Below, one piece after another: positions 1-64,000 of a DNA stretch of 64,000 nt (position 1 is its first letter; the number at the start of each line of letters is the position of its first letter). The stretch comes from Desulfovibrio sp. JY (lineage in GTDB: Bacteria; Desulfobacterota; Desulfovibrionia; Desulfovibrionales; Desulfovibrionaceae), in assembly GCA_021730285.1 (NCBI GenBank), contig CP082962.1:3977501-4041500 (forward strand), given 5' to 3'. The position numbers and the translations under genes were made by a program. The notes beneath the pieces were generated by a model that ran no database searches, was not told the origin of the DNA, and saw only the letters and a program-made list of their open reading frames with translations.

Positions 1-226
1 CCCGGTGGATGCGTATGGCCCAGTTGTTGGCCGGAACCACCTGGGCCGCGGCCGTGGCCGCATTGTGGACGACCACCCGGTCGAGTCCCGCCTTTTTGGC
101 CCGGGCGATCAGGTCGTCGATCTGCCCCGTGCCGACGGGTTTGATGCCATAGTGGCTTTCGAGCTGGGCCAGGACCTTGTCCGATATCTTGGGATGATAG
201 GCGTGCGTATGGATGTCGATGAACAT
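1..226 (-). CDS. Amidohydrolase-family metal-dependent hydrolase, N-terminal part
   Basis: The first 75 residues are visible and the gene runs off the window edge. It opens with M-F-I-D-I-H-T-H, the HxH metal-binding pair that starts TIM-barrel hydrolases of the amidohydrolase-2/TatD kind. A loop rich in A and V follows (VVVHNAATAAAQVVPANN), typical of the second strand of that barrel. The ATG at 226 is the only good start, but I see no Shine-Dalgarno (SD) sequence, so translation may be coupled to the thioesterase gene that ends 26 bases upstream. Substrate unknown. It is the last visible member of the homoserine/alanine gene string. Confidence 0.65.
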   Translation of the reverse strand, partial: MFIDIHTHAYHPKISDKVLAQLESHYGIKPVGTGQIDDLIARAKKAGLDRVVVHNAATAAAQVVPANNWAIRIHR

Positions 227-252
227 GATGTGCGACAAAAAGGAGAGACAGG

Positions 253-687
253 TTAGACGGCGAAAAGCTCGCGCAGCCAGCCCGGGACGGCCATGGGCCT
301 TCCTTCGGGCGTGGTGCAGGCGTGCAGGGTCTCGCCGGCGGCCAGGAGCATCGAGGCGTCCGGCGGACCGAAAACCTGGTAGACAAAGGTGACCGAGGCC
401 CGGCCCCAGGCGGCGATGGCGGTACGTACGGTGACCACGTCGTCGTAATGGGCGGGGCGCAGGTAGCGAACGGCCAGATCGCGCACGGGCAACCACACCC
501 CGCGTGCCTCGACGTCGCCGTAGCTCATGCCGCGCTCCCGGATGAAATGCCCCCTGCCCCGCTCAAACCAGTGGGGATAATGCCCGTAATAGGCATAGCC
601 CATGCGGTCCGTTTCCCCGTAGGAGACGGTCAGCTCCAGCCGGGAATCGGGGGAGGGAAAATCCTCGGGTTTTACGATAGGGGCCAT
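253..687 (-). CDS. YbgC/FadM-like acyl-CoA thioesterase (hot-dog fold)
   Basis: This 144-residue protein has the usual length of the 4-hydroxybenzoyl-CoA thioesterase/YbgC family. The family active-site region is present near the N-terminus as G-E-T-D-R-M-G followed by YYGHYPHWFE, with the Asp as probable catalytic residue. It should hydrolyse an acyl-CoA or acyl-ACP thioester in the cytoplasm; the substrate cannot be read from sequence. I chose the ATG at 687 because it lies 7 bases after the stop of the upstream ApgM-like gene; a longer frame would overlap that gene by about 65 bases. Translational coupling is likely. Confidence 0.85.
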   Translation of the reverse strand: MAPIVKPEDFPSPDSRLELTVSYGETDRMGYAYYGHYPHWFERGRGHFIRERGMSYGDVEARGVWLPVRDLAVRYLRPAHYDDVVTVRTAIAAWGRASVTFVYQVFGPPDASMLLAAGETLHACTTPEGRPMAVPGWLRELFAV

Positions 688-694
688 GATGCGT

Positions 695-1891
695 TTACTG
701 TTTCCCGTTCGCCCAGCCGACAGCCGTCGGCAAAAGGGTATGCCCTGATGCGACGGCAAGGCCGGTGGCGGCCGCTTCGCGTTCGGAAAATGCGACCGCG
801 CCGGAAGGGGTTACGCCTTGCTTCCAGAAAAGGAAAGGCACGGGATCGGCGCTGTGCGTGCGAATGACAATGGGGGTGGGATGGTCGCAGGCGATCAGAA
901 ACGCGACATCCTCTCCCAGGGCCTCGCGCATGGGGGCCACGATGCGGGCGTCGAAGCGGGCCACGGCCTCGGTCTTGGCCGCCGCGTCGCCGGCATGGCC
1001 GCACTCGTCCGGCGCTTCCACGTGCACAAACACGAAATCGCCGGTCTTCAAGAAATCGAGCGCCGCCGCCACCTTGCCTTCGTAATTGGTGTCAAGCAGT
1101 CCCGTGGCCCCGGGCACGTCCAAGACAGCCATGCCGGCGGCCCGTCCCAGGCCCTTGACCAGATCCACGGCCGAAACCACGGCCCCGCGCAGCCCGAACG
1201 TTTCGGTAAAATCGGGAAGCGCAAGCGCCCTGCCCTGCCCCCACGGCCACACGGCATTGGCCTTGCTGCCATTTTCCGCCCCGGCCAGAACCTTGCCGGC
1301 GCATTGCACGAAATTCCACAAGGCCGGGGCCCGGCGCAGTTCCTCCAGGTCGGGGGCGATCCCCTGATCCGTGATGTCATGGGGCGGACGCACCGCGACC
1401 CGCGCCTCGGGACGCCCCGCCGCGCCCTTGGCCACGAGCAGATGGCGGTACTGCACGCCCGGATGGACCACATAGTCCGACGGACAGCACTCCCGGCCGA
1501 TGGCCTCCACCAGCTTCGTCGAGACGTCCGTGGCGATATGCCCGGCGGAATAGTCGCGCATGAGCCCAGAGTCGGAAAGTTCGCTGACCGTCACGGTATT
1601 GAGCCGGAAGACCACGTCGTCGGCTCCGAGCGACAAGCCCATGGCCGCCGCCTCGATGGGACCGCGCCCGGTGTGATACGTGGCCGGGTCGAAACCCAAA
1701 AGCGCCATATTGGCCACATCCGAGCCCGGGGCCATGCCCTCCGGCACCGTGCGGCAAAGCCCCACCATGCCCTCTTTGGCCATGGCGTCCATGACGGGTG
1801 TCGCGGCCGCTTCCATGGGTGTTTTGCCGCCAAGCGCCTCGACCGGCAGATCGCCCATGCCGTCAGCAATAAGGAAAACGAGTTTGGACAA
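695..1891 (-). CDS. apgM: ApgM-like phosphoglycerate mutase family protein; possible homoserine kinase
   Basis: A 398-residue protein of the alkaline-phosphatase/iPGM metalloenzyme superfamily. It begins L-V-F-L-I-A-D-G-M-G-D (first metal Asp), has the nucleophile region GSDVANMALLG followed by YHTGRGPIEA, and ends with the metal cluster CDHPTP and THSADPVP. The archaeal family interconverts 2- and 3-phosphoglycerate. A bacterial branch found beside homoserine dehydrogenase has been proposed to be a non-orthologous homoserine kinase, and hom lies in the same string here. The start is TTG at 1891, with GGAGG six bases upstream; the nearby ATG is out of frame. A 13-bp perfect hairpin sits just upstream at 1908-1943. 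Confidence 0.85.
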   Translation of the reverse strand: MSKLVFLIADGMGDLPVEALGGKTPMEAAATPVMDAMAKEGMVGLCRTVPEGMAPGSDVANMALLGFDPATYHTGRGPIEAAAMGLSLGADDVVFRLNTVTVSELSDSGLMRDYSAGHIATDVSTKLVEAIGRECCPSDYVVHPGVQYRHLLVAKGAAGRPEARVAVRPPHDITDQGIAPDLEELRRAPALWNFVQCAGKVLAGAENGSKANAVWPWGQGRALALPDFTETFGLRGAVVSAVDLVKGLGRAAGMAVLDVPGATGLLDTNYEGKVAAALDFLKTGDFVFVHVEAPDECGHAGDAAAKTEAVARFDARIVAPMREALGEDVAFLIACDHPTPIVIRTHSADPVPFLFWKQGVTPSGAVAFSEREAAATGLAVASGHTLLPTAVGWANGKQ

Positions 1892-1907
1892 AGCATGCCT
1901 CCGGCGG

Positions 1908-1943
1908 CCGGGGAGAAACTGTGTGCAAAAAGTTTCTCCCCGG
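1908..1943. repeat. Intergenic palindrome, family B copy 1
   Basis: Arms of 13 bases (CCGGGGAGAAACT and its exact complement) surround a 10-base loop, followed at 1943-1968 by the family tail (gaccctcttcaaaaactttt). It lies in the spacer between the DJ-1 gene and the ApgM-like gene, 8 bases from the SD of the latter, so it could affect that gene's translation or transcript stability. Related copies are at 21425, 21547, 44665, 51888 and 53992. Confidence 0.7.
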
Positions 1944-1961
1944 ACCCTCTTCAAAAACTTT

Positions 1962-2603
1962 TCACAGGGAAGAGAGGGATACTCTCCGTTTGTTGTCTTG
2001 GGAAAAACAATATTCCAGGTGGGCCGCCGTCTCCTTGGCGATAGCCTCGTCGTAGTACCGGGCGACAAGCCGCAGGCCAAGGTCGATACCGGCGCTGATG
2101 CCGGCGGAGGTCAGGAGATTGCCGTCCTCCACCACATGCGCGTCGTCCACTACGGTGACGTCGGGATAGCTGGCGCGCATCCAATCGAGGGAACGCCAGT
2201 GGGTGGTGGCCCGCCGGCCCGCCAGAAGCCCGGCCTTGCCAAGCAGCATGGAGCCGGTGCACACGCCGGCAAGGGTCCGCGCTTTCGCGCCGGTCTCCCT
2301 GATCCAGGCCACAAGCGCCGCGTCGTCGAGGGCCTTGCGCACGCCCCAGCCACCGGGAACGAGCAGAACGTCCGGGGCGGCACAGGCCGCCAAGGTCGTA
2401 TCGGGCAGGAAACGCGGTCCGTTGGCGCAGGCGACGGGTTCAAGGGAAGCGGCGACAAGTTGCAGGCGAAAGGGCGAAGAGTCCTCCCGCCGCCGTGCTG
2501 CATCAAGCCGGCAGGCGGAAAGCGCCTCGTACGGACCGGTAAAATCCAGAAGTTCCACACCCGGGAACACGAGGATCGCCACGTCGGTCGATTGCTTTGC
2601 CAT
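1962..2603 (-). CDS. DJ-1/PfpI family protein (isonitrile hydratase-like)
   Basis: A 213-residue single-domain protein of the class I glutamine amidotransferase-like fold. The nucleophile elbow A-G-V-C-T-G-S holds the conserved Cys, followed by the LLGKAGLL and RATTHW motifs typical of the isonitrile hydratase/AraC-amidase subgroup. No DNA-binding domain is attached. The ATG at 2603 has a GAGGAAG SD. It sits between hom (177 bases upstream) and the ApgM-like gene, but nothing in the sequence links it to threonine synthesis. The chemistry could be isonitrile hydration, glyoxalase or an amidase; I cannot choose. Confidence 0.85.
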   Translation of the reverse strand: MAKQSTDVAILVFPGVELLDFTGPYEALSACRLDAARRREDSSPFRLQLVAASLEPVACANGPRFLPDTTLAACAAPDVLLVPGGWGVRKALDDAALVAWIRETGAKARTLAGVCTGSMLLGKAGLLAGRRATTHWRSLDWMRASYPDVTVVDDAHVVEDGNLLTSAGISAGIDLGLRLVARYYDEAIAKETAAHLEYCFSQDNKRRVSLSSL

Positions 2604-2780
2604 CAGACTTCCTCGCGCTCTTCCGCGTTGCGGCGGGCTGTCGCCAGAGCCGGCCGGCGCGACAAAAAACCGGCTTGCGCCGGAACCATCCGCGACAAGG
2701 AGATAGTCCCTCGTCCCTGCCGTTGCGAGTTGGTCCGGAAGGCACGTAACCACCTCCCGGACCAGCGAATTCCCTTTCCT

Positions 2781-4079
2781 CTACAATACCCTGAAATGCA
2801 CCGTGCCGGGTTTGATGAACGGCATGGCGGCGGCGTCTTCCAGCACGCCCTTGATGGCCCGTTCGGTGGCTTCGTGGGTGAGGAAAACAATCGGCACGTG
2901 CCCGTCCTCGGGGGCGCCTTTCTGCACCGCCTGGCGGATGCTGACCCCATGCACGCCCATGGACTTGGAGATGGCGGCCATGACGCCGGCCTGATCCTTG
3001 ACCGTGAAGTGGATGTAATGGGGACAGATTGCGTCTTCAGGGTCGGGCTGACTGGCCTCGGGCAAGGGTTCGACCAGAAAGCCGGTGTTGTTGGGGATCA
3101 TGCCTTCACGGGCCAGGGCCATGATGTCGCCCAGAACAGCGCTGCCCGTGGGCAGGTCGCCGGCCCCCTTGCCGTGCAGAATGATCGGACCGGAGGCGTC
3201 ACCTTCCACGCGCACGGCATTGAACGCGCCATTGACGCTGGCGAGCAGATAATCCTTGTGCACGAGCATGGGGCTCACGCTGGCGGAGAGCCTCCCTTGG
3301 ACTTCGTGGACCTGGCCGATGAGCTTGATGGTGTAGTCGAACTCACCGGCGAAGCGAATGTCCTCGGTCGTGACCTTGGTGATGCCCGTCACGGGCAACT
3401 TGGCCAAGGGCAGATTCTGCCCGTAGGCGAGCCGGATCAGCAAGATGAGCTTGTGGGCCGCGTCGATGCCCTCGATGTCGAGGGTCGGGTCGGCCTCGGC
3501 GTAGCCTTTTTCCTGGGCCTGACGCAACGCCGCGGCAAAGGTCAGGCCTTTGTCGCTCATGCTGCTCAGGATATAGTTGGCCGTACCGTTCAATATGCCG
3601 ATGATGCTGACGATGCGGTTGCCGGCCAGGGATTCCTTGAGGGTGGCCACGATGGGGATGGCCCCGGCGCAACTGGCCTCGTAGTAAAGCCCCAGCCCCT
3701 TCTCGGCCGCCAGGGCGAAAAGTTCGGGGCCGTGCTCGGCCAAAAGCGCCTTGTTGGCCGTGACCACGTGTTTGCCGGCCAAAAGGGCGCGACGGATCAG
3801 GTCGAGGGCCGCACCGGTGCCCCCCATGAGTTCGACCACAATGTCGATGTCCGGATCCGTCACCAGGGCATCGGGATCGGTGGTCAATCCGACATGGGGC
3901 GGCAACGTCACGACCCGGGGCTTGGCGACGTCGCGCACCAGCACCTTGGTCAGGGCGATGGGACGGCCGAGGCGGCGCGTGATCCAGTCGGCGTTGCGCG
4001 TGACAATGGCCACAAGGCCGGACCCGACAGTGCCGAGCCCGGCCAGACCTATACGAACGGGGCGTTTGTCGTTGTGCAT
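2781..4079 (-). CDS. hom: Homoserine dehydrogenase
   Basis: Reduces aspartate semialdehyde to homoserine in Thr/Met synthesis. The 432 residues show the N-terminal nucleotide-binding motif GLAGLGTVGSG, the substrate domain with VVTANKALLAEHG and YYEASCAGAIPI, and a C-terminal ACT domain (starting FTVKDQAGVMAAI) of the kind that gives threonine feedback inhibition. Length and domain order fit the monofunctional enzyme. The ATG at 4079 follows the alaC stop by 2 bases, so the two are very probably one transcript. No aspartokinase or classical homoserine kinase is nearby. Confidence 0.95.
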   Translation of the reverse strand: MHNDKRPVRIGLAGLGTVGSGLVAIVTRNADWITRRLGRPIALTKVLVRDVAKPRVVTLPPHVGLTTDPDALVTDPDIDIVVELMGGTGAALDLIRRALLAGKHVVTANKALLAEHGPELFALAAEKGLGLYYEASCAGAIPIVATLKESLAGNRIVSIIGILNGTANYILSSMSDKGLTFAAALRQAQEKGYAEADPTLDIEGIDAAHKLILLIRLAYGQNLPLAKLPVTGITKVTTEDIRFAGEFDYTIKLIGQVHEVQGRLSASVSPMLVHKDYLLASVNGAFNAVRVEGDASGPIILHGKGAGDLPTGSAVLGDIMALAREGMIPNNTGFLVEPLPEASQPDPEDAICPHYIHFTVKDQAGVMAAISKSMGVHGVSIRQAVQKGAPEDGHVPIVFLTHEATERAIKGVLEDAAAMPFIKPGTVHFRVL

Positions 4080-4081
4080 GA

Positions 4082-5254
4082 CTACCCTGAAAGCACTTTT
4101 TTGATGTTCCGTGTGGCCTGGTTGATGCGGTGCCTGTTTTCCACCAGCGAAAAGCGGACATGGTCGTCGCCAAAATGGCCGAAGCCGAGTCCCGGTGAAA
4201 CGGCGACCGAGCCCTCGCGCAACAGCAGCTTGGAAAATTCCACGGATTTCATGTGAGCGAACTCTTCGGGAATCTTGGCCCACACGAACATAGTGGAATT
4301 GGGCGAGGGCACCATCCAGCCGGCGCGACACAGACCCTCGATCAGCGCGTCGCGGCGATCCTGGTAGACGTTTCGAATTTCGCTGACGCATTCCTGGGGC
4401 CCATTGAGCGCCACCGAGGCGGCGATCTGGATGGGCTGAAACATGCCGTAATCCAGATAACTCTTGATGCGGGTGAGCGCATGGACCATTTCCTGGTTGC
4501 CGCAGCAGTAGCCGACGCGCCAACCGGCCATGGAATAGCTTTTGCTCATGGAAAAGAATTCCACGCCCACATCCTTGGCGCCCTTGGCCTGCAAAAAGCT
4601 CGGCGGCTGGTAGCCGTCCAGGCCGTAATCGGCATAGGCGAAGTCGTGGATCACCATCATGTCGTGTTCTTTGGCGAAATCCACGATGCGCTGGAAGAAG
4701 TCGATATCCACGGTGGCCGTGGTGGGGTTGTGCGGGAAGGAGATGATGAGCAGTTTCGGCTGCGGCCAGGTCTGTCGGGTGGCCAGGAGCAGGTCTTCGA
4801 AGAAGTCGCTGTCGCAGCTGATGGGAATGCGCCGCACATCCGCCCCGGCGATGATGCAGGAATAGGGGTGGATGGGATAGGACGGATCGGTGGCGAAGAC
4901 AACATCGCCCGGGGAGAGCATGACCAGGGCCAGGTGGGCCATGCCTTCCTTGGCCCCCAGGGTGACCACCGCCTCGGTTTCGGGATCGATGTCCACGTCG
5001 AAGCGACGCTTGTACCAGCCGGAAATGGCGTTTCGCAGGCCCTTGATGCCGCGCGAAGCCGAGTACCGGTGGTTGGCGGGCTTCTGGGCGGCCTCGATGA
5101 GCTTTTCGACGATGTGCGGGGGCGTGGGCAAGTCGGGATTGCCCATGCCAAGGTCGATGACGTCTTCGTTTCGCCGCCGCATCTGCATTTTCAGCTCGTT
5201 GACGGTGGCGAAGACGTATGGCGGAAGGCGTTCCATACGCGCGAACTTTTTCAT
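4082..5254 (-). CDS. alaC: Alanine-type aminotransferase (AlaC-like, PLP class I)
   Basis: A 390-residue fold-type I aminotransferase. The N-terminus (MERLPPYVF, then [22 protein letters not shown]) closely follows enterobacterial AlaC, a glutamate-pyruvate aminotransferase. The PLP lysine is in [15 protein letters not shown] and the carboxylate-binding Arg in [11 protein letters not shown]. The ATG at 5254 has an AAGGAG SD at good spacing. It is the first gene of the minus-strand string leading into hom. An aspartate aminotransferase role would also suit the neighbour, but the whole-length resemblance favours alanine. Confidence 0.88.
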
Positions 5255-5408
5255 GCCCGAGACTCCTTTTGCAGTGGACTCGATTGAGCCGAGGCAAGAG
5301 CATAGCCGTCTGGGCAGCCCCCTGTAAAGAGTACAGAGCGTTGATCGCGCGTCGGCGCAGGATTTTTTCTTGACCGGCATCCCGCAAACCGCTATCAGGC
5401 CGTGTTGC

Positions 5409-5504
<96 letters not shown>

Positions 5505-5514
5505 TGCCTATATC

Positions 5515-5547
5515 CCCGGGTTTCGCAAGAAGCCCGGGTTTTTTATT
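5515..5547 (+). terminator. Rho-independent terminator of tRNA-Ser
   Basis: Stem CCCGGGTTT (5515-5523) pairs with AAGCCCGGG (5530-5538), one G-U pair, around a 6-base loop, followed by a run of six T. It is 12 bases after the tRNA 3' end. Confidence 0.9.
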
Positions 5548-5893
5548 TCTCGTCCTCTTGTGCATACCGCTTCGGCATGCGTTTGTTCTCACGCTGCGAA
5601 AAATCATCCTCAACCTCTCCTGACGAGCCAAGTCCGGCGGGAGACGCTTGAGGGAATTGTCGACTGTGGATGCCCCAAGTCGCGAAGATCGATTCTGTTG
5701 CACACATTCCTCGCGCTACCGCCTCCCTTTCAAAGCAGCATGGTCTTCCAGCCCCCCCCAAAAAAACGTCTGGCCAATGGTGCTCAGGCCGCCCCCTCCC
5801 CTCTTTCCCTGGGCAAAAAACTCTTTTGAAGCGGCCGTTCGAGTGTTAATTCTCTCAACATGGCATAGCTGTTCGCATGCCCAGCGCAGGCTC
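5548..5893. other. Intergenic gap after tRNA-Ser, no gene recognised
   Basis: These 346 bases mark the passage from GC-rich flank to AT-rich insert. Short open frames exist on both strands, but none carries a recognisable motif, an SD site or convincing codon use. I looked for a partial copy of the tRNA-Ser 3' end (an attachment site) or integrase remnants and saw none. Confidence 0.6.
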
Positions 5894-7393
5894 TCATTGC
5901 TTGAACGAAAGGATACAGACGTCTCCAGACGCCGCAATGACATACCATGGTTCATTATAAAAAACCTTGATACCTTCTGTAGGAGGAGGAACAATATTAT
6001 TATAGAGATGCAAACCATAGTCACGCAACACGTCGGAAGCAAAATAAAGATATCCAACACTCGGGTTTATCAGTTTATACATAACAGGATACTTCCTGCC
6101 AAGATTGGAAAAGGCTGGAGAATAGCCTATTGTATTTTCATAAAATATAGAATGACATTTTGTTTTTTGCTGTACTTTTACCAGCTGATAGGCCAATGGG
6201 ACCAACCTGTTTTTCTCCCAATTCATCTGAGAAGCCAACAGATTTCCGTAAGCGCTTGCAAAAACAACTAACTGCAAAGAGCTATAGACCGTGATCGCAA
6301 AAAATATTTTCCGATAAAACCCTTTCTTTTGCATAAGCAACAGTGGATCAAGCAATATAAATGCGAAGGCCGCCCCAACAGCAAGAAATGTTCTTGGCGC
6401 GTAAACTGGATTGATCAAAAAAAGTTGTATAAAAAAAGGTGCGATGGTAAGAAAAAAAAGCATGATAATAAATGCTATACTCTTGAGCACTCCATTCACG
6501 ATATTGTTTTTGAGAAAAACTTTTCTTATAGACACAATGATCATCACGTAAACATTCAAAATCAAAACATACTCAAAAATGGATTTATTCCAATCTGACA
6601 TCAAGTAGTGATAATATACGACACTATTTCTAATAAAGATCTGAAGGTGACTCAAGTCACCGCCAGACATTGCGGAATGGCTTTTCCCCCACTGTGAAGT
6701 AACAGGGAAAAAGTACTTTATTTCGACAAAATACGCCGCAAGCGCAGTCAAGGCCCCAAGCGCTAAGGAAAATTGGCCACGCCGAAAAAATCGACTCTCC
6801 TCATCACCTCTCAGACATATCAGCAAGCTATAAACAAAAATACAAAGAAAAACTCCAAAAGAAGGTTGGTATGTATTCAACGCCAAAAATATAGCTGCAA
6901 ATGTTACTCCAAATACCAACTTCTTGCTCTCGACAGATCGCAATGCGACAAATGGCATAGCCATAATAAAAACAGAAATTACTTCCCATAACGAACAAAA
7001 CTTATATGATAGATTTTCAAGAATATACGGTGACAAACAAATCGGCGTAAAGCAAAGAAGATATAAACAATTACCGTTTTTATTAAAGCAATAGAGAAGA
7101 GATAGACCGGTCAATGACAGTACAAATATAGCTCCGACTTGGAAGAAAGGAGAAGAGTCTACCTGCATTCCAAAATAATATACTTCTGAAAATATATATG
7201 AAAGCAATCTTCCGGATTGCTCCCATTCCTCATTACTATTTAAAATAAATCTAACATCATCTCTATACGGATAATTTGCACGCAGCACAGCTGAAAACGC
7301 CAATAGGTTAAGAACAAAAAAAAGAATAAAAATGCCTTTTTTTGACATCACCCAGACAATAAAATCATTCTTTTCACTATACGCCACCGTCAT
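5894..7393 (-). CDS. GtrII-like polytopic membrane glucosyltransferase (foreign-looking)
   Basis: A 499-residue integral membrane protein with roughly ten hydrophobic segments spread over residues 15-380 and a soluble C-terminal third. Near the N-terminus, after the first membrane segment, is NYPYRDDVRF, the acidic D-D motif typical of the periplasmic loop in GtrII/O-antigen glucosyltransferase-type GT-C proteins, which move sugar from a polyprenyl carrier to surface polysaccharide. The DNA is strikingly AT-rich with many Lys/Asn/Ile/Phe and AT-ending codons, unlike every neighbour, and is enclosed by two tRNA genes. No gtrA/gtrB flippase pair accompanies it. The start at 7393 is uncertain: SD is weak, and an ATG at 7348 is possible. 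Confidence 0.7.
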   Translation of the reverse strand: MTVAYSEKNDFIVWVMSKKGIFILFFVLNLLAFSAVLRANYPYRDDVRFILNSNEEWEQSGRLLSYIFSEVYYFGMQVDSSPFFQVGAIFVLSLTGLSLLYCFNKNGNCLYLLCFTPICLSPYILENLSYKFCSLWEVISVFIMAMPFVALRSVESKKLVFGVTFAAIFLALNTYQPSFGVFLCIFVYSLLICLRGDEESRFFRRGQFSLALGALTALAAYFVEIKYFFPVTSQWGKSHSAMSGGDLSHLQIFIRNSVVYYHYLMSDWNKSIFEYVLILNVYVMIIVSIRKVFLKNNIVNGVLKSIAFIIMLFFLTIAPFFIQLFLINPVYAPRTFLAVGAAFAFILLDPLLLMQKKGFYRKIFFAITVYSSLQLVVFASAYGNLLASQMNWEKNRLVPLAYQLVKVQQKTKCHSIFYENTIGYSPAFSNLGRKYPVMYKLINPSVGYLYFASDVLRDYGLHLYNNIVPPPTEGIKVFYNEPWYVIAASGDVCILSFKQ

Positions 7394-7734
7394 ACCGCAA
7401 CACCTTTGTCCAAAACACCTTTGTCCAACTATAACTCAGCATATAACAAAAGAAACTACACCGATGTCGACTCTCTTTGCCGCACCGAAATCCATGTGCC
7501 CTATCCTTCAAAGCATGCCCGCTCCAAAGCGCATTTGTCCAGTCGAATCAGCGCCTTTCGCGCGACGGAATCGAAAGGCATGCTTGAAAAGACCGGATAC
7601 CCATCGCAAAAGCCCGCGTGCACTTTGCCCGACCGGCAATCCTGCCGCCAGCCGCACTTCCGGCATACGACCCGGTCTTGATTATTGTGTCCTTGGCCCT
7701 GATCGCGTAAGAGATTGTGCCCGCGTTGGCCCGT
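7394..7734. other. Intergenic gap between GtrII-like gene and tRNA-Leu
   Basis: 341 bases without a convincing gene. The first 35 bases hold a tandem 15-base repeat, listed separately. From about 7480 the composition returns to GC-rich. I see no integrase remnant and no repeat of either tRNA end. Confidence 0.55.
7399..7428. repeat. Perfect tandem 15-base duplication
   Basis: AACACCTTTGTCCAA occurs twice head to tail (7399-7413, 7414-7428), 6 bases upstream of the GtrII-like start codon. On the coding strand each copy reads TTGGACAAAGGTGTT, so the duplication may change spacing of promoter or SD elements. Confidence 0.85.
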
Positions 7735-7819
7735 GCGAGAGTGGCGGAATCGGGAGACGCACCAGACTTAGGATCTGGCGCCGCAAGGCATAGGGGTTCG
7801 AACCCCCTCTCTCGCACCA
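7735..7819 (+). tRNA. tRNA-Leu (anticodon TAG)
   Basis: 85 bases with encoded CCA. Acceptor GCGAGAG (7735-7741) pairs with CTCTCGC (7809-7815), discriminator A7816 and CCA 7817-7819. The anticodon stem CCAGA/TCTGG encloses the loop with TAG at 7769-7771. The T-arm has GGTTCGAACC. It reads CUN codons. No strong terminator follows. Confidence 0.97.
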
Positions 7820-7983
7820 TCATTGTTTTTTCTACGTTTTTGCGGCTCCTCTGGCCATTCAGGTCAAGGGGAAGCCGCTTTTTTTACGTCGTCTGTCCCC
7901 CATTTGGAGGAGTGGCGCGCCCGGGCCCCACAAAAAACCGCCTGCTGGATTGTAGGGTCGCTTGCGGTGCGGGCACACGCGCG

Positions 7984-8445
7984 TCAGGACTTCCCCTTCC
8001 ATTTGTCGGCCCCCAGAAGATACGCCACCTCTTCACGAGTCAGTATACGACGCCCATGGCCGGGCAGATCCTTTTTCTTGGCTATCTGCGCGATAAGGGT
8101 TCGCCCTTGCAGGGTAAAAAACTCCAGGTCGACTGGAAGCCGGCACAGTCCGTGGATTTTTCCGCTGGCGACGGCCTCGACGACAGGTTGCGGGCAGGGA
8201 GGCCGAAACAGGACGACAAGGGCCATGCCGCTTTTTGCCAATTCGAGCATATCGGCAACAGAGGCTTCGGCATCCGCGCCGACTTCAATAAACGCAAGCT
8301 CACACCGGAATGGCTGAAACTGAGAGAGTCTGGCCTCTTTTATATTGTGAACGGCTACCACATGATGATCGCTGGACAAAGCTGAAGTCATCGCCGCCAG
8401 TTCAACGGCGTCCGAACATGCTATAAGAATATTGGCACGATACAT
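7984..8445 (-). CDS. Stand-alone receiver-like protein with altered phosphorylation site
   Basis: A 153-residue protein of unknown function. Residues 4-115 have the alternating strand/helix pattern of a response-regulator receiver: NILIACSDA at the first strand and ELAFIEVGAD at the third. The position of the phosphorylatable Asp is taken by Glu (E54), the first acidic cluster is reduced, and the conserved Lys-Pro appears as R-L-P. The C-terminal 35 residues (ILTREEVAYLLG) look like a short helical tail. The upstream region is AT-rich (tatattattatataaac), suggesting a promoter. It could be a phosphorylation-independent pseudo-receiver; similarity is structural rather than close. Confidence 0.5.
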   Translation of the reverse strand: MYRANILIACSDAVELAAMTSALSSDHHVVAVHNIKEARLSQFQPFRCELAFIEVGADAEASVADMLELAKSGMALVVLFRPPCPQPVVEAVASGKIHGLCRLPVDLEFFTLQGRTLIAQIAKKKDLPGHGRRILTREEVAYLLGADKWKGKS

Positions 8446-8682
8446 ATATTATTATATAAACAAACCGGATAAATTTCTGACCCACGGGCAACGATCGCAC
8501 CAGCCCCGCCAAAGCAAACGCGCCAGACCGCAATGACACGTATCTCGCAACAACCTCTCCGGGGCTGTGAAGAGCCTAAAAAAGATAAACGGGGAAACAC
8601 ACGGCATGCTGTGAGAACAAGGCAGAAAGGAAGCCTCATTCCTGCCTGGGTTCTGCCTATTTTCTGATAAACATCTTTGGTA
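8446..8682. other. Intergenic gap with AT-rich promoter-like start
   Basis: 237 bases without a recognisable gene. Next to 8445 is an AT-rich stretch likely to drive the receiver-like gene on the minus strand. Around 8620-8650 a broken hairpin (ggcag...ttcctgcc) precedes the candidate RNA. Confidence 0.4.
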
Positions 8683-8968
8683 CAGCAGTCTAGCGTTTCC
8701 TGGTGGGGAGGACGGCCGGGGACGGCACCTTGGGTGGCAAGCCGGCGACAACCGACTTACACCTGCAAAGGAGCGGCCCCCGGGCTGGTGGTCTAAGGCT
8801 GCTGGACGAAATAGCGGCGGTCAGCGGCGGACTTCGCTTACGCGCCAACGTGGCGATGGCGGGATTGAGGGGGGGGCTGCTGGACGAGGCGGAGGCGGAA
8901 TGCACTGCGCAACCATCCCCCGGCACTCTCGCTTCGAGCCCTTGCCGTACCGTGGCAAGGGCTCTTTT
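8683..8968 (+). ncRNA. Candidate structured non-coding RNA with terminator
   Basis: No credible protein is encoded on either strand, but the segment folds. GCAGT (8685-8689) pairs with ACTGC (8904-8908), and directly inside GCGTTTCC (8693-8700) pairs with GGAATGC (8897-8903), giving a long-range closing stem. A perfect 10-bp hairpin with T-run follows at 8937. A 13-base motif GGCTGCTGGACGA is repeated at 8797 and 8875, and there are at least seven GGA triplets. A closing stem around a large internal region would suit a 6S-like RNA, and GGA repeats would suit a CsrA-binding RNA, but I recognise neither. The promoter is not clear (GATAAA at 8666 is a weak -10). Confidence 0.45.
8937..8968 (+). 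terminator. Rho-independent terminator
   Basis: AGCCCTTGCC (8937-8946) pairs perfectly with GGCAAGGGCT (8954-8963) around a 7-base loop, then CTTTT on the plus strand. Both neighbouring protein genes are on the minus strand, so this terminator implies a plus-strand transcript ending here, the main argument for the RNA at 8683. Confidence 0.8.
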
Positions 8969-9014
8969 CATTCGAGGCTCTCGTCCCGCGTCGGGAAAAC
9001 CCGCGCCCTTTCCC

Positions 9015-9815
9015 TCACTCCTTGATCAGCGACTCCATGGCCGCATCCACGCCGGCCCCCTCGTGCACGATGGCCGTCACCGCCGCGAGCAGTTTCGCCG
9101 GGGCCGGGTCCTGGAAAATGTTGCGCCCGACCGAAAGCCCCGCTCCGCCGGCCGCCACGCTGCCCGCGATCATCTCCAAAAGCGCACGCCGCGAATCGAC
9201 CTTCGGCCCGCCGGCAATGACCACCGGCACGCAGCAGCCGGCCACCACCCGGGCGAAACTGTCCGGATCGCCGGTGTAGGGCACCTTAACGATGTCCGCG
9301 CCAAGCTCGTTGCCGACCCGGGCGCAGTGGGCCACCACATCGGCGTCAAACTGGTTTTTGACTTTGGGTCCGCGGGCATACACCATGGCCAGGACCGGCA
9401 CGCTCCAGGACGCCGCCGCCTCGGTCACCCGCCCCAGGTCGTCGAGCATGCGCGCCTCGGTTTCGTCGCCAAGGTTCACATGCACGGACACGGCATCGGC
9501 CCCGAGCTTGATCGCCTCCTCCACCGTGCACACCAGCGTCTTGGCATTGGGGAAAGGCGACAGGTCGGTACTGGCCGAAAGGTGGATGATGAGCCCCACG
9601 TCGCGACCGCGCGCCCGGTGGCCGCAGCGTACCACGCCCTTGTGCATGAGCACGGCATTGGCCCCGCCGGCCACGATATTGGTCACGGTCCCACGCATGT
9701 CGGCAATGCCTTCGATGGGGCCAACGGATACGCCGTGGTCCAGGGGCACGATAATGGTACGCCCGGTGTCGCGGTTGATGATGCGTTCCAGACGGATGGA
9801 TTTGCCGATGTTCAT
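9015..9815 (-). CDS. 2-amino-3,7-dideoxy-D-threo-hept-6-ulosonate (ADTH) synthase
   Basis: A 266-residue DhnA/class I aldolase-type TIM barrel. The motifs [57 protein letters not shown] (Schiff-base Lys), [10 protein letters not shown] and GRNIFQ run closely parallel to the methanogen enzyme MJ0400. That enzyme condenses a deoxy-ketohexose phosphate with aspartate semialdehyde in the alternative route to 3-dehydroquinate. The ATG at 9815 has an AAGGAG SD. Its partner, 3-dehydroquinate synthase II, is not in this window. A Tyr-rich leader ORF and terminator immediately upstream suggest control by Tyr-tRNA charging. A plain fructose-bisphosphate aldolase is the less likely alternative. Confidence 0.85.
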
Positions 9816-9872
9816 GGTCGTTCTCCTTGGCTGTGTTATCGCCAGGGGTCCGGGGAGTCCCGGTCGACCAAC

Positions 9873-9905
9873 AAAAAGGGCCGCCGGGCAATCTGCCCGC
9901 GGCCC
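9873..9905 (-). terminator. Attenuator terminator in the ADTH synthase leader
   Basis: On the minus strand a 12-bp GC stem (9894-9905 with 9878-9890, one bulged base, 3-base loop) is followed directly by TTTTT. It lies 58 bases before the ADTH synthase start and 27 bases after the leader stop, where an attenuator should be. Its 5' arm contains GGGCCGC, which can alternatively pair with GCGGCCC at 9937-9943, inside the leader's own palindrome. Confidence 0.75.
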
Positions 9906-9925
9906 CAGTCGGCGGTGTTGTGGAT

Positions 9926-9943
9926 GCGGCCCTATAGGGCCGC
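9926..9943. promoter_or_regulatory. Palindrome spanning the leader stop codon (switch element)
   Basis: A perfect 18-base palindrome (GCGGCCCTA TAGGGCCGC) contains the last sense codon and the TAG stop of the leader ORF. Either half can pair with the other half or with an arm of the downstream terminator, giving mutually exclusive structures. A ribosome at the stop codon would mask it, favouring the terminator. Confidence 0.6.
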
Positions 9944-10030
9944 GCCACCCGCCAAGCCGCGAGCGCGTCGGCCGTAATAATAATACGAACCGGCAAAAAG
10001 AGTACGCGTGGCGTTGGTGCGGGTGAACAT
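9932..10030 (-). CDS. Leader peptide with four consecutive Tyr codons (attenuator)
   Basis: A 32-codon ORF starting [15 protein letters not shown] and running through TAT-TAT-TAT-TAC (9974-9985) to a TAG at 9932-9934. Four adjacent tyrosines in a tiny ORF, followed by alternative GC-rich stems and a terminator and then by the first enzyme of aromatic biosynthesis, match the layout of ribosome-mediated attenuators such as trpL and pheL. Stalling at scarce Tyr-tRNA would let an antiterminator form; fast translation to the stop would allow termination. The ATG lies 9 bases after the bioD stop. A GAGAGGA SD is about 12 bases away, and the proposed promoter would make the mRNA almost leaderless. 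Confidence 0.75.
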
Positions 10031-10036
10031 GACTTT

Positions 10037-10065
10037 TTTCTAGTCCTCTCCCGCTTCCCCGTCAA
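10037..10065 (-). promoter_or_regulatory. Predicted sigma-70 promoter for the Tyr leader/ADTH synthase
   Basis: On the minus strand TTGACG (10060-10065) and TAGAAA (10037-10042) are separated by 17 bases. The -10 element overlaps the bioD stop codon. Transcription would begin close to 10030, at or next to the leader ATG. Confidence 0.5.
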
Positions 10066-10681
10066 GCCCGGGAATGGCGGCGAAGGTAAATCCCGAAGCG
10101 TCGTAACGGGCCACGACCTTGCCGGGAAACTCGCTTTCCAGCTCCGCCGCGTTGCGGTCGGCGTGGCGCGGGGACTCGGCGAAGTGGTCGTTTAATACGA
10201 TGCCGGTGAAGGCCAGCTTGTGGCGCAAAATGAAATGGCCGTAGACAATGGCGTCGGACAGGCAGCCCAGACGGTTGGGCACGACCAGCAACACTTCGAG
10301 TCCCAGGGCCAGGGCGAAGTGGTAGTTGTAGCGCCGCGTGGCCAGGGGCACGCCGATGCCTCCGGCCGTTTCCACGAGCAGTACGTCGCGCTCGCCCGCC
10401 ATGGCCTCGATACGCGACACGCACGCCTCGAAGGGAAAGGGATCGAACACGAAACAGGGCGAGGCCGGCTCGGTCGCCGTGTAGAGCGTGACGGCGTCTT
10501 CCCGGGCCAAGCCGGTCCTTTGGGCCACGAAGGCCGCGTCGTCGTCCTCGGGGTAACCCGTGGCCACGGGCTTGACGTAGCGCACGGACCTGCCCTGCTC
10601 AAGGAGCATCCCGGTAAAAAACGCCGAGAAAAACGACTTGCCGATGCCCGTGCCGGTCCCTGTGATCAGATAACGTTTCAT
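10040..10681 (-). CDS. bioD: Dethiobiotin synthetase
   Basis: Closes the ureido ring of dethiobiotin from diaminopelargonic acid, CO2 and ATP. The 213-residue protein starts with the P-loop [11 protein letters not shown], has the substrate Lys in YVKPVATG and the [14 protein letters not shown] motif. The start overlaps the bioA stop in an ATGA, so bioA and bioD are translationally coupled. Confidence 0.95.
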
Positions 10682-12021
10682 CCCAAAACCGCCTTGACCG
10701 AATCGAGGGCGATGTCGGTCAGCTTGTCAATCTCTTCGAGCGTAATGACGTAGGGCGGCATGAAGTAGACGATGTCGCACAGGTTTCGCAGCCAGGCCCC
10801 CCGCTTCTTGGCTTCCTGGTAGATGCGAAAGCCCGTGCGCGCCTTCCAGTCGAAGGGGATCCTGCGCTCGGGATCGGCGTAGAGTTCCACCGCCGTGATC
10901 CAGCCCGTGGAACGGATATCCACCGTGTGCCGGTAGCCGGCGAAGCGCTCATGCACCGCCTTGTGCAGGTAGTCGATCTTGGCCCGGTTGGCCGCGATGA
11001 CGTCGTCCTCCTCGAAGATGCGAAGCGTTTCGCAGGCAGCCGCGCAGGCAAGGGGATTGCCGGTGTAGCTGTGGGAGTGCAAGAACGCCTTGTCCTCCAC
11101 GAAATCGTGGTAAAAGGCGTCGAAGACCGCGTCGGTGGTCAGCACCACGGAAAGGGGCAAGGTGCCGCTGGTGATGCCCTTGGACAGGCACATGAAGTCC
11201 GGGGACACGCCTGCCTGCTCGCAGGCGAACATGGTGCCCGTGCGGCCGAATCCCACTGCGATCTCGTCGGCGATGAAATGGATGCCGGCCGATGTCGTTG
11301 CCTGGCGCAACTTGGTCAGGTAGGACGGCGGGTACATGCGGAAATTGCCGGCGCACTGGACCAGCGGCTCGACGATGACGCCGGAGAGCACGTCCTTATG
11401 GGCGTCGATGGCCTCCTGCATGGCGGCGAAACACGGCGCGTCGCAGCCTTCGCGGCTGCGGCCGTAGGGACAGTTGAAGCAGTCCGGCCCGGCCACCTCG
11501 ATCTGCTCCACGAAAAGCGGCACAAACGGCGCGGCATAGAGCCTGTCGCCGCAGACGCCGAGCGCCCCGGCCGTCTCGCCGTGGTAGCCGTTGGAGAGGA
11601 AAAGGAACCGGCATTTTTCGGGATGGCCCAGGTTGCGCCAGGAGGCATGGCTCATTTTGAGCGCCGCTTCCACCGCGCATGACCCGTTGTCCGCAAAAAA
11701 AACCCGCGTCAAACCTTCCGTGGCGATCGCCAGCAATCGGGCGGCCAGTTCCTCGGCCGGAGCATGGGTGACATCGGCGAAAATGACATGCTCCAGGCGG
11801 CCAAGCTGGTCGGTCACGGCCCGGATGATCCTTGGGTTGGCATGGCCGAAGAGGTTCACCCACCACGAGGAAATAGCGTCTATATAGGCGTTTCCCTCAC
11901 GGTCGTAGAGGTAAATCCCTTGACCCCGATCCATAAAGACGGGAGGATAACTCTCGTGATCCTTCATTTGGGTGCAGGGATGCCAGATCGGCATGGCCTG
12001 TTTCCCGGAACCAAATGGCAT
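10678..12021 (-). CDS. bioA: Adenosylmethionine-8-amino-7-oxononanoate aminotransferase
   Basis: Transfers the amino group of S-adenosylmethionine to KAPA, giving DAPA. The 447-residue fold-type I class III aminotransferase begins IWHPCTQMKDHESYPPV, has the PLP Lys in CLSKGITSGTLPLS and the glycine-rich SNGYHGETAGALG. The ATG at 12021 has an AAGGAAG SD. This start codon overlaps that of bioF on the other strand, so both promoters must lie inside the opposing coding regions. No BirA operator-like dyad was found here. Confidence 0.95.
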   Translation of the reverse strand: MPFGSGKQAMPIWHPCTQMKDHESYPPVFMDRGQGIYLYDREGNAYIDAISSWWVNLFGHANPRIIRAVTDQLGRLEHVIFADVTHAPAEELAARLLAIATEGLTRVFFADNGSCAVEAALKMSHASWRNLGHPEKCRFLFLSNGYHGETAGALGVCGDRLYAAPFVPLFVEQIEVAGPDCFNCPYGRSREGCDAPCFAAMQEAIDAHKDVLSGVIVEPLVQCAGNFRMYPPSYLTKLRQATTSAGIHFIADEIAVGFGRTGTMFACEQAGVSPDFMCLSKGITSGTLPLSVVLTTDAVFDAFYHDFVEDKAFLHSHSYTGNPLACAAACETLRIFEEDDVIAANRAKIDYLHKAVHERFAGYRHTVDIRSTGWITAVELYADPERRIPFDWKARTGFRIYQEAKKRGAWLRNLCDIVYFMPPYVITLEEIDKLTDIALDSVKAVLG

Positions 12022-13198
12022 GAGTACTTCCTTTTTCGGCAAACATATCGTGCCCGAGGCGGCCAAGCTTCGCAACTCGGACAGCTTCCGGACCATCCCG
12101 CCGATCGATGACGGCGCGGCCCGGGAAATCCTCTATTCCGGCACGCGACTTTTAAACCTCGCCTCCAATAACTACCTCGGCCTGTCCGGGCATCCGGACC
12201 TCATCGAGGGGTCGGTCAAGGCGCTCACGCGCCACGGCTGTTCCTCCGGGGCCTCGCGGCTGGTCACGGGCAACTTCGCCCTGGCCGAGACCCTGGAAGC
12301 GGAACTGGCCACGTTCAAGTACCAGGAGGCGGCCCTGGTGACCGGCAGCGGCTACGCCGCCAATCTGGCCGTTTTTTCCGCCCTGGCCGACCGCCACACC
12401 GTGGTTTTTTCCGACCGCCTCAACCATGCCAGCATCATCGACGGCATACGCCTGTCCGGAGCCCGGCTCGTGCGCTACCGCCATCTGGACATGGAGCACC
12501 TGGAAAAGCTGCTCATGCGGGAGGGGCAGGTCGACAAGAAAATCATCGTCACGGACACGGTTTTCAGCATGGACGGCGACGTGGCTCCCTTAGCGCGGAT
12601 CGTCGAGCTTGGCAAAGCCCACGGGGCGCTGGTGGTCGTGGACGAAGCCCACGCCACCGGGGTGATCGGCCGGGGCCGGGGGCTTTCCGCCGCACTCGGG
12701 CTCTCCGACGACGTGGACGTGCATGTGGGCACCCTGAGCAAGGCGCTCGGGTCCCACGGCGGTTTTATCGCCGGCCGGGTGGAGACCATCGAACTGCTGC
12801 GAAACCGCGGCCGTTCGTTCATTTTTTCCACCGCCCTGCCGCCGGCGGTCCTGGGCGCGTCCCTGGCGGCGCTGCGCCACATCAAGTCCAACCCCGCCGA
12901 CGGGGCGCGGCTGATGCGTATCGCCAAGGAAATCCGCGACCACCTGGGCGGGCTCGGCTTCGACACCATGGGCTCCACCACCCAGATCATCCCTGTGGCC
13001 TGCGGCCGCAACCGGGTGGCGTTGCACGCCCAGTCGCTCCTTATGGCCGAAGGGCTGCTCGTGGCGGCGGTACGGCCGCCCACCGTTCCCGACGGCACGG
13101 CACGGCTTCGCCTGTCGCTTCGCGCCGACCTCACGCGCGATGACTTAAAACGCATCCGGCTCGGCTTTTCCAGGCTCCGCGTCTCGTTTTTCCCATGA
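12020..13198 (+). CDS. bioF: 8-amino-7-oxononanoate synthase
   Basis: Condenses pimeloyl-ACP with alanine to KAPA. The 392 residues show LLNLASNNYLGLSGHP, the PLP Lys in HVGTLSKALGSHGG and VVVDEAHATGVIG, the signature of alpha-oxoamine synthases. The ATG at 12020 keeps the expected N-terminus, although its SD is weak; in-frame GTG 11972 and ATG 11993 are alternatives that would overlap bioA further. It heads the plus-strand biotin operon, each following gene overlapping by four bases. Confidence 0.94.
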   Translation: MSTSFFGKHIVPEAAKLRNSDSFRTIPPIDDGAAREILYSGTRLLNLASNNYLGLSGHPDLIEGSVKALTRHGCSSGASRLVTGNFALAETLEAELATFKYQEAALVTGSGYAANLAVFSALADRHTVVFSDRLNHASIIDGIRLSGARLVRYRHLDMEHLEKLLMREGQVDKKIIVTDTVFSMDGDVAPLARIVELGKAHGALVVVDEAHATGVIGRGRGLSAALGLSDDVDVHVGTLSKALGSHGGFIAGRVETIELLRNRGRSFIFSTALPPAVLGASLAALRHIKSNPADGARLMRIAKEIRDHLGGLGFDTMGSTTQIIPVACGRNRVALHAQSLLMAEGLLVAAVRPPTVPDGTARLRLSLRADLTRDDLKRIRLGFSRLRVSFFP

Positions 13199-13797
13199 CC
13201 GGCCGTTTTTTTCTTTCCGGCTGGGCCGGACCCGAAACGCTCTTCCCCGATTTTCCGAGCGGATGGATCGTTCGCGCTCCGTTTCTTGACGGAGACGAGG
13301 AAACGCTTGTGGCCGAAATCGCCCGAAGCGGCGGTACGGCGCTTGTGGGCTGGTCCACGGGCGCGCACATGATCGTCAAGCACGCGGCGAGGCTCGTGCC
13401 CCGCTTTGGCCGCATCGTGCTGTTCGCGCCCTTTGCCCGTTTCGGCGACAGCCTGCCCGGCCGCATCACCCGGGCCATGGCCACCGGCCTGGCCGCCGAT
13501 GCCGAGAGCACGACCCGGGCATTCTGGAAAAACTGCGGCGTGCCGGGCGCCCCGGCCTGGAATCCCGACTGGGCCGCGCCCCTGACAGCCGGCCTTGCGT
13601 ACCTGCTTGCGTCCGAAGCCACGGGAACGCCGGTCCCGGCCGGCAATGTCACGGTCTTTCACGGCAACGCCGACCGCATCGTGCGCCGCCAGGCCGTTTA
13701 CAAAGCCTTGGCGTTGCTCCCGGGCGCGCGCTTTACCGAATTTCCCGGCGGCCACTATCCCGATCCGGCCGTGCTCGGGGCTGCGATTTCCCAATGA
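13195..13797 (+). CDS. Alpha/beta hydrolase, probable pimeloyl-ACP methyl ester esterase
   Basis: A small 200-residue hydrolase between bioF and bioC, overlapping both by ATGA. The nucleophile elbow is G-W-S-T-G-A, with the acid in HGNADRIV and the His in FPGGHYPDP. BioC methylates malonyl-ACP to disguise it for fatty acid synthesis, and an esterase must later remove the methyl group. Its place in the operon makes this protein the obvious candidate. It is shorter than BioH and I could not match it confidently to BioG, BioK, BioJ or BioV, so no symbol is given. Confidence 0.75.
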   Translation: MTGRFFLSGWAGPETLFPDFPSGWIVRAPFLDGDEETLVAEIARSGGTALVGWSTGAHMIVKHAARLVPRFGRIVLFAPFARFGDSLPGRITRAMATGLAADAESTTRAFWKNCGVPGAPAWNPDWAAPLTAGLAYLLASEATGTPVPAGNVTVFHGNADRIVRRQAVYKALALLPGARFTEFPGGHYPDPAVLGAAISQ

Positions 13798-14558
13798 CGA
13801 CACCCATTCGCGGACGTTTCGACCGGGCCGGGGCCACCTACGAGGCCGCCGCCCGGGTCCAGCGGCTGGTGGCCGCGCGGCTGGCGGCGCTTTGTCCGCC
13901 GGTCCTTTCTGGGCGCGTGCTGGAGATCGGGGCCGGCAGCGGCCTGCTTACGCGAAACCTCACCCCGCGCCTGGCTCCCGGGGCGGCCTACGTGGCCCTG
14001 GACCTCTCCCCGGGCATGCTGCGAAACGCCGCCATGCCCGGCGCGCAAAAACTCGCGGCCGACGGCGAACACCCGCCCTTTTTACCGGGAACCTTCGATT
14101 TTCTGGCCTCGGCCTCGGCCATGCATTGGTACGCCGACCCGGCCGCATCTTTCGCGGCCGACCTGGCCCTTCTGCGCCCCGGCGGCGATTTCGCCATCGC
14201 GGTCTATGTGGACGGGACGCTTGGCGAGCTCGAAGAAGCGTCGCGGGCCACGGGCTTCGGCTCGATCTATCCCATGCGGCCGGCGGCCTCTTACAAGGCG
14301 CTCTTCACGGACCTGACCGGGGGGCTGGCGCGATTCGAGGAAAAACGCCATGTGGTGACGTATGGCAGCGTCGGGGAACTGTTGCGGGCGCTTCAAGGCG
14401 CGGGCGTCACCCACACGCCGGGGACAAAGGTGGGCAGCCCGGCCCGGTATCGGGAGTTCGTGCGCTATTACGCGAAGCGTTTTGGCGGGGATGCGGGTGT
14501 AAGCGCGACCTACGCGACACTCTATGCCTGGGGCCGGCGCGCCCTTGGCGCATCCTGA
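13794..14558 (+). CDS. bioC: Malonyl-ACP O-methyltransferase
   Basis: Starts pimelate synthesis by methylating the free carboxyl of malonyl-ACP. The 254-residue SAM-dependent enzyme begins RGRFDRAGATYEAAARVQ, the usual BioC opening, then has motif I VLEIGAGSGLLT, the post-I acid in VALDLS and the LASASAMHWY segment. The ATGA overlap with the hydrolase indicates coupling. The last 37 bases are shared with the antisense membrane protein gene ending at 14522. Confidence 0.92.
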   Translation: MTTPIRGRFDRAGATYEAAARVQRLVAARLAALCPPVLSGRVLEIGAGSGLLTRNLTPRLAPGAAYVALDLSPGMLRNAAMPGAQKLAADGEHPPFLPGTFDFLASASAMHWYADPAASFAADLALLRPGGDFAIAVYVDGTLGELEEASRATGFGSIYPMRPAASYKALFTDLTGGLARFEEKRHVVTYGSVGELLRALQGAGVTHTPGTKVGSPARYREFVRYYAKRFGGDAGVSATYATLYAWGRRALGAS

Positions 14559-14983
14559 AGTATCCCCCGCTTGTCCAGCCGCCAGGCGTAATAGACCACA
14601 GCTCCGAACAGCACGATGCCGAACGCCTGGGCGGTAAGCGCCGCCGGGGCCGTCACCGCCGCCGGATCGGCCCTGAACCAGACCACGGCCGTGGAAAAGA
14701 GGTTCATCGCAAACGCCACGGCCAGCACGTTCACCGCCTGCTTGCGCAACCCCAAAAGAAGCGTCACCCCGACCAGCGTCAGCGCCGCGTTGACGTAGCC
14801 GATCACCCGGTCCCACACCGTGAACTTGGCCAGAAACGCCTGCTGCTCCGGCGTCAGGTTCACGCCGCCGGCCGCGACGAAAAAAAGCCCCATGATGATC
14901 TGGATCGAGCTGATCATATAAAAGAGAAAAATGACCCAGACCAGGATGGGCCGCTTGCGCTTGGGGGTCTGTGCGTCGGTCAT
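14522..14983 (-). CDS. Small four-helix membrane protein, function unknown
   Basis: 153 residues with about four hydrophobic segments (roughly 13-37, 60-80, 86-103 and 113-133), a positively charged N-terminus (TPKRKRP) and an Arg-rich tail. I recognise no family. The ATG at 14983 is preceded by AAGGAGG on the minus strand. Its 3' end overlaps the bioC 3' end in antisense, so the two transcripts converge without a terminator. Confidence 0.65.
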   Translation of the reverse strand: MTDAQTPKRKRPILVWVIFLFYMISSIQIIMGLFFVAAGGVNLTPEQQAFLAKFTVWDRVIGYVNAALTLVGVTLLLGLRKQAVNVLAVAFAMNLFSTAVVWFRADPAAVTAPAALTAQAFGIVLFGAVVYYAWRLDKRGILQDAPRARRPQA

Positions 14984-15120
14984 GGCCGCCTCCTTTCTTC
15001 GGCGACACTACGAAGCCGGCGACGCGGCGTCAAACCTGCCGGGAGCGCGTCGGGCCCCGCCTCGACAAACCGCCCGGTTCGCCTTACATAAATTGAAGCC
15101 AGTAGCACGGGGGAGGTGGC

Positions 15121-16542
15121 ATGGCGAAGATTCTGGTTATCGACGACGACACCCATATTCGAGAAGTGTGCAAGCTGGTCATCGAAAGCATGGGCCACGA
15201 GGTCACGGCCAAGCCCAGCCTGGGCAAGGGACTCGAGGCCCTGGATGCGGAATTTTACGACGTGGTCTACCTCGACGTGGACCTGCCCGACGGCAACGGC
15301 CTGCTGTCCATTCCCAAGATCACCGACCGCGACAAGGCGCCGGAAGTCATTATCTTCACCGGCGCAAGCTACCCCAACGGCGCGGAGCTGGCCATCAAAA
15401 ACGGCGCCTGGGACTACATCGAAAAGCCGGCCACGGCCGAGTCCATGACCCTGCCGCTGATCCGCGCCCTGCAGTACCGCAAGGAGAAATTCGCCCACCG
15501 CCCCCCCACCGTGGCCTTAAAGCGCGACGGCATCATCGGCAATAGCCAGCGCGTGGCCGCCTGCCTGGATCTCGTGGCCCAGGCCGCCAACGCCGACGCC
15601 AATACGCTCATCACCGGCGAGACCGGCACCGGCAAGGAACTTTTCGCCCGGGCCATCCACGACAACAGCGAACGGGCCGAGGGGCCGTTCGTGGTGGTCG
15701 ATTGCTCGAGCCTCACCGAAACGCTCATCGAGTCCGTACTCTTCGGCCATGCCAAGGGCGCTTTTACCGGCGCGGAAAAAAAGCAGGAAGGGCTCATCAA
15801 GCAGGCCGACAAGGGAACGCTCTTTCTCGACGAGGTGGGTGAACTCCCTTTTGCCCAGCAAAAGGCCTTTTTGCGCGTGCTCCAGGAGCGCCGCTTCCGT
15901 CCGGTCGGGGCCAAGGAAGAGGAGACGAGCGATTTCCGGCTGGTGGCCGCCACCAACAAGGACCTCGAGGCCATGGTCGCCGCAGGCGATTTCCGCAACG
16001 ACCTGCTCTTCCGCCTGCGCACCATGCATATCCACATTCCGCCCCTGCGTCAGCGCGGCGAGGATATCCGGGAACTGACCATCTATTACATGAACGCCTT
16101 TTGCAAAAAGTACAAAGTGCCGCTCAAGGGCTTTTCCCCGGAGTTCCTCGACAGCCTCACGGAATACGACTGGCCGGGCAACGTGCGCGAACTGGTCAAC
16201 CTCATGGAAAACATCATCGTGCGCGCCCAGTTCGAGCCCACGCTGTATCCCAAGCACCTGCCGCCCGAAGTGCGCATCCGCATCATGAGCGGCAAACGCC
16301 AGGAAGCGGCCAACGGCCAGGAGCTGGAACTGGCGCCGCAGCTCGAACAGCCCGAAGCCGCCCATGGCGAGATGACCATCACGCCCTTCGACAACTACAA
16401 GAAGGAAACCGAGTTCCGGTATTTCAAGGCGCTCATGCAGCAGGCCGGCGGCGACATCCACAAAGCCTGCGAGATGTCCGACCTCGGCAAGCAAAGCCTC
16501 TACCGCTACCTGCGCATTCACGGCATCGCGACGCGTCCGTAA
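15121..16542 (+). CDS. Sigma-54-dependent response regulator (NtrC family), orphan
   Basis: 473 residues. A receiver domain at 1-120 has probable phospho-acceptor D52 (YLDVDLP). The AAA+ domain at about 138-370 has Walker A GETGTGKE (166-173), an intact GAFTGA loop (213-218) for sigma-54 contact, Walker B GTLFLDEVGE and WPGNVREL. A C-terminal helical region ending KACEMSDLGKQSLYRYLR is a Fis-type DNA-binding domain. The ATG follows a GGGAGG SD. No histidine kinase adjoins it, so its partner and targets are unknown. Confidence 0.92.
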   Translation: MAKILVIDDDTHIREVCKLVIESMGHEVTAKPSLGKGLEALDAEFYDVVYLDVDLPDGNGLLSIPKITDRDKAPEVIIFTGASYPNGAELAIKNGAWDYIEKPATAESMTLPLIRALQYRKEKFAHRPPTVALKRDGIIGNSQRVAACLDLVAQAANADANTLITGETGTGKELFARAIHDNSERAEGPFVVVDCSSLTETLIESVLFGHAKGAFTGAEKKQEGLIKQADKGTLFLDEVGELPFAQQKAFLRVLQERRFRPVGAKEEETSDFRLVAATNKDLEAMVAAGDFRNDLLFRLRTMHIHIPPLRQRGEDIRELTIYYMNAFCKKYKVPLKGFSPEFLDSLTEYDWPGNVRELVNLMENIIVRAQFEPTLYPKHLPPEVRIRIMSGKRQEAANGQELELAPQLEQPEAAHGEMTITPFDNYKKETEFRYFKALMQQAGGDIHKACEMSDLGKQSLYRYLRIHGIATRP

Positions 16543-16561
16543 GGGAATATGGAAAGACAGT

Positions 16562-16618
16562 GCGAGAGGGGAAACCCTTTGAAAAGGGTTCTCCCCTCTC
16601 GCGCTCTCCCTTTCCTAA
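16562..16618 (+). repeat. Intergenic palindrome, family A copy 1
   Basis: GCGAGAGGGG-AAACCCTTT pairs with AAAGGGTTCTCCCCTCTCGC (hairpin 16562-16602, one bulged base), followed by the conserved tail gctctccctttcctaaa. It lies between the convergent response regulator and guanine deaminase genes and may end transcription from the plus side. Other copies: 29019, 44546, 51762, 54115 (reversed), 55136 (reversed). Confidence 0.85.
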
Positions 16619-16679
16619 ACTTTTCGGCCAGGGGGAGGCCATGCCTTGCGGGTGGGAGGCGGGCCTTGAAAGATCCTCT

Positions 16680-18104
16680 TCAGGCAGTCGCGGCCTTCTT
16701 GTAGGCCAGCCTCCCGGCAATCCACGTTTCGTCCACGTTGCGGTCGTCGCCCATGGCCATGACGCCGAAAAGGAGCTCGGCCGCCTCGTCGATGGTGCGC
16801 GGTCCGCTCGCGTCCGTTGCGGCCAGGGACTGACGCCAGGCCATGGCCGCCTGGCCGGCACTCCAGTCCAGGGCCACGAAATCGGCCTCCTTGCCCGGCT
16901 CGAAATTGCCGAGAAGGTCGTCGAGACACAGGGCGCGCGCCCCGCCAAGGGTGGACAGGTAGTAGGCCCGGTACGGGGAGAGCTTGTTGCGCTCGGCCTC
17001 GGCCAGATCCATCGCGCGCGGGTCGAGGGAGCCGTCGAGCAACGTCGCGTTGCACATGCCGACCTTGTAGGCCTCCTCCATCACGCGCAAAAGCGACAAG
17101 GCATTGCCGCCGCCGATGTCGCTGCCCAAAACGACTTTCACCGGATGCTCGGGGTCCATGGCCCGGCCCAGCCGGAATAAACCGCTGCCGAGAAAGAAAT
17201 TGGACAGCGGACAAAAGGCAATGGCCGCGCCGGCTGCGGAAAACCGCCGCATCTCGTCGTCCGACAGCCAGATGCCGTGCCCGGCGGTACACTTGGGCCC
17301 GAGCAGGCCGTAGCGCTCGTAGACGGCCGTGTAGTCCGGACAATCCGGGAAGAGCTCCTTGGCCACGCGGACTTCCGCCGGATTTTCCGAAATGTGGGTA
17401 TTGACCCAGCAATCGGGGAATTCCGCCTTGAGCCGGCGGCTTTGCTCCAGCATGGCCTCCGTGCAGCCCACGGCAAACCGGGGCGTAATGACGTAGAGGT
17501 TGCGCCTCTGCCGGTGATAGCGGTCGATAAGGCGCCTGGACTCGCGGTAGAAATCGCCCGAACCGACACAGCTCACTTCGGGTGCGAAGCGGTCCATACC
17601 GGTCAGCCCCGAGAGCACGCGCATGTTGCGCCGCGCGGCCTCCTCGAAAAAGGCCTCGGTCGCGGCCGGATGGCTTGTCGTAAAGGCCTGGCAGGTCGTG
17701 GTGCCGGCGGCCAGCAACGCATCGAAGAAAAGCCCGGCCGCCTTGTCGGCATAATCGCGGTCGCCGTACTTGCGTTCCTCGGGGAAAACCCGCTGTTGCA
17801 ACCAGTCGAGCAGATGCCTGCCATAGGCCCCCATCACGCGCAGCTGGGGAAAATGGACATGGCCGTCGATAAAGCCCGGCAAGAGAAGCCGGCCCGGCAA
17901 GGAGACGATCTCCACGCCTGGGTGGCGGGGCGAAACGTCCTCGAACAGGCCGAAATCGCGTATCATCCCGTTCTCGACGACCAGAAGGCCATCGCGCAGG
18001 AAACGGGCCGCCTCATGCTCCTTGCCGGCATGCTTCCAGGGATCGTCCAGGAAGTCGAAAAACATGCCGCGAATGGCGCATCGCGATGCGCCGCCTTTCT
18101 CCAT
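16680..18104 (-). CDS. guaD: Guanine deaminase
   Basis: A 474-residue zinc amidohydrolase that converts guanine to xanthine. The HxH pair is in LLPGFIDGHVHFPQ, followed by the guanine-deaminase-specific LLDWLQQRVFPEE, GTTTCQAFTT, the THISENPAE histidine and CPLSNFFLGSG. The ATG at 18104, directly after an in-frame GTG, has AGGAG about 9 bases upstream. It lies downstream of alr by 66 bases on the same strand, but no purine transporter or xanthine enzyme is nearby. Confidence 0.92.
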   Translation of the reverse strand: MEKGGASRCAIRGMFFDFLDDPWKHAGKEHEAARFLRDGLLVVENGMIRDFGLFEDVSPRHPGVEIVSLPGRLLLPGFIDGHVHFPQLRVMGAYGRHLLDWLQQRVFPEERKYGDRDYADKAAGLFFDALLAAGTTTCQAFTTSHPAATEAFFEEAARRNMRVLSGLTGMDRFAPEVSCVGSGDFYRESRRLIDRYHRQRRNLYVITPRFAVGCTEAMLEQSRRLKAEFPDCWVNTHISENPAEVRVAKELFPDCPDYTAVYERYGLLGPKCTAGHGIWLSDDEMRRFSAAGAAIAFCPLSNFFLGSGLFRLGRAMDPEHPVKVVLGSDIGGGNALSLLRVMEEAYKVGMCNATLLDGSLDPRAMDLAEAERNKLSPYRAYYLSTLGGARALCLDDLLGNFEPGKEADFVALDWSAGQAAMAWRQSLAATDASGPRTIDEAAELLFGVMAMGDDRNVDETWIAGRLAYKKAATA

Positions 18105-18170
18105 CACCGCTTTCTCCTGCGCTTTGCCGAAAGGCCACCGCGCGCCCGGTTTCGGGTACCGGACCCCGGT

Positions 18171-19292
18171 CTAGCAATACTCGCGCGGATTGAGGCCGAA
18201 CAAACAGAACACCTCGTAGGGGATCGTCTCCCACCAGGTGGCCAGGTCGTCGGCCGTAATCGTGCCCGGTCCCTCGCCGCCGAGCAGGTGGATCACATCC
18301 CCCGGCGCGGCGTCCACGCCCGTGATGTCGACGGCGGTGAGCTGCATGCACACCCGGCCGACGATGGGCACGCGCCTGCCGGCCAGACACATGTAGCCCC
18401 GGTTGGACAGTCCCCGGCTGTAGGCGTCGGCGTAGCCCGCCGCCACGATGGCCACCCGCATGTCGCGCTCGGCCGTGTAGGTCCGGCCGTAGCTGATGGA
18501 ACAGCCGCAGGCCAGGTCGTGCACCGAAACGATACGCGTCGTCGTCTCCATGGCCGGGACGAGCCCCGCGCCGAGCGGCTCGCGCGCCGTGCCCGCGAAG
18601 GGATTGACGCCGTAGAGCGCAATACCGGCCCGACGGGCCTCGAAACCAAAATTGGACGCATGGGCCAGGATGCCGGCCGAATTGCAAAGCGAGGCCTCGA
18701 AGGTCAGCCCGCCGTCGCGCAGCCCCTGGCAGATGCGGGCGAATTTGCTCCCCTGCTCGCCCACGAAATCGAAGGCATTGGGGTCGTCGGCCGTGGCCAG
18801 GTGCGAGCTGACCATGACCACTTCGATGGCCGGCATGCCCGCAAGCGTTTCCAGCAGATGCGGCACGTCGCACTCGCAAAAACCCAACCGGGCCATGCCC
18901 GTGTCGAACTTGAGCGCCACCTGGGCCTTTTTGCCCTGCCCGGCGGCCAGGGCGGCAAGCCGCGCCAGCTGGTCGAAATCATGCACGAAAGGCGTGACAT
19001 CAAAATCGAGGACCATGGCGTCGTCCTCGGGCAGGAGCGGTCCGACCAGGGACACGATGGCCCCGTCGCAGCCGCTTTGGCGAAGCGCCGCGCCCTCGGG
19101 CACGGAGCCGATGGCAAAGGCGTCGCAGCCGGCCCCGGCCAGGGCCTGGGCCGTCTCGATGAGGCCGTGGCCGTAGGCGTCGGCCTTGATGACGGCCAGG
19201 ACATGGCCGCCGAAGCTGCACAGGTGCTTGTAGTTGGCGACGATGTTATCCAGGCGCACCTTTGTGCGCAGGTAATTGTAGGCGATGGTCAT
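18171..19292 (-). CDS. alr: Alanine racemase
   Basis: Makes D-alanine for peptidoglycan. 373 residues; the PLP Lys is in VLAVIKADAYGHG near residue 36, the glycine-rich phosphate site in LCNSAGIL/RAGIALYG, and the catalytic Tyr in CSISYGRTYTAERD. The C-terminal beta domain (GRVCMQLTAVDIT) is complete. The ATG at 19292 has AAGGAG. It diverges from mutL, with 108 bases between. Confidence 0.95.
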   Translation of the reverse strand: MTIAYNYLRTKVRLDNIVANYKHLCSFGGHVLAVIKADAYGHGLIETAQALAGAGCDAFAIGSVPEGAALRQSGCDGAIVSLVGPLLPEDDAMVLDFDVTPFVHDFDQLARLAALAAGQGKKAQVALKFDTGMARLGFCECDVPHLLETLAGMPAIEVVMVSSHLATADDPNAFDFVGEQGSKFARICQGLRDGGLTFEASLCNSAGILAHASNFGFEARRAGIALYGVNPFAGTAREPLGAGLVPAMETTTRIVSVHDLACGCSISYGRTYTAERDMRVAIVAAGYADAYSRGLSNRGYMCLAGRRVPIVGRVCMQLTAVDITGVDAAPGDVIHLLGGEGPGTITADDLATWWETIPYEVFCLFGLNPREYC

Positions 19293-19400
19293 GGCGTTTC
19301 TCCTTGTCGACGCGGGCCTGGTTTCTACGCCCATCGCCGCCGCTTTTCCAGCGTTTGCGGCCCACTGGCCCTTCGCGTCGAGATGCCGTAAAAAGGAGCC

Positions 19401-21410
19401 ATGCCAAGCGCCGTCAAACACCGCACCATTCGCGTCCTGCCGCCCGAACTGCAAAACCAGATCGCCGCCGGCGAAGTGGTCGAACGCCCGGCCAGCGTTC
19501 TCAAGGAACTTGTTGAAAACAGCCTCGACGCCGGGGCGACACGCATCGAGGTCTCCATCGACGGCGGCGGCCGCACGGCCATGGTCGTGGCCGACGACGG
19601 CTGGGGCATGACGCCCGAGGAGCTGTCGCTGGCCGTCACGCGCCATGCCACGAGCAAGATCGTGTCCATGGAGGAATTGACCAGCATCGAGAGCTTCGGG
19701 TTTCGCGGCGAAGCCTTGCCGAGCATCGCCTCGGTGTCGCGCTTTACGCTGACTTCGCGCCACGAGGCGTTCGACGAAGGGGCGGTCATCCGGGTGGAGG
19801 GCGGCCGCATCGTGGAGGAAGGCCCGGCGGCCCTGGCGCGCGGCACGCGCATCGAAGTGCGCGACCTTTTCGCCGCCGTGCCGGCACGGCTCAAATTTCT
19901 CAAATCCGAGGCCGTGGAGACCAAGCGCGCCACCGAAGCCTTCAGCCGGGCGGCGCTGGCCCGGCTCGACGTGGCCTTCAAGCTCTCCGTGGGTGGCCGC
20001 ACGACGCTCCGTTTCCCCGCCAGCCAGACGCTCGCCGCGAGGCTTGGCGGTATCTGGCCGCCGGCCGTCACCGAAGGGCTCTTCGAGGTGGACTACGCCC
20101 TGGGCCCCATCCGCGTGCGGGGGCTCATCGGCAAGCCCCTTTCCGCCCAGTCCCGGGCCGACCGCATGCTTTTTTACGTCAACGGCCGGGCGGTCCAGGA
20201 CAGGCTCCTGCTTTCGGCCGTGCGCGAGGCCTACAAAGGCCGGCTGCTGTCCCGGGAATACCCGCAGGTGGCGCTTTTCCTGACGTTGCCGCCCGAGGAC
20301 CTGGACGTCAACGTGCATCCGGCCAAGACCGAGGTGCGCTTCCGCGACGAGCAGGTCGTCTTCTTAAACCTTCGCCGGGCCGTCGGGCAGGCCCTCGACA
20401 AGGCGCTGGTCCTGCGCACGGTTCCCGCGCCCGAACCCTGGGTCAAACAATCCGGCGGCGAACCGCCGAGATTCGCCTCCCGCCGCGATTTTCTCGACGA
20501 ACTCGTGCGCACCGACGCGCCGCATCCCGACGAGACCACCCCGGTCGCGCCCCAGGTACGGGAAGCCTCGCCCGGCCGTCCGATCGGCCAGGACGTCCAG
20601 GACGCCCCGCCCCCTGCCGTCACGCCCTACCAGGCCGTGGCCGACAACCGCCGCCACGGCCTGCCCGCGCCCGTGCGCCACCTGGAGCCGCCGGCCGTGG
20701 TCCGCCATGAGCGGCATCTCGCCCAGGCCGGGGAGCCCGGCGACATGACATCCGACGGCCCCGGCACGGCTGCTTTCCCCGCCGACCAGGAACGCGCCGT
20801 GCCAGACGATGCGCCGGAGATCCTGCGCGCCCGCACCCCCGAGGAACTGGAGCCGTCACTGCCGCCCGGGGTGCGCTACCTGGGCCAGTTCGCCGACACC
20901 TACCTTATTGTCGACCTTGGCCGGGAGCTGGTGCTGCTCGATCAGCACGCGGCCCACGAACGCATCATCTACGCCGCCATGGAAGCCACCGGCTCGCGCG
21001 GCGACAGCCGCCCCGTCGGCATTCCGGTGGAACTGACGCTGCACCCCGCCGAACAGACGCGGCTGCAGGAGCTCCACAACGAACTGCGCGCCGTCGGCTT
21101 CGCCCTCCAATCACCGCGCCCGGGCACGGTCGCCATCACCGGCGCGCCGCCGGGCTTAAGTCTCGGCCAGGCCAAGGAATATCTGCGCGCCGCTCTGGCC
21201 GGCCAATCCAAAACCCTGCACGATCTTTGGATTCTCATGAGCTGCAAGACGGCCATCAAGGCCGGGACCAAACTTGCCGACGACGAGGCCGTGGCCCTGC
21301 TCGCCCAGTGGTCCAAAACACCGGAGCGGGACTATTGCCCCCACGGTCGGCCGGTCACCGTGCGCTTCGGCCACCGCGAGATGGAAAAGATGTTCAAACG
21401 CGGCAAATAA
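19401..21410 (+). CDS. mutL: DNA mismatch repair protein MutL
   Basis: 669 residues. The N-terminal GHKL ATPase has ELVENSLDAGA, DDGWGM and GFRGEALPSIASV. A Pro/Ala/Asp-rich linker spans about 330-480, and the C-terminal dimerisation domain begins near 485 (VRYLGQFADTYLI, LVLLDQHAAHERI). The endonuclease motif DQHA(X)2E(X)4E is present only as DQHAAHERIIYA, lacking the second Glu, so nuclease activity is uncertain. The ATG at 19401 has AAAGGAG. mutS is not in the window. Confidence 0.95.
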   Translation: MPSAVKHRTIRVLPPELQNQIAAGEVVERPASVLKELVENSLDAGATRIEVSIDGGGRTAMVVADDGWGMTPEELSLAVTRHATSKIVSMEELTSIESFGFRGEALPSIASVSRFTLTSRHEAFDEGAVIRVEGGRIVEEGPAALARGTRIEVRDLFAAVPARLKFLKSEAVETKRATEAFSRAALARLDVAFKLSVGGRTTLRFPASQTLAARLGGIWPPAVTEGLFEVDYALGPIRVRGLIGKPLSAQSRADRMLFYVNGRAVQDRLLLSAVREAYKGRLLSREYPQVALFLTLPPEDLDVNVHPAKTEVRFRDEQVVFLNLRRAVGQALDKALVLRTVPAPEPWVKQSGGEPPRFASRRDFLDELVRTDAPHPDETTPVAPQVREASPGRPIGQDVQDAPPPAVTPYQAVADNRRHGLPAPVRHLEPPAVVRHERHLAQAGEPGDMTSDGPGTAAFPADQERAVPDDAPEILRARTPEELEPSLPPGVRYLGQFADTYLIVDLGRELVLLDQHAAHERIIYAAMEATGSRGDSRPVGIPVELTLHPAEQTRLQELHNELRAVGFALQSPRPGTVAITGAPPGLSLGQAKEYLRAALAGQSKTLHDLWILMSCKTAIKAGTKLADDEAVALLAQWSKTPERDYCPHGRPVTVRFGHREMEKMFKRGK

Positions 21411-21424
21411 TGAGAGGAAAGGCC

Positions 21425-21470
21425 CCGGGGGAGGGAACCCTTTTTTGTAAAAAAGGGTTCCCTCCCCCGG
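21425..21470. repeat. Very long perfect hairpin, family B copy 2
   Basis: A 22-base arm starting CCGGGGGAGGGAACCC and ending in six T is exactly complementary to 21449-21470 with a 2-base loop. It lies 15 bases after the mutL stop and probably terminates or protects that transcript. Confidence 0.85.
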
Positions 21471-21546
21471 ACCCCCACCCTCCCCAAAAACTTTTCAAGG
21501 GGCAGGTGTGGCTACCATCCCCCTTTTAAAAGTTTTTGAAGGGGGT

Positions 21547-21582
21547 CCAGGGGGAAACTTTTTTCAAAAAGTTTCCCCCTGG
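21547..21582. repeat. Perfect 17-bp hairpin, family B copy 3
   Basis: CCAGGGGGAAACTTTTT pairs with AAAAAGTTTCCCCCTGG around a TTC loop, just before the hisH SD (aaaaaaggag at 21597). With copy 2 it frames the mutL-hisH spacer. Confidence 0.85.
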
Positions 21583-21611
21583 CCGCCGGAGGCAACAAAA
21601 AAGGAGCGACC

Positions 21612-22241
21612 ATGCTTGCCATTTTGGACTATAAGGCCGGCAACCAGACCAGTGTGCGCCGCGCGCTGGATCACCTGGGCATCCCCTGCCGCATCACCGC
21701 CGATCCTTCGGTCATAGCCGATGCGGCGGGCATCATCTTCCCGGGTGTGGGCGCGGCCGGCCAGGCCATGCACGAGCTGACCTCGACGGGCCTGGACAAG
21801 CTTTTGGCCGAACAGGTGGCCGCCGGCAAACCGCTGCTCGGCATCTGCGTGGGCTGTCAGATCCTGCTCGACTACAGCCCGGAAAACGACACCAAGGCGC
21901 TTGGCATCGTGCCCGGCGCATGCGCCATGTTCAGCCCGTCGCTCACCGACGAGAACGGGCTGCCCATCCGCATTCCGCACATGGGCTGGAACAAGGTGGC
22001 GCTTTCCCGGCCCTGCGAGCTCTTCGACGGCATCGACCGGGAATCGGAATTCTACTTCGTGCACAGCTATTATCCCGTGCCGGAAGCCGGGTACGTCATC
22101 GGCGTCACGGAATACGGTCTGCCCTTCTGCTCGGTGCACGGCCGGAAAGGCCTTTGGGCGGTGCAGTTTCACCCGGAAAAAAGCGGCCGTCCGGGACTCC
22201 ATCTGCTGCGCAATTTCGCCGCCTACTGCCAGGAGGCCTAA
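21612..22241 (+). CDS. hisH: Imidazole glycerol phosphate synthase, glutaminase subunit
   Basis: Supplies ammonia from glutamine to HisF in histidine synthesis. 209 residues with opening [16 protein letters not shown], the nucleophile Cys in [11 protein letters not shown] and the His/Glu pair in VQFHPEKSG. The hisF start follows the stop by 3 bases. No other his genes are in the window. Confidence 0.95.
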
Positions 22242-22244
22242 CCC

Positions 22245-23024
22245 ATGCTCTCCAAACGCGTCATTCCCTGCCTCGACGTTCGCGACGGCAAGCTCACCAA
22301 GGGCATCAAGTTCAAAGGCAACGTGGACATCGGCGACCCGGTGGAAACCGCCCGCCTCTACTACGAGGCCGGGGCCGACGAACTGGTTTTCTACGACATC
22401 ACGGCCTCGAGCGAAGGCCGGGGCATCATGCTCGACGTCGTGAACAAGGTGGCCAGCCAGATCTTCATCCCCTTCTCCGTGGGCGGCGGCATCTCCACGG
22501 TGGAGGACATGCGCGCGGTGCTCCTGGCCGGCGCGGAAAAAATCTCGGTCAACTCGGCGGCGGTCAAAAACCCCGACATCATCAGCCAGGGCGCGGCCGC
22601 CTTCGGCTCCCAATGCGTGGTGGTCGGCATGGACGTCAAACAGGTGCCGGTCTCCGAAAAAATCCCCTCGGGCTACGAAATCGTCATCCACGGCGGCCGC
22701 AAGCCCATGGGGCTCGACGCCATCGCCTGGGCAAAAAAAGTGGAAGCCCTCGGGGCAGGCGAAATCTGCTGCAACTCCATCGATGCCGACGGCGCCAAGA
22801 CCGGCTACGAACTGAACCTCACCCGCCTTATCGCCGAAGCCGTCACCATCCCGGTCATCGCCTCCGGCGGCGCGGGCAACCCCGACCACATGGCCGACGC
22901 CGTGACCAAAGGCAAAGCCACCGCCGCACTCATCGCCTCCATCGTCCACTACGGCGAATACACGATCAAGGAATGCAAGGACCGCATGGCCGCCCGCGGC
23001 GTGAAAGTCCGGCAGGTGTGGTAG
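22245..23024 (+). CDS. hisF: Imidazole glycerol phosphate synthase, cyclase subunit
   Basis: 259-residue TIM barrel. The catalytic Asp near the N-terminus is in IPCLDVRDG, the second in [11 protein letters not shown] region, with phosphate-binding VGGGIST and ASGGAGN. Forms a heterodimer with HisH and yields IGP plus AICAR. It ends the two-gene his operon; moaC converges from the right. Confidence 0.96.
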
Positions 23025-23045
23025 GACAAGTATAAGGGGAAAAGA

Positions 23046-23076
23046 CGGCGGCCAGGGGCAAAGCCCCTGGCCGCCG
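23046..23076. terminator. Hairpin between convergent hisF and moaC
   Basis: CGGCGGCCAGGGGC pairs perfectly over 14 bp with 23063-23076 around an AAA loop. On the minus strand it is followed by TCTTTTCC, a modest T-tract, so it most likely terminates moaC; it may also stop hisF transcription. Confidence 0.6.
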
Positions 23077-23085
23077 GAAGCACGC

Positions 23086-23598
23086 TCAGTCGACGGGATA
23101 CGGACGGCCGGCGGGCCAGTCGGGCGAGACGTAGGTCCCGGACTTGCCGCCGGATTTGAAAAGCAGCTTGATTTCGCCGAGCACGATGTCCTTCTGCACG
23201 GCCTTGCACATGTCGTAGATGGTCAGCGCCGCCACGGATGCGGCGGTGAGCGCTTCCATCTCCACGCCTGTTTCGGCCGTGGTGGAGGCTTCGGCCTCGA
23301 TGCGCACGATGCAGGCGGCCGCGTCCACGGTGAAGCGGACGTCGGCAAAGGCCAGGGGCAGCGGATGGCACAGGGGAATGAGGTCGGCGGTACGCTTGGC
23401 GGCCAGGATGCCGGCGATCTTGGCCGTGGCCAGGGCGTCACCCTTGGGCAGAGCGGCCTCGGAAAGCAGATGCATGGTTTCGGGGGAAAGGCGGACCTCG
23501 CCGCCGGCGATGGCCAGGCGACGGGTCTTGGACTTGGCCCCGACATCCACCATGCGGGTGCGGCCTTCGGCGTCGATATGGGTGAAGCCTTCGCTCAT
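23086..23598 (-). CDS. moaC: Cyclic pyranopterin monophosphate synthase
   Basis: Second enzyme of molybdopterin synthesis. 170 residues with [16 protein letters not shown], the active-site [27 protein letters not shown] and the IYDMCKA motif followed by catalytic Lys. The ATG at 23598 is preferred over an upstream TTG. MoaA and the other Moco genes are not in the window. Relevance: sulfate reducers use Mo/W formate dehydrogenases. Confidence 0.95.
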
Positions 23599-23671
23599 GG
23601 GCAAGCCTGGTTCAATCCTCGAAAAAATGTTTTCGTCAAAAATACCGGCGTATTTTCAACGCGACGCGCTT

Positions 23672-24100
23672 CTAGTCGAACTTGGGGACCTTGACCTTGT
23701 AGTCGATGCGCTTGGCTGCCGTAGCGTCCGCCTTGGCCTTGTCCTTGTCGCCGAGCCTGGCGTAGAGCATGGCCCGGTTCCCGTAGGCTTCGGCCATTTT
23801 GGGGTCGATCTCGATGGCCTTGGAGTAATCGGCCAGGGCCTGATCGGTCTCGTTTTTGGCCTCGTGGCACATGCCGCGCAGGTTGTAGACGCTGGCCAGA
23901 TTCTGCGTATCCACGGACTGACTCGAACCGCCGGCGTCGATGATGTGGCTGAAGGCCACAATCGCCTCGTCCATGTGCCCGGCCCGGGCTGCGGTCACGC
24001 CGTCACGATAGTCCTCGGTGGGACCGGCCAGGGCCGTACCGCCCAAAAGCAAGGCGCCGACAAGGGCCAGCGGCAAAAACCGGGAGAGGAATCTACCCAT
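23672..24100 (-). CDS. Exported TPR-repeat protein
   Basis: 142 residues: a signal peptide of about 25 residues (hydrophobic core then ALAGP) and two to three tetratricopeptide units, the clearest being ALADYSKAIEIDPKMAEAYGN. Probably a periplasmic scaffold of unknown partner. The start lies 2 bases after the dnaJ stop, so it is the third gene of rpoZ-dnaJ-TPR. Confidence 0.75.
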   Translation of the reverse strand: MGRFLSRFLPLALVGALLLGGTALAGPTEDYRDGVTAARAGHMDEAIVAFSHIIDAGGSSQSVDTQNLASVYNLRGMCHEAKNETDQALADYSKAIEIDPKMAEAYGNRAMLYARLGDKDKAKADATAAKRIDYKVKVPKFD

Positions 24101-24102
24101 TG

Positions 24103-25215
24103 TCAGTTCCCCATGGCCTCCTTGGCCTTTTTGAAGAAATCCTTGACCTTTTTCATAGGCTTTTGCTCGTCGAGCTTCTCGAATTCGCGCAAAAGTTCTT
24201 CCTGTTTCTTGGTCAGGCTCTTCGGGGTAACGACGGTCACCTCGACGAGCAGGTCGCCCTTACGGCTGGTGCCGGGCACGGGCAGTCCCAGCCCGCGCAT
24301 GGAAAAGACCTCGCCGCTCTGAGTGCCTTTGGGGATGTCCATGGTCTCGTTGCCGTCAAGGGTCGGCACCTCGATCTTGTGGCCAAGCGCGGCCTGGACG
24401 AAGCTGATTTCGGTGCGCAACACCAGATTCTGGCCTTCGCGCTCGAAAATCTTGTCCGGCTCGACGTGCAGGATGACGTACAGGTCGCCCGGAGGCCCCC
24501 CGTGCATGCCCAATTCGCCCTCGCCGCGAAGGCGCAGCCGGCTGCCGTCGTCCACGCCCGCCGGCACGCGCACCTTGAGCTCCCGGACTTCCCGTGTGTA
24601 TCCCTTGCCCTTGCACTGCCGGCACGGCGAGGTAATCACCTTGCCCTCGCCCCGACAGATCGGGCAGGTCACGGCGATGCGGAAAAAGCCCTGGCTCTGG
24701 ACCACCTGTCCCGTGCCGCCGCACTGCTTGCAGGTCTCGGCCGAGGTGCCGGGTTCGGCGCCGGTGCCGCTGCAGGTCTGGCATTCGACGTTTTTGGGGA
24801 TTTTGAGGGTGACTTCGGAGCCCTTGGCAGCATCGCGGAAGGTCACGGTCAGGTCATAGCGCAGGTCGTTGCCGGCCTGGGGTCTGGGGCCGCGCGCGGA
24901 ACGGCCGCCCCCGAACCCGAAGAACTCTCCGAAGATGTCGGAAAAGGCGCTGAAGACATCGTCGGTCGAGCCGAAACCGCCAAACCCGTTGCCGCCGAGC
25001 CCTTCTTGGCCGAAGCGGTCGTAACGGGCCCTGGTTTCGGCGTTGCGCAACACCTCGTAGGCCTCGGCCGCTTCCTTGAACTTGGACTCGGCCTCGGGAT
25101 CGTCGGGGTTGCGGTCGGGGTGGAACTTGAAGGCCATCTGACGATAGGCCTTCTTGATGCTCTCATCATCGGCGTCGCGTTCAACGCCTAGCACTTCGTA
25201 ATAATCCCGGGGCAT
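24103..25215 (-). CDS. dnaJ: Chaperone protein DnaJ
   Basis: 370-residue type I Hsp40. J domain with HPD ([10 protein letters not shown]), a Gly/Phe-rich segment at about 70-115, four CxxCxGxG zinc repeats ([32 protein letters not shown]) and the C-terminal substrate domains. dnaK and grpE are not adjacent. It starts 9 bases after rpoZ. Confidence 0.97.
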
Positions 25216-25224
25216 TGTTTCCAG

Positions 25225-25449
25225 CTATTCGGTTTCAGGCAGCGTCACGCCGGCCTCATGGATGGGTTCGGCCGGCAACACCTCTCCGGCGGCAATCTCC
25301 CGAAGGGCGGTGACGATTTCCTTGTTCTTGCACTCGATCAGCGGCTCGTAGCCTTCCCGGTACTGATGCACCCGTTTGATGGCCATCTGTACGATGAGAA
25401 AGCGGTTGTTGATCTTTTCCAGGCAATCTTCAACTGTGATGCGCGCCAT
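25225..25449 (-). CDS. rpoZ: RNA polymerase omega subunit
   Basis: 74 residues with [20 protein letters not shown] and the [16 protein letters not shown] helix that contacts the beta-prime subunit. The ATG at 25449 has AAGGAG. First gene of the rpoZ-dnaJ-TPR unit. Confidence 0.93.
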
Positions 25450-25505
25450 GCGGTTCTCCTTGCTTGATGGTCGGGACGCCGCCTTGGCCGGCGCGGACTG
25501 TCCCC

Positions 25506-25533
25506 TTGGTAAGACGTATTCACGCCCAGTCAA
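25506..25533 (-). promoter_or_regulatory. Possible sigma-70 promoter for rpoZ-dnaJ
   Basis: TTGACT (25528-25533, minus) and TACCAA (25506-25511) with a 16-base spacer, about 57 bases before the rpoZ start. The -10 is weak. Confidence 0.3.
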
Positions 25534-25593
25534 GAGGGAGGGTCCGACCGAAGTTGTGCGCCCGGCTCATAGCATCCAACGCGAAACCGAAGT

Positions 25594-27003
25594 TTATATT
25601 CCAGAACCGGCAACCGCGTCAAGGGCGATATGCGTCTCCGGGCTCCCCAGATAGCGCACGGCCAGGATGGTGATGTCGTCGGACTGGGGCGCGGCCCCGG
25701 CAAAGGCGCGTACCGCCGCGAACAGGGCGTCCACCACGTATTTCGGTCCGCGGTGGCGCTCGAACCGGCAGGCATGAAGCAGCCGCTCCTCCCCGAAAAG
25801 CGCATCCGACACATCCATGGCCTCGGTCACGCCGTCGGTATAGAGCACCAGCGAATCCCCGGCGGTCAGGGTCAGCGTGCCGGTGCGGTAGGGATAGCCC
25901 GGCATGGCCCCGAGCACCAGCCCCCCGCCCCGGGGCAGGAATCCCACCCGGTCCGCCAGTCCCCTGTCGCGCAGGACAAGCGGCGGGTTGTGCCCGGCAT
26001 TGGCGTAGCGCACCACGCCCGTGCGCACGTCGAGCACGGCGCAAAAGGCGGTGACGAAGAGCCCCGAATCGTTGCCGGCGGCCAGCTTGTCGTTGACCTT
26101 GGCCGCCACTTCCGCCGGGTCGCGCTCGGGCCGGGCATAGGCCTTGAAAAGCGTCATGGTGACGGCCATGACCAGCGAGGCCGGCACCCCCTTGCCCGAG
26201 ACATCGCCGATGACCAGGAAAATATGGTTCTCGTCCAGGGCATAATAATCGTAGAAATCGCCCCCGACTTCCTTGGCCGAATCGAGCACGGCAAAAAGTT
26301 CGAGTTCCGGGCGCTCGGGAAAAGCCGGGAAGATCCTGGGCACGATGCCCATCTGAATGTCCCGGGCCACGCGCAACTCGCCCTCGATGGCCTCCTTGAT
26401 GCGGCGGGTGTCGCGGGCCTCGAGCTCGTTGCGCACGATGTAGACGAAAACCGCCATGCCGGCGGCATTGGACACGAGCATGGGGATGGTGGCGGCGCGC
26501 ACCACGATCATGGCCGTGTCATAGGGCTGGCCAAGGACCAGTCCGGCCAGCATGTGGAAGCCCTCGATGGCCAGGGCCAGGACCACGGCTTGGCCGGTGG
26601 TGGGCAGTTTGCCGTGCAGGCGCAGGTGGACGAGCCCACCGACGAACCCGGCCACCACGGTGGAGAGCGTGCAGCCGTAGCAGGTGGGGCCGCCCAGGGT
26701 GAAGCGATGGGCCCCGCCGATAAGCCCCGCCCCGAGTCCGGCCATGGGGCCGGCCAGAAGCCCGGCCAGCGCCGGGCCGAGGTCGCGGATGTTGATGACC
26801 GATCCGAGCAGGGGGATGCCCGAGAGCGTGCCGTAGATGGAAAAAAGCCCGAACACGACCATGACCACGAGCAGGTCGCGCGGCTTCGGCCGGCCATCGA
26901 GCACGGCGGCGAAAAGCCTCGTCCTGGTCAACACATAGGCCAGGACCATGATGACGCTGACGCTTTGCAGCAGACTGATAAGGATGGTGACGTCGGACTC
27001 CAC
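25594..27003 (-). CDS. Membrane SpoIIE-type serine phosphatase with LytS-like 5TM sensor
   Basis: 469 residues. Residues 1-185 form a 5-6 segment membrane domain of the LytS/YhcK type (VLAYVLTRTRLF, NIRDLGPALAGLLAGP, GAGLIGGAHRFTLGG). The cytoplasmic part (about 225-450) is a PP2C-like phosphatase with EVGGDFYDYY, VIGDVSGKGVPASL, YANAGHNPPLV and SDDITILAV, all metal-binding Asp present. Such proteins dephosphorylate anti-anti-sigma factors, but none is nearby. The start is a GTG at 27003 with GGGAGG very close upstream; the first ATG would cut into the first membrane helix. It follows the OPT-like gene by 20 bases. Confidence 0.85.
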   Translation of the reverse strand: MESDVTILISLLQSVSVIMVLAYVLTRTRLFAAVLDGRPKPRDLLVVMVVFGLFSIYGTLSGIPLLGSVINIRDLGPALAGLLAGPMAGLGAGLIGGAHRFTLGGPTCYGCTLSTVVAGFVGGLVHLRLHGKLPTTGQAVVLALAIEGFHMLAGLVLGQPYDTAMIVVRAATIPMLVSNAAGMAVFVYIVRNELEARDTRRIKEAIEGELRVARDIQMGIVPRIFPAFPERPELELFAVLDSAKEVGGDFYDYYALDENHIFLVIGDVSGKGVPASLVMAVTMTLFKAYARPERDPAEVAAKVNDKLAAGNDSGLFVTAFCAVLDVRTGVVRYANAGHNPPLVLRDRGLADRVGFLPRGGGLVLGAMPGYPYRTGTLTLTAGDSLVLYTDGVTEAMDVSDALFGEERLLHACRFERHRGPKYVVDALFAAVRAFAGAAPQSDDITILAVRYLGSPETHIALDAVAGSGI

Positions 27004-27023
27004 CGCCTCCCCCCGTCCGGCCC

Positions 27024-28988
27024 TTAATAGGCCAGCTTGCCAAGCGACTTGAGAATAAGGGTCGCGCCCATGGCGAACATGCCCATCAGCCCCATGCCGC
27101 AGGAAAATCCCGCCAATAGCACCGGCGCGTACTGCCGCCATTTCTTCCCGTAACGCTTGAGGAAATAATAGCGGCCGAGAAGCGCCCCCACGACTTCGAG
27201 AATGAGGCCGTGGGGCACGCTTTGCCCCAGGCCCCGCACGATGCCGTAGACGAGCAGCACCGGCAGCCCGAAGATCATGAGCAGGAGGTAGGTGACAAGG
27301 CCAAGGCCAAGCCCGGCGGTCACGTACCAGCCGTTTAACGCCTGAAAAAAGAGCGAATTGCCTTCCAGGGTCGAGGTCTGCATAAGCAAGGTGTTGAGCG
27401 CCTGGAGATGCCACAATTCCTGGGCGTAGGGGTAGCTTGCCGAGGGGATCGGCGCAAGCTGCCAGATGAACTGCGAAAAGAGCAGGCTCGCCACCATGAC
27501 CACGGGAAAGACCACGATCTCGGCCTTGATGATGCCGCGAAGGCTGGTGCCGGTCAGCTCGATCTCGCGGAAATCCACCGTGGCCTTGCCGTAGTTGTGG
27601 ATGGGGATGGGCGCGTACCAGATCTCGATGCCGTGGTAGCCGAAAAAGCGGGCACCGGCGATGAAACTGGCCTCGCGCACCAGCGGCAGGCTCACGAACT
27701 GGCCGGCCACGCCCTCCATGCGGGCGGTGATGTAGGAGATGACCGGGGTGTAGATGAAACCGTAGAGCACGAAGAAAAGCCAGGGGAACTGGGGCACCAG
27801 AAACAGGCACATGCCGATGTAGGACAGGGTCGAAAAGACGTAGATGCCGATGGACACCCAGAAGTTGATGTCGCCGCGCGCTTTGTTGGTGGAGAAAAGC
27901 GCCTTGTAGGCCGCGCCGCCGACGCCGCCCTTGCGCAACGACTTGGCCACCTGCCACACGCCGATGACGCCGATGGCCAGGCCAAGCCCGATGCCGAACG
28001 ACATGTAAAAGTCGAAATTGTTGGCGAAAACCGTTTCCACCGTGCCCATGCCCTCTCGCCAGCGATGCAGGATGCCATGGTGGTAGAGGATGGGGTTGCC
28101 CACGAAGGTAATGAGCAGCCCGACCAGTCCGCCGATGACCGCCCAAAACGGCAGCACCATGCCGGTAAAAACCAGCCCCAGGTCGAACTGTATGCCCGTG
28201 GCCACGGCCGGCAGCCACTGCTCGGTGTTGCGGGTGAAATCGGCCCAGGGAATGGGGATCAGGCGCACGGGTTCGGTGAATATGAGCCCCGAGGCGACCG
28301 GGAACAGCACATAGACCGCGCCGAAGGCCAGGCCGATCATGCCGCCTATGGAAAAGACCCGCCATTTCCAGCCCGTCTTGCGGTCCTCGGTGGATTCGGC
28401 CAGGGCCATGGTGCCGAGCGCGCCGACCGGGGCCATGGGAAACGGCAGTTTTTCGACGTCGGAGGTGATGCGGTAGAGCGCATAGCCCAGGCCGAAGTGG
28501 TCGATGCGCTGGATGATTTGCGAGCCGACCAGGAGCAAGATGGGCACCAGCCAGTCGCGGTGGAAAAAGGTGCGGGCGGCCAGCGACGGCGAATCCGGGG
28601 ACGGGGCCACCCAGGCCGGGATAAGGTCGGTCAGGCCCAGCATCTTGGCCGCGTCGGATTGGACCAGATACTGGCTCCAGAGCAGGCCGTGGAACGGCGA
28701 GGCCATGGCCGCGCCGGCCATGTAATACAGCAGGAAAATTTCCTGCTGCTTGAGTTCGGTGTAGGCGCGCTTGGCGATCTCGGCAAAGAGGATGATGGTG
28801 ACCCAGCGCGCGGCCGGGCCGATGCCGGTGCCGATGACGAGCTGCAAATACATGCTGCCCGGCATCATGAGGAAGCCGATGAAGACCGCCCCGACAATGG
28901 TCTTCCAGTCGAAGCCCTCTTCAAAGTGCTTCGGCGTCGGGAGCAGATCCCTATATTCGGCCAGTTCCTTATCGTCGTACATCGGCAC
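27024..28988 (-). CDS. Large polytopic membrane protein, OPT-like transporter
   Basis: 654 residues with some 14-16 hydrophobic segments and short loops. N-terminal soluble stretch (MYDDKELAEYRDLLPTP), then FIGFLMMPGSMYLQLVIG and FAEIAKRAYTELKQQEIFLLYYM. The overall look resembles the oligopeptide transporter (OPT) superfamily and is shared in size and style with the next gene. Substrate unknown. It has no energising partner. It is followed by the SpoIIE-type phosphatase. Confidence 0.6.
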   Translation of the reverse strand: MPMYDDKELAEYRDLLPTPKHFEEGFDWKTIVGAVFIGFLMMPGSMYLQLVIGTGIGPAARWVTIILFAEIAKRAYTELKQQEIFLLYYMAGAAMASPFHGLLWSQYLVQSDAAKMLGLTDLIPAWVAPSPDSPSLAARTFFHRDWLVPILLLVGSQIIQRIDHFGLGYALYRITSDVEKLPFPMAPVGALGTMALAESTEDRKTGWKWRVFSIGGMIGLAFGAVYVLFPVASGLIFTEPVRLIPIPWADFTRNTEQWLPAVATGIQFDLGLVFTGMVLPFWAVIGGLVGLLITFVGNPILYHHGILHRWREGMGTVETVFANNFDFYMSFGIGLGLAIGVIGVWQVAKSLRKGGVGGAAYKALFSTNKARGDINFWVSIGIYVFSTLSYIGMCLFLVPQFPWLFFVLYGFIYTPVISYITARMEGVAGQFVSLPLVREASFIAGARFFGYHGIEIWYAPIPIHNYGKATVDFREIELTGTSLRGIIKAEIVVFPVVMVASLLFSQFIWQLAPIPSASYPYAQELWHLQALNTLLMQTSTLEGNSLFFQALNGWYVTAGLGLGLVTYLLLMIFGLPVLLVYGIVRGLGQSVPHGLILEVVGALLGRYYFLKRYGKKWRQYAPVLLAGFSCGMGLMGMFAMGATLILKSLGKLAY

Positions 28989-29018
28989 GTCCTAACATTT
29001 TCATATTGAAAGGACTGT

Positions 29019-29076
29019 GCGAGAGGGGAAACCCTTTACAAAGGGTTCTCCCCTCTCGCGCTCTCCCCTTCCTAAA
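29019..29076 (+). repeat. Intergenic palindrome, family A copy 2
   Basis: Hairpin 29019-29059 with the GCGAGAGGGGAAACCCTTT arm, then the tail gctctccccttcctaaa. It lies between two co-directional minus-strand transporter genes, so it could attenuate or process their shared mRNA. Confidence 0.85.
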
Positions 29077-29135
29077 TTTTCTTATTATTACGAGTAGACA
29101 TACCACATTCCTACAGCAACGTATGAAGGCAATAC

Positions 29136-31118
29136 TTAGTTTGGCAAAACCAAATAACTTTGTCCCGTCCATAACCCGATGATGGCGAAGACGCCGCCCA
29201 TCAGGAAATCGCCCAGTATCAAGCCGATAAAAAGCAGCCGTACCCGCTTCATAAGCGCGATGCCGCCGTAGCGAAGCGTCAGGTGGTTGCACAGCCAGCC
29301 CAGGAAAAAGGAAAACCACATGATGCGCATGGCCGAGGAATACATGGTCAGGTAGCCCAGGGGATGGATGGGCCACCAGTAGAAGCGCTGGTAGGCGATG
29401 ACCAGGGCGAACATGACCGCCGCGCCCATGAGCGTAAAGCCGATGGTGGTGGCGTTGGGCCCGGCCGGAGCCTCGAGCAGGCGCTGCACGTTTTCATAGG
29501 CCGTGGTCACGGTCTGGGTCTCCCAGTCCACCTGCAGGTCGCGAAGCCCGTATTTGTGGCACACGGCCAGCATGGCGGCGAACGATATGCCGACGGCCAG
29601 GGCCAGGGCCACGACGATGCCGGCCAGATAGAGATATTTGGGCCGCCTGCCCTCCCCTACCTTGGCCGCGTGGAAAAGCGACGGCAAAAGCGACTCGCGC
29701 AGGTCGACGAAAAGCACCTTCTGCATGACCGCGGCCATGAGCAGCCCCATGCGGCTGAAAAATCCGGAGCCGCAAAAAGCCAGCAACCCGTCGGTCGGCG
29801 CGGCGGTCAGGGTGAAGTAGGCGATGCCGCCCTGGCAGATGATGCGGCTGGCCACCAGCATGACCATGAAAAAGGCCCCGAAAAGCAGCACCGCCTGGCC
29901 AAGCGGCATCCCGAAGGACACGCTCCAGGCCACGAGCGCCCCGCCGCCGAGAAAAAGGCCCCACAAGGAAAGCGGCGCGCCCACCCACTCGGCCGCGTCC
30001 GTGCCGCCCAAACGGAAACGAAGCGCGTTTTTGGCCGAAAGCCACAAATGCTCCCGCCCAAGCCAAACCAGAAAGAGGAAAAAGACGCCATACGCCCCGA
30101 TCATCTGGGTTTCCTCGGGCATGGTCAGCGTCGGGCCGAAGGTGACGCCAAGGGCCGCGGACGGCACCTGCTGGCCGATGATGTCGAGGAAGCCGTAAAA
30201 AAGGCCGCCGAGCAGAAAAAACACCCAGAAGCTCAGGGAAATCTGGCGGGCGGTCAGGTAGGCGAAGCCGATAAACGCCGGATAGAAATAGATCTTGAGC
30301 TTGGTGAAGCCGGAAAAAAGCCCTGTTTTGGGAAAATACGGCCCGGCCAGGATAAGCGTCGGAATCTGGGGCACCGAGGGATCGTAAAAACCGATGCCGT
30401 TTATGGTGTGCAGCAGGACGCTTACAAGCAGTCCGGCCAGCAGGAACCGGTCGGTCAAAAAGGCGGCCAGCCCCCCGGAGTCCACGGCCCCGGTCAAGGC
30501 CTCGGGCACGCGCAGCAGCGGAAAATTCATGCGCTCGTTGGAAATCCACTGCCGGGAAAAAAGGTTGGCCAGACACAGCATCACGAAAAAGCACAGCCCG
30601 ATGAAAACGCCCCAGGTGGCAAGCGGCCCGATCCAGGCCTTCCAGGGAATGGCGGCCAGCACCTGGGTCCAGCTCATGGTGTAGCCGCCGGCCAGACCGT
30701 TATAGAGCGTCTCCACGGCTTTGTCGTCGCCCGGATACCAGCCGGCGGGCAGAAGCGGCCGCAGCACCGTGTTCCACTGGTTGCCGGCCGAGGCGAAATG
30801 GAGCGGCGCGGTCAGGTTGATGAAAAAGGTGCGGGCAAGGCCGGTGTGGGCCACGCCCGACACCACGACCATGAGCATCCACACGATCATGAGGTCGGTG
30901 CCGGTCAGCACGGCCTTGCCGCGAAAGAGCCGGCCAAGCACCGCCGCCAGAACGGTGAGCCAGGCCAGCACGAAAAACGGAGCCAGGGGGAAATGGCCGC
31001 CGCCCAGGGGCGTTGCGCCGTAATAGAGGTTATTGAGCGGCGTGACGGCGCATACGCCAAGGCCCAGGATCAGCCCCAGGGCAACAGCCCGCGCGCGTAT
31101 CGCCCCGGCCGCTTTCAC
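29136..31118 (-). CDS. Large polytopic membrane protein, DUF6785/DUF6784-like
   Basis: 660 residues, about 14 membrane segments. Motifs: GVCAVTPLNNLYYGATPLGGGHFPLAPF near the start (in parts) and SRQWISNERMNFPLLRVPEAL in the middle, followed by LIPL-type repeats; the C-terminal half contains ASRIICQGGIAYFTLT and WWPIHPLGYL. I recall this combination from uncharacterised bacterial OPT-like proteins annotated DUF6785/DUF6784. Function unknown. Its start overlaps the stop of the M28/FtsX fusion by ATGA, so these belong to one operon. Confidence 0.6.
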   Translation of the reverse strand: MKAAGAIRARAVALGLILGLGVCAVTPLNNLYYGATPLGGGHFPLAPFFVLAWLTVLAAVLGRLFRGKAVLTGTDLMIVWMLMVVVSGVAHTGLARTFFINLTAPLHFASAGNQWNTVLRPLLPAGWYPGDDKAVETLYNGLAGGYTMSWTQVLAAIPWKAWIGPLATWGVFIGLCFFVMLCLANLFSRQWISNERMNFPLLRVPEALTGAVDSGGLAAFLTDRFLLAGLLVSVLLHTINGIGFYDPSVPQIPTLILAGPYFPKTGLFSGFTKLKIYFYPAFIGFAYLTARQISLSFWVFFLLGGLFYGFLDIIGQQVPSAALGVTFGPTLTMPEETQMIGAYGVFFLFLVWLGREHLWLSAKNALRFRLGGTDAAEWVGAPLSLWGLFLGGGALVAWSVSFGMPLGQAVLLFGAFFMVMLVASRIICQGGIAYFTLTAAPTDGLLAFCGSGFFSRMGLLMAAVMQKVLFVDLRESLLPSLFHAAKVGEGRRPKYLYLAGIVVALALAVGISFAAMLAVCHKYGLRDLQVDWETQTVTTAYENVQRLLEAPAGPNATTIGFTLMGAAVMFALVIAYQRFYWWPIHPLGYLTMYSSAMRIMWFSFFLGWLCNHLTLRYGGIALMKRVRLLFIGLILGDFLMGGVFAIIGLWTGQSYLVLPN

Positions 31119-34100
31119 GCCCCCTCCTTGGCGTTGGCCGCCCGGCGCAACTGTTCCCGAAACTGCGTGAACACCTTGTCCTCATAAGATGTGCGCACCG
31201 ATTCCTCCAGGGAGCGCCACACGAGCAGCTGCTTGCGCAAATCGTTGACAAAACCCTTGTTGAGCCGCTTCCACATGCCCGCCTCGCCAGCCACCCGCGA
31301 CAACTCGACGTCGATTTCCAAATACCCCGGCGTATCGGCGGACGGAACGAAAAGAATGGTCACCTCCTGCTTGATGCCGAAATCGAAGGGCGCGAGCCAC
31401 ACCGTGCCGGTCAGGCTCATGCAGGAGGAAAGCTCCCAAAATGCCGCATGATGCTCCCGGGGATGCGGCGACGCGCCCGGTACCTCCCAGGGGCAATCGA
31501 ACAGGCAACGCACGTCGGCCGTGGCGAAAAGCCCGTGGGAAACGTCCTGGTGGGTCTGGTAGTAATCGAAGAGAAATCCGCCGGCGCACTCCTGCTCGCG
31601 CACACGCACCAGAAACGGCAGCCGGGTTCGGATAATGCCGTCCACGGGAGTGGGCAGGGTCCAGGAGCGGTTGACGTCGGGGATGGCGATCTGGCCGGCC
31701 ACGCGGGAGGGATAGATGACCGAGAGCAGCACCACGCCGATGACCAGCCCCATGGCCGCCACCCCGGCCATGGAGGAATAGTTGGCGGTCATGCCGGCCC
31801 AAAGGGGCGTGCCCGAAAGCAGCCCGGCGCAGACCTGGGCCAGCAGGTACCCCAGGACCACACTGATGACGGCAAAGGCCAGGGCCTCGGCGATGAAAAG
31901 AAAGGAGACATGGGACGGGGCCAGGCCCACGGCGGTGTAGACCCCGATTTCGCGTTTGCGCTCAAAGACCGCCCCGATCATGGTATTGAGCACGATGAGA
32001 ACGGAAATGACCAGCGGGACCAGGATGTTGGGCACCCCGGCATAGCCCAGGGAATCGCCGGCATGGTAGAGGTAGACGCCGCCGTCCTGACCGGAAAAAA
32101 CCGTCAGCCCGAATCGGTCGGCCAGTTTCATGGCCAGGGCGGAACCGTCGTCGGCCTGGGTCTTGCCCAGAGCCAGGACGGCGTTTCGCGGCGCGACCAG
32201 GATGGACTTGAGCTGCCCGCCAAGGCCCATGAGCGTATCGTAGGGGATGATGGCGGTCAGGTCGTCGTCCACATGCTGGTAACGGCTTTGCATGGTCCTG
32301 ACGTCATCGCCCGATTCGGCGGCTTCCTTTTCGGCTTCGGACACCTCGACCGAGGCTTCGGAGGGATAGACCACCGGGGTAAGCGATTCGCCGTCCAGAT
32401 CCACGCGCGTATCCAGGGCGTTCCTGTCAAAAAGGCCGGCCACGGTAAAGGGCCTCCCGAAAAGCGTCACCGTGTCGCCCGGGCCGACGCCAAGACGCCC
32501 CGCCATGGGCACGGGCAGGATAACGGCGTCGCGCTGTCCCGGCTCGAACCACCGCCCCGCCGTCAAGACTCCGCGCATCCGTCCGGCCTGCCCTTCGGCC
32601 GGCGACAGGCCAATGAGCCCCTGGACCGTTTCGACAGCCTTGCCGGCACGGATGGAAGTGGCCGGGGAAAGGGTCTTTTCCGGCAGCTCCAGCCAGGCCA
32701 GGGGCGCGACGACATCATCCCGGCCATAGGCGTCGCGCACCACGGAGAGGGCCTCCGGGGGGAGCGACCGCCAGCCCACGTTTTTCAGCAGCACGCCGTG
32801 ATACGGGGCGTGTTCGGCATACAGCACCGCACCCTCGTCCCGGGTGGACTTGACGCTGGTGAAACTCATGATGGTGAAGGTCAAAATGACCAGCGTCAGG
32901 CAGGTGAGCGCGGTGCGGACCTTGCGGCGGCGCAGGTTGCTCACCCCGATCACGAAGGCGGCGGTAAAGGCGCGCATGCCGCCTATTTCCGCCGCGCCGG
33001 CATGGGAGGCCCGGCGTTGCAGGGACGTCATCTCGCGCTCGAAGCGCATGAAGATGATAAGCCCCACCATGACCGACAGGCCAAGGATGAAAAAGGCCAG
33101 AATGACGACCAGCGGGCTGTAGGTCAGGGCAAAAGCCGGGTGCACCTGATAGACCACGGCGATGACCGCGGCCAGGATGGCCAGAAACGCGGCAATGCGC
33201 TTGTGGATGTCGGCGTAGTTGAAAACCACCCGCTCCACGCAGTAGGCGAAGGGAATGAAAAGCGCGATATAGAAAAGGACGCCCAGCAGCACGTCGCGCT
33301 GGGTCTTTTCCACATCGTTGTAGACGCGAACGGCGAGCCCCCAGCTGGCCCTGGCGTCGGCGATCATGGCGTCGTAGCGCCTGTCCCTGCCGGCGGCCAC
33401 GGCCTTGTCGTAGAGGTTTCGCCCCTTGGCCTCCAGTTCGCGGATGCGTTCGCTGACCACGCCGTGGTCCTCGAGATTCTTGACGCGGGGTCCGAGCAGC
33501 TCCCACATATCCCTGGCCCCGAGCATTTCGGTCGCGGGCAAAAGCGGCCAGGAGTCGATCAGGTAGCCGGAGCCGGTGGGGTTTTGGGGACTGGCGTTTA
33601 AAAGGATCAGCTTGCGGGCCAGGACGGTGTCGGACAGGATGCATTTAAAGGGCGTGCCCGGCTCGAGAAAGATGGACAGCAAGGTGGAATCGAGGGTGTC
33701 CAGACGGCTGAACCACATGCGCAGCGGCGGCGCTTCGCGTCTGGCGTCCAGCAGGTCGATGCGGGTGAAATAGCGAAACGAACGCGGATCAAAGGCCGAG
33801 AAAAGCGTCGTCTGCTCGCAGGCGAACATGATCAGATCGGTCTCCATGGCGTTGCGGTTCATCTTGACCCGATACGCCTCCTTGCCGGTCTGCTTTTTGT
33901 CGATGGCCCACATGGCCGCGCCGGTGTCCGGATCGAAGCGGAAACCCTCGATGACGGCCTTGTCCAGGACGTACTTCTTGTTGGCCAAGCCGCTGACCAG
34001 GAAGCCGCCACGGGTGTCGGTCATGGCGTAAAACCGCGTCTTGCCCTGGTAGACGCAAAGGACAGTGTCCGGGGCCGGCCGTTCGGGGAACAGTTCACCC

Positions 34101-36139
34101 TGGCGGATGAAGTTGACCCGGCCGGTGAGCGTGGAAAAGACGTTTCGCGGCCGTTTGTCGCCAACGGCGAAATCCGGGGCGGCCATGGCCGCGACCGTGT
34201 CCGTGACGAAGCGCGACTGGCGGGCAAGCGAAGCCTCGTCGACGCGGTCCGGCGTATCCCCGGGCGTCCCCCAGGCCAGACGCGCGTCGCCGACGGTGGC
34301 CAGCGTCACGCCGAGCACACCGGCGATATTGCCTATCTCGCCGCCAAGGGGCGGCCGGTCGGGCAACAGCCCCTGCCAGGGCTGTTCGCGGTCGTCGCGC
34401 ATGCCGTCGCGGTAGTAGTCGGCCGGGAGGGCCTGGACCCTGGCGGCGGCCGCCGCCGCCTTGGCCAGGGAACGGTTGATGCGGCCGTAAGCCTGGGTGG
34501 GCTTGACCCCGGGCTTGACATCGAAGGCGAACCCCTGGGCAAAGCTGCCCACCCCCTCGCCGTGGCTGGAAAGATAGAGCGAAACCTGGGCCAGGATGTC
34601 CTTGTCGCCGACCAGCCGCCGCAGTGCCCGGGCGCTGGCCACACATTCCGCCTCGACTTCGGCCGAAGCCATACCGACGCCAAGCCGTTCCCGGGTGGCG
34701 GGGATCAGGGCGAGCATGGAAGCCGCCTCGGCCTCGGTCAGCCCGGAATATTCCTCGCGCCACAAAAGCTTGCGCAAGCCGGCCCGCTTTTTGGCCAAAG
34801 CGTCGATGGCCGCCGCGTCCTTTTGTCCCGGCGCCAGGCGCAGGCGCATAAGCTGCGTGCTTAAGCCGTCCACCTCGTCTTTGAGGGTCTCGAGCAAGGC
34901 CTTGTACAGCCTTGTGCGATCCTCGCCGACCTCGTCCTTGGCCGTTGCCCCGGGCTTTAGCGCGATGGCGGTCAACGCGGTCGGGCCGGCCTGCTCCAAG
35001 GCGGAAAGAGCCGCCAGCGTGGCCTTACCTTCCTTAATGGAATGCTTGAGGTCCTTGAGCCTTCCGCGCAGATATTTGCCCTTGGTCCGCAGGGCGGCGT
35101 AAAATTCCCGCAATCCGGCCAGGGCCTGGGCATGGCCGGAAGTGGCCACCAGCAGGGTCGGCCGAGCCGGCGGCGCGGCGGCCAGGGTTCTGGCCAGACG
35201 CACAAGCGTCGCCACGGAGCCGGCCTCGTCCGCGCCCGGGGCATGGCCTGGGGCGAAGGCGGCGGCATCGTAGGGAGCCTCGACCACGAGCAGTTCGCCG
35301 GCAAGAGACGGGTCCGTGCCGGGGAAAAGCAGCATGACGTCATGGGCCACGGCCGGACGCCAGACGGCCTGGCCGGCAAGGGTCGCCCCCGGCCCGGCCG
35401 GATCGCCGGTCAGCTTCGTGTAATCGCCGAACAGCTCCCGGGCCGCGGCGGCGGACAGCAGGAAGCGCGGAAACCGCACCGGGGTCAGCTCGAATTTGTC
35501 CTTGAACATGCCGGCGTCGGCCGGATCGTCGGCGGGGCTGTCGTCGACATAGATCACGGCCTTGGCGTCGAGCTGGGCGGCGGCCTGCCAGTTGCGGCCC
35601 GAATCGAGGTCCATGAGCACGATGGCCCCGGCCGGAAGCTTGCCGTCGAAGTCGCGGTAGGCCCCCTTGCCGGCGTAAAGAACGGGGCCGGTCAGGCCGT
35701 GTGGCGGCACGGTCCCGGGGGACAGGGCATTGAGCGCCAAGGGGGCGATGGGGGCTTGGCCGCCGCCGGCAACGGCAAGCGTTGCCGGTGAGTGGGCCAC
35801 CACGGGCAGACGGTAGGCCAGCCGCTCCACGTCGCCGACGCCAAGGCCCTTGAAAAAGGCCTCCAGGGCGTCGGCCGCGACCGCGCAGCCGGCCGAACCC
35901 GTTTCGCGATCGCCAAGTCCGGCCAGGGCCAGGGTGACGCCGCGCTCCAGGGAACCGCCATCAAGCGGCGCGGCCAGCCAGGCCCCGGCCATGGCCGCGG
36001 CGCGCGGATCGGCCTTGGCGAGCTTCCGGGCCGGTCTGGCCCAGGCGCTTACGACGACGCACAGCAGGCACACGACAAGCGCCGCCCGGACGGCCAGCCG
36101 CCCGACTGCCCGGCTTTTTTGCGATAGGGCCTGCGCCAT
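31115..36139 (-). CDS. Giant FtsX/MacB-type permease fused to a degenerate M28 peptidase-like domain
   Basis: 1674 residues. After a signal anchor (about 15-35) comes a PA/M28-like region (50-350). The expected metal motifs are altered: H-Y-D is P-Y-D (289-291), and G-A-D-D-N is G-A-D-E-A (302-306), so zinc binding is doubtful. Residues 350-1000 are mixed helical and beta, with a carboxypeptidase-regulatory-like patch (TRGGFLVSGLANKKYVLDK). From about 1020 there are three to four membrane segments, a permease start (VRTALTCLTLVILTF), a periplasmic MacB-like domain and a C-terminal FtsX triplet (LIVLNTMIGAVFERKREIG). A soluble tail of about 150 residues follows. It lies 6 bases after the LolD-type ATPase gene: an ABC exporter or envelope-remodelling system. 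Confidence 0.8.
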   Translation of the reverse strand: MAQALSQKSRAVGRLAVRAALVVCLLCVVVSAWARPARKLAKADPRAAAMAGAWLAAPLDGGSLERGVTLALAGLGDRETGSAGCAVAADALEAFFKGLGVGDVERLAYRLPVVAHSPATLAVAGGGQAPIAPLALNALSPGTVPPHGLTGPVLYAGKGAYRDFDGKLPAGAIVLMDLDSGRNWQAAAQLDAKAVIYVDDSPADDPADAGMFKDKFELTPVRFPRFLLSAAAARELFGDYTKLTGDPAGPGATLAGQAVWRPAVAHDVMLLFPGTDPSLAGELLVVEAPYDAAAFAPGHAPGADEAGSVATLVRLARTLAAAPPARPTLLVATSGHAQALAGLREFYAALRTKGKYLRGRLKDLKHSIKEGKATLAALSALEQAGPTALTAIALKPGATAKDEVGEDRTRLYKALLETLKDEVDGLSTQLMRLRLAPGQKDAAAIDALAKKRAGLRKLLWREEYSGLTEAEAASMLALIPATRERLGVGMASAEVEAECVASARALRRLVGDKDILAQVSLYLSSHGEGVGSFAQGFAFDVKPGVKPTQAYGRINRSLAKAAAAAARVQALPADYYRDGMRDDREQPWQGLLPDRPPLGGEIGNIAGVLGVTLATVGDARLAWGTPGDTPDRVDEASLARQSRFVTDTVAAMAAPDFAVGDKRPRNVFSTLTGRVNFIRQGELFPERPAPDTVLCVYQGKTRFYAMTDTRGGFLVSGLANKKYVLDKAVIEGFRFDPDTGAAMWAIDKKQTGKEAYRVKMNRNAMETDLIMFACEQTTLFSAFDPRSFRYFTRIDLLDARREAPPLRMWFSRLDTLDSTLLSIFLEPGTPFKCILSDTVLARKLILLNASPQNPTGSGYLIDSWPLLPATEMLGARDMWELLGPRVKNLEDHGVVSERIRELEAKGRNLYDKAVAAGRDRRYDAMIADARASWGLAVRVYNDVEKTQRDVLLGVLFYIALFIPFAYCVERVVFNYADIHKRIAAFLAILAAVIAVVYQVHPAFALTYSPLVVILAFFILGLSVMVGLIIFMRFEREMTSLQRRASHAGAAEIGGMRAFTAAFVIGVSNLRRRKVRTALTCLTLVILTFTIMSFTSVKSTRDEGAVLYAEHAPYHGVLLKNVGWRSLPPEALSVVRDAYGRDDVVAPLAWLELPEKTLSPATSIRAGKAVETVQGLIGLSPAEGQAGRMRGVLTAGRWFEPGQRDAVILPVPMAGRLGVGPGDTVTLFGRPFTVAGLFDRNALDTRVDLDGESLTPVVYPSEASVEVSEAEKEAAESGDDVRTMQSRYQHVDDDLTAIIPYDTLMGLGGQLKSILVAPRNAVLALGKTQADDGSALAMKLADRFGLTVFSGQDGGVYLYHAGDSLGYAGVPNILVPLVISVLIVLNTMIGAVFERKREIGVYTAVGLAPSHVSFLFIAEALAFAVISVVLGYLLAQVCAGLLSGTPLWAGMTANYSSMAGVAAMGLVIGVVLLSVIYPSRVAGQIAIPDVNRSWTLPTPVDGIIRTRLPFLVRVREQECAGGFLFDYYQTHQDVSHGLFATADVRCLFDCPWEVPGASPHPREHHAAFWELSSCMSLTGTVWLAPFDFGIKQEVTILFVPSADTPGYLEIDVELSRVAGEAGMWKRLNKGFVNDLRKQLLVWRSLEESVRTSYEDKVFTQFREQLRRAANAKEGA

Positions 36140-36145
36140 GGACCC

Positions 36146-36886
36146 TCAGTCCTCTCTGGTCCCGATGGTTCCCACGGAAATATTGAGCTGGTCGCGTTCC
36201 TCGATCTTGTCGATACGGCCGTCGCGAATCCAGACAACCCGGTCGGAAACATTGAGCATCTTGTAGTCGTGGGTGGCCGAGATGACCGTGACGCCCCGCT
36301 CGCTGCTTAAGCGCTTTAAAAGCGCGATGATCTCTTCGCCGGTGGTGAGGTCCAGGTTGCCGGTGGGTTCGTCGGCCAGGATGATGGACGGGGTGTTGGC
36401 CAGGGACCGGGCGATGGCCACCCGCTGCTGCTGGCCGCCGGAAAGCTCCTGGGGCCTGTGGGCGTGGCGATCGCGAAGCCCCACCAATCCCAAAAGCTCC
36501 AGCCCCTTTTCCGTGGCCTCGTCCTGGGGCACGCCGGCAAAGGTCATGGGTAGGGTGACGTTTTCCAGCGCCGTCATGACCTGGATGAGGTTGAAGGTCT
36601 GGAAGATGTAGCCGATCTTGCGGTTTCGAAGCCAGGCCAGCTCGTAGGCGTCGAGCTGGGCGATATCCACCTCGTCGATGAACACCTTGCCGGAGCTCGG
36701 CTTGTCCAGGCCGCCGATCATGTTGAAAAGCGTGGATTTGCCCGAGCCCGATGGCCCCATGATGGACAGGTATTCGCCGGCCCGTATGGTCAGGTCCACG
36801 CCGCGAAGGGCCGTGACCTCCTGGGCGCCCATGGTGAAGGTCTTGGCCACCCCGGCCACGCGGACGATATTGTGCGCCTCGGCCAT
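36146..36886 (-). CDS. ABC transporter ATPase, LolD/MacB type
   Basis: 246 residues. Walker [11 protein letters not shown]-loop FQTFNLI, signature [15 protein letters not shown], Walker [13 protein letters not shown] and the H-loop SATHD are all intact. Short length and the NLD ending of Walker B place it with LolD/MacB/FtsE ATPases that drive FtsX-fold permeases. The two flanking permease genes (36936 and 31115) are its natural partners. The ATG at 36886 is chosen by homology length; an upstream GTG/ATG frame would overlap the preceding gene. Confidence 0.92.
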
Positions 36887-36935
36887 GCCGCGCCGTCTCC
36901 CGATTTCTGCTAGGTCCGGAAACCGCGTCCGAACG

Positions 36936-37667
36936 TCATTCCTGAGCCCGCATGGCCTCGACGGGCCGCATCCGGGCGGCCACGATGGCCGGGTACACCA
37001 CGCCAAGAAGGCTCAGGCCCGCGCCCACCGTGATGGACACGGCCAGGACCCGGCCGAGGCCGGCCACGGACGTCGCCGCCGTCCCGGACAGGCCGTAGCG
37101 GACAAGGCCCACCAGAAGCGCGCCCAGGATGCCGACCAACGCGCCGACAAACGAGCCGGCCAGCCCCTGCATGCCGGCTTCGAGCAAAAAAAGCCGTAAA
37201 ATGAAGCGGTCAAGCGCTCCCAGGCACTTCATGGTGCCGATTTCCCGAAACCGCTCGGTCACGGCCATGAGCTGGGCGTTGACGATGCCCACCGTGCACA
37301 CCAGAAGCGACAGCATGACGATCCAGCGCTCCTTGGGGCTGGCCCCAAGGCTCTCGGCCTCGGCGGCGGCCAGGGCCGGCGGCGGCGCCACGGCGGGCAG
37401 GTCATAGCCGGCGTCGATGAGCGCAGCGCGAAAGCCGGGTTTTCCGGCGCGCAACATGCCGGAAGCGATCTCGGAGCCGGTCAAGATGAAGCTTAAAAAG
37501 GCCACGGCCAAAACGAGGCTCGCCACCGTGACCATGGAACGCAAAAACCGGACGCGGATGTTTTTAACGCTTATTTCGAGCGCCTTGCGAAACGGCAACA
37601 CGACCTGTCTGGCGATCTTCGCCCGACCGGGCGCAAGGGAAGAGGAAATACCGTGCCTGTGCCGCAT
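36936..37667 (-). CDS. Short FtsX-like permease
   Basis: About 243 residues. It opens cytoplasmically (FRKALEISVKNIRVRFLRS), has a first membrane helix near 60, a short periplasmic loop instead of a full MacB domain, then three helices with TERFREIGTMKCLGALD, the FtsX coupling motif, and ends VEAMRAQE. It is the upstream permease of the ABC unit. The start is uncertain: ATG 37667 without clear SD, or GTG 37697. Confidence 0.85.
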   Translation of the reverse strand: MRHRHGISSSLAPGRAKIARQVVLPFRKALEISVKNIRVRFLRSMVTVASLVLAVAFLSFILTGSEIASGMLRAGKPGFRAALIDAGYDLPAVAPPPALAAAEAESLGASPKERWIVMLSLLVCTVGIVNAQLMAVTERFREIGTMKCLGALDRFILRLFLLEAGMQGLAGSFVGALVGILGALLVGLVRYGLSGTAATSVAGLGRVLAVSITVGAGLSLLGVVYPAIVAARMRPVEAMRAQE

Positions 37668-37798
37668 CGACCGTCCATGGGCGGGCAAGACCGCCACGTT
37701 CCTGTTTTTTCCCGAAATACAAAAAGGTTAATTTCGATTCTTGACAGAAAGCCGGCGCGTTGCCAAGGCCGTCAAGCGTCGTGAGGGTGACGACGCCT

Positions 37799-39175
37799 TT
37801 ATTTTTTGGCGCGCTTTTTGGGAATCTCGATGCCGTATTTCTGGATTTTGTAGTTGAGCGCCCGGCGGCTGACGCCCAAAAGCGGCGCGGCGGCCTTCTG
37901 GACCCAGTTGGCCTGCTCCAGCGCCCGCACGATGGCCGCCTTCTCGCTGGCGTCAAGCGACAGCGGCTCCTCGCCTTCGGCCGGACGGCGCGGCCCCTTG
38001 CCCGCGAGCGGCAGCTGGAGATCTTCCGAGGCGAGCACCCCGTCCGTGCACAGGACCACGCCGGCCTCCAGGGCGTTTCGCAGCTGGCGCACGTTGCCCG
38101 GCCAGGGATAGGCGGTCAGGTAGGCCATGGTCTCGGCCGGCACGGTCACGATCGGCATGCCCTGGGCGGCGCAGAACTGACGGATGAAATGCTCGGCCAG
38201 GACGGGGATGTCCTCGCGCCGCTCCCGCAGCGGCGGCACATTGATGGTCACCACCTTGAGGCGATAGAGCAGGTCCTCGCGGAAAACCCCCTGGGAGACC
38301 TGCTCGAAAATGTCGGCGTTGGTGGCGGCAATGACCCGGCAGTCCACCTGGATTTCCCGCACGTCGCCGATACGGCGTATCCGGTGATTTTCCAGAAACC
38401 GCAGCAGCCGCAGCTGCATCTCGTTGGAGATGTTGCCGATTTCGTCGAGGAAAAGCGTCCCTTTGTCGGCCTGCTCAATGAGCCCCTTCTTGTCCTTGAC
38501 GGCGTGGGTGAACGAGCCCTTGACGTGGCCGAAAAGCTCGGATTCAAGCAGCCCCGCCGGCGTGGAGCCGCAGTCGACCGTCACCAGCGGCCCGGCCTTG
38601 CGCAGGCTCCTGCGGTGAATGCAGTTGGCGACAAGCTCCTTGCCGGTGCCGGACTCGCCAAGGACGAGCACGTTGACGTCGCGGGAGGCCACACGCTCGA
38701 TCAGCGCGGCCAGATCGCGCATGGCCGGACTTTTGCCCACGAGCCCGGACTCGGCCATGTCCGACGGCAGCGAATTTTCGCCGCCTCCGAACTTGGCGAA
38801 GACCTCGGCCACGCGCGAAAGCAACTCCTGGCCGTCGAAGGGCTTGGTCAGGTAATCCACGGCCCCGTGCTTGATTGCCTCGACCGCGCCGGGAATGCTG
38901 CCGTGGGCGGTGAGAAAGATGATGGGCAGTCTCAGGCCACGGCGCACCATCTCTTCCTGAAGGCGCATGCCGTCCATGCCGGGCATGCGGATATCGGAAA
39001 TGAGCAGGCGCACGGGCCGCGAGGAAAGTATCTCCAGGGCCTCGGCCCCGTCCTGGGCCGTGACCACGTCGTAACCGGCCGAGACCAGGCGGACCTCCAA
39101 CACCTCCAGGATATGGGGGTCGTCATCCACGGCCAGGATGATCTTGCGCGGTTCCGGGGCGTTTTTCATTGGCAT
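37799..39175 (-). CDS. GlrR/QseF-like response regulator with altered sigma-54 loop
   Basis: 458 residues. Receiver with D61 (LLISDIRMPGMDG) and LTAHGSIPGAVEA, as in GlrR. AAA+ domain with Walker A GESGTGKE (173-180), Walker B GTLFLDEIGN, WPGNVRQL. The sigma-54 contact loop reads G-S-F-T-H-A (220-225) instead of GAFTGA. The C-terminal Fis-type helix-turn-helix (VQKAAAPLLGVSRRALNYKIQKYG) is intact. Third gene of the kinase-lipoprotein-regulator set, 28 bases after the lipoprotein. It may still activate sigma-54, or may have shifted to another mode. Confidence 0.88.
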   Translation of the reverse strand: MPMKNAPEPRKIILAVDDDPHILEVLEVRLVSAGYDVVTAQDGAEALEILSSRPVRLLISDIRMPGMDGMRLQEEMVRRGLRLPIIFLTAHGSIPGAVEAIKHGAVDYLTKPFDGQELLSRVAEVFAKFGGGENSLPSDMAESGLVGKSPAMRDLAALIERVASRDVNVLVLGESGTGKELVANCIHRRSLRKAGPLVTVDCGSTPAGLLESELFGHVKGSFTHAVKDKKGLIEQADKGTLFLDEIGNISNEMQLRLLRFLENHRIRRIGDVREIQVDCRVIAATNADIFEQVSQGVFREDLLYRLKVVTINVPPLRERREDIPVLAEHFIRQFCAAQGMPIVTVPAETMAYLTAYPWPGNVRQLRNALEAGVVLCTDGVLASEDLQLPLAGKGPRRPAEGEEPLSLDASEKAAIVRALEQANWVQKAAAPLLGVSRRALNYKIQKYGIEIPKKRAKK

Positions 39176-39203
39176 TGCGTGCTCGCGGCCACGGCGGCGG
39201 GCA

Positions 39204-39818
39204 TCAGAAATTGCTCAGGCCCTTTTTCTTTTCCTGAATCTGCTGGTGGATGGTTTCCAGGGCCCGGACCTGCTGCTGGAGGCTCTTGCGCACCTGGGCC
39301 TCGCGTTCGGTCAGCTTCTTGGCGCATTCCTTGTCCAGGGCGGCCTTTTGCTCCTTGAGCGCGGAGGCCGGACGCAGCGTATGCAGGGCCGGCAGCAGAA
39401 AACGCAGGTCCTCGCCGTTGCCGCCGGGAGGCGAGGCCTTGGCCCAGGCGTCGAGCAGGTCGAGGGCCGCGGCGTACTCCGTGTCGTTGGCGGCCTGGGC
39501 CAGCTTGACCGCACCCAACGCGAACTGGGAACGCAGACGCACGGTCCGATCCTTTTCGACCGTGCACGCCTCGCGCCACAAGGCCATGGCATAGCGCAGC
39601 TTGCCTTCGTCGTAGGCGCACACGCCCTGGTCATACAGGGTATTGTGGTCGGGTTCGCAGGCCGGGGAGACGGACGCCGCATGGGCCGTCGCTATCGGCG
39701 GCGCGGGGGCGACGGGAACGGGTGGCTTCTTGGCGCAGCCGACGGCGGCGCAAAACGCCAGGGCGCAAAGCGCCCAAGCGAGGTTCTTTCCGAACAGGGA
39801 AGTCGCGTGGTGGACCAT
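39204..39818 (-). CDS. QseG-like lipoprotein
   Basis: 204 residues. A lipobox lies after the signal segment (FCAAVGC, Cys at about 28), then a Pro/Ala-rich linker, a helical TPR-like middle with two Cys (ACEPDH, GVCAYDEGKLRYAMALW), and a C-terminal charged coiled coil of about 45 residues. In enterobacteria qseG encodes an outer-membrane lipoprotein between glrK and glrR; the position, lipidation and coiled coil match, though direct sequence similarity is low. The start is 1 base after the kinase stop. Confidence 0.7.
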   Translation of the reverse strand: MVHHATSLFGKNLAWALCALAFCAAVGCAKKPPVPVAPAPPIATAHAASVSPACEPDHNTLYDQGVCAYDEGKLRYAMALWREACTVEKDRTVRLRSQFALGAVKLAQAANDTEYAAALDLLDAWAKASPPGGNGEDLRFLLPALHTLRPASALKEQKAALDKECAKKLTEREAQVRKSLQQQVRALETIHQQIQEKKKGLSNF

Positions 39819-39819
39819 A

Positions 39820-41274
39820 TCAGCTTGTTGTCCCCTCGACAGGGATTGTAAAGTAAAACGTGCAGCCTTTGCCGGACAGGCTCGACAGCCAGATGTTGCC
39901 GCCGTGGGCTTCGACGATGGTCTTGGCGATGGACAGGCCAAGGCCGATGCCGTCAGTCGTGCGCTTGGTGCGCGCGCCCCGGTAATATTTGCTGAAGACG
40001 TGGGGCTGTTCCTCTTCGGGAATGCCCGGGCCTTCGTCCGTTATGCTCAAAAGAAGCTTGTGGCCGCCGTCGGCCATCTCCAACCCCACCAGCACCGTGC
40101 GCTCGGGCGGCGAAAACTTCACCGCGTTGCCGATCAGGTTGTAAAGCGCCTGTCCCAAAAGCTCCCGATCGCCGACCACGGACACGATGTCGCGGCCCAC
40201 GCGCGCCGTCAAGCGGATGAGCTTGGCTTCCGCCGCCGGCGCGGCTTTTTCCAGGGTTTCCCGGACCAGCTCCTCGGGATTGAAGGTCGCCGGGGAGAGA
40301 TCCACGATTTGCGAGGCCATGCTCGAGACCTTGAGCAGGCTCGTCAGCATGACGGAAATGCGCTGGAGCTCGTCGCTGGCGATGTCGAGAAAGCGTTTCT
40401 GGCGCTCGTTGACGTCGCCGAGCACCCGCTCGCGCATGAGGTTGACCGATTCGCGAATGGACGTCAGCGGCGTCCTGATCTCGTGGCTGACCATGTCGAT
40501 GAAGTCCGTGCGCATGCGCTCTTCTTCCTTGAGGCGCACGGTCATATCGTTAAAGGCCGCCCCGAGTTCGCCCAGCTCGTCCCTGGACAACACGCGGATG
40601 GGCTCGAGACGCCCGTCGCGGGTGTAGGCCCGAATGCCCCGGCGCAGCTCACGCAGGGAACGGCTCAAGGAATAGGTGAGATACAGGATGCCGAGCAGTC
40701 CCACGGCAATGGAGATGGCAAGGCCGGTGACACCGCGATTGGACGCCACCTCGCCGATGCGGAAAAGCTCCCGCATGCCCGATTCCAGCACCCGCTCGTT
40801 GTCCTGGCGGGCGCTGACCACGATGCGCATCCATTTGTTGAGCTTCTCCTGGTCGATCCAGGGCTCGCCGGCCAGCTCCTTGCCCTGGGCCAGATCGGGG
40901 AAGGCCTCGCGGAATTCGGCGTGCAGCTCCTCCCAGGCGGAAAAGCCCTCGTAGCGAAACCACAGGATGCTCCAGATGGCATTCTTGTATTCGTTGAGCG
41001 CATTGAGAAAATTTTTCTTGTACTCGTCGGAATGCAGGATCTCGTACTTCTTCTGGTTCTCTTCCATGGCCAGCAGACTGTCGACCAGCCGCTGGGAGAT
41101 GCTCAGGACCTCGATGCGGACCTTGACGATGTCCCGGGAGATATTGACGGATTCCTTGATGTAGATCAGCAGCGTGGAGGTGGTGAAATAGGCCACGACC
41201 ATGATCCCGATATAGACCGCCAGCAGCTTGAAGAGGATGCCGTATTGCTTGATGGGTCTGCGGTAGAGATACAT
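39820..41274 (-). CDS. GlrK/QseE-like sensor histidine kinase
   Basis: 484 residues. Two membrane helices (about 13-36 and 183-203) enclose a 145-residue all-helical periplasmic sensor, followed by HAMP (204-256), HisKA with H264 (SHEIRTPLTS), and HATPase boxes N (NLIGNAVKF), G1 (DEGPGIP) and G2 (GIGLGLS). Domain order and helical sensor resemble GlrK/QseE. It heads the three-gene signalling operon. Confidence 0.9.
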   Translation of the reverse strand: MYLYRRPIKQYGILFKLLAVYIGIMVVAYFTTSTLLIYIKESVNISRDIVKVRIEVLSISQRLVDSLLAMEENQKKYEILHSDEYKKNFLNALNEYKNAIWSILWFRYEGFSAWEELHAEFREAFPDLAQGKELAGEPWIDQEKLNKWMRIVVSARQDNERVLESGMRELFRIGEVASNRGVTGLAISIAVGLLGILYLTYSLSRSLRELRRGIRAYTRDGRLEPIRVLSRDELGELGAAFNDMTVRLKEEERMRTDFIDMVSHEIRTPLTSIRESVNLMRERVLGDVNERQKRFLDIASDELQRISVMLTSLLKVSSMASQIVDLSPATFNPEELVRETLEKAAPAAEAKLIRLTARVGRDIVSVVGDRELLGQALYNLIGNAVKFSPPERTVLVGLEMADGGHKLLLSITDEGPGIPEEEQPHVFSKYYRGARTKRTTDGIGLGLSIAKTIVEAHGGNIWLSSLSGKGCTFYFTIPVEGTTS

Positions 41275-41343
41275 GGCGGTGGGGGACGGCGGCAGGGCGG
41301 CGTTTGCGCGGCAAGGGGATGCGGGGAAAACCCTGTCCCGATG

Positions 41344-41847
41344 TTATTTGGCGGCGAAGAGTTCCTGCTCGAGGGTATGGGGCCGGCGGATGTTGGTCAG
41401 CACCAGCCGCTGGCTGCTCGAGGCGGTGAGGATGACCTTGCCGTAGCCGAGAAGCCCGCCGAAAAGCCCTGGCTCGCACTTGACCGACTCGACCTTGCCG
41501 ATGTCCAGGGAAAAGGAGCCAAAGAGGGCGTCGTCGCACACAAGCCGCCGGTCCGTAACTCCCACCCGCAGCGTGAAAAAGGAGAAAAGCCGCACCAGGG
41601 CGAGAAGCGTGAAGAGGATGAAAAAGACGTAGCGTACGAGCCAGACCGCCACGGTGATGATCTTGGGCAGGAATTTCTCAAGCTCGTCGGGGACCTTGAA
41701 TTGGGCCAGGGAAAGCAGGGTCGGGCCGCTCGACCAGATGACGAGCGCCACCACGAAAAGTAGCACGGCCTTGGCCAGCACAACCCAGTGCTTGCCGGTC
41801 CGGTACAGAATTTCCTCTCCCTCGAAAACGAGGCCGTTTAAACTCAT
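41344..41847 (-). CDS. Membrane protein with bacterial PH domain
   Basis: 167 residues. It starts MSLNGLVFEGEEILYRTGKHW, has two membrane helices (about 22-42 and 65-93) and then a PH-like domain (LRVGVTDRRLVCDDALFGSFSLDIGKVESV in parts, ending in LTNIRRP). This is the bPH_2/YdbS style. Role unknown. It lies 69 bases after the kinase gene on the same strand, with no clear SD. Confidence 0.75.
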   Translation of the reverse strand: MSLNGLVFEGEEILYRTGKHWVVLAKAVLLFVVALVIWSSGPTLLSLAQFKVPDELEKFLPKIITVAVWLVRYVFFILFTLLALVRLFSFFTLRVGVTDRRLVCDDALFGSFSLDIGKVESVKCEPGLFGGLLGYGKVILTASSSQRLVLTNIRRPHTLEQELFAAK

Positions 41848-41957
41848 GGCTTCCCTACCCCCAAGGCGACATGTCCGCCCCGGCCGCCAACGACGCGACC
41901 ATAGGCAGTGCGAGGGATTATCCGAAAATGGCGTCCAAGGCAAAGCCTTCCTCGGGC

Positions 41958-42968
41958 TCATCCCGCAAGCGACGCCACAGCCAGCGCCCAGGCGGCGCAA
42001 AGCGCCCCGGCCGCCGCCAGACCGAAAAGCGTCTGGGCTGCCGGACCAGGCCGTCCCCCGTGCCGAAGCGTCCATCCGGCAACAAGTCCCAGGACCGCCC
42101 CGGAGACAAAGCCGAACAGATGGCCGGCCAGATCCACCGCGCCGGTATCCTCGGAGCCGGCTCCGAGCATGGCAAGGAGCATCAGCACCGCGCCGGCCGC
42201 GACAAAGCGGCGCACCGACAGCCTGGGATGCGGGGGGCAGGCCAGGCGCATGCCGCCAAGGGCCCCGAGCGCCCCGAAAACCGCTGTCGAAGCGCCCAGA
42301 AAATAGAGCCCCGGTCCCTGGATGCAGGCCTTGAGCACATTGCCGCCGATCCCGGCCGCAACCGTCAGGGCGAGCCCGAGCCCAAGCCCGGTCTCCCGGC
42401 ACAAAAAGCTCAAAAAAAGCGCGGCGCAGGCGACGTTGCCGAAAAGATGGGCCGGATCGGCGTGCAGACACAGGGCCGTTGCGGCGCGCCACCACTGGCC
42501 GGCCAGCATGGCCGCCGTGTCGCCGCCGCCAACGGTCTTCCACGGGATGCGCCGGCCGAAAAGCGTGGCGTCACCGAGCAAAAGACCCCAAAACCCCGCC
42601 GTCACGCCCATGACGGCCAAAACGGACCAGGTCGCCGAAGGCCGCGACGGCTCCGCTTCGGGATCGGGCAACACGACGTTTTCCCGCTCGTCCAGATACG
42701 CCCGGATTTCGGCCAGGGCCTCGTCGGCCCGGCGACGGGGCACGTAAAGCCGCCAGGCCCCGTCCTGACGCCTCAGCGCATGGGGAATGCCGCGCGCGGT
42801 CAGCACGTACGTCCAGTCCCTGGCCCGGATTTCCGTGACCGGCCAGCCGTTTTCGGTCGGCAGATCGGGAGTGAGGTCGCGCAGCCCCGGGCGCGGCCAC
42901 AGAAGCGGCCGCCTAGGAGAAGGCGACGCCCCATCGGCCATGGGCTTGCGGGGAACGCCGTCGCTCAT
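41958..42968 (-). CDS. Rhomboid-family intramembrane serine protease
   Basis: 336 residues. An N-terminal soluble segment of about 115 residues precedes six membrane helices. The catalytic Ser is in FLGASTAVFG, the catalytic His in DLAGHLFGF, and HADPAHLFGN carries the conserved H/N pair of helix 2. The N-terminal cytoplasmic part is reminiscent of a small alpha/beta domain in other rhomboids. Substrates unknown. Confidence 0.88.
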   Translation of the reverse strand: MSDGVPRKPMADGASPSPRRPLLWPRPGLRDLTPDLPTENGWPVTEIRARDWTYVLTARGIPHALRRQDGAWRLYVPRRRADEALAEIRAYLDERENVVLPDPEAEPSRPSATWSVLAVMGVTAGFWGLLLGDATLFGRRIPWKTVGGGDTAAMLAGQWWRAATALCLHADPAHLFGNVACAALFLSFLCRETGLGLGLALTVAAGIGGNVLKACIQGPGLYFLGASTAVFGALGALGGMRLACPPHPRLSVRRFVAAGAVLMLLAMLGAGSEDTGAVDLAGHLFGFVSGAVLGLVAGWTLRHGGRPGPAAQTLFGLAAAGALCAAWALAVASLAG

Positions 42969-43116
42969 GACCGGCCGCCACGGAAAAAACGCCGCAAAGA
43001 GAAAAGGGTCATACCCGGCGTCCTATACGACAAACCGGCGACAATTCGCAATGCGGCGCTCTCGCGGCCTCTTTGCCCCTTGCCGCCGCATCCGCCCGTT
43101 TGATAAAGCCACGACC

Positions 43117-44235
43117 ATGAACCAGGAACGCCGCATTTTCTACTCCGCCTTTTTGCTCATCATACTGGCCGCCGCCTTGTACCTGGCCTATATCGTGTTG
43201 CGGCCCTTTCTCGACATCCTGATCATCGGCGTGGTCCTGTCGGCGCTTTTCCGGCCGGTGCATCGCCGCATCGACGCCCTTTGCGGCAAACGGCCCACGG
43301 TGTCGGCGCTCGTCACCACGTGCCTCATCTTCACCTGCCTCATCATTCCGGTTTTTTTCTTCCTGGGCTCGCTCGTGACCCAGGGGGTGCAGTCGGTCAA
43401 CGCCCTGCAGGCCCATCTTTCCACGATGGACTTCAACGCGTTTTTCACCCACGAGGCCGTGGCGCCCTATCTGGACTGGGTCCAGAAACATATGCCGTTT
43501 CTGGACGTGAAGAAACTGGCGCTTCGGGCCGATCTGCTGTCCATCTCCAAGAATGCCGGCCAAATTCTGCTCAACAGCGGCACGACCATCATCGGCAACG
43601 TCTTCGTCCTGACGATGAACTTCGTCATCCTCATCTTCGTGCTGTTTTTCCTGATCCGCGACGGCGAGGCCATGCTCGCGCGGGTGCGCTACCTGCTCCC
43701 CCTGTCGACCGACCAGGAGGACCGGATTTTCCGCCAACTCGACGACGTGGCCAAGTCGGTCATCCTCGGCGCGTTCCTCATCGCCCTGGCCCAGGGGGCG
43801 GCCGGCGGCCTCGGGCTCTTCATCGTCGGCATCCAGCCTTTTTTCTGGGGCTGCATGATGGGGTTCGCCTCGCTTATTCCGGTGGTCGGCACGGCCATCA
43901 TCTGGCTGCCCGTATCCATATACCTCATCGTGACCGGCCAGTGGCAATGGGGCGTTTTTCTCATCGCCTGGGGCGCGCTGGTGGTCTCCAGCATCGATTC
44001 GATCATCCGGCCGATCCTCATGCGCAACCGGTCCAAGATGTCTACTTTCTGGGTGTTTCTGGCCATTATCGGCGGCATCAAGTTCTTCGGGGCGCTCGGC
44101 ATCCTCTACGGCCCGCTGGTGCTGGGGTTCGCCATGGTGATGCTGTCGCTTTACGCCGAGGATTACAGCCACGTGCTCAACGACCGCAACCTGGGCAACG
44201 CGTGCGAATCGGCCCCACCGCTCAACGCCAAATAA
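43117..44235 (+). CDS. AI-2E family permease (PerM/YdiK type)
   Basis: 372 residues with eight membrane segments in the family order, including LRPFLDILIIGVVLSALFRPVH (in parts) at the start, a cytoplasmic/extracytoplasmic amphipathic middle, and the conserved GFASLIPVVGTAIIWLP and SIIRPILMRNRS blocks. Members export autoinducer 2 or act as Na+/H+ antiporters; sequence alone does not decide. ATG at 43117; no good SD is seen. Confidence 0.85.
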   Translation: MNQERRIFYSAFLLIILAAALYLAYIVLRPFLDILIIGVVLSALFRPVHRRIDALCGKRPTVSALVTTCLIFTCLIIPVFFFLGSLVTQGVQSVNALQAHLSTMDFNAFFTHEAVAPYLDWVQKHMPFLDVKKLALRADLLSISKNAGQILLNSGTTIIGNVFVLTMNFVILIFVLFFLIRDGEAMLARVRYLLPLSTDQEDRIFRQLDDVAKSVILGAFLIALAQGAAGGLGLFIVGIQPFFWGCMMGFASLIPVVGTAIIWLPVSIYLIVTGQWQWGVFLIAWGALVVSSIDSIIRPILMRNRSKMSTFWVFLAIIGGIKFFGALGILYGPLVLGFAMVMLSLYAEDYSHVLNDRNLGNACESAPPLNAK

Positions 44236-44257
44236 AAAGCCCCCCTTTCGGAGGGCT
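44233..44257 (-). terminator. Rho-independent terminator after rubredoxin
   Basis: On the minus strand AGCCCTCC and GGGGGGCT form an 8-bp stem (one G-U pair) with a GAAA loop, followed by TTTTTATTT. It lies 42 bases after the rubredoxin stop and overlaps the permease stop codon on the other strand. Confidence 0.85.
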
Positions 44258-44298
44258 CGATCGCCGATTCCGGGCGGCCCCGACGGACCGCCCGTTCC

Positions 44299-44514
44299 TC
44301 AGACGGGACACTCCACACCCTTGGTCGACCCGGGGCCGGCCAGAGGCCGAAAGCACTTCTTCCCCGCGCCGCAGACCGGGCATTTCCAATCGTCCGGCAA
44401 ATCCTCGAACCTGGTTCCGGCCGGGATTTTGCCTTTGCGATCGCCCTTGTCGGGATTGTAAATGTAGCCGCAATTGGTGGTCTGGCACTGCCACATTTCT
44501 TCCGGCGCAGCCAT
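44299..44514 (-). CDS. Rubredoxin with C-x4-C first ligand pair
   Basis: 71 residues. The iron site is formed by C10 and C15 (separated by four residues instead of two) and by C45-P-V-C48-G. The typical [10 protein letters not shown] and [19 protein letters not shown] are present. A C-x4-C first loop is known from Desulfovibrio type II rubredoxins. It also has two extra Cys (54, 69) in a longer tail. It is an electron carrier, likely donor to rubrerythrin encoded upstream. SD: AAAGGAG. Confidence 0.92.
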
Positions 44515-44545
44515 GGGGTGCTCCTTTAGAAGAGAGTAGGACGAT

Positions 44546-44702
44546 GCGAGAGGGGAAACCCTTTAAAAAGGGTTCTCCCCTCTCGCGCTCTCCCCTTCCT
44601 AAAGTTTATAACGTGGCACAGCTTATCAGCAACACATTATTATAAAAGTCTTTTGAAAGGGGGCCCGGGGGGAAACTTTTCTTCAGAAAAGTTTCCCCCC
44701 GG
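44546..44702 (+). repeat. Composite two-hairpin element (A copy 3 + B copy 4)
   Basis: Family A hairpin 44546-44586, a 78-base AT-rich spacer beginning ctctccccttcctaaa and ending aaaagtcttttgaaaggg, and family B hairpin 44665-44702 (17-bp arm CCGGGGGGAAACTTTTC). It fills the space between rubrerythrin (stop 44710) and rubredoxin, and would form in their shared transcript. Confidence 0.85.
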
Positions 44703-44709
44703 TTCATCC

Positions 44710-45204
44710 TCAGTCGACCTTGAAAAAAGCCTTGGCCAGGGCCTGGCAGACCGGGCACTTGTCCGGCACGGAACCGGCGACGGTGTAGCCGCACACGGAG
44801 CAGACGTACCAGTCCTGATCCGGGAAGCCGGCCACGTCCTTGGCCGCCTCGGAATACAGCTTGGCATGCAGTTCCTCGACGGCGTTGGCGAAGGTGAAGC
44901 CGCGCTCGGCGGCCTTGTTACCCTCGGCCTTGGCGTCCTCGATCATGCCCGGATACATGCTCTTGAACTCATGGGTTTCACCGGCAATGGCGTCCTTCAG
45001 GTTGGCGGCCGTGTCGCCGATGCCGTCCATGTTGCGAAGATGGGTGTGGGCGTGGACGGTCTCGGCGGCGGCAGCGGCCTTGAAAAGCTTGGCCACGCCG
45101 ATATGACCTTCCTTCTCGGCCTGGGCAGCGTAGGCGAGGTACTTGCGGTTAGCCTGGGATTCGCCGGCAAAAGCTTCCTTGAGATCTTCGAGGGTCTTAC
45201 TCAT
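44710..45204 (-). CDS. rbr: Rubrerythrin
   Basis: 164-residue peroxide reductase. The N-terminal diiron four-helix bundle has the E-x-x-H-type motifs AGESQANRKY, ETVHAHTHL and AGETHEFKSMYPGM, EELHAKLY. The C-terminal rubredoxin-like Fe(Cys)4 site is CSVCGY and CPVC. It reduces H2O2 to water using rubredoxin electrons, an oxygen defence of anaerobes. ATG 45204 has AAAAGGAG. It lies 25 bases after perR in the same unit. Confidence 0.96.
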   Translation of the reverse strand: MSKTLEDLKEAFAGESQANRKYLAYAAQAEKEGHIGVAKLFKAAAAAETVHAHTHLRNMDGIGDTAANLKDAIAGETHEFKSMYPGMIEDAKAEGNKAAERGFTFANAVEELHAKLYSEAAKDVAGFPDQDWYVCSVCGYTVAGSVPDKCPVCQALAKAFFKVD

Positions 45205-45228
45205 CGTTACGTTCTCCTTTTAGAGGAT

Positions 45229-45669
45229 TCAGTTTTGTTTGACAGGTTGCATCTTGCACAGACACTTGCGACACACGCCGCGCACCAGCACCTGGGCGTC
45301 ACGCGCCTGTCCCCAGTCGGCAACCGACTCGGGCAGGTCGTCCAGCCCGGCGCCGGGCATGGAAAAATCCTCGATGGACCCGCAGCACAAGCACACCAGG
45401 TGGTGATGCGGCGTCACATCGCCGTCGAAACGCCCCTCCTCCCCCCTGCCCGGGACCCGCGTCACCAGCCCGCGCGCCTCGAACGAGGCCAGGGTCCGGT
45501 AGACGGTGTCGAGGGATATGGCCGGGGCCTCGGCACGCACCCTCCGCCACACCGTCTCGGCCGACGGATGGTCCTTGGCCTCCGCCATGGCCTTGTATAC
45601 CAGATATCTCTGGTTGGTAAACTTCAGGCCGCTTTTGGCGAAGAGTTGCTTGAGGGTTTCAATCGACAT
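45229..45669 (-). CDS. perR: PerR-like Fur family peroxide regulator
   Basis: 146 residues. Winged helix with SGLKFTNQRYLVYKAM and ISLDTVYRTLASFEARGLV, the metal site HHHLVCLCCG, and structural zinc pairs CLCC and CRKC. Order perR-rbr-rubredoxin is the usual peroxide response set of sulfate reducers, pointing to PerR rather than Fur or Zur. The ATG at 45669 is preferred over an upstream frame that would run through the promoter. Confidence 0.88.
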   Translation of the reverse strand: MSIETLKQLFAKSGLKFTNQRYLVYKAMAEAKDHPSAETVWRRVRAEAPAISLDTVYRTLASFEARGLVTRVPGRGEEGRFDGDVTPHHHLVCLCCGSIEDFSMPGAGLDDLPESVADWGQARDAQVLVRGVCRKCLCKMQPVKQN

Positions 45670-45692
45670 AGTTTTTATTCCTAGTTGCTTTT

Positions 45693-45727
45693 GATTCCTA
45701 TTTAGAGAATCCACCCTGACCCGTCAA
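45693..45727 (-). promoter_or_regulatory. perR promoter and overlapping dyad (possible PerR operator)
   Basis: On the minus strand TTGACG (45722-45727), a 17-base spacer and TAAATA (45699-45704). A dyad GATTC-N9-GAATC (45693-45711) covers the -10 region, as expected for autorepression. Only the outer 5 bp are symmetrical, so the operator is tentative. Confidence 0.55.
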
Positions 45728-45760
45728 GACGTTTTTTTGAGGGGAAGCAGGGGAATGGGC

Positions 45761-45787
45761 GGGGGGACCCCCCCCCAAAAAAAAAAC
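45761..45787. repeat. Homopolymer block G6-A-C9-A11
   Basis: Six G, one A, nine C and eleven A in a row, followed by ctttcaagg. The order matches a collapsed family B element. It lies upstream of the perR promoter. Confidence 0.8.
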
Positions 45788-45870
45788 TTTCAAGGAATAC
45801 AACAGTAAAACTGAAGAGTGGCGTTGGCCTCGGCTTTATGGGAACTGAAGCGGTAGGGGAAAAATTTCCT

Positions 45871-46584
45871 TTACCGCCACCACAGCCGGCCCGACCGCCA
45901 CAGCCCACCGAGGGTCAAGGGCCGGCCGCGAGCGCTTTTGCGGGCCAGATAGAGAAAGAGGTAGGCGGCGGAATAGGCGTCGCCCAGGGCGTCGTGGGCG
46001 GCAAAGGGCGGCAGGCCGTAGCGCCGGCAAAGCGACGCCAGGTCGAAATGCATCCGCTCGAAATCGCCCTGCCCGCCCGGCCCCATCTGCCGCTTCTCCT
46101 CATAGGCAAGGGCAAGGCGCAGGGTATCGATGCAGGGCGCGGCCAGTTCCCCGCCGAAATAGCGACGGCTGGCGGCATTGAAAAAAGCCATGTCCAGTTC
46201 CACGTGATGCCCGACGACAATGGCCGGTCCCAGAAAATCCAGAAAAGCGGCCAAGGCCTCGGCGGTCTCCGGAGCGTCGGCCAGGGCGGCGTCTGTGAGG
46301 CCGTGGATGAGCGAGGCGTCGCGGGGCACGTCGCGGGACGGACGCACCAGGGTGAAAAAAGTCTCCCCGGGGAGAAGGGTCAGCCCGCGCAGCCGCACCG
46401 CGCCGATGGCCACCATGGCGTGGCGACGGGGATCGAAGCCGGTCAGTTCCGTATCCACGGCCACAAAGGACAAGTCCTCGAGAAGCGCCGTGCGGTCGCG
46501 GCCGGGCTGGGCGCGCAGGTGGGCGGCCAGGGGCGCGGCGATCGGGCGCGAGCCGAAGGGCCAGGGAAAGCCCGGACGTCTCAT
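45871..46584 (-). CDS. DEDDh 3'-5' exonuclease (DnaQ/PolC-like)
   Basis: 237 residues. ExoI motif FVAVDTELTGFDP (D-x-E), ExoII VVGHHVELDMAFFN and ExoIII HDALGDAYSAA are all present with the His of the DEDDh group. It resembles the polC-epsilon-like exonucleases that accompany DUF294 proteins. Its start overlaps the stop of the cNMP/CBS/DUF294 gene by ATGA. Substrate unknown: nucleotides or small RNA/DNA. Confidence 0.85.
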   Translation of the reverse strand: MRRPGFPWPFGSRPIAAPLAAHLRAQPGRDRTALLEDLSFVAVDTELTGFDPRRHAMVAIGAVRLRGLTLLPGETFFTLVRPSRDVPRDASLIHGLTDAALADAPETAEALAAFLDFLGPAIVVGHHVELDMAFFNAASRRYFGGELAAPCIDTLRLALAYEEKRQMGPGGQGDFERMHFDLASLCRRYGLPPFAAHDALGDAYSAAYLFLYLARKSARGRPLTLGGLWRSGRLWWR

Positions 46585-48452
46585 GGCCGCCACCGCGGCT
46601 CGCAAAGGGCCAGGCGCAGCCCTTCCACGGCGGCGAACGCGGCCCGACAGCCATGGCGGCGGCGCGGGGAAAGGGTTTCGGGGCGCGGCTCGCCGTGTCG
46701 CTCCCCCGGGATATCGCCGGCGGCGAGCAGCCAGCCCAGCCGTTCGCCCTCGAAGAAGATCAAAGCCTCCCGGGCCGCCCGACATATCGTTTCCGGCAGA
46801 TGCCCGCCCTGCTCCAGGCATTCCAGGCGGGCCAGGGTGCCTGTCTCGCCGATTCCCTCGACCAGGGCGGCAAGGCGCGCCATGGCGACGAGGGGACGCG
46901 AGCCCCGGGCGGCCAGATCGAAGATCGGGGCGAAGCTGCCGTCACGTTCCATGAGACGTCCCTGGTAAATGCCAAGCGGCGCGGGATGGGCGGTCAGTTC
47001 GGCCAGCAGCCGCAGGAAGATTTCCCGGGGCAACCCGGGCGCGACCGGCTCCGGCCCATCCGCGCCGCCGGGGCCGGTAGCGGCGACAACGCGCGCGTCG
47101 AACGCTTCCAGGCTTCCCTCCAGGGTGAGCGGATCACCGTCGCCGCGCAAGGCCGCCGGGTCCACGCCCAGGCACAGGCCGGTCGTGGGCGTACGCAGAC
47201 CGCAGGCGGCAAGTTCCTCTTCGAGCAGGGGAACAAAAGCCGCCAGATAGGTCCTGGCCGCCCGGGCGATGATGGGGTCCCCGCCGTCCTCGGCGACAAC
47301 GGCCAGGGCCAAACCGGCGTCCGGCAGCATTTCCCGACGCCCGGCCGCGCCGTAGGCCAGCCAGCGACAGCGGGCCGGAGGCGGACCGCACGTTTTTTCA
47401 AGGATGGCGAGCAGCCGGGTGAGCACCCGTTCGGCCAGAAGCGCCACGATGCCGCCCACTGCTATGGCCGTGGCGCCCCGGGCCGTGAGCGCGGCGGCCA
47501 GCGGCCGTATTCCCCGGCACAGGGCCCGCAGGTCGGCCGCGTCCCCGGCCCGGCCCACGGCGCGCAGCAAGGCCATGGGGGACCGGCCGTGGGACAGGAG
47601 CAGGTCGCTGGCCGTGACCATGCCGACGGGGTTGCCGTCCACGGTCACCAGCAAATGGCGGAATCCCTCGCCGGTCATGCGGATAAGGGCGTCGAAGCAG
47701 GGCGCGTCGGCATCGATGGCGGTCACGGGCGCGGACATGAGCGTTTCCACGGGGGCCGAAAGGGCGATGCCCCGGGCCACGGCCCGGCGCAGGTCCCGAT
47801 CGGTGACAATGCCGATAACCGCCCCCGAAGCCTCGCGCACGAGCACCGACCCGACCCGGCCCTCTTCCATGACCCCGGCCGCTCGGCGCAAATCCGTGCC
47901 GCGCGCCACGCAAACCAGACCGTGGGAAGCCACCTCCCCGGCCCGCCGGGTGAAAAGATAATCCCCATCGTCGCGCCCGGGACAGGCCGCCTCCCGGCGC
48001 GGACGCTCGAGCCCGGCCGCCCGGGACAGGGCGTCGCCGAAGTAGGCGGCCACCCGGGGATGACGGCGGGCCAGGGCAACGAAGGCCGCCCGGGGCAGGC
48101 GCACCAGAAACGTATCCTCCAAGGCGCGGACTTCGCAGGCCTGGCCCGGGCCGCCAAGGTCCGCCGGCAGGCCGAAACATTCCCCTTCCCCGCGCACATC
48201 GCCCGGCGCATCGGGCCACGAGCAAACAGTCCCGGCCGGCGCGGACAGGCGCACCCCGCCGCGCTGGACGCAGCAGACCCAGTCCAGGGCCTCCTCCGGG
48301 CCGGAAATTCGCTCGTTTTCCAGATAAAAAGCCACCTGGCTGCCGGCGGCCAGGGCGGCGAGCTCGGCCGGAGGGATGGCGTCAAAAGGCGGCACCGTGG
48401 CCAAAAATGCCGCCACGGCCTCGGGTTGGCGGGAAGGATCGCGTGCCTGCAT
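46581..48452 (-). CDS. cNMP-binding, CBS-pair, DUF294 nucleotidyltransferase-like protein
   Basis: 623 residues. Cyclic-nucleotide-binding-like domain (about 15-135), a pair of CBS domains (about 155-285: GSVLVREASGAVIGIVTDRDL, HLLVTVDGNPVGMVTASDL in parts), then a DUF294 region (350-470) where the usual nucleotidyltransferase G-S-x-x-R-x-E appears as G-A-A-G-R-R-E, and a DUF294 C-terminal substrate-binding domain. In such proteins the domain is thought to modify or regulate a partner, often the neighbouring solute symporter. The ATG at 48452 starts 10 bases after the second DUF294 gene. Confidence 0.82.
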   Translation of the reverse strand: MQARDPSRQPEAVAAFLATVPPFDAIPPAELAALAAGSQVAFYLENERISGPEEALDWVCCVQRGGVRLSAPAGTVCSWPDAPGDVRGEGECFGLPADLGGPGQACEVRALEDTFLVRLPRAAFVALARRHPRVAAYFGDALSRAAGLERPRREAACPGRDDGDYLFTRRAGEVASHGLVCVARGTDLRRAAGVMEEGRVGSVLVREASGAVIGIVTDRDLRRAVARGIALSAPVETLMSAPVTAIDADAPCFDALIRMTGEGFRHLLVTVDGNPVGMVTASDLLLSHGRSPMALLRAVGRAGDAADLRALCRGIRPLAAALTARGATAIAVGGIVALLAERVLTRLLAILEKTCGPPPARCRWLAYGAAGRREMLPDAGLALAVVAEDGGDPIIARAARTYLAAFVPLLEEELAACGLRTPTTGLCLGVDPAALRGDGDPLTLEGSLEAFDARVVAATGPGGADGPEPVAPGLPREIFLRLLAELTAHPAPLGIYQGRLMERDGSFAPIFDLAARGSRPLVAMARLAALVEGIGETGTLARLECLEQGGHLPETICRAAREALIFFEGERLGWLLAAGDIPGERHGEPRPETLSPRRRHGCRAAFAAVEGLRLALCEPRWRP

Positions 48453-48462
48453 AGGTGCTCCG

Positions 48463-49521
48463 TCAGGTGAGGGCGTGAAGGCTGAAATGGTGTTCGAGAA
48501 TCGCGACAAGCCGGTCCAGGGCGGCAAGGTCCTCGCGCAGCCGCTCCTTGTCCGGATCGGCAAGCCTTGCCAGGTCGAGGCAGTTATCCGGCGTGCGTCC
48601 GCCGGCAGAGGCGGCCGTCTGCACGCCAAGGCGCAGGGACTGGATATGCCCGAAAGCCTGCCGCAGCCGCTCGGCCAACTCGTCGCCGAAGTGGCCACGC
48701 CCGGCCAGGCCGGCAATCCGGGCCACGGTTTCCGTCTCGGTAAGCCCCGCGTCCAGGGCCAGCGCCTTCATGCCGAGCACCAGCGGATAGACGGCCTGGC
48801 GCTTGAGGTCCATGGTCGCGTGCCCCAGGCCGAACCGCTTCAGGGGCAGATGGCCGGGCAGATGGGCCGGCGGCCCGAATCCCAGGGCCTCGCGGGCCAA
48901 AAGACGCGTGAGAAGCGGCGCTTCGGCCAGACGGCGGCGCAGATGGCCGGAGACGGCATCGGCCAGCCCGGAATCACCGGCCACAGGGCGCAGATCGGCC
49001 AGCAGCGAGACAAGCAGCACGGCCGCGGCATCGGGCCGATCGACGGCGGCATCGATGACCTCGCGCCAGCCGGCCAGGGCCCTGCGCCAGTCGGGATTGG
49101 CGGCCATGATGCCCTTGGGACACGGCGGCATGCCGGCGGCTTCCAGAATTTCCGCCAGCCGCCCGGCAAAGACCGCGAAGGCACTCTCTTCCCCTTCTTC
49201 GCCAAGGATCAGCGCATTGTCCTGGTCCGTGGCCAGAAACTGCTCCCGGCGGCCCTGGCTGCCGAGTACGACCAGGGCATAGCCGCCAGCAGGCGCATCC
49301 GGCCCGTCCCGGGCCATCCAGGCGGCCCGAGCCAGCAACCGGTCGTACAACCCGCTCGCCAGCCGGCCGGTTTCCAGGGCATCATCATCCCCCGCACGCG
49401 TGGCCACCAGCCCACGGATTTCGCCTAAAAGTTCTTCCAACGCCTTCGGGGTCGCCGCCGTGTCCAGTCGCCCGACCAATTGCCGCGCCGCTCCGGCAAC
49501 GCCCGGTTCCAACATTTCCAC
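48463..49521 (-). CDS. Second DUF294 nucleotidyltransferase-like protein
   Basis: 352 residues. Nucleotidyltransferase core with VVLGSQGRREQFLATDQDNALI, the intact G-S-x-G-R-x-E-x-x-x-x-x-D-x-D motif, followed by the all-helical DUF294 C-terminal domain (GFGPPAHLPGHLPLKRFGLG...). Unlike its neighbour it has no sensory domains. The start is GTG at 49521, six to seven bases after AAGGAGG; ATG 49515 would be too far. The pair may act as a split sensor plus enzyme, since the motif is canonical only here. Confidence 0.82.
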   Translation of the reverse strand: MEMLEPGVAGAARQLVGRLDTAATPKALEELLGEIRGLVATRAGDDDALETGRLASGLYDRLLARAAWMARDGPDAPAGGYALVVLGSQGRREQFLATDQDNALILGEEGEESAFAVFAGRLAEILEAAGMPPCPKGIMAANPDWRRALAGWREVIDAAVDRPDAAAVLLVSLLADLRPVAGDSGLADAVSGHLRRRLAEAPLLTRLLAREALGFGPPAHLPGHLPLKRFGLGHATMDLKRQAVYPLVLGMKALALDAGLTETETVARIAGLAGRGHFGDELAERLRQAFGHIQSLRLGVQTAASAGGRTPDNCLDLARLADPDKERLREDLAALDRLVAILEHHFSLHALT

Positions 49522-49547
49522 AACCGCCCTCCTTCCCCCTTGAGGGG

Positions 49548-49626
49548 GCCGGGGGAAATTCCCCCGGCGGGGTCCAGGGGTGCGCCCCTGGCAGGGTGGG
49601 TTTGGGAGGGGCGAGGCCCCTCCCAA
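49548..49626. repeat. Three consecutive hairpins after the symporter gene
   Basis: GCCGGGGG/CCCCCGGC (49548-49568), CCAGGGG/CCCCTGG (49574-49591) and TTGGGAGGGG/CCCCTCCCAA (49602-49626). They fill the spacer between the symporter stop and the DUF294 start on the minus strand. No T-tract follows on the transcribed strand. Confidence 0.7.
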
Positions 49627-49630
49627 CGTT

Positions 49631-51178
49631 TTATTCAGCGCCGACGCCGAGGTAGTTGCGCAGTTGCTGGGCGTCGTAGAGGGAACGGGCCTTGGCGTCC
49701 GGGACCAGCACCGAACCCAGCCAGCCGGCGGCAAAAGCCAGGGGCATGGAGATGAGCGCCGGATTTTTCCAGGGAAAGATCGGCGCGGGGTTGCCGAACA
49801 CGCTCACCCAGACTGTCGGGGACAGCACGATGAGCACGACGGAGGTCACGGTGCCGGTGACGATGCTGGCCACCGCACCGCTGGTGCTGGTGCCCTTCCA
49901 GAAGATGGACAGGAGCAGGGCCGGGAAGTTGGCGCTGGCCGCGATGGCAAAGGCAAGTCCCACCATGAAGGCCACGTTTTGTCCCTTGAAGGCCAGGCCG
50001 AGCAGGATGGCCACGATGCCAAGGCCGACCGTCGCCCGCTTGGCCACCTTCACCTCGTCCTCCTCGGAGGACCGGCCGGAGCGCAGCACGTTGACGTACA
50101 GGTCGTGGGACAACGTCGTGGCCCCGGCCAGCGTCAGGCCGGCCACCACAGCCAGAATGGTGGCGAAGGCCACGGCCGCGATGAAGCCGAGGAAGACCGT
50201 GCCCCCCGTGACCTCGGCCAGAAGCAGCGCCGCCATGTTGCCGCCCTTGTCCACGGAGCCGATCATGTCGCGGCCGACCAGCACCATGGCGGCAAAGCCG
50301 ATGATGAAGGTGAGCACGTAGAAGTAGCCGATGAGCCCGGTGGCGTAGAACACGGATTTGCGGGCGGTCTTGGCGTCGGGCACGGTGTAGAAGCGCATGA
50401 GGATGTGCGGCAGGCCGGCCGTGCCGAACATGAGCGCAAGGCCGAGCGACAGGGCGTCCAGGGGATTGGCCACCAGACCGCCGGGATTGAGCACATTGTC
50501 GCCATAGGTCTTGGCCGCGGCGTCAAAAAGGGCGGTCACGTCGAAGCCGAAGCGGGACAGCGCCATGCCGACCATGACCGTGGCTCCAGCCAGAAGCAGC
50601 ATGGCCTTTATGATCTGCACCCAGGTGGTGGCCAGCATGCCGCCGAAAAGCACGTAGGCGATCATGACCGCGCCCACGGCGATGATGGCCGTTTCGTAGG
50701 GCAGGCCGAACATCATCTTGATAAGCATGCCCGAGCCCACCATCTGGGCAATGAGGTAAAAGCAGACGGTCAGCAGCGATCCGATGGACGCGGCGATGCG
50801 GATGGGCTTTTGGGAAAGCCGGTAGGCCACCACGTCGGCGAAGGTGTACTTGCCGAGGTTGCGCAGGGGTTCGGCGATCAGGAACATGATGATGGGCCAG
50901 CCGACGAGAAAACCGATGGAGTAGATGAGCCCGTCGTAGCCCTTGAGCGACACCAGCCCGGCGATGCCGAGAAACGAGGCGGCGGACATGTAGTCCCCCG
51001 CCAGGGCCATACCGTTCTGCCAGCCCGTGACCGAGCGGCCGGCGGCGTAGAACTGGGAGGCGCTACGGCTCTTTTTGGCCGCAAACCAGGTGATGGCCAG
51101 CGTTCCCAGGATGAAGACGAAAAAAAACGCGATGGATGTGGCGTTTGGCTGTCCGATGGTCGTGGCGAAGGTGTTCAT
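49631..51178 (-). CDS. Sodium:solute symporter, ActP (acetate permease) type
   Basis: 515 residues, about 13 membrane helices. The SSS signature appears as FFAAGRS-like FYAAGRSVTGWQNGMALAGDYMSAASFLGIAG (in parts) and GGMLATTWVQIIKA. Close in character to ActP/MctC transporters for acetate, propionate or pyruvate. Its start overlaps the DUF485 stop by ATGA, as in the yjcH-actP pair. The downstream DUF294 and exonuclease genes recur with such symporters. Confidence 0.9.
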   Translation of the reverse strand: MNTFATTIGQPNATSIAFFFVFILGTLAITWFAAKKSRSASQFYAAGRSVTGWQNGMALAGDYMSAASFLGIAGLVSLKGYDGLIYSIGFLVGWPIIMFLIAEPLRNLGKYTFADVVAYRLSQKPIRIAASIGSLLTVCFYLIAQMVGSGMLIKMMFGLPYETAIIAVGAVMIAYVLFGGMLATTWVQIIKAMLLLAGATVMVGMALSRFGFDVTALFDAAAKTYGDNVLNPGGLVANPLDALSLGLALMFGTAGLPHILMRFYTVPDAKTARKSVFYATGLIGYFYVLTFIIGFAAMVLVGRDMIGSVDKGGNMAALLLAEVTGGTVFLGFIAAVAFATILAVVAGLTLAGATTLSHDLYVNVLRSGRSSEEDEVKVAKRATVGLGIVAILLGLAFKGQNVAFMVGLAFAIAASANFPALLLSIFWKGTSTSGAVASIVTGTVTSVVLIVLSPTVWVSVFGNPAPIFPWKNPALISMPLAFAAGWLGSVLVPDAKARSLYDAQQLRNYLGVGAE

Positions 51179-51486
51179 TCCCGGTTCTCCCGCATGGCGT
51201 GTTTGAGGCTTTCCACGTCCGTGTCGTAATCGTCGTTGGCCCAGCGCACGTAAATGCCGGTCAAAAGCCAGGAGACGATAATGACGCCGAGGCCGACCGG
51301 AATGCCGACAGTCATATGCGCGCCGACACGGGCGGCAAAGAGATCGGGACGGAAGGCCAGGATGGCGATGAAACCATAGTAGATCGCGAGCATGATCGCG
51401 GTAAGCGTGAGCGAAACGCTCCAACGCTTGCGCACCAGGGCGGAAAACCGGTTGTCGCGTGTGGGGTCGGCCGTTGGTGTGTGCAT
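51175..51486 (-). CDS. DUF485 small membrane protein (YjcH-like)
   Basis: 103 residues, two membrane helices (about 26-46 and 60-82) with RFSALVRKRWSVSLTLTAIML at the start and GIYVRWANDDYD after the second helix, the family signature. It is the usual partner of ActP-type symporters. ATG 51486 has AAGGAG. Confidence 0.9.
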   Translation of the reverse strand: MHTPTADPTRDNRFSALVRKRWSVSLTLTAIMLAIYYGFIAILAFRPDLFAARVGAHMTVGIPVGLGVIIVSWLLTGIYVRWANDDYDTDVESLKHAMRENRE

Positions 51487-51761
51487 GGGAATCTCCTTGC
51501 CGCCGGCGGTCGGCCGGGCCTTCTCGTGTCCGGGGCGACGGGGATCGCCGCCCTTCCCGGCCGCCGCAAACGGACGCGGCAACGCGGGATGAGGCCGTCG
51601 TAAGCGGCCCGCACGGGAAAACGCACGCGGATTTCGACGGACGGCGACAATGCGCCGAGGAATGGTGAACGGCAGGAGAACACGACCGAACGCCGCTTGC
51701 CGGCCCCAACGGACCGTTTACCGAGGAAATGAGGAGAACGGAGCGTAACGAAAAAAAAAGT
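51487..51761. other. Upstream region of the DUF485-symporter operon
   Basis: 275 bases without a credible gene. It should contain the operon promoter, but I could not pick a convincing sigma-70 or sigma-54 site. A run of nine A precedes the composite repeat. Confidence 0.4.
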
Positions 51762-51926
51762 GCGAGAGGGGAAACCCTTTGAAAAGGGTTCTCCCCTCTC
51801 GCGCTCTCCCCTTCCTAAACTTCTTAATGGTTATGGATAATACTCCAATAACACACTGTCATTATTAAAAGTCTTTGGAAAGGGGGCCCGGGGGGAGAAC
51901 CTTTCTTCAGAAAGGTTTCCCCCCGG
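51762..51926 (+). repeat. Composite two-hairpin element (A copy 4 + B copy 5)
   Basis: Family A hairpin 51762-51802, an 85-base spacer with ttatggat and cattattaaaagtcttt, and family B hairpin 51888-51926 (17-18-bp arm CCGGGGGGAGAACCTTTC). Same order and nearly the same length as the elements at 44546 and 53992. It ends 21 bases after the Cys-rich gene stop on the minus strand. Confidence 0.88.
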
Positions 51927-51947
51927 CATCATTTTGAAAACTATGCC

Positions 51948-52301
51948 TTAAAGCGGCAAATCGAGTTGTTTGGGACGGCGCTTTTCGGCGATGAGGCGCT
52001 TGAGTTTGCGGGGCGAGACTCCCACACGGTAGGGCCAGATCGGGCACACGCCTTTTTCGGTGCAGCGGCGTACTGCCTCGCGGTCGCCGACGGTGCAGCG
52101 CAGGCAAAACCGGCGCACCACCCGCACGACCCGCACGGTGAACCCTTCGGGGATTTCCCGCATGCGCAGGGGATGAAACGGGCAGTCCCGATCGACGCAG
52201 GAGGCAACCAGGCTGCGCTGCCCGCCCATGCAGGCGGCAAGGCAATACCGCCGCACGGCATCAAGGGGGGAAAGCGTTTTTTCGGCGTCGTCCTGGCGCA
52301 T
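51948..52301 (-). CDS. Cys-rich small protein, unknown
   Basis: 117 residues. Cysteines occur in pairs in the first two thirds (RRYCLAACMGG, ASCVDRDCPFH, RFCLRCTVGD, RRCTEKGVCPIW), eight in all, spaced like a zinc or Fe-S binding module. The C-terminus is basic (RKLKRLIAEKRRPKQL). I do not recognise a named family. ATG 52301 has AGAGG; an ATG at 52331 is possible. It could bind nucleic acid or metal. Confidence 0.6.
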   Translation of the reverse strand: MRQDDAEKTLSPLDAVRRYCLAACMGGQRSLVASCVDRDCPFHPLRMREIPEGFTVRVVRVVRRFCLRCTVGDREAVRRCTEKGVCPIWPYRVGVSPRKLKRLIAEKRRPKQLDLPL

Positions 52302-52795
52302 GGGACCTCTTTGGCAGCGCGGGGAAGGCATCCCGCGCCCATGTGTTCTTCCATAGACCGGGCCAGAGAGCGTTGCAACCGCCCTTGGCCCTGTTTTTCA
52401 TGGGAAATCGATGCACCGGCAGGATGTGCCGTCGCCCAAAGCCCGCCTGCCGGCCCGGGTAGCCGGAACGCGTATCCCGCCGTGACAAAAAGTCCGCACC
52501 GTCCCCTCGCTTGCGTCCCATCCGGAAGCGGCCCCGGCGGCTCCCGCGTAACGTGACGGCATTTGGGGGCACCGGGTCCGGGCGCATCTTCATTTGACCA
52601 CCGCCCCACCTTGGGTCATAAGCTTGGCCATGAGGCTGGTGCTGTCGACCGGAGTGTTTCTTCGGCCCGTTCAATTCCCCCGGACGCCTGATTCGCCCGC
52701 TTGCCGGGCGAGGCGTTCGGCCCGCATCCGGCGGCCGGCCTGTCCGGTCGCGTCCCCCGTTGCGATCACATCCTTATTTTCGGCGGAGTAGCCGC
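52302..52795. other. Long intergenic region between divergent genes
   Basis: 494 bases between the Cys-rich gene (minus) and the SGNH lipoprotein (plus). It contains a hairpin with arms CCGGCAGG/CCTGCCGG around 22 bases (near 52411-52448), but I recognise no riboswitch class. An open minus-strand frame covers part of it but has no coding character. Confidence 0.4.
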
Positions 52796-53983
52796 GTGCA
52801 ATCGATCATCAAAATCGCGTTGGCCGTTTGTATGATAGCGGCCATGTCCATCCTGCCGGCGTGCATCAACACATCCGGCAAATCCTCAAAAAAGAACGCT
52901 ACCTACGAGGCGCGGACCTATCCGGCCCACACCCCCACGGTCCCGACCGCGCCCGAGGCCGAGGTCAAATCCGTGCCCCAGCCGGCCCCGCCGGCGGCCG
53001 CCCCCCCGGCCGGAGTGCCGCTTGCGCCGCCGCCCGCGACCTCCCCCCGGCCGGCCTCGCCCGAGGAGCAGACCAAGGCGACCCTGGAACCCAAACCGGT
53101 TCAGGCGGCCGCCCTACCCCAGCCCAAGAGCGAACCGGCCGCGCCCGTGGTCAAGACGCCCTTCACGACGACCGCGAAGCCGGCCCAGCCGACCGAGGCG
53201 GACAAGGCTCCCACGGCAAAGGAGACCACCGTCGCCTCGGTGGAACAGCCCGCCGCGCCCGCCCTGCCCGGTCTGGAAAAGAAAACGCCCCAGGAGCCGA
53301 CCGGCCCGGCAGCGGAAAAAACCGCTCCCGCCGCGCCCAAGGCGGCTGGCGGCAAGGTGGCCGTGGTAGGCGATTCCCTGGCCGTCGGTATCGGCATGAC
53401 CATGAGCAATCGCATGAAGCAGTACGAGGGCTCGGGCTGCGTGCCCCTGGGCAAGGTCTCCACCGGCCTTATTTCCAAGAGGTTTTTCGACTGGGACAAG
53501 AAGCTCACCGAGCTTGTGGCCAAGGAAAAGCTGTCGGCCGTGGTGGTGATGATGGGCGGCAACGACGCCAACAATCCCATTGCCGGCAAGGCTGCCGGCA
53601 CGCCGGAATGGAGCGCCGCCTACCAGGAAAAGGCCGAAGACTTCCTGCACATCGCTTCGAAGGCCGGAATCAAGGTGCTGTGGGTGGGGCTGCCGGCCAT
53701 GCGCGACGCGGCCTACAACAAGCGGGTCGAGGCGGTCAACGAGGCGGCCAAGGCGGCCTGCGCCAAGGTCGGCGGCTGCTCCTACATGGAGGCCTCGACC
53801 ATCTTCACCGATGATACGGGCAAGTTCGTCCAGGCCAAGACCATCGGCGGCAAAAAAGTGTCGCTTCGAGCCAAGGATGGCGTGCACATGACCATGAACG
53901 GCTACGATCTGCTGTGCCGCCAAGTACTGGACAAACTCTCCTCCGACGGCAACCTGCCGGCGGAGAAACAGGCGAATAAATAA
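52796..53983 (+). CDS. SGNH-hydrolase-like lipoprotein (DUF459 type)
   Basis: 395 residues. Lipobox ILPAC within the first 25 residues, then a Pro/Ala/Thr-rich linker to about residue 190, then an SGNH domain: block I VVGDSLAVGIG, block III MMGGNDANN, block V KDGVHMTMNGY with the catalytic D-x-x-H. Likely an envelope O-acyl esterase or polysaccharide modifier tethered to a membrane by its long linker. The start is GTG at 52796 with GGAG seven bases upstream; the first ATG would remove the signal. Confidence 0.82.
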   Translation: MQSIIKIALAVCMIAAMSILPACINTSGKSSKKNATYEARTYPAHTPTVPTAPEAEVKSVPQPAPPAAAPPAGVPLAPPPATSPRPASPEEQTKATLEPKPVQAAALPQPKSEPAAPVVKTPFTTTAKPAQPTEADKAPTAKETTVASVEQPAAPALPGLEKKTPQEPTGPAAEKTAPAAPKAAGGKVAVVGDSLAVGIGMTMSNRMKQYEGSGCVPLGKVSTGLISKRFFDWDKKLTELVAKEKLSAVVVMMGGNDANNPIAGKAAGTPEWSAAYQEKAEDFLHIASKAGIKVLWVGLPAMRDAAYNKRVEAVNEAAKAACAKVGGCSYMEASTIFTDDTGKFVQAKTIGGKKVSLRAKDGVHMTMNGYDLLCRQVLDKLSSDGNLPAEKQANK

Positions 53984-53991
53984 GGGAGATG

Positions 53992-54155
53992 CCGGGGGGA
54001 AACCTTTCTGGAGAAAGGTTTCCCCCCGGACCCCCTTTCCCAAGACTTTTCATAATGACAACTGGCTGTCGATATTTCATCCATAACCGATAAAAGGTTT
54101 AGGAAGGGGAGAGCGCGAGAGGGGAGAACCCTTTTCAAAGGGTTTCCCCTCTCGC
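53992..54155 (-). repeat. Composite two-hairpin element, reversed (B copy 6 + A copy 5)
   Basis: Family B hairpin 53992-54029 (17-bp arm CCGGGGGGAAACCTTTC) and family A hairpin 54115-54155 with an 85-base spacer. Read on the minus strand it matches the other two composites, including ctctccccttcctaaa, ggttatggat and cattatgaaaagtctt. It sits between the SGNH and dehydrogenase genes. Confidence 0.88.
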
Positions 54156-54191
54156 ACCCTCTTTCCCTCTCCTCCAAAAGGAGATGGAGCG

Positions 54192-55055
54192 ATGGCACAG
54201 CGGATCGGATTTATCGGCCTTGGCATCATGGGCACGGCCATGTCCCGCAACTGTCTGCGGGCCGGTTTCGACGTCATGGTCTGGAACCGCTCCCCCGAGC
54301 CGGCCGCACGACTCGCCGCCGAGGGAGCTTCGGTTGCCAAGACGCCGGCCGAAGCGGCCGCCCATGGCGATGTGACCATCGTCATGCTGACCGGCCCCGA
54401 GGCCTGCGAAGCAGTGCTTTTCGGCCCGGACGGCGCGGCCACCACCCTTGGCCCGGGCAAGACCCTCGTCAACATGAGCACCATCTCCCCGGCCTATGCC
54501 CGGCAAGCCGCCGCGCGCGTGCGTGAAACCGGCGCGGAGTATGTGGACGCCCCGGTTTCCGGCTCCAAAAAACCGGCCGAGGACGCCACCCTCGTCATCC
54601 TGGCCGGCGGAGGCGAGGAAGCCATTACCGCCGTGGAGCCGGTGCTTCTGGCCATGGGCAAGAAAGTCGCCCGGTGCGGCGAGGCGGGCATGGGCTCGAC
54701 CATGAAGGTCACGGTCAACGTGCTGCTCGGCATCATGGCCGAGGGGCTGGCCGAGACGGTGCGCCTGGGCGAGGCCCTCGGTCTTACGCGGCAGGCGCTT
54801 CTCGACGTGGTTATGGCCGGCCCCATGGCCAACGACCTGTTTCGCTTGAAGGACCCGATGTTTCGCGCCGACGACTATCCGGCCCAGTTCCCGGCCAAAC
54901 ACATGGCCAAGGACTTGGGCTTTGCCCTGGACGCGGCCCGGGATGCCGGGGCGGGCACGCCCGTCTTGTCCGTCCTGGCACCGCTCTACCGCAAACTCGT
55001 GGACACGGGCCTTGGCGATGCGGATTTCGCGGCTGTGATCAAGGCCCTGGGCTAG
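54192..55055 (+). CDS. Beta-hydroxyacid dehydrogenase (glyoxylate/succinic semialdehyde reductase-like)
   Basis: 287 residues. N-terminal Rossmann motif IGFIGLGIMG, the DAPVSGSKKPAEDATL substrate segment typical of the GLYR subgroup, and the catalytic Lys in GSTMKVTVN (K172). It should reduce a small aldehyde acid with NADPH. ATG 54192 has AAAGGAG. Single gene flanked by palindromes on both sides. Confidence 0.88.
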   Translation: MAQRIGFIGLGIMGTAMSRNCLRAGFDVMVWNRSPEPAARLAAEGASVAKTPAEAAAHGDVTIVMLTGPEACEAVLFGPDGAATTLGPGKTLVNMSTISPAYARQAAARVRETGAEYVDAPVSGSKKPAEDATLVILAGGGEEAITAVEPVLLAMGKKVARCGEAGMGSTMKVTVNVLLGIMAEGLAETVRLGEALGLTRQALLDVVMAGPMANDLFRLKDPMFRADDYPAQFPAKHMAKDLGFALDAARDAGAGTPVLSVLAPLYRKLVDTGLGDADFAAVIKALG

Positions 55056-55135
55056 CGACTTCCCTGTTTTCCCAAAACACTCCTGAAACGCCTCCTCAAC
55101 ACGCATTCAGTCATAAAATTGAGGAAAGGGAGAGC

Positions 55136-55176
55136 GCGAGAGGGAAGAACCCTTTTTAAAGGGTTTTCCCTCTCGC
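55136..55176 (-). repeat. Intergenic palindrome, family A copy 6 (reversed)
   Basis: Hairpin with arms GCGAGAGGGAAGAACCCTTT and AAAGGGTTTTCCCTCTCGC; on the minus strand the tail gctctccctttcctcaa follows. It lies between the dehydrogenase and histidine kinase genes. Confidence 0.82.
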
Positions 55177-55241
55177 ACTGTCTTTGTCATATTATCCCTC
55201 ATCCAATTGACGAAAGGGCGGAAAGCCGGCAGGGCATCGCC

Positions 55242-56987
55242 ATGACAGGCGTTATGCTGCGTTTCGCATTCGCGCTCTCCATTCTCTCTTACGCTGCCTG
55301 GGGTGTCGCGCTCGATGCCCGGGCCGCCGACGGCCTTTACGGCAACGCGCCAATCCCCGGGATCGGCCGGCCGGTCAGGGTCGGCGGCGACCGCGACTAC
55401 CCGCCCTACGAATTTCTGGACAAGGACGGCAAACCGGCCGGCTTCAACGTGGATCTGACCCGGGCCGTGGCCGAGGTCATGGGCATGAAGGTGGAATTTC
55501 GCCTCGGGGCCTGGGCGGGTGAACGCGAAGCGCTCATGGACGGTGGGCTGGATATCCTGGAGGGCATGACCTATTCCGACGAGCGGGCCCAGCTCCTCGA
55601 CTTTGCCCCCCACACCATTGTCAACCACGCCATTTTCGCCCGGCGCGGCGCGCCGCCCGTCTCGAACCTCGACGATCTGGCCGGCAAAAAGGTCATTTTA
55701 CATCGCGCCGGTTTCATGCACGACACCCTGGCCGCCAAGGGCATGGAAAAAGACCTCATCTTTTCCGAAACCCCGGCCGACGGCCTGCGGCTTCTGGCCT
55801 CGGGCGTGGGCGATTACGCCGTGGTGGCCATACTGCCCGGCATCTCCATTATCCGCGAAAACAAGCTGGACAACATCCAGCCCGTGGCCCGAAGCGTCGC
55901 CACCGTGCGCTACGGCTACGCCACCAAAAAAGGCAACGACGCCCTGATCGCCCGCTTCAGCGAGGGGCTGGCCATCCTGCGCGAAACCGGGCGCTATCAG
56001 GCCATCCACGACAAGTGGCTCGGGGTGCTGGAAAACGGCAAGGTCAAATGGCAGACCCTCGCCGTCTACGTGGGGGCCGTGGTCACGCCGCTTCTGGCCC
56101 TGCTCGGCGGCTCCATGCTCTGGGCCCATATGCTGCGCCGGCAGGTGGCCCAGCGCACCCGGTCCCTGACCAAGGCCCTGGACGAACTGTCCAGCAACCA
56201 GCGCCAGCTCGTCCAGGCCGACAAGATGGCCGCGCTCGGCACCCTGGTTTCCGGCGTGGCCCACGAAATCAACAACCCCAACGGCTTGATCCTGCTCAAC
56301 ATCCCCATTCTGCGCAAAGTCCAGGCCGACGTTTCCCGGCTGCTCGACGCGTGGCACGAACGCGAAGGCGAGTTCACCCTGGGCGGCATCCGCTATTCCC
56401 GCATGCGCCAGGAACTCCCCCGGATGCTCGAAGAGATGCAGGAAGGGGCCATGCGCATCAAGCGCATCGTCAACGACCTCAAGGATTTCGCCCGGCGCGA
56501 GGAAGGCGCGGCCAAGGCGCTCATCGACGTGGGCGACTGCTCGCGCAAGGCCGTGCGCCTGGTCGAGGCCACCATCCGCAAGCACACCGACCGCTTTTCC
56601 GCCGACTACGAGGCGGACCTGCCGCTCGTCTGGGGCAATTCCCAGCGCATCGAGCAGGTGGTGGTCAACCTCGTCATAAACGCCTGCCAGGCCCTGCCCG
56701 ACAGGAGCCGGGCCATCGAGGTCACCACCCGCCATGATGCCGCCGCCGGCAAGGTTGTCCTTTGCGTGCGCGACGAGGGGACCGGCATCAGCCCCGAGCA
56801 TTTGCCCAATCTGACGGACCCGTTTTTCACCACCAAGCGCGAAACGGGCGGCACGGGGCTTGGCCTGTCCGTCTCGGCCAGCATCGTGAAGGAATACGGC
56901 GGCTGCTTGACGTTCGAATCCACGCCGAGCCAAGGGACCACGGCCTGCCTGGAACTGCCCGTGCCCAAGGAGGAATCGCCGGCATGA
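55242..56987 (+). CDS. Histidine kinase with periplasmic solute-binding (SBP_bac_3) sensor
   Basis: 581 residues. Signal peptide (1-29, ending DARAAD), a type-3 solute-binding domain (about 45-268: VGGDRDYPPYEFLDKDGKPAG, then GFNVDLTRAVAEVMG), one membrane helix (273-296), a short coiled coil and HisKA with H341 (VAHEINNP), then HATPase boxes NLVINACQAL, DEGTGI, GGTGLGLS. No HAMP or PAS domain. This layout senses a periplasmic ligand, presumably a C4-dicarboxylate given the downstream genes. The ATGA overlap with the regulator confirms a two-component pair. ATG 55242 follows CAGGG; ATG 55254 is an alternative. Confidence 0.9.
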   Translation: MTGVMLRFAFALSILSYAAWGVALDARAADGLYGNAPIPGIGRPVRVGGDRDYPPYEFLDKDGKPAGFNVDLTRAVAEVMGMKVEFRLGAWAGEREALMDGGLDILEGMTYSDERAQLLDFAPHTIVNHAIFARRGAPPVSNLDDLAGKKVILHRAGFMHDTLAAKGMEKDLIFSETPADGLRLLASGVGDYAVVAILPGISIIRENKLDNIQPVARSVATVRYGYATKKGNDALIARFSEGLAILRETGRYQAIHDKWLGVLENGKVKWQTLAVYVGAVVTPLLALLGGSMLWAHMLRRQVAQRTRSLTKALDELSSNQRQLVQADKMAALGTLVSGVAHEINNPNGLILLNIPILRKVQADVSRLLDAWHEREGEFTLGGIRYSRMRQELPRMLEEMQEGAMRIKRIVNDLKDFARREEGAAKALIDVGDCSRKAVRLVEATIRKHTDRFSADYEADLPLVWGNSQRIEQVVVNLVINACQALPDRSRAIEVTTRHDAAAGKVVLCVRDEGTGISPEHLPNLTDPFFTTKRETGGTGLGLSVSASIVKEYGGCLTFESTPSQGTTACLELPVPKEESPA

Positions 56988-58393
56988 CCACCGCCCCGTC
57001 CCCGGCCTTCGCCATTTTGATCGTGGACGACGAGCCGGCCTGGCTGCGCTCCCTGTCCCTGACCCTCGAATCGGCGGCCGGCATCACCAACACGTTTTTG
57101 TGCCAGGACAGCCGCGAGGTCCTGCCGCTTCTGGACAAGGGCGGCATCGGCCTCGTCCTGCTCGACCTGACCATGCCCGGCAAGTCCGGCGAAGAGCTGC
57201 TTGCCGCCATCGGCGAACGCCATCCGGACGTGGCCTGCATCATCATCAGCGGCGTCAACCAGCTCGACACCGCCGTGCGCTGCATGAAGCTCGGGGCCTT
57301 CGATTATTACGTCAAGACCGACGAGGAGGACCGCATCGTCAGCGGCGTGCTGCGGGCCATCCGCATGCTGGAGCTGCGCGACGAGAACCGGGCCGTCAAA
57401 AGCCGGTTGGTGGCCGGCGGTCCGGCCCATCCCGAGGCCTTTGCCGGCATCGTCACCCGTTCCCGGGCCATGCACGCGGTGTTCGCCTACATTGAAGCCG
57501 TGGCCGCCAGTTCCCAGCCGCTGCTGATTACCGGCGAATCCGGCGTGGGCAAGGAAAACCTGGTACGGGCCACCCATGCCGTAAGCGGCCGCACAGGGCC
57601 GCTCGTGGCGGTCAACGTGGCCGGCCTCGACGACGCCGTCTTTGCCGACACGCTGTTCGGCCATGTCCGGGGGGCCTATACCGGAGCCGAAACGGTGCGG
57701 CGCGGCATGGTCGAGGAAGCGGCCGGGGGAACGCTTTTTCTCGACGAGATCGGGGACTTGTCCGTAGCCTCGCAAGTGAAGCTGTTGCGCCTGCTCCAGG
57801 AAGGCGAGTACTACCCGCTCGGCAGCGATCAGCCGAGGCGCCTGGCGGCCCGGGTCATCGTCGCCACCCACCGCGACCTGGCCGCCGACGAGGCCGAGGG
57901 CAAATTTCGCCGCGACCTCTATTTCCGGCTGCGCACCCACCATGTCCACATCCCGGCCCTGCGCGAGCGCAAGGAGGACATCGAACCGCTGCTGCGCCAT
58001 TTTCTGGCCGAGGCCGCCACGGCCCTCGGCAAGCCGACGCCCGCCTTTCCGCCGGAACTGGTCGGCTGCCTGGGCGCTTACGCCTTTCCCGGCAACATCC
58101 GGGAGCTTCGGGCCATGGTCTTCGACGCCGTCAGCCTCCACACCTCCCGCATGCTCTCCATGCAGAGCTTTCTTGCGGCCATGGGCCGCGCCAAGCCCTG
58201 CCCGGCCGCCGCGCCGCCGCCCAATCCCTTCGCGCCCTTCGAACAGCTGCCCACCTTTGCCGAGGCGGCCCGCTTCCTGGTCGACGAAGCCCTGGCCCGC
58301 TCCGGCGGCAACCAGACCCTGGCCGCGCGCTTGCTCGGCATCTCCCAGCCGGCGCTCAGCAAACGCCTCAAGCACGCCGCCAAACCCTCATAA
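56984..58393 (+). CDS. Sigma-54-dependent response regulator for the C4-dicarboxylate module
   Basis: 469 residues. Receiver with D61 (LVLLDLTMPGKSG), AAA+ domain with Walker A GESGVGKE, the sigma-54 loop as G-A-Y-T-G-A (230-235, the functional Phe/Tyr variant), Walker B GTLFLDEIGD and FPGNIREL, then a Fis-type DNA-binding region (GGNQTLAARLLGISQPALSKRL). It overlaps the kinase gene by 4 bases and has AAGGAGG. A -24/-12 promoter lies between this gene and the transporter, so it very likely activates the operon that follows. Confidence 0.92.
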   Translation: MTTAPSPAFAILIVDDEPAWLRSLSLTLESAAGITNTFLCQDSREVLPLLDKGGIGLVLLDLTMPGKSGEELLAAIGERHPDVACIIISGVNQLDTAVRCMKLGAFDYYVKTDEEDRIVSGVLRAIRMLELRDENRAVKSRLVAGGPAHPEAFAGIVTRSRAMHAVFAYIEAVAASSQPLLITGESGVGKENLVRATHAVSGRTGPLVAVNVAGLDDAVFADTLFGHVRGAYTGAETVRRGMVEEAAGGTLFLDEIGDLSVASQVKLLRLLQEGEYYPLGSDQPRRLAARVIVATHRDLAADEAEGKFRRDLYFRLRTHHVHIPALRERKEDIEPLLRHFLAEAATALGKPTPAFPPELVGCLGAYAFPGNIRELRAMVFDAVSLHTSRMLSMQSFLAAMGRAKPCPAAAPPPNPFAPFEQLPTFAEAARFLVDEALARSGGNQTLAARLLGISQPALSKRLKHAAKPS

Positions 58394-58426
58394 CCAAGGC
58401 AATGGCCATAACCTTTGGGGAATGGC
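58389..58426. promoter_or_regulatory. Two imperfect dyads, candidate activator (enhancer) sites
   Basis: CATAACC-AA-GGCAATG (58389-58404) and CCATAACC-TTTG-GGGAATGG (58407-58426) are imperfect versions of the perfect dyad CCATAACC-AA-GGTTATGG at 58478-58495. All three lie 75-185 bases upstream of the -24/-12 site, the usual distance for NtrC-type activators. Confidence 0.5.
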
Positions 58427-58469
58427 CGACAACATCCTGTAAAATATCGCCTTTTGATCCGCACAGCGC

Positions 58470-58504
58470 AGAACCCCCATAACCAAGGTTATGGGGGTTC
58501 TTTT
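58470..58504 (+). terminator. Strong hairpin with T-tract; also contains dyad 3
   Basis: AGAACCCCCATAACC (58470-58484) and its exact complement (58487-58501) with a 2-base loop, then TTTT. It should end the kinase-regulator transcript. The same palindrome contains the best copy of the proposed activator-binding dyad. Confidence 0.85.
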
Positions 58505-58570
58505 GTGATGGCCATCGTATTTTCCCGACTTTGTCTTTTATTTCACTAGACTGACACAGTTCAGCCAGCT

Positions 58571-58585
58571 TGGCATCCATCCTGC
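58571..58585 (+). promoter_or_regulatory. Predicted sigma-54 promoter of the transporter-fumarase-Frd operon
   Basis: TTGGCA...CCTGCTT with GG at 58572-58573 and GC at 58584-58585, exactly 10 bases apart, as in the -24/-12 consensus. Six of six bases match YTGGCA, and C-TGC-T matches the -12 block closely. The start of transcription would be near 58597, about 135 bases before the transporter. Confidence 0.65.
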
Positions 58586-58730
58586 TTTTGCGCTCCCCAT
58601 GGCGCGATCGCCATGCCCCTCTTCTCTCCGCCGGGCACGGAAGGTGTGCCGCCGTGCCCGGCATTGTCGTAACGGCCGCCGGCCGCCGAGACCGGCCCAC
58701 ATCCTAACGCCCAATCCCGAGGAGATTCCC

Positions 58731-60161
58731 ATGCAGCGCTCCATCAAGCTCCTGGCGCCGGTGTTGCTCGGCCTGCTCATCTGGCTGCTACCCGCCCCGC
58801 AAGGCTTGCCCCCCGCCACCTGGACCTATTTCGCCGTGTTCGCGGCCGTGGTGCTCGGTCTGGTTCTGGAACCCGTGGCCCCGGCCCTGATCGGGCTGAT
58901 CGGCGTCACCCTGGCCACCATCCTGCGCCTCGTGCCCATGACCCCGGGCAAGCTCCCCTCGGCCGGCGAAGCCATCAAGTGGGGGCTGTCGGGATTTTCC
59001 AACGGCACGGTCTGGCTCATCTTCGCGGCCTTCATGTTCGCGCTGGGCTACGAAAAAACGGGCCTCGGCAAGCGGCTGGGACTGACGCTCATCAAGCGCA
59101 TGGGCAAAAAGACCCTGGGCCTGGGCTACGCCGTGGCCCTGGCCGACCTCATCCTGGCCCCGTTCATGCCGTCCAACACGGCCCGCAGCGGCGGCACCAT
59201 CTTCCCCATCATCAAGAACATTCCGCCGCTGTACGGCTCCACGCCGGAGAACAATCCCCGGGGCCTCGGCGCCTACATCATGTGGACGGCGCTGGCCACC
59301 ACCTGCGTCACCTCGTCCATGTTCCTAACCGGCCTGGCCCCCAACGTCCTGGCCCAGTCCCTGGTGGAAAAGACCGCCCACATCCAGCTCGGCTGGAGCC
59401 AGTGGTTTATGAGCGTCCTGCCCGTGGGGGCCATCCTGTTTCTGGCCACGCCGCTTTTGACCTACATCATCTATCCGCCCACCCAGAAGACCTCGGAAAA
59501 CGCCCCCATCTGGGCCGGTGAGGAACTCGGCAAGCTCGGCCCCATCACCGGCCGGGAAATCACCATGGGCCTTTTGGCCGTGGCCGCGCTCATGGGCTGG
59601 ATATTCCTCAAGAGCTCCATCAACTCCACCACCGTGGCCCTGGCCGCCGTGTGCGTCATGGCCCTGACCAAGGTCGTCACTTGGGAGGACATCATCCGCT
59701 ACAAGCAGGCCTGGAACGTGCTGGCCTGGTTCGCGACCCTGGTGACCATGGCCGACGGCCTCAAAAGAACCGGCTTTCTCAAGTGGTTCGCCGAGGCGGC
59801 CGCTTCGCACATGCAGGGCTTTTCCCCCACCGCCATGATGATCGGCCTGGTGATCCTTTTCTTCGTCAGCCACTACATGTTCGCCAGCGTCACCGCCCAC
59901 GTCGCCGCCCTGCTCCCGGTCATGCTGGCCACGGCCATGGCCGTTCCCGGCCTCAACATGGAGGTCGTCTCCATGCTCCTGTGCGGCTCGCTTGGCATCA
60001 TGGGCATCATCAGCCCCTACGGCACCGGTCCCTCGCCGCTCTATTTCGGCTCCGGCTACATCAAGAGCCGCGAATTCTGGCTTCTGGGTCTCGTTTTCGG
60101 CGCCATTTTCCTCGGCGTGTACCTGCTGGTCGGCTTCCCCTGGATTCTCATGCGTGGCTAA
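58731..60161 (+). CDS. DASS-family anion/C4-dicarboxylate transporter (CitT/TtdT type)
   Basis: 476 residues, about 12 membrane segments. It starts KLLAPVLLGLLIWLLPAPQGL and holds the family blocks LAPFMPSNTARSGGTIFPI and ISPYGTGPSPLYFGSGYI with the two S-N-T / S-P-Y-G substrate and cation sites. CitT/TtdT homologues exchange tartrate, citrate, fumarate or succinate; neighbouring fumarase and fumarate reductase favour malate/fumarate-succinate exchange. ATG 58731 has GAGGAG. Confidence 0.9.
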   Translation: MQRSIKLLAPVLLGLLIWLLPAPQGLPPATWTYFAVFAAVVLGLVLEPVAPALIGLIGVTLATILRLVPMTPGKLPSAGEAIKWGLSGFSNGTVWLIFAAFMFALGYEKTGLGKRLGLTLIKRMGKKTLGLGYAVALADLILAPFMPSNTARSGGTIFPIIKNIPPLYGSTPENNPRGLGAYIMWTALATTCVTSSMFLTGLAPNVLAQSLVEKTAHIQLGWSQWFMSVLPVGAILFLATPLLTYIIYPPTQKTSENAPIWAGEELGKLGPITGREITMGLLAVAALMGWIFLKSSINSTTVALAAVCVMALTKVVTWEDIIRYKQAWNVLAWFATLVTMADGLKRTGFLKWFAEAAASHMQGFSPTAMMIGLVILFFVSHYMFASVTAHVAALLPVMLATAMAVPGLNMEVVSMLLCGSLGIMGIISPYGTGPSPLYFGSGYIKSREFWLLGLVFGAIFLGVYLLVGFPWILMRG

Positions 60162-60201
60162 CGCGCCGGCAGAGCAGCGGACTTATAGACAAGGAGTTCT
60201 C

Positions 60202-61041
60202 ATGCGCACCATTTCCAGACAAAGCGTTGTCGACGCCGTGGCCGCCATGTGCATCGACGCCAACCGTTACCTGCCGGCCGATGTGCTGGCCTCCTTCGCC
60301 AAGGCCAAGGCGGCCGAAACCGTGGCCTCGGCCCGGGAAATCTTCGGCCAACTCGAGGAAAACGCCGCCCTGGCCGCCCGGACCGGACTGCCGCTGTGCC
60401 AGGACTGCGGCCTGGGCGTCTTTTTCGTCGAAGTGGGCGAGGAGGTCCGCCTGGAGGACGGCAGCCTGCGCGAGGCCATAAACGCCGGCATGGTCAAGGG
60501 TTACGGCGACGGCTTTCTGCGCAAATCCACCTGCGATCCCTTCACCCGCAAGAACGTGGGCGACAATTCCCCGGCCATCATCCACTTCGACCTGGTCCCC
60601 GGGGATGCGCTCAAGATCTGTATGATGGCCAAGGGCGGCGGTTCCGAGAACATGTCGCGGGTGATGATGCTGGCCCCGGCCCAGGGCCTTCCCGGCATCC
60701 GCGAATTCGTCATCCGCCGCGTGGCCGAATCGGGCTCCAACCCCTGCCCGCCCATCCTGGTCGGCGTCGGCATCGGCGGCAATTTCGAGCTGGCCGCCAT
60801 CAACTCCAAAAAGGCGCTCATGCGCCAGGTGGACGACGTCCATCCCGATCCCGAAGTGGCGGCCATGGAAGCGGACCTACTCGCTTCCATCAACCGCCTC
60901 GGCATCGGCCCCATGGGCCTTGGCGGCGCGACGACCTGTCTTGGCGTCAAGATCAAAACCGCCCCCTGCCACCTGGCCAGCCTGCCGCTGGCCGTCAACA
61001 TCCAGTGCCACAGCTCCCGGCACAAGGAGGTCACGCTCTAA
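60202..61041 (+). CDS. Fumarate hydratase class I, alpha subunit (TtdA/FumA-N type)
   Basis: 279 residues. Fe-S ligands in PLCQDCG, the substrate residues in KGGGSENMSRVMML, and the third Cys in GGATTCLGVK. This is the 4Fe-4S domain of the oxygen-sensitive two-subunit fumarase (or L-tartrate dehydratase). The downstream beta subunit overlaps by one base. Fumarase is preferred over tartrate dehydratase because fumarate reductase follows. SD: AAGGAG. Confidence 0.88.
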   Translation: MRTISRQSVVDAVAAMCIDANRYLPADVLASFAKAKAAETVASAREIFGQLEENAALAARTGLPLCQDCGLGVFFVEVGEEVRLEDGSLREAINAGMVKGYGDGFLRKSTCDPFTRKNVGDNSPAIIHFDLVPGDALKICMMAKGGGSENMSRVMMLAPAQGLPGIREFVIRRVAESGSNPCPPILVGVGIGGNFELAAINSKKALMRQVDDVHPDPEVAAMEADLLASINRLGIGPMGLGGATTCLGVKIKTAPCHLASLPLAVNIQCHSSRHKEVTL

Positions 61042-61595
61042 TGGCCGAATACCATCTGACCACGCCGATGACCGATGCGGATGTGGAAAAGCTGCGCGCC
61101 GGCGATGTGGTCCACCTCACCGGCATCATCTACACCGGCCGCGACGCGGCCCACAAACGCCTCGTCGACGCTCTCGACGCCGGGCAGTCCCTCCCCTTCG
61201 ATCCCAGGGGCGCGGTGATCTATTACGTCGGCCCCTCGCCGGCCCGGCCCGGCTACGTGATCGGCGCGGCCGGCCCGACCACCAGCTACCGCATGGACTC
61301 CTTCGCCCCGCGCCTGATCGCCGAAGGCCTCAAGGGCATGATCGGCAAGGGCATGCGCGCGCCCGAGGTCAAGGCGGCCATGGCCGAGCACAAGGCCGTG
61401 TACTTCGGGGCCACCGGCGGGGCCGGGGCGCTCCTTGGGCTTCGCATCAAAAAGGCCAGGGTCATCGCCTACGAGGACCTTGGCCCCGAGGCCGTTCGCG
61501 AGCTGACCGTGGAGGACTTCCCGGTGCTGGTGATAAACGACTGCCACGGCGGCGACCTGTACGCCGTGCCCGAGCTGGAGGCCGCCCTTGGCTAG
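61041..61595 (+). CDS. Fumarate hydratase class I, beta subunit (TtdB/FumA-C type)
   Basis: 184 residues. Contains [20 protein letters not shown], the [17 protein letters not shown] block and [11 protein letters not shown] with the catalytic Ser/Thr region, GKG and ATGGAGALL. It completes the heteromeric enzyme that interconverts malate and fumarate. The TAATG junction with the alpha gene gives coupling. Confidence 0.9.
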
Positions 61596-63312
61596 CGCAA
61601 TGGAATCGCACGATATCGTCATCGTGGGCTCGGGCGGGGCCGGACTGCGGGCGGCCGTGGGCGCGCTCCAGATCAATCCGGACCTGGACATCCTGGTCGT
61701 CACCAAGACCATGCCCACCCGCTCGGCCACCTGCATGGCCGAGGGCGGCATCAACGGCGTGCTGGACTTCCCCGGCCAGGAGGACTCCCTCGAAGCGCAC
61801 AGCTTCGACACGATAAAAGGCAGCGACTACCTGGGCGACCAGGACGCCATCGACTTCTTCGTGCAAAAGGCCTCCGAGGCCGTGCGCGAAACCGACTTCT
61901 GGGGCACGCCCTACAGCCGCAAGGACGACGGCCGGGTGGCTTGCCGCTTGATGGGCGGCCACAAATATGCCCGCACCAACTTCTCGGCCGACAAGACCGG
62001 GCATATCCTGCTGCACGCCAACTTCGACTATGCGCTCAAATGCGGCGTCAGGTTCCGCATCAATTCCCAGGTGCTGGACGTGGCCCTTGAGGACGGTGTG
62101 TGCCGGGGCGTGGTGGTGCGCGACACCAACACCGGGGAGGTGACCCCGATCAAAGCCAAGGCCGTTGTCCTGGCAACCGGCGGCTACACCCGCATGTTCT
62201 GGGCCCGCACCAGCACGCCCTACATCGCCACGGGCGACGGCGTGGGCGTGGCCCTGCGGGCCGGCGTGGCCTTCAAGGACCCGGAAATGGTCCAGTTCCA
62301 CCCGACCGGCGTGGCCAACGGCGGCGTGCTCATCACCGAGGCGGCGCGCGGCGAAGGCGGCTACCTGGTCAACGCCGACGGCGAGCGCTTCATGGCCCGC
62401 TACGCCCCGGACCGCATGGAGCTGGCCCCGCGGGACATCACCGCCCGGGCCATCGAAACCGAGATCATCGAGGGGCGCGGCTACGGCTCCGGCCTCGGGG
62501 CCCACGTGCTGCTCGACCTGCGCCACCTCGGCCGCGAACGCATAATGGAGCGCCTGCCGCAAATCCGCCACGTGGGCCTGCTCTTCGAGAACCTGGACCT
62601 GGTGGAGCAGCCCATACCCGTGCGCCCCACGGCCCACTACTCCATGGGCGGCATCGACGTGGTGGATTTCGAGCACATGAAGACGAACGTCCCCGGGCTT
62701 TTCGCCGCCGGCGAATGCTCCTGCGTCTCCATCCACGGGGCCAACCGCCTGGGCGGCAACTCCCTGGCCGACGCCATGGTCACGGGCAAGCAGGCCGGCA
62801 TCGGCGCGGCCTCCTACGTGCCGGGCAAGTCCCTGGGCGGCGACGGCGCGCTGGAGAAGATTGCCGAAAAATGGCGCGGTCACTTCGCCGAAACCACCGC
62901 CCGCAAGGACGGCCCCACCGCGCCCGAGTTGCGTGAAAAGCTGGCCGCCACCCTGTGGGAGGGCATGGGCATCTTCCGCACCGAGGAAAAGCTCGCCGGG
63001 GCCCTGGCCGCCGTGACCGACCTGCAAAAGGAATACGGGACCGCCATGGTCGGCAACGCCAATCCGGTCTGCAACACGGCCTATGCCCACTTCCTGGAGG
63101 TGGGCAACCTGCTCACCCTGGCCCGGTGCGCCCTGGTCGCGGCAACCGCCCGCCAGGAGTCCCGCGGAGCCCATACCCGGGAGGACTATCCCGTCCGCGA
63201 CGACGCGAACTTCCTCAAGCACAGCCTGGTGACCGTCGCGGACGGCGACTACCGCCTCGACTACCGCCCGGTGGCCATCACCCGCCATCAACCGCAGGAG
63301 CGTAAATACTGA
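61588..63312 (+). CDS. Fumarate reductase/succinate dehydrogenase flavoprotein, TfrA-like (non-covalent FAD)
   Basis: 574 residues. FAD-binding [15 protein letters not shown], substrate residues [21 protein letters not shown], the acid-base Arg in [24 protein letters not shown], and [19 protein letters not shown]. In QFR/SQR the motif R-S-H-T-x-A-x-E-G-G carries the His that links FAD covalently; here it reads [10 protein letters not shown], Ala at residue 47. No signal peptide, so cytoplasmic. A TTG at 61588 has GGAGG six bases upstream and is preferred to ATG 61600. It overlaps the fumarase beta gene. Confidence 0.88.
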
Positions 63313-64000
63313 TGGATACCCTGGCCTTTCTCATCGACCGGTTCGACGGCAAGGACACCTGGTGCCAGCGCTACACGTTCGCCTACCGGCCCGGCATGAC
63401 GGTGCTCGCCTGCCTGATTCACATCAAGGAGCACCTGGACCCGACGCTCAACTTCACGGCCTCGTGCCGCAGCGCCATCTGCGGGGCCTGCGCCGTGCGG
63501 GTCAACGGCAACGCGGTGCTGGCCTGCGACACCATGGTCGACGACCTGCTCAAAATCTGGGGCGAGGGGGCGCTGCGCATAAGCCCGCTCGGCAACGCCA
63601 AGGTCATAAGCGACCTGGTGGTGGCCTGGGAGGAAAAGATCGAGCACCTGCGTCTGGCCAAGCCGGGCTTGCTGGCCAAGCATGAATTCTCGGCCGAAAA
63701 GGGATGCCGGCAGGCCCCGAAGGAGATGCAGGCCGTGGCCAAGCAGTGGGACTGCATCCTGTGCGGCAGCTGCGCCTCGGAATGCAACAAGCTCTCCGAC
63801 TCCGGAGAGGATTTCCTGGAGCCCTTCGTCTTCACCCACGCCGCCCGCTACGCCGAGGACTCCCGCTCGGCCGACCCCATGCGCCACGTGGAAAGCGTCC
63901 TGGCCCACGGCCTGTGGAAATGCGTCCACTGCATGGAATGCGTCACCAAATGCCCCAAGCACATCCGCCCCGGGGAAGACATCGCCGCCATGCGCCACAT
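63312..64000 (+). CDS. Fumarate reductase iron-sulfur subunit, FrdB/TfrB-like, incomplete at window end
   Basis: 229 residues visible. An N-terminal 2Fe-2S ferredoxin domain (CRSAICGACAVRVNG and a later C at ACDTM) and a second domain with CILCGSCASECNKL and CVHCMECVTKCPKH, as in FrdB/SdhB. The TGATG junction couples it to the flavoprotein. In TfrB/SdhE-type systems the gene continues or is followed by an HdrB-like CCG domain; this cannot be seen. No cytochrome b (FrdC) precedes it. Confidence 0.88.
   Translation, partial: MDTLAFLIDRFDGKDTWCQRYTFAYRPGMTVLACLIHIKEHLDPTLNFTASCRSAICGACAVRVNGNAVLACDTMVDDLLKIWGEGALRISPLGNAKVISDLVVAWEEKIEHLRLAKPGLLAKHEFSAEKGCRQAPKEMQAVAKQWDCILCGSCASECNKLSDSGEDFLEPFVFTHAARYAEDSRSADPMRHVESVLAHGLWKCVHCMECVTKCPKHIRPGEDIAAMRH

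Follow-up and report, generated by a model that had tools for sequence, protein, structure and literature searches.

A putative tyrosine-tuned attenuator ahead of a stand-alone ADTH synthase gene in Desulfovibrio, and a candidate family of related leaders

Background

The attenuators of Corynebacterium glutamicum are reportedly leaderless transcripts, an observation said to go back to Neshat et al. in 2014. In this organism the AroR leader, whose control run reads Phe-Tyr-Phe, precedes aroF, which encodes a DAHP synthase (described in passages of PMC11802643 and PMC4046766). Leaderless starts have been mapped experimentally for trpL (rnTrpL) in Sinorhizobium meliloti (passages of PMC7298713) and for leader peptides in Streptomyces lividans (passages of PMC8079986). 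For Desulfovibrio vulgaris, Table 7 of PMC1173090 lists a putative attenuator, taken from Merino's website, before the operon aroA'>aroB'>pheA>aroF>tyrA>[trp]; the word 'leader' is absent from the main text of that paper, as far as its available passages go. An earlier note on the DNA studied here had doubted the novelty of its own finding, a doubt that this entry of 2005 justifies. Our literature search, which covered mostly open papers and is weak evidence of absence, returned no description of a Tyr leader on ADTH synthase (ADTHS) and, beyond the 2005 table entry, no series of Phe, Tyr and mixed leaders and no such switch in Desulfobacterota.

Here we describe the leader of a stand-alone ADTHS gene on the minus strand of the window, by which we mean the whole stretch of 64,000 nucleotides that was analysed (Desulfovibrio sp. 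JY, contig CP082962.1, positions 3,977,501 to 4,041,500). Judged from its letters and those of its relatives, this leader is very likely a ribosome-mediated attenuator that would answer to the charging of Tyr-tRNA, set on a Tyr-specialised ADTHS isozyme.

Two ADTH synthase genes in one genome

The product of the gene at 9815-9015 scores 370 bits against the NCBIfam equivalog TIGR01949 (cut-off 299) and matches the MJ0400 chains along residues 2-264 (E 4e-92), identifying it as ADTH synthase. The genome (4.69 Mb, 100% complete) holds a second ADTHS gene at C1:644884, 68% identical to the window copy, which heads an aromatic operon. Its leader, MQSLTNPTTGFYFWFWFSHARGQGGVRSN, is of the Phe/Tyr/Trp type, and the ORFs that follow were read from their translations as DHQS-II, chorismate mutase/prephenate dehydratase, aroA, tyrA, trpE, trpG, trpD and trpC. 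Neither class I (PF00793) nor class II (PF01474) DAHP synthase has a Pfam match in the genome, so ADTHS is the sole entry to the aromatic pathway that was found there, and it is present in duplicate. The proposal that entry into this pathway is set by Tyr-tRNA charging would therefore apply to one isozyme, which has a Tyr leader, and not to the second, which has a Phe/Tyr/Trp leader. One of the two first enzymes of the pathway would very probably be made mainly at tyrosine shortage.

A third, aldolase-like relative in the genome is 37% identical (G000:C1:2172157-2172933) and lacks an aromatic leader by the score used below; a fourth ADTHS match is weak and partial. Tandem pairs of ADTHS genes lying close together were also seen (L130, L157, L206, L228 and G227:C170:18121/18940, which is L060). 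An aromatic leader was found ahead of one copy only in L130, L206 and L228, and ahead of the 18121 copy only in the L060 pair.

A conserved leader ORF with aromatic codons

All the parts that the earlier note had read from the window are present (Table 1): the 32-codon ORF with TAT-TAT-TAT-TAC, its stop within a palindrome, the terminator with its T5 run, and ADTHS with its own Shine-Dalgarno sequence. Region 2 is complementary to 9905-9895 over its full 11 nt, with three G-U pairs. A search of the whole window with Rfam 15 at gathering scores returned only two tRNAs, and no known leader, riboswitch or T-box.

Table 1. Features of the leader region and its neighbours, in order of transcription (window coordinates)
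Feature	Positions	Strand	Remarks
bioD	10681-10040	-	upstream neighbour of the leader region
-35 box TTGACG	10060..10065	-	within the 3' end of bioD; 17-nt spacer to TAGAAA
-10 box TAGAAA	10037..10042	-	overlaps the bioD stop TAG (10042-10040); leader ATG 6 nt further
Leader peptide ORF, 32 codons	9932..10030	-	predicted translation from a leaderless mRNA; relatives carry leaders too
Control codons TAT TAT TAT TAC (four Tyr)	9974..9985	-	direct reading
Region 2, GCTCGCGGCTT, 5' strand of the antiterminator	9954..9964	-	just 3' of the Tyr run
Inner hairpin, nested in the antiterminator	9911..9953	-	includes the 18-nt palindrome and, in it, the leader stop
Palindrome GCGGCCCTATAGGGCCGC, 18 nt	9943-9926	-	leader stop (9934-9932) inside
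Whole terminator stem with T5, GC-rich	9906-9873	-	-25.5 kcal/mol
Region 3, GGGCCGCGGGC, 5' arm of the terminator	9895..9905	-	common to terminator and antiterminator
Region 4, GCCCGGCGGCCC, 3' arm of the terminator	9878..9889	-	covariation, stem energy
T5 run of the intrinsic terminator	9873..9877	-	direct reading
Shine-Dalgarno AAGGAG of the structural gene	9823..9828	-	direct reading
Stand-alone ADTH synthase gene (ADTHS, aroA')	9015..9815	-	TIGR01949 and MJ0400 alignment

Relatives were drawn from 80 contig loci and, within the family of the window, from about 150 listed genome positions, which gave 236 ADTHS starts and 192 distinct upstream regions; because these loci are the best query matches among the matches listed, the counts do not describe a random sample of ADTHS. 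Among the matches listed, 168 of the 192 upstream regions carry a short ORF with at least four Phe, Tyr or Trp codons in eight, six of them judged by eye to be false calls (L062, L077, L081, L116, L143 and L147), and an intrinsic terminator follows the ORF in 164 of the 168, so that the trpL/pheL-type layout proposed for the window recurs across its relatives. At least five aromatic codons in eight are present in 151 of 187 ADTHS upstream regions, compared with 17 of 935 for dinucleotide-shuffled sequence and 15 of 936 for windows drawn at random. By the first of these scores no leader was found in 24 of the 192 (again among the matches listed), of which three are incomplete (L047, 206 nt; L064, 116 nt; L157, 1 nt); the others include second genes of tandem pairs and L118 (MAYYCYG), which falls just under the score.

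In the window's genus, the gene was recovered from 13 of 14 genomes among the matches listed, the missing one being 69% complete. All 12 distinct stand-alone ADTHS upstream regions of the genus among these matches have a Tyr run (YYYY, with YYYYY in L094 and YYYGY in L086), in agreement with Tyr as the sensed residue. The string by itself is not over-represented: counting both strands and every frame, the 4.69-Mb genome has TAY x4 at 2 sites and the reversed pattern at 6. The argument against chance is the position of the run within a conserved short ORF, not the rarity of the string. The peptide keeps its length across the leaders and has a recognisable C-terminal end (SRACG, SHARG, RARG), and the aromatic run varies in order and identity (YYYY, FFFFFSFYF, FYFWFWF).

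Promoter and predicted leaderless start

With false calls removed, 160 leaders remain, of which 158 have a TTGACA-like box (at least 5 of 6 positions) upstream. In 143 of these 158, an in-frame ATG follows the -10 box after a gap of 5-10 nt, and in 139 of the 143 a pyrimidine (C or T) directly precedes that ATG. By a similar rule, a box lies at that distance from 148 of 160 leader starts compared with 8 of 160 ADTHS starts. The window itself has the arrangement TTGACG-17-TAGAAA-6-ATG. Transcription typically starts 6-8 nt after the -10 box, which would place the start on or next to the leader ATG and predicts a leaderless leader mRNA, a point that the earlier note does not raise. As the predicted promoter (10065-10037) lies in the 3' end of bioD, the ADTHS gene need not depend on transcription of the biotin genes.

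Six deep-branching leaders are exceptions to this arrangement (L073, L074, L076, L078, L079 and L080; two from Syntrophobacterales and four from Deltaproteobacteria). Their gap is 24-32 nt with a GAGG-type sequence before the ATG, their runs read FYFSYYYF or YYFSYYYF, and their terminator stem is a different one (AAAAGCCGTGG...).

Control codons follow gene context

The predicted control codons go with the setting of the gene: Phe/Tyr/Trp runs are found ahead of operon copies, and Tyr-only or Phe-only runs ahead of stand-alone copies. By class labels that rest on an eight-codon core, DHQS-II adjoins ADTHS behind 86 of 93 F/Y/W leaders, 11 of 17 F+Y, 1 of 25 Tyr and 0 of 33 Phe leaders, and in 9 of 24 cases with none, the downstream sequence being too short in 2 of the 33 Phe-class and 1 of the 93 F/Y/W-class loci. 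Eight leaders of the YFFYFFYFW type were labelled FY because their W lies just outside the core, and were relabelled for the tree. Five copies with Tyr, Phe or F+Y leaders (L046, L050, L051, L053 and L067) are followed by pheA and are not stand-alone.

The leaders were also compared by hand with the position of trpD, leaving out L034, L048, L052, L084 and several leaders without Trp, whose contigs were too short. Where Trp lies inside the run and the contig is long enough, trpD is found within 10 kb on the same strand in 13 of 14 cases (the exception is L083), a count that becomes 13 of 16 with the addition of L076 and L080, whose Trp codon lies next to the run. The resolved leaders without Trp (L005, L010, L013, L046 and L053) have no trpD within 10 kb on the same strand, and L078 joins this group, with no trpD nearby, if its early Trp codon is disregarded.

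In a midpoint-rooted tree of 100 ADTHS proteins, the stand-alone copies to which the window belongs form one clade of 10 rows (SH-aLRT 97), labelled as seven Tyr (L147 doubtful), two Phe/Tyr and one without a leader (L118). A second Tyr pair (L172 and L197) lies elsewhere in the tree, and the Phe-only copies form one clade of nine and a separate pair (L125 and L137). Each specialised class therefore has at least two separate places in the tree, which does not polarise the change between classes.

These runs and their distribution bear on the possibility that the attenuator is real but that its Tyr run reports general aromatic or amino-acid starvation, Tyr specialisation being drift from an F/Y/W ancestor. 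Three members of the Tyr clade (L001, L090 and L109) retain one or two Phe codons before the run, and AroR of C. glutamicum, for all its Phe-Tyr-Phe run, responds to Phe and not to Tyr according to passages of PMC11802643. However, a Tyr-dominated run without Trp is maintained across the stand-alone clade, and the separate pair L172 and L197 is also of the Tyr type; we consider general starvation an unlikely signal.

Terminator and antiterminator share one arm

The 186-nt window leader folds more stably than 200 of 200 shuffles (z -3.7). For comparison across relatives, 63 of 83 cluster representatives were hand-picked for alignment A1; because this selection favours good alignment, the counts were repeated on alignment A2, which takes in 79 of the 83 by adding 16 more divergent representatives and omits only L062, L077, L081 and L147. 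Region 2 pairs with the terminator 5' arm in 92.5% of cells in A1, compared with 37-43% when slid by 1-3 columns, and, slightly more weakly, in 89.2% in A2 (37-46% slid). The terminator helix is paired in 93.1% of cells in A1 and 93.3% in A2 (28-62% slid). A fixed terminator pattern misses the window stem because of an extra base, and was not used in these counts. Cells changed on both sides number 46 in the antiterminator and 81 in the terminator of A2, the antiterminator value being unexceptional in itself, as it was matched by 60 of 500 shuffles in A1 and 34 of 500 in A2.

The two helices can be told apart at arm base 9898 (column 109 of A1, column 143 of A2). This base is unpaired within the terminator in 47 of 79 sequences and pairs with region 2 in 73 of 79 (UA 31, CG 24, UG 15, AU 3), so the antiterminator seems to be selected in its own right. 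The leader codon opposite 9898 switches among Cys, Arg and Ser in step with the pairing. Matched region-2/arm duplexes average -20.6 kcal/mol compared with -18.4 for swapped ones, a difference reached in none of 10,000 permutations, a test that leaves the relatedness of the sequences uncorrected; those of the second Tyr pair (L172 and L197) are weak (-12.3 and -11.4). With false calls removed, region 2 was located in 159 leaders and the inner helix in 156. Matched inner helices average -13.5 kcal/mol compared with -10.7 when swapped (0 of 5,000 permutations, again uncorrected for relatedness), and the inner-helix energy lies below that of shuffles in 143 of the 156. The median gaps, 11 nt from the last aromatic codon to region 2 and 15 nt from region 2 to the stop, would accommodate a ribosome.

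Sequence comparison thus documents the parts of the predicted switch, their conservation and the covariation of both helices. In the aligned ADTHS upstream regions of relatives, the comparison that the earlier note had suggested, Tyr runs are kept in the genus and the stems covary. Its view that terminator and antiterminator exclude each other is upheld, as both use the same 5' arm and both covary; its choice of GCGGCCC:GGGCCGC as the antiterminator is not, because this 7-nt pairing exists in the window but the conserved element is 9964-9954. GCGGCCC was rejected as a conserved antiterminator: beyond the genus, just 1 of 147 leaders has an exact 6-nt complement of the arm in the stretch from region 2 to the stop, and within the genus 7 of 12 have one, counting the 7-nt match read directly in the window.

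Folding with a ribosome in place

For folding, the window leader was cut at the end of region 3, and the 30 nt under the ribosome were barred from pairing. Whichever of the four Tyr codons the ribosome occupies, the minimum-free-energy structure is the antiterminator, inner hairpin included (-49.8 to -54.1 kcal/mol). A ribosome at the stop, about 20 nt from region 2, leaves that region uncovered and masks the inner arm; region 2 then finds its partners upstream, and the antiterminator is lost. Region 3 keeps few alternative pairs in this state, among them five bases with the 5' end of the leader. In the window, region 3 is paired with region 2 to a fraction of 0.65 when the ribosome is stalled, compared with 0.08 when it is at the stop. 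Over 164 leaders, the mean fractions are 0.63 stalled, 0.34 at the stop and 0.58 with no ribosome; the stalled value exceeds that at the stop in 132 of the 164, by more than 0.3 in 71. Of the 12 genus leaders, 6 (L001, L085, L087, L089, L090 and L094) show this drop at the stop and 6 do not; in L088 the antiterminator is absent in every ribosome state. At equilibrium, the full-length RNA favours the terminator on average in each state (0.88-0.90), so the switch must be kinetic, decided during transcription.

That equilibrium preference, the strength of the stem (-25.5 kcal/mol) and the masked folds without a switch in half of the 12 genus leaders would suit a constitutive partial terminator with a fixed readthrough fraction, the short ORF being incidental or serving translational coupling. 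Such a terminator is nevertheless a very unlikely explanation, given that region 2 covaries with the arm at a base unpaired in most terminators and that aromatic codons are enriched to the extent of 151 of 187 upstream regions compared with 17 of 935 shuffles. Also very unlikely is nascent-peptide arrest by a TnaC-like leader peptide, whose signal in the exit tunnel would be a free aromatic amino acid and not the charging of tRNA. The conserved length and recognisable C terminus of the peptide speak for it, but what is conserved is an aromatic codon run of varying order and identity with no fixed residues. Moreover, the C-terminal residues that can be recognised map to region 2, where the changes among Cys, Arg and Ser codons track arm pairing (columns 25/109 of A1, 34/143 of A2).

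For the Tyr-tRNA attenuator, we propose the following sequence of events. Transcription would start at or adjacent to the leader ATG, and a ribosome would load on the leaderless mRNA. When charged Tyr-tRNA is scarce, the ribosome would stall in the run of four Tyr codons, its front reaching region 2 or stopping slightly before it. Region 2, together with the inner hairpin, could then close onto the 5' arm (9905-9895) before the 3' arm exists, blocking the terminator, and the ADTHS gene would be transcribed and then translated from its own Shine-Dalgarno sequence. When Tyr is ample, the ribosome would reach the stop at 9934 and cover the arm of the inner hairpin, which would free region 3 to pair with region 4, and transcription would stop at 9873. 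In this scheme we infer where transcription starts, that the leader is translated, which way the switch works and that the cellular signal is Tyr.

A possible wider family of the same switch

Searched against its own genome, model R1 gives two strong matches, both ahead of ADTHS genes (8e-16 and 1.4e-9), the sequence behind the second being itself part of the model. There are 19 weaker matches up to E = 1; the best (4e-5), the only one inspected, is without an aromatic leader ORF.

Elsewhere, five leaders with Trp runs (WWW, NWWRFW, CWWLW, WWWQWW) have the same region-2/terminator element (L269, L267, L270, L275 and L277). The switch stands ahead of trpE in L269 (G235:C17:387229-387333; Pfam Anth_synt_I_N) and ahead of DctP-type TRAP solute-binding proteins in L270 and L277 (by Pfam) and L267 and L275 (by eye), where tryptophan uptake is the presumptive function. 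Two leaders with Phe/Tyr runs and the same switch precede a sodium:solute symporter, L266 (G242:C2:260826-260916; Pfam SSF) and L272 (G007:C6:220284-220385; by eye); the symporter is a possible aromatic amino acid transporter.

A broader reading, to which we give about an even chance, is that of a Desulfobacterota attenuator family that joins a fixed switch (region 2, inner hairpin and terminator) to a leaderless leader ORF. Duplication would have been followed by exchange of control codons, the operon copy keeping Phe, Tyr and Trp and the stand-alone copies turning Tyr-only or Phe-only. In the folding model the antiterminator forms without a ribosome; in this family, failed leaderless initiation would therefore leave the switch on, and it would be off only when the leader is translated through. 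If this is true, the family would be an RNA counterpart, without repressors, of the E. coli DAHP synthases that are tuned to Tyr, Phe and Trp.

Comparison with known systems

For the ADTHS entry to aromatic biosynthesis, the literature found gives no worked-out control beyond the 2005 entry, and the family would supply one. It would also offer a natural series in which the pairing logic stays constant and the amino-acid input is exchanged between paralogues, a case of regulatory divergence after duplication. If the leaderless start is true, another major group, beside actinobacteria and rhizobia, would use leaderless leader peptides.

The mechanism class is classical, and the family appears undescribed except for the putative attenuator of D. 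vulgaris. That putative element precedes the paralogous gene and most likely represents the operon form of this family; it is a prediction for one organism, and the available passages of PMC1173090 hold no stand-alone gene, control codons, comparison of paralogues or leader peptide. Like AroR, the present leader places Phe/Tyr-type codons before the first enzyme of the aromatic pathway; unlike it, the organism is not an actinobacterium, the gene encodes ADTHS rather than a DAHP synthase, and the run is of Tyr rather than an F-Y-F run with a response to Phe. In E. coli trp, absence of the ribosome gives no antitermination, whereas the folding model here gives antitermination in that state. The leader shares with E. 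coli pheL and trpL, as passages of PMC11802643 present them, a run of control codons in a leader ORF and one arm common to terminator and antiterminator, and differs in the residue, which is Tyr, in an antiterminator that encloses the stop-codon hairpin, and in a start that is predicted to be leaderless. In this last respect it would resemble the leaders of S. meliloti and S. lividans, with an attenuator transcript predicted to begin at the leader ATG, whereas those belong to other phyla and operons and use Trp, Leu, Ile, Thr or Met codons.
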